32,983 nt of DNA. It comes from Eubacteriales bacterium (lineage in GTDB: Bacteria; Bacillota; Clostridia; Lachnospirales; Lachnospiraceae). Below are positions 1 to 32,983 of this stretch, in pieces. The translations under genes were made by a program, and so were the position numbers. Within the stretch, counting starts at the first letter, position 1. Every line of letters starts with the position of its first letter. The DNA is taken from positions 1 through 32,983 of the forward strand of contig JAUNCG010000025.1 of the NCBI GenBank assembly GCA_030526715.1, given 5' to 3'. The notes under the pieces were generated by a model that made no database searches, was not told the DNA's origin, and saw only the letters and a program-made list of their open reading frames with translations.

Positions 1-2
1 TA

Positions 3-191
3 TTATTAACGCCAGAAACAAAAAATAAAATCATTGATCATTTAAATGAAAATTGCAAAATAATGGTAGATATGAATATAGAACTTGTTTCTGCAAGTTA
101 TGTGTCTACGATGATTAAATGTTGTGGTGACTTTATCATCTGTTCTGCATATAATAATAGTAACAGAGGGTGTATCTCAGCCCATAAATGA
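3..191 (+). CDS. C-terminal end of an unrecognised protein, cut by the window edge
   Basis: An open frame enters from the left edge and runs 62 codons to a TGA, with no start codon that must be the true one. The internal ATG codons at residues 21 and 24 have no clear ribosome binding site. The visible part is Lys- and Asn-rich at first, then has a Cys-containing stretch (KCCGDFIICSAYNN). I do not recognise a family. A hairpin terminator lies 85 bases downstream, which fits this being the last gene of a unit. The AT-rich base use resembles the neighbouring Fic remnant more than the core genes to the right. It may be real coding sequence or a decayed piece of the same mobile element. Confidence 0.35.
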   Translation, partial: LLTPETKNKIIDHLNENCKIMVDMNIELVSASYVSTMIKCCGDFIICSAYNNSNRGCISAHK

Positions 192-275
192 GAAAGTTAT
201 TTAGCGGGTTTCTCTTGACCCACATTACAAGAAAGTTACAAGTGAGTGTTTCGCCACTCCAAGTGCGAGCGTAAC

Positions 276-311
276 AATGGGAACGAGGTGACTTGTTCCC
301 ATTTATTTTTA
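276..311 (+). terminator. Hairpin with T-rich tail
   Basis: The bases AATGGGAAC and GTTCCCATT form a 9-bp stem around a short loop, followed directly by TTTATTTTTAT. This is the form of an intrinsic terminator. It could end the gene entering from the left edge, or act as an attenuator before the AGGAGA-ATG that lies 13 bases further on. Confidence 0.65.
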
Positions 312-323
312 TAGGAGAATTCA

Positions 324-816
324 ATGGATAATATTAAATTTTATTTCTAGACTCTGGCAAATTCATGTTTTTAGCGAAGGGAATACCAGAACGACAGCGG
401 TATTCTTTATAAAATATCTGCGTAACCTTGGGTTCGATGTGACGAATGATATTTTTGCAGAGAATGCGTGGTATTTTCGCAATTCACTGGTACGGGCAAA
501 TTATAATGACCTGAAAAATGGAGTTCATGAGACAACGGAATATCTGGAACTTTTTTTACGGAATCTTCTTTTGGACGAAAATCATCCGTTGCATAACCGA
601 ACATTGCATATCAGTGGAGCTTTTAAGGAAGTAGAAAAAGCGGACATTGATAAGGGAAAACCGAACATTGGAACTGTAAAAGCGGACATTGGAAGTTGGA
701 AAATGAATATAAGAACAACCAGGGCTTCTGAACTTTTAAAAGAATTGCTGGTGCATCATATCATTGAACCGGTGTCCGGCAGGGGAAAGGGAAAGTATCG
801 ATTCAGAAAAATATAG
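324..816 (+). pseudogene. Fic/Doc-family protein, N-terminus lost
   Basis: Fic enzymes transfer AMP or other phosphate-linked groups from nucleotides to target proteins and often act in toxin-antitoxin or mobile-element contexts. The catalytic motif is present as IHVFSEGNTRTTAVF (codons from base 361), including the His, acidic residue and Gly-Asn-x-Arg of the family. The usual downstream helices follow, then a charged linker with two KADI repeats, and a C-terminal segment that looks like a winged helix (RASELLKELLVHHIIEPV). Everything upstream of about base 337 is missing, so over 100 residues of the Fic fold and any inhibitory helix are lost. An AGGAGA-ATG (base 324) is in line with the Fic frame except for one extra T in a four-T run at 339-342, which sends it to a TAG after eight codons. 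A shorter in-frame start at 439 would exclude the active site. Confidence 0.75.
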
Positions 817-1113
817 GGTCGAGTGTATGGAAATGAGTCGTTTCACAGAGGCAAAAATAGCGGTCGATCTATCCCTGTAGGTACGTACGGACCGGGTTGA
901 GACGATGGTCGTACAGGGCAAGCCACAGCACGGAAAGTCCCATAAATACAAAGAAAAACTTGACCGCTCTGTAATCATGGATTTGATGAAACTATGATTC
1001 AGCGGATCAAGGATTTTCTGCATCCGCCAATACAGCAGATACAGGCAGAGAAACGATTGGAGAACTGGCAAAAGGCATTTGAAAATGGAGAGTACCTGAA
1101 TTGAGATATTTGA
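817..1113. other. Decayed coding relic, no gene assigned
   Basis: About 300 bases without an intact gene. On the plus strand two adjoining frames look protein-like. One ends LDRSVIMDLMKL before a TGA near 995. The next, offset by one base, runs DETMIQRIKDFLHPPIQQIQ through LENWQKAFENGEYLN to a TGA at 1102-1104. They read like two halves of one frameshifted gene from the same mobile element as the relaxase on the other strand. I do not recognise the family. No promoter or RNA gene is evident. Confidence 0.35.
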
Positions 1114-2172
1114 TTATCCTCGATCATGTGATTTTTCCTGTTCCGCCGTCCGGGCACGCCCTAAGATACTGTCCACATTCTGGCAGACCGTCCGCAGCTC
1201 CTTTTGATAATCCTAAAAATAGTGGTAGGTGTCTGACTTTGCCGATTTCTGGATCTGCAGCTTTTCCCGATCTGCATAGAGCGATTTGAGGGAAGGAATC
1301 TTCCCATCCGGATGCAGCTCTTTTAAGAACTTCCGGGATTCCTCATACTTGGCGATTTCCTCCGAATGTTCCTGTCGAAAGGCTTTCTTATTCTTCGTAG
1401 GGAGCATCTGTGCGTAGATTTTCTTATTAGAAAGATACTGTCCGGTGTGATGAAGCTGCTCATTCAAATCTTTCATTTTTTGTTCCGTATCCTTCAAAGA
1501 CCGCCTTGCATCCGCTAACTTTTCGGAAGCAGAATCATATTCCGCTTGCAGATGTTCCCGGTCATCATATCCATGCTCCTGTACATACGCAACCGTATCA
1601 GCCATCTGTTTCAGATTGGAGATCTTGACCTTACGTTTATAGGACTGGCTCTGCTGTGCTTTCACACAGTTCTGCAGATCCACCACAAGCCGCAGCTCTG
1701 ATTTTACAAAAAATATCGTATAAGGTCGCAGTGCATCCTCATAAGCCAATGCTGGATCGGGGATAACAGAACTTCCGGTATCTGGCAAAAGAGGATTAGG
1801 ATCCCGGGCAGAGAAAGACAAGGGATGTGTTTCCTTATGCTGGGTATTTTCCAAAATACGCTGCTGAACAGCCTCTCCTGTATAATCCGTCCCCAATGCC
1901 CGTTCACTAATGTTCTTCGCCCGATCCGGATGCAGATAGCTCAATCGTCCCCGCTTATCCGTAACTGAAATATGATATTTCTCCTGCATCTGTAGCATAA
2001 AATCATCCAGAGAAACAGCAGTTGCAGAAATATCCGCAATCGCATTTCTCAAATATTCTTTCTGCGTCTGGAATTTTGTCTGACGAGGTTTCAGTCCTGC
2101 CGCTTCGATCCGGGCATTTTTCTCATCCAGTTTTTGCTGTCCCTTTCGTTCTGCCCAATATTCCCGATTGCA
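1114..2172 (-). pseudogene. Relaxase/mobilisation nuclease, C-terminal remnant of a conjugative element
   Basis: Relaxases nick the transfer origin of conjugative elements. The N-terminal HUH nuclease domain is absent. What remains is the typical C-terminal part found in Clostridia integrative elements: the NREYWAERKGQQKLDEKNA segment, a TQKEYLRNAIADISATA block, a GRLSYLHPDRAK motif followed by RALGTDYT, and then a long coiled coil. The frame is closed by a TAG at 1213-1215, yet the same frame continues past it for 32 more codons (DYQKELRTVCQNVDSILGRA and on) to a TAA at 1114-1116. The TAG is therefore best read as a nonsense mutation, probably of a Lys codon. At the other end the frame has no start and stops abruptly beside the xpt stop codon. 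This is a dead gene on two counts. Confidence 0.85.
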
Positions 2173-2174
2173 AG

Positions 2175-2759
2175 TTATTCCTGCTGTCGGAATGTGATCT
2201 TTCCGGTAGAGGCATCCATATGATCCACAATAGCAAGGGATTCTAACTGGTAACCTAGATTTCGAATGATCTGTCCGCCGGGCTGGAATCCTTTTTCAAT
2301 AGCGATTCCGATGCCCTCCACAGTGGCACCCGCGGAAGTGGCGATAGAGATCAGTCCCTGAAGGGCACAGCCGTTCGCAAGAAAATCATCGATGATCAGG
2401 AGATGGTCATCGCCCTTTAAAAATTTCTTCGAGACGATGACCTGATTTTTGTTCTTGTGTGTGAAGGATTCTACCTCTGCGATATACATATCGCCTTCAA
2501 TATTAATGCTCTTCGATTTTTTTGCAAAAACGACAGGGCAGTGGAAATAACGGGCGACAACACAGGCAATTCCGATGCCGGAGGCCTCGATGGTAAGAAT
2601 CTTGTTGATCTCCCTTCCTTCAAAGCGCTTGAGAAACTCAGCGCCCATCTGCTCAAACAATGCAATATCCATTTGATGATTGAGAAAACTGTCCACCTTC
2701 AAGACATTTCCTTCTTTTACGATTCCGTCTTTTACAATTCGTTCTTCCAAAAAATTCAT
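2175..2759 (-). CDS. xpt: Xanthine phosphoribosyltransferase
   Basis: Converts xanthine and PRPP to xanthosine monophosphate in cytoplasmic purine salvage. The 194-residue length is normal for the family. The PRPP-binding motif IIDDFLANG lies at residues 122-130, and the N-terminal [12 protein letters not shown] matches the usual start. The ATG at 2759 is chosen because an AAAAGGA lies about ten bases upstream; an in-frame TTG six codons earlier has no such support. The gene follows the aroE-like gene on the same strand with a 48-base gap, so the two are probably cotranscribed. The guanine riboswitch that often precedes xpt is not seen here. The 3' end is intact, but mobile-element debris begins immediately after the stop codon and no terminator is visible. 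Confidence 0.93.
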
Positions 2760-2807
2760 GCGATGTATCCTTTTCAAAATTTATATAGTTGTTTTCCGAT
2801 CCTGTAA

Positions 2808-3662
2808 TTATGCCTCAAACTCTTTGCGCAGCGCATCCTCCATTAAAGCAAGAGGCGCCTCCATTCCTGTCCAGAGGGTGAAATTTAAAGCACCTTGGCA
2901 GGCCAGCATGCCAAGACCGGTAACCGTCTTGGCTCCTCTTGCGGCAGCTGCCTGCAAGAACTTAGTATCAGCGGGATTAAATACGACATCGCTGACTACC
3001 ATATTGGCTGTGATCGTATCGTAGTCAATATCCGGCTGCTCATCCGGGTACGGCATCAGACCAATACAGGTCGCATTGATCAGGATATCTGTATTTGCCG
3101 GGATCTTGTGACCGCTCTCCCAAGCGACGGCACAGGCATCCGCCTTCGTGTGGGCACGGAGGACATTCACCAGCTCCTCAGCGCGGGACAGCGTCCGATT
3201 GATAATAGTGAGAGAGGATGCTCCGGCGAGCGCGCACTCTACGGCAATGGCTCTGGCAGCACCGCCGGCTCCCAGAATTACGATATTTTTACCTTCCAGA
3301 GAAATCTGCTCATTTTTCAGCGCCTGAACAAACCCCTTACCATCGGTATTCTCTCCGAACAGCTTGTCACCCTGAACAGCGATGGTATTCACGGCACCGA
3401 TGATACGGGCAGCCTCAGAGAGCTCGTCAAGATAAGGAATAACGTTGATCTTGTGAGGCATGGTCAGATTGACGCCCTTCATGTGAAGCGCACGAATAGA
3501 GTGCATAGCATCATCAAAATCATCCTTCGTCACCTTGAAGGTCAGATAACGGTAATTCAGACCGCAGGCCTGATAAGCAGCTTCCTCAAGGACGCAGGAC
3601 GGATTGTCATCCACAGGATCCCCAAAAACTCCGGTAATTTCTGCACGATAATTTTTAGCCAT
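2808..3662 (-). CDS. aroE: Shikimate dehydrogenase family protein, variant substrate site
   Basis: AroE-family enzymes reduce 3-dehydroshikimate with NADPH in aromatic amino acid synthesis. Family marks visible in the 284 residues are the catalytic Lys in GVNLTMPHK (K71), GAVNT (N92), ENTDGKGF (D107), the dinucleotide loop GAGGAARA (131-138), and INRT, which favours NADP. The N-terminal motif that normally holds the carboxylate (HSxSP) is replaced by GDPVDDNPSCVLEEAAYQ, so the usual two serines are missing. This puts it with the AroE-like paralogues seen in Clostridia, and the natural substrate may be quinate or a related compound rather than shikimate. It is divergent from the Ldh-family gene at 3900. 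The ATG has only a weak ribosome binding site. Confidence 0.85.
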   Translation of the reverse strand: MAKNYRAEITGVFGDPVDDNPSCVLEEAAYQACGLNYRYLTFKVTKDDFDDAMHSIRALHMKGVNLTMPHKINVIPYLDELSEAARIIGAVNTIAVQGDKLFGENTDGKGFVQALKNEQISLEGKNIVILGAGGAARAIAVECALAGASSLTIINRTLSRAEELVNVLRAHTKADACAVAWESGHKIPANTDILINATCIGLMPYPDEQPDIDYDTITANMVVSDVVFNPADTKFLQAAAARGAKTVTGLGMLACQGALNFTLWTGMEAPLALMEDALRKEFEA

Positions 3663-3810
3663 AAATCTGTTCGCAGAGCAGCTCCAAGATCAGCAATATC
3701 AACAGAAGCGCTCCACACTCCTTTCATGTCAAATAAATTCTGTAAAAAAACCGTAACACATATAGGAAAGAAAGTCCAGAAAATAGTAAAGAAAATAATA
3801 GGAAAATACA

Positions 3811-3839
3811 TTAACAGACGGGCGTTTTGATGGTAAAAT
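3811..3839 (+). promoter_or_regulatory. Sigma-A type promoter for the Ldh-dus-tdk operon
   Basis: TTAACA (3811-3816) and TAAAAT (3834-3839) are separated by 17 bases. The start would fall near 3846, just before a small hairpin GCAGCT-ATAA-AGCTGC (3849-3864) in the leader. An AGAAGGAG site (3884-3891) then serves the ATG at 3900. Confidence 0.65.
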
Positions 3840-3899
3840 AACAACAGTGCAGCTATAAAGCTGCGAACGATAAAAATCAGATTAGAAGGAGAATGAATC

Positions 3900-5018
3900 A
3901 TGCAGAAAGAGACAAGACCATTTGTACCATGGCAGCTCATAGATGATTTTATGACGGCGGTGTTTATGAAAGTCGGGGTTCCGCAAGAGGATGCAAGGCT
4001 GTGTGCGGACGTATTACTGGAGAGTGACAGGCGGGGGATTGAGAGCCACGGCTGTAACCGCTTTAAGCCGATCTATATTGATCGCATCAAGGCGGGGATC
4101 CTCAATCCTGTGACAAAGATAGATATTCTGAAGGAGACGCCTACCACCGCGGTGCTGGATGCGAATGACGGCATGGGTATGGTGGCTTCGAAGAAGGCGA
4201 TGGATATGTGTATAGAGAAGGCGCACACTTACGGTATGGGTATGGTAGCGGTACGCAATTCTTCCCACTATGGTATTGCCGGATACTGGGCTGGACTGGC
4301 TGCGAAGGAGAATATGATCGGTATTACCGGGACGAATGCCCGTCCGTCTATTGCGCCGACCTTCGGTGTGGAGAATATGCTGGGGACGAATCCGCTGACC
4401 TTCGGAATGCCGACAGATGAGCCATTCCCCTTCCTGCTGGATTGTGCGACATCCATCACGCAGAACGGTAAGATCGAATATTATGCCCGTATCGGTAAGG
4501 ACACTCCTGCGGGAATGGTCATCAGACGAGACGGGAGTACCATGACGGATTCCGTGCAGATATTAAAGGATATCCGCAGCAATAAGGCGGCGCTGACGCC
4601 GCTGGGCGGCATCGGGGAAGTGCTGGGAGGATATAAGGGATACGGCTATGCCACCGTGGTGGAGATCCTGTCTGCTGCGCTGCAGTCCGGGATATTCCTG
4701 AAGGCATTGACCGGCAAAGATGAGGATGGTCGGCTGCATCCGTATCATCTGGGCCATTTCTTTATGGCAATCGACACGGAAGCATTTATGGGGGCGGAGG
4801 CCTTTAAAAAGACCACCGGCGAGATACTCAGAGCTCTGCGCAATTCCCAAAAGGCTCCGGGACAGGAGCGTATCTACACAGCGGGAGAGAAGGAATATGA
4901 TGTGTGGATGTACCGACGGGACAAGGGAGTTCCCATGACGGAAGCGGTTCAGAAGGAGTTCGTCGGGATGAGAGACGAATTTGGCCTGGAGCAGTTCCGC
5001 TTCCCGTTTGAAAAATAA
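3900..5018 (+). CDS. Ldh family (malate/L-lactate dehydrogenase-like) NAD(P)-dependent oxidoreductase
   Basis: A cytoplasmic 2-hydroxyacid oxidoreductase of the type II malate/lactate dehydrogenase family (YlbC, AllD and Mdh2 relatives, Pfam Ldh_2), which is unrelated to classical LDH. The 372 residues carry the family signatures: SDRRGIESHG (42-51), the NSSHYGIAGYW segment with the likely catalytic His123, TNARPSIAP, and GTNPLTFGMP followed by DCATS. The C-terminal GGYKGYGYA region is also present. Substrate cannot be set from sequence; malate, lactate, ureidoglycolate and sulfolactate enzymes all belong here. It is first in an operon with a tRNA-dihydrouridine synthase (36-base gap) and thymidine kinase, and is divergent from the AroE-like gene. 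A strong ribosome binding site supports the start. Confidence 0.9.
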   Translation: MQKETRPFVPWQLIDDFMTAVFMKVGVPQEDARLCADVLLESDRRGIESHGCNRFKPIYIDRIKAGILNPVTKIDILKETPTTAVLDANDGMGMVASKKAMDMCIEKAHTYGMGMVAVRNSSHYGIAGYWAGLAAKENMIGITGTNARPSIAPTFGVENMLGTNPLTFGMPTDEPFPFLLDCATSITQNGKIEYYARIGKDTPAGMVIRRDGSTMTDSVQILKDIRSNKAALTPLGGIGEVLGGYKGYGYATVVEILSAALQSGIFLKALTGKDEDGRLHPYHLGHFFMAIDTEAFMGAEAFKKTTGEILRALRNSQKAPGQERIYTAGEKEYDVWMYRRDKGVPMTEAVQKEFVGMRDEFGLEQFRFPFEK

Positions 5019-5054
5019 GAGATGGCACAGGTCATGAATGGAGAGGTTTAAAGG

Positions 5055-6092
5055 ATGAAATTTTACCTTGCCCCACTGGAGGGTGTGACAGGATTTATAT
5101 TTCGAAATACATTAGAAAAGTATTTTCCGGGGACGGATCGGTATTTTACGCCATTTATTGTACCGAATCAGAAGCGGGTGCTGCGCACGAAGGAGGAGCG
5201 GGATGTGCTACCCGGAAATAATCACGTAAAATCACTGATTCCGCAGATTCTGACCAATGATGCAGAGCAGTTTAAGGATGCGGTACGGGCGCTGCGGGAA
5301 TATGGCTATGAAGAGGTTAACCTAAATCTCGGCTGTCCGTCCGGAACCGTGGTATCCCACGGCAAAGGCGCGGGATTTCTGGCATTTCCGGAGAAGCTGG
5401 ATCGTTTTCTGGACAGGATCTTTCAGGAAAATGATGTAAAGATCTCTGTGAAGACACGTATCGGTATAGAGGATCCGGCGGAGGCCTATGGACTGATGGA
5501 GATATATAATAAGTATCCTCTATCAGAGCTGATCATCCATCCGCGGACACGGCAGGAGTATTATCGGGGGACGCCCCATCTGGACATTTTTGGAGAATTA
5601 CTTGAGCGGAGCAGAGTGCCGGTCTGCTATAACGGAAATCTTTTGACAGTGGAGGATTATGAGCGGCTTCGCCGGCGCTTCCCGAAGGTGGAGGCCGTTA
5701 TGCTGGGACGTGGTGTGATCGCGAATCCGGGACTGATACAGGAGCTGGCACATCTGGAGGCAGAGGGCGTCCAAGGAGCTGATCAGCAGGAATACGGACG
5801 GAGTAAGACCGCGACGGAGAAAGCAGAAAAAAAGGAAAATATGCACAGGTTTCACGATGAGATTTTTGAGCAATATCGGGAAGTGTTTCGAGATGACAAG
5901 AACGCCATGCTTCACATGAAGGAGGTGTGGGCTTATATGATCCACAGCTTTGTGGATGCGGAGAAATACATCAAGCGGATTCGTAAATCGAAGAGCGCAC
6001 CGGAGTACCGGATGGAAGTAGATCGATTGTTTCAGGAATGTGAGCTCTGCACGGGCAGTCCCTTGCGCTGGGCTCTGCCGCAGAAGCAATGA
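5055..6092 (+). CDS. dus: tRNA-dihydrouridine synthase
   Basis: FMN-dependent enzyme that reduces specific uridines in the tRNA D-loop and other positions. The TIM-barrel FMN-binding start APLEGVTGF (6-14) is present, as is the catalytic Cys94 in NLNLGCPSGTVVSHGKGAGF. VKTRIG, IIHPRTRQEYYRG, CYNGNL and VMLGRGVIANPGL supply the remaining FMN and RNA contacts known for the family. The length of 345 residues is usual. After residue 235 comes a helical tRNA-binding tail that begins with a charged, low-complexity patch (TATEKAEKKENMH). Which uridine is modified cannot be told. The AGAGGTT-type ribosome binding site lies close before the ATG, and tdk follows after 12 bases. Confidence 0.92.
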   Translation: MKFYLAPLEGVTGFIFRNTLEKYFPGTDRYFTPFIVPNQKRVLRTKEERDVLPGNNHVKSLIPQILTNDAEQFKDAVRALREYGYEEVNLNLGCPSGTVVSHGKGAGFLAFPEKLDRFLDRIFQENDVKISVKTRIGIEDPAEAYGLMEIYNKYPLSELIIHPRTRQEYYRGTPHLDIFGELLERSRVPVCYNGNLLTVEDYERLRRRFPKVEAVMLGRGVIANPGLIQELAHLEAEGVQGADQQEYGRSKTATEKAEKKENMHRFHDEIFEQYREVFRDDKNAMLHMKEVWAYMIHSFVDAEKYIKRIRKSKSAPEYRMEVDRLFQECELCTGSPLRWALPQKQ

Positions 6093-6104
6093 AAGGAGAA
6101 TGCT

Positions 6105-6677
6105 ATGGCAAAGCTATATTTTCGCCACGGTGCGATGGGAAGCTCCAAGACGGCAAATGCGCTGATGGTGGCATACAATTATTATGAAAGAGGAAAAGCG
6201 GCGCTGCTGGTGAAGCCCAAGCTGGATACGAGAGATGAAGGGGTCGTACGCAGTCGCATGGGATTGGAGCAGAAATGCATCTATGTAGAGGATCTTGTGC
6301 TGATGAGCGATGAGGAGTTGCGCAAATACGATTGTGTGATCGTGGATGAAGCTCAATTTTGTCGGAAATCGGATATCGAATTCATGATACACATCGTAGA
6401 TGATCTGGAGATCCCCGTGATCTGCTATGGGCTGCGGACGGATTTTCAGAGAAACCTGTTCGAGGGCAGTATGTGGCTGCTGGCATGGGCGGATGTGATC
6501 GAAGAGCTGAAGACGGTCTGCTGGTGCGGTCAGGGGGCAAGCTGTAATACCAGATTTACGGAGGATGGCAGGATCATCCGCAACGGCGCTCAGGTGATGG
6601 TGGGCGGAAATGACAGCTATGTAGCGCTCTGCAGAAAGCATTATCGTCTCGGAGAGCTGGGACCGAAGGTATTATAA
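6105..6677 (+). CDS. tdk: Thymidine kinase, type II
   Basis: Phosphorylates thymidine with ATP in nucleotide salvage. The 190 residues show a P-loop in the form GAMGSSKT (9-16), where Ser replaces the glycine that normally precedes the Lys. The Walker B/catalytic segment is CVIVDEAQF, with the acidic pair at 81-82. The substrate lid part is CYGLRTDFQRNLFEGS. The C-terminal zinc lasso is recognisable but altered: CWCG (C139, C141) instead of CxxC, an extra Cys147, and C176 with H179. An AAAGGAG site precedes the ATG. It is the last gene of the operon and faces dgt across a shared terminator, so two deoxynucleotide-handling genes converge here. Confidence 0.92.
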   Translation: MAKLYFRHGAMGSSKTANALMVAYNYYERGKAALLVKPKLDTRDEGVVRSRMGLEQKCIYVEDLVLMSDEELRKYDCVIVDEAQFCRKSDIEFMIHIVDDLEIPVICYGLRTDFQRNLFEGSMWLLAWADVIEELKTVCWCGQGASCNTRFTEDGRIIRNGAQVMVGGNDSYVALCRKHYRLGELGPKVL

Positions 6678-6682
6678 AAGAA

Positions 6683-6718
6683 AAATGCACGACTCGCAAA
6701 CGAAAGGGTCGTGCATTT
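6683..6718. terminator. Hairpin terminator between convergent tdk and dgt
   Basis: AAATGCACGAC pairs with GTCGTGCATTT in an 11-bp stem around a 14-base loop. The flanks are A-rich on the left and T-rich on the right, so it can serve both strands. It sits seven bases after the tdk stop and eight bases from the dgt stop. Confidence 0.85.
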
Positions 6719-6725
6719 CGCATTT

Positions 6726-8153
6726 CTAATAATCGATTCCGTTCAGCTCCTGATAGAGCCGTTTCGCATAGCTGTCTGTCATACCGCAGATGCTGTCCGT
6801 GACGAGGAGGAGACGAAGATACAGACGCTCCTGTTTTGATTTCCCAACGGACTCTCTGGCGTAGACGGATTTGTAATTGTCGGAGATCAGGGTCATCAGC
6901 TTATCCTGTACGTCCGTGATGCGGTGCTCCGTATCATAATGGATGGCAGCAGCGGTGAATTTTTCCAGCAGATATTCCAGTACTGTGGCGGCGGAGATCT
7001 CCAGCTTGAAGATCGGGCGTGAGATAAAGACATTGCGGTAGGCGATATCTCCCAGAGCAAAATGCAGCATCTGTGCGGGAGTGTCTGCAAACAGATCCTT
7101 CCGATAGGTACCGTTCATGATCTCCTGATAGTGAGTGACAAAGCCATTGATAGCGTTGTGCATCAGAAAATCCTGCACCGCTACGGTCCAGTTGGCGATA
7201 GCGAAGCTTGCGGGATCCGAAGCATGCCGTTCCTTTCCGAGCTTGTATTTTTGCTCCATAATATCTGCGATCCGCAGATATTCGCGTCGATGGTCTCCGG
7301 TCAGGCTGTCCACATATTTTTCAGAATACAGCTCTTCCAGAAGATGATTATAATGAAGGTAGCCCTTTCGACAGGCGTCCTCGATGTCTGCGGTCAGATA
7401 AGCGATATCATCCGCGGCTTCCAGAAGGAAGGTGAGAGGATGACGCATACCGTGAAGCTGCATGGTCTCCTGAATTTTAGCGTAGACATCACGCTCGGCA
7501 TAATGATAGCCGGGCTTCTTGGACTTGATATCCTTGCTTTTGGAATCGGCCTGTATAGAATTTACAGGATACTTGAGGATCGATGCGAGCAGAGCGCAGG
7601 TCAGGTTCATTCCGTACTCATCCTCAAGAAAATGCAGCTTTGTCAGGAGCCGCAGCGCCTGAGCATTGCCCTCGAATCGGTAGAGATCAGCGAGCATCTG
7701 AGGAGAAAGCCGATCGGTCAGCGGACGATGCTCGAAGGTCATCTGCGGAAGCCGTACCCGGAACCATTCCCGGATCGTGGTCTCGCCGAAATGACCAAAG
7801 GGCGGATTGCCGATATCGTGGATCAGACCGGCACACTGCAGGATACTGCATACGGCTGCCTGCATATCCAGATCAAAGTCCGGATCCAGTCCCTGTCGGA
7901 TGATATATTGTGAAATATGATGCCCCAGAGAACGTGCGATGGAAGAGACCTCTATGGAGTGCGTCAGCCGCGTACGGATAAAATCACTTTTATCCAGAGG
8001 AAATACCTGCGTCTTGTCCTGAAGGCGCCGAAAAGAAGCGCTGGAGATGATCCGATGGTAATCCTTTTCAAAAGCGCTTCGAAGATCTGTTATATTTTCT
8101 GGAGAGGTATCGTCATGGAGACGGGTCGGACAGAGTAAGGTCTTCCAGTTCAT
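6726..8153 (-). CDS. dgt: dGTPase (deoxyguanosinetriphosphate triphosphohydrolase)
   Basis: HD-domain hydrolase that splits dGTP to deoxyguanosine and triphosphate and so shapes dNTP pools. The 475 residues start with the typical FRRLQDKTQVFPL block (41-53) and TRLTHSIEVSSIARSLG (His65). The metal-binding HD pair is in AGLIHDIGNPPFGHFGE (H112, D113), and ADDIAYLTADIEDA supplies the later aspartate. It starts three bases after the ybaK stop on the same strand, so it is the last gene of a tight SNase-ybaK-dgt unit. The length fits the longer dGTPase subgroup of Firmicutes. Confidence 0.93.
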   Translation of the reverse strand: MNWKTLLCPTRLHDDTSPENITDLRSAFEKDYHRIISSASFRRLQDKTQVFPLDKSDFIRTRLTHSIEVSSIARSLGHHISQYIIRQGLDPDFDLDMQAAVCSILQCAGLIHDIGNPPFGHFGETTIREWFRVRLPQMTFEHRPLTDRLSPQMLADLYRFEGNAQALRLLTKLHFLEDEYGMNLTCALLASILKYPVNSIQADSKSKDIKSKKPGYHYAERDVYAKIQETMQLHGMRHPLTFLLEAADDIAYLTADIEDACRKGYLHYNHLLEELYSEKYVDSLTGDHRREYLRIADIMEQKYKLGKERHASDPASFAIANWTVAVQDFLMHNAINGFVTHYQEIMNGTYRKDLFADTPAQMLHFALGDIAYRNVFISRPIFKLEISAATVLEYLLEKFTAAAIHYDTEHRITDVQDKLMTLISDNYKSVYARESVGKSKQERLYLRLLLVTDSICGMTDSYAKRLYQELNGIDY

Positions 8154-8156
8154 GCA

Positions 8157-8642
8157 CTACTCCTTTCTGACGATGAAATCCGCAAAGACCGCGTTGGTGA
8201 CTCTTTGCAGATCGGAAGGCGAGAGCTTCAGCGTGCTGCCGATACGTCCGCCGCTGACATACATCTCTGCATAATTACGGGCGCTTTCCTGTATAAATAC
8301 CGGGTATGATTTTTTCATACCGATGGGTGTGCAGCCTCCCCGGATATAACCGGTCACGGCGTTGATATCCTTGACATGGATCATTTCGACAGATTTTTCG
8401 CCGACGGTTTTGGCTGCGAGCTTCAGATCTACTTCCTCCGCAATGGGAACGACGAAGACATAGTAGGCTTTGCTCTTACCCTGAGCTACCAGTGTCTTAA
8501 AGGACTGCTCTACGGGAGCTCCGGTCTTTGCGGCAGTGTGCAGACCGTCAATAAATTCATCACACTCATAGGTGATCAGTTCATATGAAATTTTATTTTT
8601 ATCAAGAATGCGCATGGCATTCGTCTTTACTTCCTTTGCCAT
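8157..8642 (-). CDS. ybaK: Cys-tRNA(Pro) deacylase, YbaK/EbsC family
   Basis: Trans-editing factor that hydrolyses Cys wrongly attached to tRNA-Pro. The 161 residues match the family from the N-terminal TNAMRILDKNKISYE to the C-terminal DLQRVTNAVFADF. Important family parts are KTLVAQGKSKAYYVFVVPI, with the conserved Lys, and AVTGYIRGGCTPIGMKKSYPVFI, the loop lining the active site. The GGCTPIG form is characteristic of YbaK rather than the INS domain of prolyl-tRNA synthetase. It lies between the nuclease-like gene (10-base gap) and dgt (3-base gap), an arrangement that implies one mRNA. Confidence 0.93.
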   Translation of the reverse strand: MAKEVKTNAMRILDKNKISYELITYECDEFIDGLHTAAKTGAPVEQSFKTLVAQGKSKAYYVFVVPIAEEVDLKLAAKTVGEKSVEMIHVKDINAVTGYIRGGCTPIGMKKSYPVFIQESARNYAEMYVSGGRIGSTLKLSPSDLQRVTNAVFADFIVRKE

Positions 8643-8652
8643 AAGATTGTCC

Positions 8653-9234
8653 CTAGCTTTCTTTTTGACGCTTCAGCTTTGTGAGCCAGTCGCGATATTT
8701 ATAGTTGGGTGCGTAGAACATAGTGTCGCACCAAGTATTCTGCAGAATGACGGCATTCAGATTGTATTTGCAGAAGTCCTGATAGCTGGAGGTATTCACC
8801 TCATCTGAGAGCCACAGGTAGGCAAGCGTCCGTCCGTACTGATCGGTCTGCTCTTCGTCGTATTCGAGATAGAGGACGTCGCCTTTGGACAGAAGACCTT
8901 TGACATAGTCGGAGGCAATGACGCCCTCCGCGGTATTCCGGGATTCGTCCGCAGCCACGCTCTCGGGAGTGTTGATGCCGATGAGACGGATCTTGGTGCT
9001 TACACCGTTGAGGGTAGCGTAGACGGTATCTCCATCCACCACACGCTCCAGCGTGATCCGTTCGAGATCGCTGTGGCGGGTATCTGAATCAGAGGAAAAG
9101 AAAGGGATACCCAGTTCCTGTGGAGCGGCATAGCCGGCACCGAAGAGAAGCACAATGAGCGCGAGTATTGCACGGAGAACGGGAAACGGCCTTGTGGTTT
9201 TGCGTGTAGATTTTTTTGATGATGTATGATTCAT
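8653..9234 (-). CDS. Membrane-anchored or secreted thermonuclease-family protein (SNase-like)
   Basis: Staphylococcal-nuclease-like domain in a 193-residue protein with one hydrophobic N-terminal segment (about 18-37) after a basic start. That segment would anchor or export it to the outside. Catalytic features of the fold are present: VVDGDTVYA with Asp67 and Asp69, IRLIGINTPES with Arg83 and Glu91, and DQYGRTLAYLW with Arg135. These correspond to the Ca-binding aspartates, the two arginines and the general-base Glu of the model enzyme, so it should be an active DNA/RNA nuclease. It lies 68 bases after the MATE gene and just ahead of ybaK on the same strand. An AAAGGA site precedes the ATG. 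The role, whether nucleotide scavenging or another, is not shown. Confidence 0.88.
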   Translation of the reverse strand: MNHTSSKKSTRKTTRPFPVLRAILALIVLLFGAGYAAPQELGIPFFSSDSDTRHSDLERITLERVVDGDTVYATLNGVSTKIRLIGINTPESVAADESRNTAEGVIASDYVKGLLSKGDVLYLEYDEEQTDQYGRTLAYLWLSDEVNTSSYQDFCKYNLNAVILQNTWCDTMFYAPNYKYRDWLTKLKRQKES

Positions 9235-9302
9235 ATTCTATGGATTCCTTTGTGTATTTGCATAAAATGAAGGTACGCTTTGGTAGGCTTTTCGGAAACT
9301 GT

Positions 9303-10664
9303 CTATAGCGTCTGTGAAGTATTCCGCAGCAGCTTACGGTAGGCATAAATAAAACAAAGAACATGCACACCGGCAGTCAAAATCCAGCTGATCGGATAGG
9401 ATATAAACAGCGTCTGCAGCGTATGAGAGCTTCTGAATACGGTGAGAATCCACACGATACGCAGCAGGCAGGCGCCCGTCAGGGAGACGATCATGGGCAG
9501 CACGGAGTATCCGAGACCGCGCAGAGATCCGACCATGACATCCATGATTCCGCAGAGTAAATATGGACAGCAGATAAAGGACATACGGATCAGACCGTAA
9601 CGGATCACTTCCGGATCGGAAGAATAAATACGCAGCAGATGACTGCCGAAAAAGTAAGCGCCGTCGCCGAGGATCACGCCCGTGGCGATCACACATGCCT
9701 GACAGAGCAGAAGAATGTGAAGGATACGCTTTGTTTTTCCGGCGCCGTAGTTCTGACTGGTGAAGGTCAGGTTTGTCTGATGCAGCGCGTTCATGGAGGT
9801 ATAGACAAAGCCCTCGATATTGGCGGCCGCACTGCTTCCGGCCATGGCGACGGAACCGAAGCTGTTGATGGAGGACTGGATCACTACATTGGACAGAGAG
9901 AAGATCGCGCCCTGCAGACCTGCGGGCAGTCCGATGCGCAGCATGCGCATGAGCTTGTCCGGATAAATACGCAGCTTTGCCGGAGTCAGGCGAAATCCGC
10001 CTTCACTGTGCATGAGCGCCAGCACGATCAGATACGCGGACACCGCTTGAGAGATGATGGTGGCAAGCGCTACACCGGCCACGCCCATATGAAAGGCGAT
10101 GACAAAAAACAGATTCAGTATCACATTGATGATCCCGGCAGCTATCAGATAATACAAGGGGCGGCGGGTGTCGCCGAAAGCGCGCAGGATGGAGGCGCCG
10201 AAGTTGTAGAGCATCACAACGGGCATACCGGCAAAGTAGATGCGTATGTAGAGAGAAGCGCCGTCAAGCACGTCCTCAGGCGTCCCCATAAGCTCCAGCA
10301 GAGGCCTTGCAAATGTCAGACCTATAATAACGAGAAGCACGCCACTGATGAGACTGGTGAGTACGGCAGTGTGTACAGTCTCACTGACCTCATCCTCTTT
10401 GCCGGCACCGTGATAGCTGGCGGTCAGCACATTCGTGCCGACGGAAAGCCCGATAAAGACATTGGTGAGTAGAGCTACCAATGAGCTGGTGGAGCCAACG
10501 GCGGCCAGAGCTTCGTGCCCCGCAAAACGCCCCAGCACGATGATATCCGCTGCATTGAACAACAGCTGCAATATACCGGAGGCCATCAGCGGAAGCGCAA
10601 AAAGAAGAATTTTTCCAAGCAGCGGCCCGTTACACATATCGATTTCAAAGGATTTCTTTTTCAT
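9303..10664 (-). CDS. MATE family efflux transporter
   Basis: Cation-coupled multidrug/toxin exporter of the inner membrane. The 453 residues give roughly twelve hydrophobic segments in two repeats. Typical MATE elements are IDMCNGPLLGKILLFALPLM at the N-terminus, AADIIVLGRFAG, SVGTNVLTASYHGAGKED, and in the second half GLPAGLQGAIFSLSNVVIQ and TFTSQNYGAGK. The frame stays open well upstream, but the ATG at 10664 is chosen because it has an AGGAGA site seven bases before it and starts the family-like sequence; the upstream part is non-homologous and contains the promoter. The transported compound cannot be predicted. It may lead a longer unit with SNase, ybaK and dgt. Confidence 0.92.
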   Translation of the reverse strand: MKKKSFEIDMCNGPLLGKILLFALPLMASGILQLLFNAADIIVLGRFAGHEALAAVGSTSSLVALLTNVFIGLSVGTNVLTASYHGAGKEDEVSETVHTAVLTSLISGVLLVIIGLTFARPLLELMGTPEDVLDGASLYIRIYFAGMPVVMLYNFGASILRAFGDTRRPLYYLIAAGIINVILNLFFVIAFHMGVAGVALATIISQAVSAYLIVLALMHSEGGFRLTPAKLRIYPDKLMRMLRIGLPAGLQGAIFSLSNVVIQSSINSFGSVAMAGSSAAANIEGFVYTSMNALHQTNLTFTSQNYGAGKTKRILHILLLCQACVIATGVILGDGAYFFGSHLLRIYSSDPEVIRYGLIRMSFICCPYLLCGIMDVMVGSLRGLGYSVLPMIVSLTGACLLRIVWILTVFRSSHTLQTLFISYPISWILTAGVHVLCFIYAYRKLLRNTSQTL

Positions 10665-10728
10665 ACTGATTTCTCCTGAAAATGCAGGAAATTTTCCCAC
10701 AGACTGGCATATGAATACCTGTGCTATG

Positions 10729-10757
10729 ATTATACGCCCTTGTATCTGATATCTCAA
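10729..10757 (-). promoter_or_regulatory. Promoter for the MATE gene
   Basis: On the minus strand TTGAGA (10752-10757) and a perfect TATAAT (10729-10734) are separated by 17 bases, about 65 bases ahead of the MATE start. This also argues against a longer MATE reading frame. Confidence 0.75.
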
Positions 10758-10778
10758 GTGGCAATGTAGAACGGTATG

Positions 10779-10787
10779 TGCTACAAT
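10779..10787 (+). promoter_or_regulatory. Extended -10 promoter for the M18 aminopeptidase gene
   Basis: The sequence TGCTACAAT is an extended -10 element (TGn plus TACAAT). No good -35 is visible at the right distance (TGGCAA at 10759-10764 is the nearest). The predicted start is near 10794, inside the first copy of a 13-bp direct repeat. Confidence 0.5.
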
Positions 10788-10831
10788 GACATCGACCGGT
10801 AAAGTTACCCGCAGACAGTGACATTGACCGG
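10787..10831 (+). repeat. Pair of 13-bp direct repeats in the aminopeptidase leader
   Basis: TGACATCGACCGG at 10787-10799 recurs as TGACATTGACCGG at 10819-10831, with one mismatch and a period of 32 bases, near three helical turns. The first copy overlaps the presumed transcription start. They could bind a regulator as two sites on one face of the DNA, or be a chance duplication. Confidence 0.5.
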
Positions 10832-10839
10832 AGAGGAGA

Positions 10840-10875
10840 ATGACAGCAAGGGCTGTGAATGAGGAGGAAGGATGA
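10840..10875 (+). CDS. Possible 11-codon upstream ORF coupled to the aminopeptidase gene
   Basis: A GAGAGGAG site leads to an ATG with an 11-residue frame (MTARAVNEEEG). Its TGA overlaps the first ATG of the aminopeptidase gene in the sequence GATGATG. The second ribosome binding site, GAGGAGGAAGG, lies within its last codons. The arrangement is that of translational coupling, but with so short a frame the coding claim is weak. Confidence 0.3.
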   Translation: MTARAVNEEEG

Positions 10876-12194
10876 TGTATCAAAAGGCGGCGTCTGAGAT
10901 GATGACGTTTATTAAAAAAAGTCCGACGGCATTTCATGCGGTGGATAATATGAAAAAAATTCTGCAGAAAAACGGTTATAAAGAGCTGGTGGAAGCGCAG
11001 GCATGGGAGCTGGTGCCGCAAGGAAAGTATTTTGTGACTCGCAATGGTTCCAGTATTCTGGCGCTTCATCTGGGGGAGGAGCTGTCGGATTACAATTTTC
11101 ACATTGCGGCGTCTCACAGCGATTCTCCGACCTTTAAGGTGAAGGAGAACGCCCAGATAGAGGTGCGGGGAAAATATACGCAGCTGAACACGGAAGGGTA
11201 CGGCGGAATGCTGTGCGCTCCATGGCTGGATCGTCCGCTGTCTATCGCAGGACGCGCTATTGTAAAATGCGGCGAAGATTTTGTGACGAAGCTGGTGGAT
11301 TTTGACCGGGATCTGGTGATGATTCCGAGCATGGCCATCCACATGAACCGGGGAGTAAATGAAAGTGCCTCGTGGAATAAACAGATCGACATGCTTCCAT
11401 TGTTTGGAAGTGGAGAATATCCGAACGATTTGTTGAAAACCATGGTTGCCAAGCTGCTCTCTGTGGAAAAAGAAGATATTTACGGAATGGATCTCTTCTT
11501 ATATAATCGTATGGCGCCGTCTGTCTGGGGAGCGAAAGAGGAGTATATTTCCTGCCCGCAGCTGGATGATCTGCAGAGTGCCTATACCTCTCTGCAGGGA
11601 TTTCTCAGGGGATATCAGCGACAGACCGTCAATGTATTTGCGTGCTTTGATAATGAAGAGGTCGGTTCCGGTACCAAACAGGGAGCCGCATCTACCTTTC
11701 TTTATGATGTGCTGACCAGAGTGAACGCCGCTCTGGGAAAGACACCGGAGGAATATCGAAGAGCGCTGGCGGCCAGCTTTCTGCTGAGCTGTGACAATGC
11801 GCATGCGGTACATCCGAACCATCCGGAGAAGACGGACGTGGGGAACTGCGTATATATGAATGAAGGGATCGTGATAAAGTCTCATGCCGGACAAAAATAT
11901 ACCAGCGATGCGGTGAGCATAGCGCTCTTTCGCAGGATCTGCGAGCAGGCGGAGGTTCCGGTACAGTTTTTTGCAAATCGATCGGATGAGCCGGGAGGAA
12001 GTACCCTTGGCAATATTTCCATGGAACAGGTATCTATGAATGCGGTGGATATCGGTCTTGCGCAGCTTGCTATGCATTCTCCTTACGAGACTGCGGGAGT
12101 GAAGGACGGCATCTATATGATGAAGGCGGTAGAACAGTTTTATAAGAGCCGCACGGAGGTGAAGGACAGCGGTGTGCTGACACTGAAGATGTAG
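10872..12194 (+). CDS. apeB: M18 family aminopeptidase (aspartyl aminopeptidase-like)
   Basis: Zinc metallopeptidase that removes N-terminal residues, usually acidic ones, from peptides in the cytoplasm; members form large tetrahedral dodecamers. The 440 residues carry the first metal His in AASHSDSPTFKVK (H82), the CPQLDDLQSAY segment, the FDNEEVGSGTKQGA motif with the catalytic Glu pair, LLSCDNAHAVHPNHPEK, and the C-terminal HSPYETAG with the last metal His. All expected ligands appear present. Two ATG codons overlap at the start (10872 and 10875). The GAGGAGG site is better spaced for the second, so the protein may be one residue shorter. It is a single-gene unit with its own promoter and a strong terminator. 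Confidence 0.93.
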   Translation: MMYQKAASEMMTFIKKSPTAFHAVDNMKKILQKNGYKELVEAQAWELVPQGKYFVTRNGSSILALHLGEELSDYNFHIAASHSDSPTFKVKENAQIEVRGKYTQLNTEGYGGMLCAPWLDRPLSIAGRAIVKCGEDFVTKLVDFDRDLVMIPSMAIHMNRGVNESASWNKQIDMLPLFGSGEYPNDLLKTMVAKLLSVEKEDIYGMDLFLYNRMAPSVWGAKEEYISCPQLDDLQSAYTSLQGFLRGYQRQTVNVFACFDNEEVGSGTKQGAASTFLYDVLTRVNAALGKTPEEYRRALAASFLLSCDNAHAVHPNHPEKTDVGNCVYMNEGIVIKSHAGQKYTSDAVSIALFRRICEQAEVPVQFFANRSDEPGGSTLGNISMEQVSMNAVDIGLAQLAMHSPYETAGVKDGIYMMKAVEQFYKSRTEVKDSGVLTLKM

Positions 12195-12226
12195 CGAAGA
12201 GTATGGTTTATAATAGGTGGTCATGA

Positions 12227-12270
12227 AAAATCCGTGTGCAGAGGATCAGGGTTCTCTGCACACGGATTTT
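12227..12270. terminator. Strong two-way terminator, overlapping the end of the GGDEF gene
   Basis: AAAATCCGTGTGCAGAG pairs perfectly with CTCTGCACACGGATTTT (17 bp) around a 10-base loop. T-runs lie on both sides when read on each strand. The stop codon of the convergent GGDEF gene falls in the loop, so its last eight or so codons are written in the stem. Confidence 0.9.
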
Positions 12271-14249
12271 CTTCGATATTTTTTGTGCTCATACAGATCG
12301 CGATCTGCCTGAGACAGCACCTCATTGAGATCAAGAGCTCCTTCACACGTGAAAGACACGATGCCGAGGGTGATCTCGACATAAAAGGGCTTATCGGATT
12401 CGGCGTTCATGGTATGACAGCTCGCACGGATACGTTCGCGGAACCCGGTTACGAATTCCTCCGCCTCAGACAGTACCATGATAGCAAATTCATCGCCGCC
12501 GATACGCCCGAGAATATCCTTATCCCGCAGACAGGATCGCAGGATGCTACCTGCGGTACGGATGGCATAATTACCCTCCTGATGTCCCCATGTATCGTTG
12601 ATCTGCTTTAGATGATCCAGATCCGCATAGATCATATAGGCTCGTTGTCCCGGGGAATGAGCGCACAGGGCGCCTGCCTGATCCATAAAGCCGCGCAGAT
12701 TCAGAAGCGTGGTCAGCTCGTCATAGTAGGAAATAATATCCAGCTGACGGTTCCTTTCACGGATCATTTCCATGCTCTGGGAAAGCTCTGTCAGGTAGGC
12801 ATGCTCCTTTTTGCTTGCAAAGAGCAGCTGCAGGGATAGGCCGAGCTGAAGACTGATCACGTAAAAGAACGCAAACTCATCCTGCAGGATATCGCAGGCT
12901 AGGAGACCATACTGGACATCATTGGAATAGAGCAGAAAAATCGTATACTGCTGTGATTTTTCGTCGGAAAGATAGTCTGCGATACCATGCTCCCGGGAGA
13001 TAATGGGACGATCGTAGGGATAATAGGCAACCGTCTCGTTTCCATGATGATAGGCTGCTAGATACAGTGGCTCCGGAATGCTCCATGCTGACGCGGTCTC
13101 ATAGGAAACGGGAGCCTCGTGGAGCAGAAGGTACATATTACGATTGGAGAGCTTGCACAGATTTAGGATGATCTGGCGGCAAAATTCCACTTCATTCGTG
13201 ACATAATCGTTCAGATTGCGTGCCAGAAAGGGAAGATACCAGCTCTGCCTCTGAAATCTCGTGAGCTCTTTGCGCAAGGACGCCAGCTCGGCGGTGAGCA
13301 TGGAGCGATCTTTTTGAAACGATGTATAAATATCCTGCGCGCGAGTGAGCTCCGTTGTCGATCGTCCGCAGGATTCCCGATGGAAAAAATGAACCGGAAT
13401 ACGTTCGGATCTGATCGGTTTTCCGTGAAAACAATCCAGCAGATGGAATACCGCGCGTCTCCCCATCATGATGCCATCCTGAGAGACGGTAGTCAGAGGG
13501 GGAACCATATTTAATGCTTCAGAATAATTATCAAAGCCGGTGATGGCGATATCCTTTCCGATCTCCAGACCACGCTCCTTGCAGACACGATAACCGGCAG
13601 CAGCCATCTCGTCATTGGCAAAGACCAGCGCCTCCGCATCCGGATGAAGATCCAGCAGACGACGCACCTGTTCATCCACAAATTCCGAATAGTCACCCTC
13701 CGCCATCATGCTATCGTCCACAGGAAGACGATATTTTTTCATAATGCGCAGGTAGGCCTCACGACGCTCGACGGCATCGGTGTTCCCCTGCGGACCGCCT
13801 ACATATAGGATCTTGCCATAGCCGTGCTTGCAGATCAAATCCTCCATGATTATGCGAATACCATGATAATTGTCAGAAATTAGGTAGTGACAATTCGGCA
13901 GCTGCACGACGTCCGTCAGAACAAGCGTAGGGAGAGAACTGAATTTTTTCAGAAAAACATTGATATCATTCTTCTCCAGATAGGTACCGATAGTTCCGTA
14001 ATTGACGATAAGTCCATCCAGATGACTGATCAGACTATAGTCATAGATGGTATTGGGCTGGTAGTCGTAGGAGCTTTCGATATCCTTTTCCAGCATATTC
14101 TGAAAAAAGATTCTGGTATGGGTGCCAAGAAAAAAATACACATCCATAGACAGCTCTCTGGCTGCGCTGCGGATGCCCGCAATGATCTGCTGAGGAAAAT
14201 AAGTATGCACTCCGCCGATCAAAACACCGATGGAATAACGTTTTTTCAT
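12246..14249 (-). CDS. Diguanylate cyclase with LacI/PBP1-type ligand-binding domain
   Basis: Predicted to make c-di-GMP under control of a small ligand. Residues 1-300 are a periplasmic-binding-protein type 1 fold like the effector domain of LacI regulators (SIGVLIGG start, LVFANDEMAAAGY, IAITGFDNYSEALNMVPPLTTV). It lacks both an HTH and a signal peptide, so it should sense inside the cell. A coiled coil (308-332) and a GAF-like middle part (about 335-475) follow, then a second coil and the GGDEF domain (506-660). The catalytic loop GGDEF (584-588), DLDHLKQINDTWGH, and an RDKD inhibitory site (575-578) five residues upstream are all intact, which suggests an active, product-inhibited enzyme. 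A GGAGGTG site supports the start. It is divergent from the Tad pilus operon. Similar receptor-cyclase fusions are known in Clostridia. Confidence 0.9.
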   Translation of the reverse strand: MKKRYSIGVLIGGVHTYFPQQIIAGIRSAARELSMDVYFFLGTHTRIFFQNMLEKDIESSYDYQPNTIYDYSLISHLDGLIVNYGTIGTYLEKNDINVFLKKFSSLPTLVLTDVVQLPNCHYLISDNYHGIRIIMEDLICKHGYGKILYVGGPQGNTDAVERREAYLRIMKKYRLPVDDSMMAEGDYSEFVDEQVRRLLDLHPDAEALVFANDEMAAAGYRVCKERGLEIGKDIAITGFDNYSEALNMVPPLTTVSQDGIMMGRRAVFHLLDCFHGKPIRSERIPVHFFHRESCGRSTTELTRAQDIYTSFQKDRSMLTAELASLRKELTRFQRQSWYLPFLARNLNDYVTNEVEFCRQIILNLCKLSNRNMYLLLHEAPVSYETASAWSIPEPLYLAAYHHGNETVAYYPYDRPIISREHGIADYLSDEKSQQYTIFLLYSNDVQYGLLACDILQDEFAFFYVISLQLGLSLQLLFASKKEHAYLTELSQSMEMIRERNRQLDIISYYDELTTLLNLRGFMDQAGALCAHSPGQRAYMIYADLDHLKQINDTWGHQEGNYAIRTAGSILRSCLRDKDILGRIGGDEFAIMVLSEAEEFVTGFRERIRASCHTMNAESDKPFYVEITLGIVSFTCEGALDLNEVLSQADRDLYEHKKYRRKSVCREP

Positions 14250-14285
14250 ATGACACCTCCTCTATACCGGATGATAGATATAACT

Positions 14286-14313
14286 ATTATACAAAGTATG
14301 TCTGAAAAAGCAA
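14286..14313 (-). promoter_or_regulatory. Promoter for the diguanylate cyclase gene
   Basis: On the minus strand a perfect TATAAT (14286-14291) has TTGCTT (14308-14313) 16 bases upstream. Only half of the -35 matches consensus, so an activator may be needed. The gene starts 37 bases downstream of the -10. Confidence 0.55.
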
Positions 14314-14328
14314 TAGATTCTAAGAATA

Positions 14329-14344
14329 ATACATAAATATGTAT
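14329..14344. promoter_or_regulatory. AT-rich palindrome between divergent promoters
   Basis: ATACATAAATATGTAT is a near-perfect 16-base palindrome lying between the cyclase promoter and the pilus promoter. It is a reasonable operator candidate, but AT-rich spacer DNA produces such palindromes by chance. Confidence 0.3.
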
Positions 14345-14389
14345 GATTCAAAAAAAGCAACTTATTCAAATAAAAACAACAACTTACTA

Positions 14390-14418
14390 TTGACAATCAA
14401 ACTCATATCATATATAAT
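14390..14418 (+). promoter_or_regulatory. Consensus sigma-A promoter for the Tad pilus operon
   Basis: TTGACA (14390-14395) and TATAAT (14413-14418) match consensus at all twelve positions with an ideal 17-base spacer. The transcription start should be near 14425, giving a leader of about 185 bases before the first start codon. Such a strong promoter suggests that control comes later, in the leader, or through a repressor. Confidence 0.88.
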
Positions 14419-14424
14419 GACATC

Positions 14425-14610
14425 ACTTAACAATTCTAAGCAATCTGTCATTTCGACAATATTTCCGACAGGGAAGAGAACTGCATTTGAAATTTAAGCT
14501 ACGCGTAATGATATGAGCGACAAAAGCCTTTGTCACTCATGCTGTTGTCCTTTGCGTCATGTAATTGCGCAAAGGCGCGCAGGAACAAGAATAACAGGAG
14601 GAATTTGCCT
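14425..14610 (+). promoter_or_regulatory. Long structured 5' leader of the Tad operon
   Basis: The leader holds an early CTGTC...GACAG pairing (around 14451-14475). A 12-bp hairpin with one mismatch follows, ATGAGCGACAAA against TTTGTCACTCAT around a 4-base AGCC loop (14513-14540). Another 8-bp hairpin pairs CCTTTGCG with CGCAAAGG (14549-14575). It ends in an ACAGGAGGAA site for the ATG at 14611. The second and third hairpins lack a long T-run, so they are not plain terminators. I could not match the leader to a class I c-di-GMP riboswitch, whose GACGCAAAGCC-type core is absent. An RNA switch or RNA-binding-protein site remains possible. Confidence 0.5.
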
Positions 14611-15657
14611 ATGAAGAAACAAAATTTTGCAATCTGTGATCTGGAAGTACGATATGCGTACAACTTGATGGAGTACATGTCGCAGAGACAGAAGATCCCG
14701 TTTGAAGTGCTGGTCTTTGCAGAGGTGGAGAGTCTGAAGCTGTTTACAGAGGAACACGCGGTGGATCTGCTACTGATCTCAGAGCGAATGATGTGTGACG
14801 CCGTGAAGCGTCTGGAGATCGGGAAGATTATGATTCTGACAGAAGGAGGGACACTGAAGGAATATTCGGATTATCCCGCGATCTATAAATATCAGGCCTC
14901 AGATCGACTGGTGTGTGAGGTGATGAACTATTGCGCGCAGGAGTCGCGGGAGCCCTTAGGGACAGCCCCCAATCGTAGCGCGCAGGTATACGGGATCTAT
15001 TCTCCGGTCAGACGCTGCGGAAAAACGTGTTTTGCGTTGACGCTTGGTCAGATGCTTGCGCGCAAACAATCGGTCATGTATCTGAATCTGGAGGCATATT
15101 CCGGCTTCGGGATGCTCACAGGGCAGCAGTTTACGGAGGATCTGTCGGACGTTATGTATTTTATCCGGCAGAAGCAGGGGAATCTGATCTATAAGCTGCA
15201 TGCGATCACCCGGCATTTGGGAAGGATGGACTATATTCCGCCGGCATTTTCCGCCGCAGATTTGCGGGAGGTTCGCATAGAGGAATGGCGGATCCTGATG
15301 CGGGAGCTCATGCGCATCGGAGGCTATGATGTTGTGCTCCTTGATCTGGGAGAGCTGACGGAGGATACGCTGGCGCTTCTGGCAGAGTGTGATAGTATTT
15401 TCAGCCCGACGATAGAGGATCTGCCTTCACGGAGCAAGATCGCTCAGTATGAAACACTGCTAGAGGAGATGGAGTACGAGGAGATTTTGGAGCGTACAGA
15501 ATATCTTCATCTTCCTTTTACGGAAATCACCTCTGCAGGAGAATATTTTCTGGAGCAATTGGTACAGAGCGAGATGGGAAGTTATGTGAATCAATTATTG
15601 GCAGGACGGGGGAGACAGGAAGCATGGAGCGGGAGCACAGAGAATTTAAAGAGCTGA
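14611..15657 (+). CDS. CpaE/TadZ-like ATPase of the Tad pilus system
   Basis: CpaE/TadZ proteins localise the pilus machine; they combine a receiver-like N-domain with a ParA/MinD-type ATPase. The 348 residues have an alpha/beta N-part (1-115) with ICDLEVRYAYNLMEYM and AVDLLLISERMM in receiver-like places. An ATPase part follows from 125, whose P-loop reads YSPVRRCGKT (130-139). The GKT is kept but the deviant-Walker signature lysine is not. YDVVLLDLG (239-247) fits the Walker B position. The ATG at 14611 is chosen for its strong ACAGGAGGA site; an upstream in-frame TTG overlaps the leader hairpins and is unlikely. The last 34 bases overlap the cpaF-like gene, which suggests coupled translation. 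Confidence 0.82.
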   Translation: MKKQNFAICDLEVRYAYNLMEYMSQRQKIPFEVLVFAEVESLKLFTEEHAVDLLLISERMMCDAVKRLEIGKIMILTEGGTLKEYSDYPAIYKYQASDRLVCEVMNYCAQESREPLGTAPNRSAQVYGIYSPVRRCGKTCFALTLGQMLARKQSVMYLNLEAYSGFGMLTGQQFTEDLSDVMYFIRQKQGNLIYKLHAITRHLGRMDYIPPAFSAADLREVRIEEWRILMRELMRIGGYDVVLLDLGELTEDTLALLAECDSIFSPTIEDLPSRSKIAQYETLLEEMEYEEILERTEYLHLPFTEITSAGEYFLEQLVQSEMGSYVNQLLAGRGRQEAWSGSTENLKS

Positions 15658-16847
15658 ACGGCAGATTGATGGAGGCGCTGGACACCTCCCGTGAGCTGAC
15701 GGACGGGGAGATCTATGAGCAGATCGATCGGATTCTTACAGAGCGGAGCCGGGGAGGGCGGTACAGTCTGCGCCGTAGAGAAGAGCTGCGCAGAGAACTG
15801 TTTAACTCTGTACGTAAGCTTGACATTCTGCAGGAGCTAGTGGAGGACGATACTATCACGGAGGTGATGGTAAACGGACTGGACGGTATTTTTGTGGAGA
15901 GCCGGGGAAGCGTGCGCCGCTGGGAGAAGCAGTTTTACTCCAGAGAAAAGATTGAGGATCTGGTGCAGGCCATTGCGGCTAAGAGCAATCGCATTGTGAA
16001 TGCTACGGTTCCTATCGTAGACGCCCGGCTGGAGAACGGAGCCAGAGTGAATATGGTGCTTCCGCCGGTAGCTATTAACGGTCCCATTATCACGATCCGA
16101 CAGTTTCCGTCGCATCCAATTGAGATGTCACAGCTGATCGCTTGGGGAGCGGTAACGGCGGAGGCCGTAGAGCTTCTGCGCAAACTGGTGATCGCAGGCT
16201 ACAACATTTTCATCAGCGGCGGAACAGGATCCGGAAAGACGACATTTTTAAACGCATTATCGGATTTTGTGCCGAAGGATGAGCGCATCATTACCATTGA
16301 GGATAATGCGGAGCTGCAGATCCGGGGGGTACCGAATCTGGTGAGGCTGGAGGCGCGCCGGGAGAATACGCAGGGAGAGCATGCGATCAGTATTCGGGAT
16401 CTGATACGCTCAAGTTTGCGCATGCGTCCAGACCGGGTGATCGTGGGTGAAGTGCGTGGAGAGGAGACGATCGACATGATTCAGGCGATGAATAACGGAC
16501 ATGACGGCAGTCTGTCCACCGGCCACGGGAACAGTCCGAGAGATATGCTGGCTCGTCTGGAGACCATGGTGTTGATGGGGATGGAGCTGCCGGTGACCGC
16601 GGTGCGAAGACAGATCGCGTCAGGTCTGGACGTGATGATACACCTTGGCAGAATGCGGGACAAAAGCCGCAAGGTGTTGGAGATTCTGGAGATCACCGGG
16701 TACGACTATGAGACGGAGGAGATCCTTACCCACACGCTGTATGAGTTTGAAGAAGGAAAAAAACGGGGAGAAAAGTTGAGCGGTACTCTGGTGAAAAAGG
16801 GAGAATTGCAGCAGAGAAGGAAGCTGGAAAGGGCGGGGCTGGCATAG
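15624..16847 (+). CDS. cpaF: CpaF/TadA family secretion ATPase
   Basis: Hexameric ATPase that powers extension, and probably retraction, of Tad pili at the cytoplasmic face. The 407 residues include an N-terminal helical part, the ITEVMVNGLDGIFVE beta unit typical of CpaF, and a P-loop ISGGTGSGKTT (about 197-207). The TIEDNAELQI Asp box, RMRPDRVIVGEVRGEE Walker B, and the SLSTGHGNSPRDML His box are also present, so it should be active. Like other CpaF proteins it lacks the tetracysteine zinc site of type II secretion GspE. The start overlaps the previous gene by 34 bases and has AGGAA before it. The stop codon is directly followed by the start of the tadB-like gene. Confidence 0.95.
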   Translation: MEREHREFKELNGRLMEALDTSRELTDGEIYEQIDRILTERSRGGRYSLRRREELRRELFNSVRKLDILQELVEDDTITEVMVNGLDGIFVESRGSVRRWEKQFYSREKIEDLVQAIAAKSNRIVNATVPIVDARLENGARVNMVLPPVAINGPIITIRQFPSHPIEMSQLIAWGAVTAEAVELLRKLVIAGYNIFISGGTGSGKTTFLNALSDFVPKDERIITIEDNAELQIRGVPNLVRLEARRENTQGEHAISIRDLIRSSLRMRPDRVIVGEVRGEETIDMIQAMNNGHDGSLSTGHGNSPRDMLARLETMVLMGMELPVTAVRRQIASGLDVMIHLGRMRDKSRKVLEILEITGYDYETEEILTHTLYEFEEGKKRGEKLSGTLVKKGELQQRRKLERAGLA

Positions 16848-17585
16848 ATGGATTACTCAAAATATCGATTTTCAGCGAGCGAGCTGCTATGGAATCTGGG
16901 GATATTTTCAGGAATCGATGCCATATTGAGCTATCTCTTTTACAGATCCGTCATCCCGTTTTTTCTGGCATTACCGCTGCTGATTCCTTTTTTGAATATG
17001 CAGAAGGAACGCTGCTGCGAAAAACGGAGAAAACAACTGGCGACACAGTTTCTGGATGCCATGCAGGCGGTATCCTCCGCCCTGACCGCCGGATATTCGG
17101 TGGAGACTGCGTTTCGGGATGCGTGTGGGGAGCTGGGAAAGATTTATGGGGAGGAGGATCTGATTATGCGGGAATTCACCTATATATCCGGTCAGCTGAG
17201 CATCAACCGGAATCTGGAAGAGCTGCTCATGGGACTGGCGGAGCGCAGCGGCGTGGAGGATATCGGAAACTTTGCGGAGATTTTTGCAGTCTCCAAACGA
17301 ACCGGGGGAAATCTCATTGCGATCATTCGCAATACCGTGCTGGCGATCAGCCAGAAGGAAGAGACGGCTCGCGAGATCGCCTCCTCCCTGTCGGCAAAGA
17401 AGCTGGAGCAGAGGATCATGAGTCTTGTACCGATATTGATCCTGCTGTATATCCGGACTGTTTCTCCGGGGTTTCTGGATGTGATGTATTACAACACAGT
17501 AGGGATCGCGGTCATGAGTATCTGTCTGGCAATATATGCAGCAGCTTATTTCTGGGGGAAGAAGATAGTAGAAATCGAGGTGTAG
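16848..17585 (+). CDS. tadB: TadB-like inner-membrane platform protein
   Basis: Membrane platform protein of the type II secretion F family, partner of the CpaF ATPase and of TadC. The 245 residues have two hydrophobic stretches near the N-terminus (about 20-60). A cytoplasmic T2SSF domain follows with LDAMQAVSSALTAGYSVETA (66-85) and ISVERSGVEDI-like text seen here as GLAERSGVEDIGNFAEIF. Two C-terminal membrane segments (about 190-238) complete it. It is shorter than many TadB proteins because the N-terminal part is reduced. The start follows the cpaF stop with no gap, so translation is probably coupled. Confidence 0.88.
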   Translation: MDYSKYRFSASELLWNLGIFSGIDAILSYLFYRSVIPFFLALPLLIPFLNMQKERCCEKRRKQLATQFLDAMQAVSSALTAGYSVETAFRDACGELGKIYGEEDLIMREFTYISGQLSINRNLEELLMGLAERSGVEDIGNFAEIFAVSKRTGGNLIAIIRNTVLAISQKEETAREIASSLSAKKLEQRIMSLVPILILLYIRTVSPGFLDVMYYNTVGIAVMSICLAIYAAAYFWGKKIVEIEV

Positions 17586-17586
17586 C

Positions 17587-19011
17587 ATGTGGATTTATTT
17601 TATATTTGCCGCAGGTCTCGGAATCTTGTTTATGATGGCGGCCGGGACGGAGCTGCCTCAGGACATGGAGGTGAAGCGGTGGCAGAAGCCGTTTTATCAA
17701 TGCGGGTGCTTTCTTATCGAACATCTGGAGAGGGTGGGGAAGCCGATCACAGAAAAGCAGCGATATCAATTGACGCTGGAGAAAGCAGCGTATGTATTTA
17801 TGATCCTGTTTGTGGGACTGGGGTGCGCCGTTGCGATAGAGGCTGCCTATGGCAGCGGACAGCTGCTTCTGGAAAAGACGCAGCTGCAGCGTCCGGATCA
17901 GGGAATGGGAGCGCAGGTTCAAGAGCTGCAGGTACAGGTGGAGGATATGACGGAGGTCGAGGACATTCGGATCGACCTGAAGGAGAGGGCATACACAGAA
18001 GCAGAAAAAAGAGCGCTTCTGGAGGAGGCAGTGTCCACACTGGATACGATCGTGCCGGGAACAAATGCTTCCGTGGATGAGGTGCGGGGCAAGGTAGAGC
18101 TACCGACGGAGCTTTTGGAGGGCAGAGTAAAGGCGGCATGGTTTCAGGAACCCATGGGACTTTTGGATAATGAGGGAAACATAACGGAGGAACTGAAGTC
18201 GGAGGGGGAAATACTGGAGCTGAAAGCGATTCTGACATGTGAGGATCAAGAAATGGAGTATCGGCTGGCGCTGCATTTGATGCCAAAGATACGGACGCCT
18301 TGGGAGACACTGATGCATGAGCTGCAGGGAAAGCTTAGGGAAGAGCAGGAGAAGACGGCAGATCAGGAGAAGCTGCCTCTGCCACAGGAAGTTGATGGTC
18401 ATCGTCTGATCTGGATGACGCCGGCGCATTCTTTTGCAGGGATCTGTGTTGGCGTGACCATATTGGCGGCGGCATTTCTGTGGATCGGGAAGGAACAGGA
18501 GTACCGAAATATGAAAAAACAGCAGAGAAGACAGATGATACTGGACTATCCGGATATTCTGTTTAAGCTGGGGATGCTTTTGAACGCAGGACTGACGATG
18601 CAGAGCGCCTTTCGGAAGGTTGCCATGGAGTATCGACAGAGAAGAGAACGACAGAAGACCGGAAAAAGGTCAAAGAAGACGATCGAAAGATTTGCGTATG
18701 AGCAGATGCTGACAGCCTGTTATGAGATGCAAAGCGGTGTCCCGGAGAGCAGAGCATATGAGAACTTTGGACATAGATGCGGGACGGCCGGATATATAAA
18801 GCTGGGTACCCTGCTCTCCGGAGGCTTGCAAAAAGGCTCCGAAGGTCTTACAAAAATTTTGCTGGAGGAAGCGATGTTATCCATGGAAGAACGTCGTCAG
18901 GCGGCAAAGCAGTTCGGGGAGGAAGCAGGCACAAAGCTGCTCCTTCCCATGACCGGAATGCTGCTGGTGGTGCTGGCGGTACTGATGATGCCCGCCATGA
19001 TGGCATTTTGA
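17587..19011 (+). CDS. tadC: TadC-like platform protein with an inserted extracellular Ig-like domain
   Basis: Second T2SSF-family platform protein of the pilus, 474 residues against about 300 for a plain TadC. Hydrophobic segments lie at about 3-20, 67-88, 283-301 and 450-472. The T2SSF domain is at about 316-440 (LDYPDILFKLGMLLNAGLTM, then GYIKLGTLLSGGLQKGSEGL and FGEEAGTKLLLPM). Between the second and third membrane segments about 190 residues are inserted and should face outside. Their core (about 120-235) reads like the atrophied bacterial Ig domain: a helix (TEAEKRALLEEAVSTLD), then VRGKVELPTELLEG, an AAWFQEPMGLLDNEGNI turn, and ELKAILTCEDQEMEYRLALH. Plain TadC proteins have nothing there. 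It starts one base after the previous stop. Confidence 0.85.
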   Translation: MWIYFIFAAGLGILFMMAAGTELPQDMEVKRWQKPFYQCGCFLIEHLERVGKPITEKQRYQLTLEKAAYVFMILFVGLGCAVAIEAAYGSGQLLLEKTQLQRPDQGMGAQVQELQVQVEDMTEVEDIRIDLKERAYTEAEKRALLEEAVSTLDTIVPGTNASVDEVRGKVELPTELLEGRVKAAWFQEPMGLLDNEGNITEELKSEGEILELKAILTCEDQEMEYRLALHLMPKIRTPWETLMHELQGKLREEQEKTADQEKLPLPQEVDGHRLIWMTPAHSFAGICVGVTILAAAFLWIGKEQEYRNMKKQQRRQMILDYPDILFKLGMLLNAGLTMQSAFRKVAMEYRQRRERQKTGKRSKKTIERFAYEQMLTACYEMQSGVPESRAYENFGHRCGTAGYIKLGTLLSGGLQKGSEGLTKILLEEAMLSMEERRQAAKQFGEEAGTKLLLPMTGMLLVVLAVLMMPAMMAF

Positions 19012-19060
19012 GGTGAAGCAGGGAAATGTTTTGTATACGCTTGGAAAGGGGGGTGAGAAT

Positions 19061-19231
19061 ATGAGAAAGATTTTGCGAAGACTCCGAATGAATGAGGAGG
19101 GGATCGGAACAGTGGAGATTATCCTGATTCTTGTCGTTCTGATCGGTCTGGTCATCATTTTTAAAAGTCAGCTTACCGGTCTGGTAAATAGTATTTTCAG
19201 TAAAATCGTCAGTCAGAGCAACGGAATCTAG
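19061..19231 (+). CDS. flp: Flp1-like pilin
   Basis: Major structural subunit candidate of the Tad pilus. The 56-residue precursor has a basic leader ending in NEEG, then IGTVEIILILVVLIGLVIIF. Cleavage after Gly14 would give a mature pilin of 42 residues with Glu at position +5, as in type IV pilins. The tail is short and Ser-rich (KIVSQSNGI). The residue after Glu is Ile rather than the Tyr of proteobacterial Flp; this matches the Flp1-like group of Firmicutes. A GTG-initiated longer form is possible, but the ATG at 19061 has an AAAGGGGGGTG site at correct distance. The gene is isolated by 49 bases from tadC and nine from the next gene. Confidence 0.9.
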   Translation: MRKILRRLRMNEEGIGTVEIILILVVLIGLVIIFKSQLTGLVNSIFSKIVSQSNGI

Positions 19232-19240
19232 GAGGTGTGT

Positions 19241-20791
19241 ATGAGACAGTACAGATGTCGGGGGACGATCACAGTATTTTTGAGTCTGATCAGTGTATTG
19301 TTTTTGTCCCTTCTCTGTACGTCGATCGAATCGGCGAGAATTCAGGGAAGCAGGGCAAAGGCGGCGGCCGCGCTGGATATGGGGCTGTTTTCCGTGCTGG
19401 GAGAATTTGAAAGGGGACTGCTGGAAAAGTATGACGTCTTCTTTTTGGACGGAGCCTATGGAGGCGGCAGCTACAGTCGGGATCATATGACGCAGAAGCT
19501 GCAGGAATATATGGACTATAACGCATCGCCCAATAAGGGACTGTTGTTCCGGGGCGTAGATATGTTTCCGGTGAAGGTAAAGGAGGTAGATATTACAGGA
19601 GTGCAGCTGGCTACGGATGAGAAAGGGGAAGCATTTTATCAGCAGGCAGTCGGCTTTATGAAAGAAAATCTTGGCACGGAGCTGGTGAGTACGGCATTAC
19701 AGCGTATGAATGATGCGAAAAAGCTGGAACAGGCAGGGCAGGATTATGAAAGACAGGACAGAACGAACGAAACACAGCTGTCTACATTACAGCAACAGCA
19801 GGCGCAGGAAAAGCAGAGGATAGAAGAGGAACAGAAGGCGGCCGTCGAGGCTTCGGGCGGCGAGGTGCAGGAGACAGAGGCACAGCTTCCGGCAGTAAAG
19901 CCGGAAAAGAATCCGCTGGAGGTGATCAAGGCGATACGGCGGAAGGGATTGCTGCGGCTTTTGTTGGGAACGGATGCACAGATCTCGCAGAAGAAGCTGC
20001 CGGGAGATATTCCGTCAAAACGAAAATGCGAGCGAGGCAACCTGACGGTAGAGAGAAAGCATCGGGGCTTGACGGCGGATCTGATTTTTCAGGAGTATCT
20101 GTTTCAGAGATTTTCCCTGTTTACAGATGAGAAGAAGGAAGGAATTTTAGATTATGCGTTGGAATACATATTGTGTGGGAAATCCAGTGATGAGAAGAAT
20201 CTAAAGAGTGTGGTGACCAGACTGCTGCTTTTGCGGGAAGGGGCAAATTTCGCATATATTACCACGAGCCCTGAGAAGAAAGGAGAGGCGGACGCACTGG
20301 CAGCGCTGCTGGTGGGAGCCATTCCGATTCCCGGTCTGATACCGGCGACCTCCTATGCATTGCAGCTGGTATGGGCTTATGCCGAAAGCCTGCTGGATGT
20401 GCGTGAATTGCTGTTGGGAGGAAAGGTACCGCTGTTTAAGGAGGCAGCAGATTGGAGATTGTCACTTTCTTCTATTCCGGAGCTGCTTGATATCTTATAT
20501 AGCGCCGGAGGATCCGGAGATCACGGAGTATCCTACAGCGGCTATTTGCAGATGCTGTTTACGCTGGGAAAGAAGTCGGCGTATCCGATGAGAGCGCTGG
20601 ATATGGCAGAGGGTGTCTTAAAGAGCATGGAGGGAATGGAGAGCTTTCGAGCGGATCATGCAGTATGCAAGATCTCGGCAACGTCGGATTTCAGTATACC
20701 GCCGATGTTTTTAAAGGTATCTGCAGCATTCCTGAAGACCGGAGTAGTTCAGACGGATTACCATGCATCGGGGAGTTTTTCATATTATTAA
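19241..20791 (+). CDS. DUF5702 domain-containing protein, TadG-like minor pilus component
   Basis: A 516-residue protein that begins with a prepilin-like hydrophobic helix (GTITVFLSLISVLFLSLLCT), followed by ESARIQGSRAKAAAALDMGL. The rest is predicted to lie outside. This start and the phrase FERGLLEKYDVFFLDGAYG are typical of DUF5702 proteins, which accompany Tad loci in Clostridia and resemble TadG. Residues about 165-210 form a Gln/Glu-rich coiled region. Near 365-390 is a second hydrophobic patch (ALLVGAIPIPGLIPATSY). The ATG at 19241 is chosen over a GTG two codons earlier because AGGAGG lies five bases before it. The molecular role is unknown; a minor pilin or assembly partner is likely from context. 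Confidence 0.8.
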   Translation: MRQYRCRGTITVFLSLISVLFLSLLCTSIESARIQGSRAKAAAALDMGLFSVLGEFERGLLEKYDVFFLDGAYGGGSYSRDHMTQKLQEYMDYNASPNKGLLFRGVDMFPVKVKEVDITGVQLATDEKGEAFYQQAVGFMKENLGTELVSTALQRMNDAKKLEQAGQDYERQDRTNETQLSTLQQQQAQEKQRIEEEQKAAVEASGGEVQETEAQLPAVKPEKNPLEVIKAIRRKGLLRLLLGTDAQISQKKLPGDIPSKRKCERGNLTVERKHRGLTADLIFQEYLFQRFSLFTDEKKEGILDYALEYILCGKSSDEKNLKSVVTRLLLLREGANFAYITTSPEKKGEADALAALLVGAIPIPGLIPATSYALQLVWAYAESLLDVRELLLGGKVPLFKEAADWRLSLSSIPELLDILYSAGGSGDHGVSYSGYLQMLFTLGKKSAYPMRALDMAEGVLKSMEGMESFRADHAVCKISATSDFSIPPMFLKVSAAFLKTGVVQTDYHASGSFSYY

Positions 20792-20813
20792 GAGGAAATG
20801 GGGGTGTGCAAAA

Positions 20814-21716
20814 ATGTCCTCTTTTGCAGACAGAGAAGGATGTAAAAGACAAACTGAGGAGAATGTAACGGAAAGGATGTCTGCTTTCCCGGCAGGAAGA
20901 GATCCGGTTCTGTATGAGAAGAGGATATTTCTGCGCATCCTTCGGGGGAGCTTAACGCTGGAGACAGCCTGTGTACTGCCTTTTTTTCTTCTGGTGATGA
21001 TTTCGGTACTGCAGTTTGCACGCATCGGTACCGCATCCTCTGCGATACTGGCCGGGATGCAGGATGCAGCCAAGGATATGGCAGCCTATGCATATATACG
21101 GGAGCTGGGAGTTACGCCGGGGGACGCAGTGGCAGGTGATCTGATCGCAGGCGGACTTTCGGCAGCCTATGCGAAGAGCAGAGTAGACCGGCAGCCGGGA
21201 TATCGAAAGGCGGATGGTATTTTTTCGCTGCTTCAGACCTCCTTTCATGATGAAATCATTGATCTGGCGGGCACTTATCAAATGAGACATGCGCTGTCGG
21301 CGCTTCCGTCGCTTAGGATAAAAAGTGTGCTGAGAGCCAGAGTGCGGGCGTGGACGGGACGGATCGGAAGCGGCGGGAACGGAAGTGATGAGGGAGAACA
21401 GCAGGAAAAGGAGGAGATGGTATATATGGCGAAGACCGGAACAGTATACCATAAGGATCCGGATTGTACACATATACGCCTGTCTATTCAGAAAATGGAT
21501 CGGGCGAAGGTAAATGCTGCGCGCAACATCTCCGGAGGAAAATATCATGCCTGTGAGCGTTGCAAGACGAGCGGTGCGAGTACCGTGTACGTGACGGTAT
21601 ACGGGGATAAATATCATGGTTCTATTGGCTGCAGTGGATTAAAGAGAACGGTATCAAGAGTCCCGCTTTCAGAAGCAAAGGGGTTAAGACCCTGTTCAAA
21701 ATGTGGAGGAGGATAA
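20814..21716 (+). CDS. TadE-like pseudopilin with duplicated Cys/His C-terminal module
   Basis: A 300-residue protein with a prepilin signal RGSLTLETACVLPFFLL; cleavage after Gly45 puts Glu at +5 as in TadE. The middle part should lie outside. The C-terminal quarter has two copies of a small module. The first has H213, C218, C247 and C250 (VYHKDPDCTH, then HACERC). The second has H268, C273, C294 and C297 (KYHGSIGCSG, then RPCSKC). Each has the spacing H-x4-C, then CxxC, which suggests a metal site like that of Ada-type zinc-binding domains, or redox cysteines. Two starts are possible; the ATG at 20814 has a GGGGGTG site, while one at 20763 would overlap the previous gene. The stop lies one base before the peptidase start. 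Confidence 0.78.
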   Translation: MSSFADREGCKRQTEENVTERMSAFPAGRDPVLYEKRIFLRILRGSLTLETACVLPFFLLVMISVLQFARIGTASSAILAGMQDAAKDMAAYAYIRELGVTPGDAVAGDLIAGGLSAAYAKSRVDRQPGYRKADGIFSLLQTSFHDEIIDLAGTYQMRHALSALPSLRIKSVLRARVRAWTGRIGSGGNGSDEGEQQEKEEMVYMAKTGTVYHKDPDCTHIRLSIQKMDRAKVNAARNISGGKYHACERCKTSGASTVYVTVYGDKYHGSIGCSGLKRTVSRVPLSEAKGLRPCSKCGGG

Positions 21717-21717
21717 G

Positions 21718-22185
21718 TTGGAATTTAGATATATGGTATTGCTGCTGTATCTTGCGGCAGCGGCAGTACGGGATGTGAGACACAGGAGCGTATCTGTGAA
21801 ATCAGCAGTATTATTTGCGGCAGCGGCTATGCTTCTGCAGTTCATAGGAGGTAGTACAAGGGGAGTAGATCATGGCTGGCAGGAGAGGATGCTTTTATAT
21901 GGAGTATGGATCATCACAGGCGCGCTTCCGGGACTGACGCTGCTTGTGCTGGCATGGGTAACCGGAGAATCCATTGGGTACGGAGATGGGATCGTGTTAC
22001 TGGTGACGGGATGGTATCTGGGATGGTATGGAAGCATCGGAGTATTGCTGATGGGACTGCTGCTCATCTGCCCGGCGGCGCTGTGGATGCTTTTTTGGAA
22101 AAAAGCGGATCGAAGAGCGGAATTACCGTTCTTGCCGTTTTTGTTGGGAGGATATCTGATATGGTTGCCGGGTATGATGAAATAA
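21718..22185 (+). CDS. Prepilin peptidase, A24 family (TadV/CpaA-like)
   Basis: Membrane aspartyl protease that removes the leader from Flp pilin and the TadE-like pseudopilins. The 155 residues are nearly all hydrophobic. They contain the two catalytic aspartates expected: one in AVRDVRHRSV after the first segment, and one in the GYGDGIVLL motif (GxGD). The N-terminal methylase zinc domain of full PilD is absent, as is usual for TadV/CpaA. The best start is TTG at 21718, because GGAGGAGG lies seven bases before it; a GTG at 21703 would place that site inside the gene. It is packed between two TadE-like genes, which are its likely substrates. Confidence 0.85.
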   Translation: MEFRYMVLLLYLAAAAVRDVRHRSVSVKSAVLFAAAAMLLQFIGGSTRGVDHGWQERMLLYGVWIITGALPGLTLLVLAWVTGESIGYGDGIVLLVTGWYLGWYGSIGVLLMGLLLICPAALWMLFWKKADRRAELPFLPFLLGGYLIWLPGMMK

Positions 22186-22199
22186 GAAGGAGTATTTAG

Positions 22200-22652
22200 G
22201 TGAAAACAGAGGGGAGAAACACAAAATTGCGCGGAAGCTATACTGTGGAGGCGGCTTTGCTGATGAGCATGATAGTACCGCTTTTGACAGCGATCATTTA
22301 TATGGGATTTTTTCTGCACGACCGGGGATTTTTACAGGCGGCGGCACACGAGGCGGTATGTCTCGCCAGTCTGCATGCAGAGGATGATACAGATATCAAC
22401 GGAGAGATCGACAGATTGATAAGTGGGAGAATGCTGGGAAGCAGGGGAGTAAAGGGAGAAATGGAAGAAGGAAAACGACAGGTGAGCGTAAGCTATACGG
22501 GAAGCTTTCGCATTCCGGGTATAGTACAGAGCTTTTTCGGAAATACGGGGATCTCTGTCGGGACGTCGGTATCGCTGAGTACAGAGAGACCATCACGCCG
22601 GATTTCGCGGATCAGGGGCGTAGTAAAGGTAGTAGAGCATATCAGGGATTAA
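22200..22652 (+). CDS. TadE-like pseudopilin
   Basis: Small minor pilin, 150 residues, with the prepilin signal LRGSYTVEAALLMSMIVPLL. Cleavage after the Gly gives Glu at +5. The hydrophobic helix continues to about residue 40 (AIIYMGFFLHD) and is followed by a polar outside part with no cysteine module, unlike the other TadE-like protein of the operon. The sequence VEAALLMSMIVPLLTAIIYM is typical of the TadE family in Clostridia. The start is GTG at 22200, with AAGGAG nine bases before it. Its place directly after the peptidase gene supports processing by it. The basic C-terminus (RRISRIRGVVKVVEHIRD) is unusual for an external tail. Confidence 0.82.
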   Translation: MKTEGRNTKLRGSYTVEAALLMSMIVPLLTAIIYMGFFLHDRGFLQAAAHEAVCLASLHAEDDTDINGEIDRLISGRMLGSRGVKGEMEEGKRQVSVSYTGSFRIPGIVQSFFGNTGISVGTSVSLSTERPSRRISRIRGVVKVVEHIRD

Positions 22653-22710
22653 AAACAGAAAGTATGAGAAATTTTCGAAGGAAGGATCATGAGAAAGGCC
22701 GGAAAATAAT

Positions 22711-24240
22711 ATGGAGGTTACATACAAGAGAGATGCATCCAATAATTATATGGTGATCAGACCGCAGGAGCAGACAGACGCGGAGGATTATCGGATTCAT
22801 ATGATAGCAGAGAATCATCCGGAGGGGTTGCTGCATTTTGGCAGAAAGATACTGGATGGGGAAAATTATTATTTTTACGAGATCACCTCCAGACATTCCA
22901 TAAGGCAGATCTGCACGAAGGAGCGGTTGGATGAGACGACGCTGAGGGCGATTTTCCGTGGCATGTATCAGACGCTGCAGGAGATGAAACGTTATCTGCT
23001 GGAGGCAGACGGACTTGTGCTGGAACCGGAGACCGTCTACATGGATGTGGAGACCAAGCAGCCGGGATTTTGTTATCTGCCGGGATATAAGGAGGATTTT
23101 CAAAGTGAATTTCGCAGATTTACGGAATATCTTTTACAGCAGATCGATCCGTCAGCATCGGAGGCTGTACTGTTATGCTATCGCATATATCGCGGAGCCA
23201 TGGAAGAAAATGGCAGTATCGAGAGACTGCTAAGAGACGATGTCCTTAACCTGACATCAGAGAAAACGACGCCTTTGATGGCAGAGAATAAGATACCATC
23301 GCTGGAAAACACAAATGCTATACCACAGGGAAGGGCCGGTCATGGCTATGGAGACCATATAGCAAAAGACAGTGAAAGACAGATGTATCACAGCGAAAGG
23401 CGCAAGCAGATACTTCCGATAAAAAATACGGAGAAAGCCAATACAGAGAAATCAAATACAGCTCATGGCCGGGAACAGAAACGGGATAAGAACCCCAATA
23501 CGTTGCTCATATGGAGGCTGGCGGGAGCGGCAGCGCTGCTGGCTTCATGCGGCTGTCTGGGGGCGGCATATTACATGGGAATGCTGAATGTGACACAGCT
23601 TGGAGGAATCCTATTTCTGCTGGTGGGTGTGATCGCTTATGGAGGATCTTATGTCAGGAAACAGAAAAAGACAGATGCGCAGCGGATCCGGAAACGGGAG
23701 CAGGAGGCCATACGAAGATATGAAAGAGAAGAGCGGAGGGAGGAGCAGGCGCTTCGAGGATATGAAAGAGTAGAGCGTAGGGAGGAGCAGCAGGCGATCC
23801 GAGGATATGAAAGAGAAGAGCAAAGGGAGGAGCAGCAGGCGCTTCGAGTATATGAAAGAGAGGAACGAAAGGAGGAGCCGGATAGAGCGGAGAATATCGG
23901 AGCAACGACAGTGCTTATTCAGGGAAGCGATTCCTTTGCCTCTCATCTGGGACTGATCAGTATGAATCCGAGAGAGCGCAACAGCGTGGTACTGCTCAAT
24001 GAAAGCTATACGGTAGGCAAACTGAAAAACAAATGCGATATCTATATTAATGATCCGTCCATCAGCCGTATGCATGCCCGGATCGTTCGTGAGAACGGCG
24101 AATACTATCTGTGTGATATGAATTCCACGAATGGTACCTATTTGAACGGACGGCGTCTTGGAGTGAATGAGAGGGCGCCCCTGAAGCTGACGGATGAGAT
24201 CTCTTTCGCGGAGCTCGGATATTATGTGGGAAAATGCTGA
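22711..24240 (+). CDS. DUF6382 and FHA domain membrane protein of the Tad operon
   Basis: A 509-residue protein likely to link the pilus machine to phosphothreonine signalling. Residues 1-180 match the DUF6382 N-domain found with FHA in Clostridia (EITSRHSIRQI, MYQTLQEMKRYLLEADGLVL, CYLPGY). It looks like a degenerate kinase-type fold, but that is inference. A variable polar linker follows, then two membrane segments (264-288, 296-314). Next come Arg/Glu tandem repeats (about 329-390) and a C-terminal FHA domain (425-505) with VGKLKNKCDIYINDPSISRM, HARIV and STNGTYLNG. The Ser-Arg-x-His and STNG contacts are kept, though the first Arg of many FHA domains is Lys. Both soluble ends should be inside the cell. 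It is the last gene of the operon. Confidence 0.85.
   Translation: MEVTYKRDASNNYMVIRPQEQTDAEDYRIHMIAENHPEGLLHFGRKILDGENYYFYEITSRHSIRQICTKERLDETTLRAIFRGMYQTLQEMKRYLLEADGLVLEPETVYMDVETKQPGFCYLPGYKEDFQSEFRRFTEYLLQQIDPSASEAVLLCYRIYRGAMEENGSIERLLRDDVLNLTSEKTTPLMAENKIPSLENTNAIPQGRAGHGYGDHIAKDSERQMYHSERRKQILPIKNTEKANTEKSNTAHGREQKRDKNPNTLLIWRLAGAAALLASCGCLGAAYYMGMLNVTQLGGILFLLVGVIAYGGSYVRKQKKTDAQRIRKREQEAIRRYEREERREEQALRGYERVERREEQQAIRGYEREEQREEQQALRVYEREERKEEPDRAENIGATTVLIQGSDSFASHLGLISMNPRERNSVVLLNESYTVGKLKNKCDIYINDPSISRMHARIVRENGEYYLCDMNSTNGTYLNGRRLGVNERAPLKLTDEISFAELGYYVGKC
23695..23880 (+). repeat. Four Arg/Glu-rich tandem repeats in the FHA protein
   Basis: Imperfect 14-16-codon units, each with an AIR/ALR-x-YEREERREE-type core, occur four times in a row. 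The DNA is repeated too (GATATGAAAGAG recurs), so the array can expand or shrink by slippage. It probably forms a highly charged single helix between membrane and FHA domain. Confidence 0.85.
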
Positions 24241-24281
24241 GGGTAAATCCTCCTGTTTTCGCAAGATTTGCGGCGAGAGGC

Positions 24282-24309
24282 TTCACAACGTGTGAAAATA
24301 TATGATAAT
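24282..24309 (+). promoter_or_regulatory. Candidate promoter for mtnN
   Basis: TTCACA (24282-24287) and GATAAT (24304-24309) are 16 bases apart, about 70 bases before the mtnN start. The surrounding sequence is AT-rich with several other -10-like words, so the exact site is uncertain. No clear terminator ends the Tad operon here; the only hairpins (CGCAA-GAT-TTGCG at 24260-24272 and TTCACA-ACG-TGTGAA at 24282-24296) are short. Confidence 0.4.
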
Positions 24310-24379
24310 ATAAATGAAACGACAGTAGTCATTTGTCGGCAGCTCATAATTATTATATAGAAGAAAACAGGAGATCATT

Positions 24380-25078
24380 ATGAAAAAGATTGGAATCATC
24401 GGTGCGATGGAAGTAGAGGTAGCGGCTTTAAAGGCAGATATGGATGTGAAGCGGATAGTGACAAAGGCACGGATGGAGTTCGTGGAGGGTACGCTGCACG
24501 GACAGGAGGCTGTGGTGGTCCGCAGCGGAATCGGCAAGGTAAATGCTGCGGTATGTACGCAGATTCTGGTGGATGAATTTGGAGTAGATGTAGTACTCAA
24601 TACCGGTATCGCAGGTTCGCTGGACGCGCGTATTGATATCGGAGATATCGTATTATCCACGGACGTACTGCATCACGATATGGACGCGACGGGCTTTGGA
24701 TATCCGCTGGGACAGATCCCGCAGATGGATGCGTTCTCTTTTGAAGCGGATGCAAAGCTTCGGGCTCTGGCGAAGGAGGTCTGTGAGCGAGTGAATCCTC
24801 AGATACACGTATTTGAAGGGCGTATCGTCAGCGGAGATCAGTTTATCTCTGATAAGAGCGTTAAGGAACATATCACCGACAGCTTTGCCGGACTGTGTAC
24901 AGAAATGGAGGGGGCAGCGATCGCACAGGCCGCATATCTGAATCAGGTGCCGTTTGTGATCATTCGTGCGATATCCGATAAGGCAGATGACAGTGCAACG
25001 ATGGATTACCCGACGTTTGAGGCGAAAGCGGCACAGAACAGTGTGCGTCTCGTAGAGGGACTTTTGGCGAGTCTGTAA
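24380..25078 (+). CDS. mtnN: 5'-methylthioadenosine/S-adenosylhomocysteine nucleosidase
   Basis: Cleaves adenine from methylthioadenosine, S-adenosylhomocysteine and 5'-deoxyadenosine, feeding methionine recycling and the activated methyl cycle. All family marks are in the 232 residues: GIIGAMEVEV at the start with the catalytic water-binding Glu, GIGKVNAA, NTGIAGSLD, VSGDQFI, EMEGAAIAQAA (Glu177), and the general acid Asp200 in AISDKAD. Length and motif spacing match the E. coli enzyme with an offset of three. A CAGGAG site precedes the ATG. A terminator 144 bases downstream separates it from the next gene. Confidence 0.95.
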   Translation: MKKIGIIGAMEVEVAALKADMDVKRIVTKARMEFVEGTLHGQEAVVVRSGIGKVNAAVCTQILVDEFGVDVVLNTGIAGSLDARIDIGDIVLSTDVLHHDMDATGFGYPLGQIPQMDAFSFEADAKLRALAKEVCERVNPQIHVFEGRIVSGDQFISDKSVKEHITDSFAGLCTEMEGAAIAQAAYLNQVPFVIIRAISDKADDSATMDYPTFEAKAAQNSVRLVEGLLASL

Positions 25079-25221
25079 GAAAAAGTTCTCGACATATTTT
25101 GCAAAACAGGAATCGGCAGTATATCCGATGCCCAAATGAAAAAAGACACAGAATATGCCGTTTCGAATATCTTCAGTCTGATGTTTAAGATGCTTTACGT
25201 GAAGCTCACGTTACAGAAGAA

Positions 25222-25254
25222 AGCCCGCAGATGTATGACCTGCGGGCTGTTTTT
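25222..25254 (+). terminator. Intrinsic terminator after mtnN
   Basis: AGCCCGCAG pairs with CTGCGGGCT (9 bp, GC-rich) around a 9-base loop, followed by GTTTTTGT. A smaller hairpin, ACGTGA-AGC-TCACGT, lies just before it (25197-25211). The bases between the mtnN stop and this terminator hold nothing else that I can identify. Confidence 0.88.
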
Positions 25255-25402
25255 GTCGAACGATTCTGCTTGCGGACAGAGAAAACAGGCGTATACTCTG
25301 GAACTGACGACAGAACCTGTCCGTGCCCGGGAGCGGCAGAGGGTCGCAAAATCCGATCGGCGGCAAGCCGACGTGAGAAAGTAAGCCAAAAGGGGGATCG
25401 CT
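25255..25402 (+). promoter_or_regulatory. GC-rich structured leader before an unknown membrane-protein gene
   Basis: About 150 bases with pairing potential. CGGACAG (25273-25279) pairs with CTGTCCG (25317-25323), and CGGC-GGCAA-GCCG forms a hairpin near 25359-25371. The segment GGGTCGCAAAATCC lies between them, and an AAAGGGGGATC ribosome binding site follows. It may be an RNA regulator. I could not assign it to a known riboswitch, and no clear promoter is visible. Confidence 0.35.
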
Positions 25403-26323
25403 ATGATACAGACAATCATAGAAACAAACGTGTTGCTTTACGCAATGGCAGTACTGGGAGCTGCGGGGATACTGGCACAGTGGATATTAAACGGACAATA
25501 CCGGAAGCTGCTCAGAGGAGCTGCCGGTATCGCACAGGAGAAACAGGAATTCCGTAAACGACTGCTCTGGAGATATCAGATGGATTATCGCAGAAGCGGA
25601 GGACAGGTGAACGTGCCGCTGTTTGTGAGACGTAATTTACTGGATTGCCGATTTTTGAGATTAAACTTTCATCAGTGGAGAAGACTGGCGGCGGGCTGCT
25701 GTCTGGCGAGTCTGCTGCTTGGCTCCGGCGCCTATGTGTATGGCTGGCAGAAGGGCGAAATGCAGATACATATGCAGTATATTTTAGGGATGGCAGCCGG
25801 AGTAACGATTCTGTCAGTACTGACGGCGCTATGGCTGGATATCCGACACAAGGATCAATGTCTGAGAACGCTGCTGGAAAACTATCTGGCGCATTCCGGC
25901 ATCGGGAAGAGCTATGACAGTGCGGAGCTGGAAACGGCGGCATCGGAAACAGAGGCGGAGGAAGAGAAAGCTATAGTGGAGCCGGAGGAAATCCGGCCTG
26001 TAGAGAGAACAACAGGCAGAATAAAGAAAGCGCCTTCTATCGTGGGACTGCACAAACGAATAGAGACGACAGCTGCGGAGGAGGAAACGTATAGGAAGTC
26101 GTCGATAGGTGGAAAATCTGTGAAGAATTCAGGGAAGGAGACGCGCGCACAGCGGGAGAAAAGAGAGCTTCAGGAACAGCTGGCAAGGCTGCGTGACGGT
26201 TCAGAGGAGGTAGCTGCGGAGTCGGAGAAGAAGCGGGAACGGGGAAGAGAGCTGCTGCGGCAGATGGAACCGAAGGAGCAGGAACGTATCATACGCGAGG
26301 TGCTTGCGGAATTTTTGGCTTGA
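25403..26323 (+). CDS. Membrane protein of unknown function
   Basis: I do not recognise a family. The 306 residues show three hydrophobic segments, at about 10-28, 94-113 and 125-145. The loop between the first two is basic (EKQEFRKRLLWRYQMDYRR), so it should be cytoplasmic. The C-terminal half (about 165-306) is very charged and predicted to be disordered and then coiled-coil: EAEEEKAIVEPEEIRP, a basic stretch with repeated Lys/Ser, and a final helix ending in EQERIIREVLAEFLA. No catalytic motif or Cys pair is seen. A GGGGGATC site precedes the ATG. The promoter of pgi begins within its stop codon region, so the two genes can be expressed apart. Confidence 0.75.
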   Translation: MIQTIIETNVLLYAMAVLGAAGILAQWILNGQYRKLLRGAAGIAQEKQEFRKRLLWRYQMDYRRSGGQVNVPLFVRRNLLDCRFLRLNFHQWRRLAAGCCLASLLLGSGAYVYGWQKGEMQIHMQYILGMAAGVTILSVLTALWLDIRHKDQCLRTLLENYLAHSGIGKSYDSAELETAASETEAEEEKAIVEPEEIRPVERTTGRIKKAPSIVGLHKRIETTAAEEETYRKSSIGGKSVKNSGKETRAQREKRELQEQLARLRDGSEEVAAESEKKRERGRELLRQMEPKEQERIIREVLAEFLA

Positions 26324-26348
26324 AAAGGGGAAATGCCTCTGGTAAGAT
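26320..26348 (+). promoter_or_regulatory. Promoter for the pgi-dehydrogenase-glpK operon
   Basis: TTGAAA (26320-26325) and TAAGAT (26343-26348) are 17 bases apart. The -35 overlaps the stop codon of the preceding gene. The ATG of pgi lies about 50 bases downstream with an AAAGGAG site. Confidence 0.6.
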
Positions 26349-26399
26349 AGTAGCGTAAACTGGAAAGGGTAAAATCAAAAAATACAAAGGAGCAAGATT

Positions 26400-27749
26400 A
26401 TGGGAAAAAATGTAAATTTTGATTATTCAAAGGCAGCAGGTTTTGTCGGTGCAGGAGAAGTTGAGGCTATGGAGAAGATCGTAGCTCAGGCGAAGGAGAC
26501 GCTGGTATCCAAGAGCGGTGCGGGCAATGATTTCCTCGGATGGATCGATCTTCCGGTAGATTATGATAAGGAAGAGTTTGCAAGAATTAAAAAGGCGGCA
26601 GAAAAGATTAAGAGTGACAGTGAGGTTCTCGTCGTGATCGGAATCGGCGGTTCCTATCTCGGAGCCAGAGCGGCAATTGAGTTTCTGCGTCATAATTTTT
26701 ACAATACGGTTTCTAAGGAGATCCGTAAGACTCCGGAGATCTACTTTGCGGGAAATAGCATCAGCAGCACCTATCTGAAGCACCTGATCGAAGTGATCGG
26801 CGACCGCGATTATTCTGTAAATGTGATTTCCAAGTCCGGAACCACCACAGAGCCGGCCATCGCATTCCGCGTATTCAAGGAGCTGTTGGAGAAGAAGTAT
26901 GGCAAGGAAGAGGCTGCAAAGAGAATCTATGCAACCACAGATAAGGCAAGAGGAGCGCTGAAGGGACTTGCCACTGAGGAAGGCTATGAGACCTTTGTAG
27001 TGCCGGATGACATCGGCGGACGTTTTTCTGTTCTCACCGCAGTCGGTCTTCTGCCGATCGCTGTCAGCGGTGCGGATATTGACGCTTTAATGGCAGGTGC
27101 CGCAGCAGGAAGAGAGCTGGCGCTGAACAACGAGTTTGCACAGAATGATGCGCTGAAGTATGCGGCGATCCGCAATATTCTTCACAGAAAAGGAAAGAGC
27201 GTGGAGATTCTTGCAAACTATGAGCCGAGCCTGCACTACGTATCTGAGTGGTGGAAGCAGCTCTACGGCGAGAGCGAGGGCAAGGATCAGAAGGGTATTT
27301 TCCCGGCATCTGTAGATCTGACCACAGATCTGCATTCTATGGGTCAGTTTATTCAGGACGGTGCGCGTATCATGTTTGAGACAGTTCTGAACGTAGAGGA
27401 GTCTTCCTGCGAAGTGCTCATCAACGAAGAGCCGGTAGATCTGGACGGACTGAACTATCTGGCGGGCAAGACCGTTGATTTTGTAAATAAGAGCGCTATG
27501 AACGGAACGATCCTTGCACATACCGACGGTAATGTACCGAATCTGGTAGTGAACATTGCGAAGCAGGATGAGTTTTCTCTGGGCGAGCTGTTCTATTTCT
27601 TTGAGTTTGCCTGTGGCGTCAGCGGCTACACTCTGGGAGTGAATCCGTTCAACCAGCCGGGTGTTGAGAGCTATAAGAAAAATATGTTTGCGCTGCTCGG
27701 AAAACCGGGTTATGAGAACGAGAGAGAAGAGCTGCTGAAGAGATTATAA
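26400..27749 (+). CDS. pgi: Glucose-6-phosphate isomerase
   Basis: Interconverts glucose-6-phosphate and fructose-6-phosphate in glycolysis. The 449 residues are the usual length in Firmicutes. Signature segments are [19 protein letters not shown] (about 79-97), [39 protein letters not shown], and, near the end, [19 protein letters not shown] with the catalytic Lys. The codon use (few rare codons, strong ribosome binding site) fits a highly expressed gene. It has its own promoter and is followed after 34 bases by a hydroxyacid dehydrogenase and then glpK. Confidence 0.97.
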
Positions 27750-27783
27750 GAAAATACTCAGGAGATGATAATGAGGTAAGCAT

Positions 27784-30233
<2,450 letters not shown>

Positions 30234-30256
30234 ATCATTTTGCAATAAAATAAAAC

Positions 30257-30286
30257 AGAGGAGGACTGAGCGTTCAGTCCTCCTCT
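30257..30286. terminator. Perfect 13-bp hairpin between convergent glpK and the 88-residue gene
   Basis: AGAGGAGGACTGA pairs with TCAGTCCTCCTCT around a GCGT loop. On the minus strand it is followed by GTTTTATTTTATTG, the classic intrinsic terminator layout. On the plus strand the tail is only ATTACG, so termination of glpK is probably weaker. The TGA stop of the minus-strand gene is part of the stem. Confidence 0.88.
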
Positions 30287-30540
30287 ATTACGTGGATCTC
30301 TAAAAAATCAAATTCAATCTGTTCAATAAAGCTGTCCTGTGTAAAGCGTGTCCGGCTGTGTCGCTGGAAATCACGGATGTTAGAGTCCAGCCAGATCGGC
30401 TTGCCGAGATCCATATCCAGACAGATCTCTTCCAGAGCCCGAAAGACCTTGTGAGTTCTGGTATCGTCGCTGTCATCTGTGACCGTCATATCACTCAGCA
30501 GATGATTCTGCTTCCAAAGCTTCCCCCACATTCGAAACAT
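30274..30540 (-). CDS. Small conserved-looking protein of unknown function (88 residues)
   Basis: No family recognised. The protein is acidic, with Trp-Lys-Gln near its start, a TVTDDSDDTRTHKVFRALEE helix, PIWLDSNIRDFQRHSRTRFT, and an acidic end EFDFLEIHVIEED. It has no membrane segment or cysteine, so it should be cytoplasmic. A GAGGAGGAAG ribosome binding site supports the ATG, and it overlaps the end of the serine hydrolase gene by 50 bases, so both are on one mRNA. The last codons and stop lie in the terminator hairpin. The good ribosome binding site and clean end argue that it is a real gene. Confidence 0.75.
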   Translation of the reverse strand: MFRMWGKLWKQNHLLSDMTVTDDSDDTRTHKVFRALEEICLDMDLGKPIWLDSNIRDFQRHSRTRFTQDSFIEQIEFDFLEIHVIEED

Positions 30541-31672
30541 AGGCTTCCTCCTCTATTTGTAAAATAGGTTCCGTAAAATAACGATAAACCATTCCCGTAA
30601 TTTCATGGATATGATCCACCGCAGACCCGGTATCAGTCAGATCCGTGGACAGAACACAGAAAATATAGTCCCCGTAAGGAGTATAAATGATGGCCGCATC
30701 ATTTTCCGTATCATCTACTTCGCCGGTCTTGTGCGAGATATGTACGCCGCTTGGCAGACCGTCCGGAATCTTATAATTGACTTCCTGACGGTTCAGCAGA
30801 TCCTCCAGCCGCAGGGAGGCATAATGGGAGACCAGAGTACCGTCATACACCATCTCCAGAAAATGACCACAATCTGCCGCAGAGGTCATATTGACACGCC
30901 CGTCATTTACCCAGAGGCTCGGATCGGCGATACCGTTGATCTGCTCGGTATTCGTAAAACCATAGCGGGTGATAAAATCATTGGTCACAGCCAGACCTGT
31001 CTGGAAATCCCCGGTCTCGTCCGTCAATCGTCTCGTGAGCACATTGGACGATTCATTATCGCTGATGGTGATCATGAGCTGCAGAGCATTTCGAATCTGA
31101 TCATCCATAGTGAGCTCACCGCGCTCAAGAGCCTCATAGATGGCACCGGCAATGTAAAGCTTGATGAGGCTGGCCGATTCCATGGAATGCTCGTTGATCT
31201 GCATAACGCGATCAGTGGAGAGATCCTTGATATAGATGGACCAGTCTCCCTGATAGGCGTCGATCATATCCGTGAGCTCTCGCTGAAAGGCGCTCCATGG
31301 CTTGCGCACCTGATAGGTATGTCCGTCAAGGGATAATATGGTTCCGTCAGGAGACAGATGAATCGAAGGAATGCCGTCGATACGGTTCAGGAGAAAAGAG
31401 CCGGTATCCATATAGACCGGAATGCCGCCGAAGAGCGTCTTCAGATCTTCTTCGGTGAGAGGCTGCGGTCTGGGAGGAACGGTCTCGGAAGGCGATGCAT
31501 CTAGGAGAACTTCAGCGGAAGCTTCCTCTGTCGAAAGCTCATGTATCGTTGGCCAAGAGTGATATTCTATGATGGTGCTGGCAGCAGCTGTCCCGGAATC
31601 CGCCTGTGCCGCGGATAATGCGCCGAGATTGAGAAAAAGACAAAGCAGCGCCGATATTACTGGTTTTCGCAT
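30491..31672 (-). CDS. Exported serine hydrolase, class A beta-lactamase fold
   Basis: The 393-residue precursor has a signal peptide (MRKPVISALLCLFLNLGALS, then AAQA). A spacer follows with the STEEASAEVLLDASPSETVP tract, and from residue 128 comes a penicillin-interacting domain. The active-site motifs are all seen: Ser168-x-x-Lys171 in ESASLIKLY, Ser204-Asp-Asn in TISDNESSN, and Lys315-Thr-Gly in SHKTGEVDD. The ExxLN omega-loop glutamate needed for deacylation in true class A beta-lactamases is not evident, since the region reads DPSLWVNDGRVNMTSAAD. A peptidoglycan peptidase or a sensor is therefore as likely as antibiotic hydrolysis. The ATG at 31672 has AAAGG before it and starts the signal peptide; a longer frame upstream includes the promoter. 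It shares an mRNA with the 88-residue gene. Confidence 0.85.
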   Translation of the reverse strand: MRKPVISALLCLFLNLGALSAAQADSGTAAASTIIEYHSWPTIHELSTEEASAEVLLDASPSETVPPRPQPLTEEDLKTLFGGIPVYMDTGSFLLNRIDGIPSIHLSPDGTILSLDGHTYQVRKPWSAFQRELTDMIDAYQGDWSIYIKDLSTDRVMQINEHSMESASLIKLYIAGAIYEALERGELTMDDQIRNALQLMITISDNESSNVLTRRLTDETGDFQTGLAVTNDFITRYGFTNTEQINGIADPSLWVNDGRVNMTSAADCGHFLEMVYDGTLVSHYASLRLEDLLNRQEVNYKIPDGLPSGVHISHKTGEVDDTENDAAIIYTPYGDYIFCVLSTDLTDTGSAVDHIHEITGMVYRYFTEPILQIEEEAYVSNVGEALEAESSAE

Positions 31673-31738
31673 AATACAACCTTTCGTAAATGAGTATCCG
31701 CAAAATATGCGGGGTGGAACTTTTGATTCTTGCATCAT

Positions 31739-31767
31739 ATCATACACGAAAGAAAAAAGTTTGTAAA
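31739..31767 (-). promoter_or_regulatory. Promoter for the serine hydrolase gene
   Basis: On the minus strand TTTACA (31762-31767) and TATGAT (31739-31744) are 17 bases apart, about 65 bases before the start. A small hairpin CCGCA-AAATA-TGCGG (31698-31712) lies in the leader. Confidence 0.6.
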
Positions 31768-31797
31768 GAAGCGTAGAATGCACAAGCGCAAAGAAGA

Positions 31798-31826
31798 TTG
31801 ACATGGGTCACCTGAAATTCTATAAT
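31798..31826 (+). promoter_or_regulatory. Consensus sigma-A promoter for the tRNA deaminase gene
   Basis: TTGACA (31798-31803) and TATAAT (31821-31826) match consensus at every position with a 17-base spacer. The start would be near 31833, leaving a leader of under 30 bases with AGGAAAAGGAAG as ribosome binding site. Confidence 0.88.
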
Positions 31827-31860
31827 AAAAACAGAATTCACGTAGGAAAAGGAAGAATGC

Positions 31861-32403
31861 ATGGAACAGGATTTACAGCGGCAGGAGGACGAAAAATATA
31901 TGAGGGAAGCGATCCGGCAGGCAAAAAAAGCCTATGCGCTGGATGAGGTTCCCATCGGATGTGTGATCGTATATGAAGGAAGGATCCTTGCGAGAGGATA
32001 TAATCGACGCAATACGGACAAAAATACGCTGGCGCATGCGGAGATCACGGCGATCCGACGGGCTGCGAAAAAGCTGGGGGACTGGCGTTTGGAGGGCTGT
32101 ACCATGTATGTGACTCTGGAGCCGTGCCAGATGTGCGCAGGGGCCATGATGCAGGCGAGACTGACAAAGGTGGTGATCGGCTGTATGAATCCGAAGGCGG
32201 GATGCGCCGGATCCGTGCTGAATCTGCTGGAAATGGACGGCTTCAATCATAAGGTGGAGGTGATCCGCGGAGTGATGGAGGATGCATGCAGTACGATGCT
32301 GAGTATGTTTTTCCGAGAGCTGAGAGAACGAAGAAAACAGGAGAAGCTGTCTGCAGCGGAAGCTGCGAAGACAGGAGAGATCCCGGAAGCGGAGGAGCCG
32401 TGA
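31861..32403 (+). CDS. tadA: tRNA-specific adenosine-34 deaminase
   Basis: Converts the wobble adenosine of tRNA-Arg(ACG) to inosine; essential in most bacteria. Note that the name is shared with, but unrelated to, the pilus ATPase. The 180 residues have the zinc/catalytic motif HAE (59-61), PCQMC (88-92) and the family-specific VPIGCVIVYEGRILARGYNRR and FFRELR end. The length exceeds the usual 155-165 through an added C-terminal tail rich in Lys, Ala and Glu (about 160-180). It is preceded by a perfect promoter and followed after 37 bases by the corrinoid adenosyltransferase gene on the same strand. Confidence 0.95.
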   Translation: MEQDLQRQEDEKYMREAIRQAKKAYALDEVPIGCVIVYEGRILARGYNRRNTDKNTLAHAEITAIRRAAKKLGDWRLEGCTMYVTLEPCQMCAGAMMQARLTKVVIGCMNPKAGCAGSVLNLLEMDGFNHKVEVIRGVMEDACSTMLSMFFRELRERRKQEKLSAAEAAKTGEIPEAEEP

Positions 32404-32440
32404 ACGGATGCAGGACAGATAGGAGCGGAGGTATTGTGAT

Positions 32441-32983
32441 ATGGCAGACAGAAAAAAAACGACAGGCCTGATCCACATCTACTGTGGCAACGGCAAGGGG
32501 AAGACGACTACGGGCATGGGGCTGTGTACCCGTGCGGCGGGATATGGCTATAAGGTGCTGATCTATCAGTTCATGAAGGATAATAAGACCAGCGAGCGGA
32601 AGATTCTGGAGCAGGTATCGAACGTGACGTGGATCGACGGACTTGCGCAGGAAAAGTTCAGCTTTCAGATGACGGAAGAAGAAAAAAAACAGCGAAGAGC
32701 CTTTTATGCGGAGCAGCTCAAGAATGTGACCGAGCTGGCAGCCCGGGAGGACTATGACGTGCTCTTCCTTGACGAAGTGATCTACACGATACGAGCCGGG
32801 CTTCTGGAAGAAGCGCTGGTGACGGAGTTTCTGGATCACAAGCCGGAAAAGCTGGAGGTCATTATGACCGGACAGGAGCCGGGCGAAGCTCTTATAGAGC
32901 GGGCAGACTATGTATCGGAGATCTGTATGCGCAAGCACCCGTTTCAGCAGGGGATTCCGGCACGTCCGGGAATCGAGCGTTGA
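32441..32983 (+). CDS. cobO: Corrinoid (cob(I)alamin) adenosyltransferase, CobO/BtuR family
   Basis: Transfers the adenosyl group of ATP to cob(I)alamin or cobinamide to form the coenzyme. The 180 residues contain the unusual P-loop of the family, GNGKGKTT (16-23), with TGMGLCTRAAGYGYKVL after it. The Walker-B-like DVLFLDEV, the later IMTGQEPGEALIERADYVSE block and the terminal MRKHPFQQGIPARPGIE complete the protein, and the stop codon is the last base triplet of the window. A GGAGGT site lies before the ATG. This implies use of B12 in the organism, but no B12 riboswitch precedes it. Confidence 0.95.
   Translation: MADRKKTTGLIHIYCGNGKGKTTTGMGLCTRAAGYGYKVLIYQFMKDNKTSERKILEQVSNVTWIDGLAQEKFSFQMTEEEKKQRRAFYAEQLKNVTELAAREDYDVLFLDEVIYTIRAGLLEEALVTEFLDHKPEKLEVIMTGQEPGEALIERADYVSEICMRKHPFQQGIPARPGIER

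Follow-up and report, generated by a model that had tools for sequence, protein, structure and literature searches.

Two predicted nested immunoglobulin-like units in the outer loop of a TadC platform protein and their possible role as a collar at the Flp pilus base

The tad locus and the outer loop of TadC

The window, that is, the whole stretch of 32,983 nucleotides that was analysed, carries an operon in which TadA, TadB, TadC, Flp, a prepilin peptidase, TadE, and TadZ are all encoded (Table 1), as expected of a Tad (T4c) pilus system. The TadZ, TadB, TadC, peptidase, and first TadE-like proteins score below the Pfam cut-offs and were assigned partly by their position in the operon, while the DUF5702 protein is regarded as TadG-like on the basis of weak PF13400 matches in its relatives. 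The T2SSF domain (PF00482) of TadC was detected at E 9.6e-4 in the window protein, below the cut-off, and is matched in 92 of 94 aligned relatives. By profile and by structural match to PilC, EpsF, and OutF, TadC possesses a single T2SSF six-helix domain, and it is paired with TadB in an operon that also contains TadA and a pilin; the TadB-TadC-Flp adjacency is kept in 43 of the 45 family operons compared, which comprise the window and 44 well-scoring family genomes with sufficient room on the contig.

Two further observations were made at the locus. The C-terminal 99 residues of the first TadE-like protein (positions 21417-21713, +) contain two similar Cys/His units (YH....C ... C..C), so that the tail looks like a metal-binding module present twice on a pseudopilin. 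A fusion of a LacI-type sugar-binding sensor with a GGDEF domain is encoded on the opposite strand (12246-14249, -), immediately upstream of the operon.

Table 1. Positions in the window of the tad genes and of the parts of TadC (residue numbers refer to TadC)
Feature	Positions	Strand	Remarks
tadZ-like ATPase gene	14530..15657	+	PF21194 TadZ-like receiver domain, E 0.0014, below cut-off
tadA/cpaF motor ATPase gene	15624..16847	+	PF00437, E 2.3e-51; TIGR03819, E 6.8e-84, below curated cut-off
tadB, partner platform protein, 245 residues	16848..17585	+	PF00482, E 4.9e-5, just below cut-off
tadC, platform protein, 474 residues	17587..19011	+	four predicted membrane helices, 197-residue outer loop; homologues in genus and family
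Membrane helix 1, residues 1-19	17587..17643	+	hydropathy; helix 2-18 in model
Membrane helix 2, residues 67-85	17785..17841	+	hydropathy; helix 57-87 in model
Ectodomain, residues 86-282, two nested atrophied Ig units (predicted)	17842..18432	+	predicted outside membrane
RPxxGxG juxtamembrane motif, residues 102-108	17890..17910	+	conserved; R102 and G106 nearly invariant
Ig-B first half, beta hairpin, residues 110-131	17914..17979	+	model strands 110-118, 124-131; coupling V116-L274
Ig-A, contiguous aBig unit, residues 137-235	17995..18291	+	helix, LP, W185 strand, DNEGN turn, hairpin
Ig-B second half, residues 238-277	18298..18417	+	helix, invariant L265-P266, strand 272-277; kept in L170
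Membrane helix 3, residues 283-301	18433..18489	+	hydropathy; helix 284-333 in model
T2SSF domain, residues 305-450	18499..18936	+	predicted cytoplasmic
Membrane helix 4, residues 451-469	18937..18993	+	hydropathy; helix 452-473 in model
Flp1-like pilin gene	19013..19231	+	PF16982, E 5.8e-22
TadG-like DUF5702 gene	19235..20791	+	PF18960, E 3.3e-81
TadE-like gene, Cys/His-rich tail	20763..21716	+	PF07811, E 1.3e-4, just below cut-off
Prepilin peptidase (TadV-like) gene	21703..22185	+	PF01478, E 6.4e-5, below cut-off
Second TadE-like (TadF-like) gene	22200..22652	+	PF07811, E 4.7e-7, over cut-off
DUF6382-FHA gene	from 22711	+	in Tad pilus operon

The stretch singled out by an earlier sequence-only reading (17851-18433) corresponds to residues 89-283 of the 474-residue frame 17587-19011 (+). 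The hydropathy segments at residues 67-85 and 283-301 define a loop of residues 86-282, which is 197 residues long. In insert-less TadC proteins of the same class, helices 2 and 3 abut with a gap of 0-6 residues (22 proteins measured directly), and alignment with these proteins places the surplus between helices 2 and 3, so that it amounts to about 190 residues. The short outer loop that is usual for TadC, although not one of its defining features, is therefore lacking here. That reading had correctly located a surplus between two membrane segments and had described platform proteins as normally having only short outer loops, which agrees with the insert-less gap; its estimate that the protein is about 170 residues longer than usual was right as to the existence of the surplus and too low as to its size. 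A smaller periplasmic loop of platform proteins is likewise described in the excerpted text of PMC10191384.

The fraction of Lys and Arg in the loop is 0.110 with a mean net charge of -19.1 (210 relatives), compared with 0.225 in residues 20-66 after helix 1, which are predicted to be cytoplasmic (156 relatives), and 0.233 in residues 302-330. Under the positive-inside rule, this distribution of charges predicts that the loop lies outside the membrane. In addition, the T2SSF domain after helix 3 is structurally similar to domains of EpsF and OutF that are cytoplasmic, and to the N-terminal domain of PilC. The ectodomain (residues 86-282) is thus predicted to lie on the outer side of the membrane, consistent with the outside location proposed earlier for residues 89-282.

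Architecture of the ectodomain

The insert, in which an aBig motif was recognised ahead of the Pfam matches, could be divided into two Ig-like units. Ig-A consists of a helix (138-155), the segment VRGKVELPTELLEG (166-179), the DNEGN turn (194-198), and two strands of the model (208-218 and 221-231), and Ig-B consists of two strands (110-118 and 124-131), a helix (238-256), and a last strand (272-277). An RPxxGxG-like motif is also present in some one-unit relatives, and four residues of the ectodomain (G197, P233, L265, and P266) are invariant among the 94 aligned sequences. In the structure prediction, a helix and antiparallel strands are arranged as in the solved domain of the aBig type, and Ig-A matches AbnA, in accordance with the Ig-like fold that had been anticipated. 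All elements named by the sequence-only reading, which had described one atrophied Ig domain, are found in Ig-A, whereas the second, split unit had been missed. The outcome of the Ig-family profile search that it had suggested was divided: aBig_2 (PF20578) matched 55 of the 94 aligned relatives at E up to 0.01 (best 5.9e-12), whereas the window TadC alone gave no aBig_2 match at E up to 10 in the Pfam profile search. The precomputed annotation of Pfam already places aBig_2 on some homologues.

The family consensus repeats the order of hairpin, helix, LP, and W strand twice. When residues 90-190 were compared with residues 191-282, profile against profile, 68 columns were aligned with a score of 23.7 (maximum of 15.2 in 20 column shuffles), and the hhalign probability for the internal repeat was only 33%. 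We regard it as almost certain that the ectodomain of TadC comprises two units.

To examine pairing between the segments, residue couplings were computed in house from 210 TadC sequences (effective number 175). Of the 16110 couplings, V116-L274 is the strongest; it joins the first hairpin to the last strand and was ranked first or second in 8/8 subsamples. The equivalent pair in Ig-A, A183-A214, was ranked 33rd, and the further strand pairs looked up were mostly unremarkable (118-274, rank 138; 185-212, rank 346; 114-276, rank 6819). Among the top 184 couplings, 46 of 2109 segment pairs of the nested type were found against 17 of 2102 of the self-contained type (Fisher p 1.6e-4, which serves as a guide because couplings of related sequences are not independent). 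In the full model (pTM 0.65), the block pLDDT for the first hairpin was no higher than 69-73; modelling the ectodomain by itself raised it to 88-93, but there the last strand was reduced to two-residue pieces. On the couplings and the DSSP strands of the full model, the hairpin at 110-131 appears to pair with residues 272-277.

A natural variant from the window's family (G142; L170:6871-7917, -) bears on this point. It encodes a one-unit TadC of 349 residues in a complete operon, and its ectodomain matches profile columns 2-40 (a weak match, E 0.08, read by eye) and 141-187 with none between, so that Ig-A is absent and both halves of Ig-B are kept. A tandem of two permuted Ig units without nesting, each folding with a hairpin, helix, and last strand of its own, would accord with the tandem order of units in the sequence repeat and with the one-unit TadC proteins, which must pair within themselves. 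It is very unlikely, since the couplings favour split pairing, the match to AbnA spans residues 137-235 as one piece, and the variant devoid of the middle piece keeps the outer ones. Ig-A is thus, in all likelihood, nested inside a split Ig-B. Because the hairpin of Ig-B follows helix 2 and its helix and last strand precede helix 3, Ig-B is predicted to be located at the membrane and Ig-A farther out.

Distribution and natural variants

A TadC homologue was found in 8/8 genomes of the genus and in 146 of 150 genomes of the family, which was sampled with one genome per genus except for the window's genus; the names on the homologues include Muricoprocola, Limivivens, and Lachnospiraceae. By a hand count of the matches listed, the match crosses the insert in 135 of the 146 genomes. 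Of the remaining 11, four are unlisted (G014, G055, G070, and G135), and seven have best matches that stop short of the deep insert; these seven comprise three insert-less, one one-unit, and one two-unit TadC, and two in which TadC is split over frames or pieces. The ectodomain profile matches all 45 family operons, with a loop of 189-205 residues in 44 of the 45 measured. Since homologues occur in 146 of 150 family genomes and the ectodomain in every one of these operons, the insert is not a product of chance.

The alignment of relatives contains 94 of the 120 homologues listed (of 539), near-copies and some partial ones having been left out. A set of 94 TadC proteins from fetched loci comprises 67 two-unit proteins with a long loop, three one-unit proteins (89-105 residues), and 24 insert-less proteins, the class being assigned by eye for L091 and L094 (insert-less) and L029, L059, and L066 (two-unit). 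The TadC profile found matches in 49 of the 116 genomes sampled from the order, and most of the strong matches cross the insert; others cover only the T2SSF part (e.g., G211, G171, and G210) or are long frames. The class sample gave matches in 101 of 245 genomes. Among those with E < 1e-25 that lie outside the order, three genomes have a full ectodomain (G460 and G418 of f45, and G308 of f26); the others match solely at positions of about 274-461, and their frames are 170-373 residues long, most of them close to 290. G269, G362, and G491 of f26 have a one-unit TadC. Of the 249 genomes in the phylum sample, 53 gave a match of any kind; no clear ectodomain-bearing TadC was found outside the class, and G591 gave a weak match to positions 51-153 (E 8e-4). 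TadC-like frames of 542-557 residues that match the T2SSF part only were observed in five genomes of f66 (G325, G351, G399, G421, and G500).

In eight one-unit TadC proteins, two of which are named Anaerovoracaceae and Eubacterium, the single unit is located at the same site. A profile of these eight sequences, from which P0121 (a 99% copy) and P0127 (no such insert by eye) were left out, scored 31.4 against Ig-B (shuffle maximum 12.5) and 31.7 against the second repeat (13.2), and lower against the first repeat (21.3; 11.4) and Ig-A alone (17.0; 11.7). Insert-less TadC proteins of 255, 235, and 207 residues are encoded in G019, G127, and G072 of the family (L166:7734-8498, L167:6295-6999, and L168:7080-7700, respectively); the operons of G127 and G072 are otherwise complete, and in that of G019 the peptidase and the second TadE were undetected.

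Other variants were also observed. In two family genomes, the insert-type TadC is accompanied by an insert-less TadC at a second Tad locus (L172:6155-7018 and L173:6571-7422), and the DUF5702 proteins at these second loci are 1232 and 1284 residues long. The DUF5702 proteins of the insert-less operons L088-L094, L096, L097, and L105 have 718-1203 residues, and some contain coiled-coil-like stretches; those of eight insert-type operons have 438-752. Two family genomes (L171 and L174) have a tadC divided between two frames, through either real decay or an assembly error.

The ectodomain part of the profile also matches frames of about 700-6400 residues, and these long-frame matches make Ig arrays in long surface-type proteins a likely source of the insert. 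In the genome of the window, a BspA-type leucine-rich protein (G000:C7; L001:1-1581, -) has Big_2 matches and a sub-threshold aBig_2 match.

Possible roles of the ectodomain and comparison with known systems

For the function of the insert, we lean towards a reading in which the two nested aBig units surround the Flp pilus at its base as a hinge-jointed collar onto which TadG- and TadE-like partners dock, and the docking function as such is put forward tentatively. The TadA:TadB:TadC complex is modelled as 6:3:3 in the excerpted texts of PMC11300603 and PMC12307814, and a trimer of TadB-TadC heterodimers is suggested in that of the PulF trimer paper (PMC10790770). With this stoichiometry, three copies of TadC would raise six Ig-like units in a ring where the processed pilin exits the membrane, giving a three-fold, hinge-like collar around the pilus base. 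By analogy with AbnA, in which the aBig fold is described as a hinge, the collar could move along with the TadC helices as the motor drives them and at the same time keep the DUF5702 and TadE-like proteins close to the fibre as it grows. Its part would be to tune the machine, whose existence does not need it, because operons without the insert persist in three family members.

Covariation was examined by a mirror-tree analysis of 41 of the 45 loci, controlled for TadA, TadB, and the T2SSF domain. The strongest residual partner of the ectodomain is DUF5702 (partial correlation 0.32, permutation p 0.001), followed by the first TadE-like protein (0.23, p 0.002), and values are lower for Flp (0.14, p 0.048) and the second TadE-like protein (0.13, p 0.034); the equally variable peptidase gave 0.08 (p 0.16). 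This signal is weak and lacks specificity, and it is a hint only, because the T2SSF domain itself also correlates with DUF5702 (0.345, with fewer controls). A more far-reaching version of the collar, which we consider doubtful, is that the motor reaches outside: a jointed collar of six units would grip the new Flp fibre, hand TadG and TadE to its tip, and pass the strokes of the ATPase to an outer clamp, evolution having set the collar size at zero to two Ig units per TadC.

Alternatively, the Ig-like units may bind peptidoglycan or wall polysaccharide and thereby fix the pilus machine under the wall. An aBig-type unit is present in the extracellular glycosidase AbnA, and the matches to long frames also fit such a putative anchor, but the hinge of AbnA is said to be Domain3, with Domain4 as the proposed binding part; the ectodomain, moreover, has a strong negative charge (net -19 on average), and its invariant residues look structural. 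We regard a wall anchor as unlikely. Rather improbable is a passive spacer, i.e., a captured Ig unit of a surface protein whose length is tolerated and which has no specific partner. The persistence of insert-less and one-unit TadC proteins with the usual operon neighbours would be in line with a spacer, as would the mean pairwise identity of only 0.255 in the ectodomain (0.441 in the T2SSF domain), whereas the insert-crossing match in most family genomes with a homologue, the narrow range of loop lengths, and the invariant positions argue against it.

The sequence-only reading had also suggested that the insert replaces a missing outer-membrane channel, to which the periplasmic RcpC conduit may be added. 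The genome of the window, which is 98% complete, has no match to the secretin RcpA (PF00263, of the diderm form only) and no profile match to RcpC or CpaB, nor does TadC contain such a domain; the host cell, without detected secretin or RcpC, is likely to be a monoderm. However, insert-less loci of the same Flp1/DUF5702 type likewise have no RcpC within 20 kb on the contig (among the matches listed, in drafts), two genomes of f45 with the insert carry RcpC on other contigs, and the class includes many genomes that manage without the insert. The suggestion is therefore weakened: replacement of the channel is highly improbable, and the insert is probably not a stand-in for it. In the genomes with insert-less operons, the RcpC listed lies on other contigs or at least 39 kb away, in drafts where adjacency across contigs is possible. 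Among the family genomes of the class sample, RcpC was found in one of nine (G207, a weak match). In G398, a weakly matching TadC has RcpC about 4 kb away, and no Flp1-like match was listed, which points to a different Tad subtype.

According to the excerpted text of PMC10191384, no other core protein of type IV filament machines is as poorly characterised as the platform protein. About nine in ten of the sampled family members bear a structured outer module on the platform protein, and the related operons with none or half of the insert provide natural controls, through which a pilus-side role of the platform protein becomes testable, as does the guidance of a thin pilus through the wall in a cell without detected secretin or RcpC. 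The predicted nested arrangement is also an example of a beta domain hung between two membrane helices and doubled there.

No description of an Ig-bearing TadC was found in the open-licence literature (subscription papers and preprints lay outside this scope), and no such TadC appears in the excerpted texts of a survey of Gram-positive type IV pili (PMC3244431) and an archaeal survey (PMC4858521); in the excerpted archaeal paper dealing with TadC and Ig-like domains (PMC11178852), it is the pilin and not TadC that carries the Ig domain. The aBig_2 domain call itself is already in databases; the two-unit arrangement and its meaning were not found in print within this scope. The TadC/CpaH platform proteins of Tad (T4c) pili, which belong to the GspF/PilC family, have 0-6 residues where the insert-bearing protein has 197. 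Ig-A shares with aBig_2 (PF20578) the helix, the LP motif, the W strand, the D-x-x-G turn, and the hairpin; in contrast to that family, a second unit is split around Ig-A here, and the pair is hung between two membrane helices. Domain3 of AbnA, the GH43 arabinanase of Geobacillus stearothermophilus, is a single contiguous unit of a secreted enzyme without a membrane part. The RcpC (CpaB) alignment complex of diderm Tad pili would occupy the same site, around the pilus outside the inner membrane, but RcpC is a separate protein that forms a dodecameric periplasmic conduit according to the excerpted text of PMC12307814, whereas the TadC insert is part of the platform protein itself.
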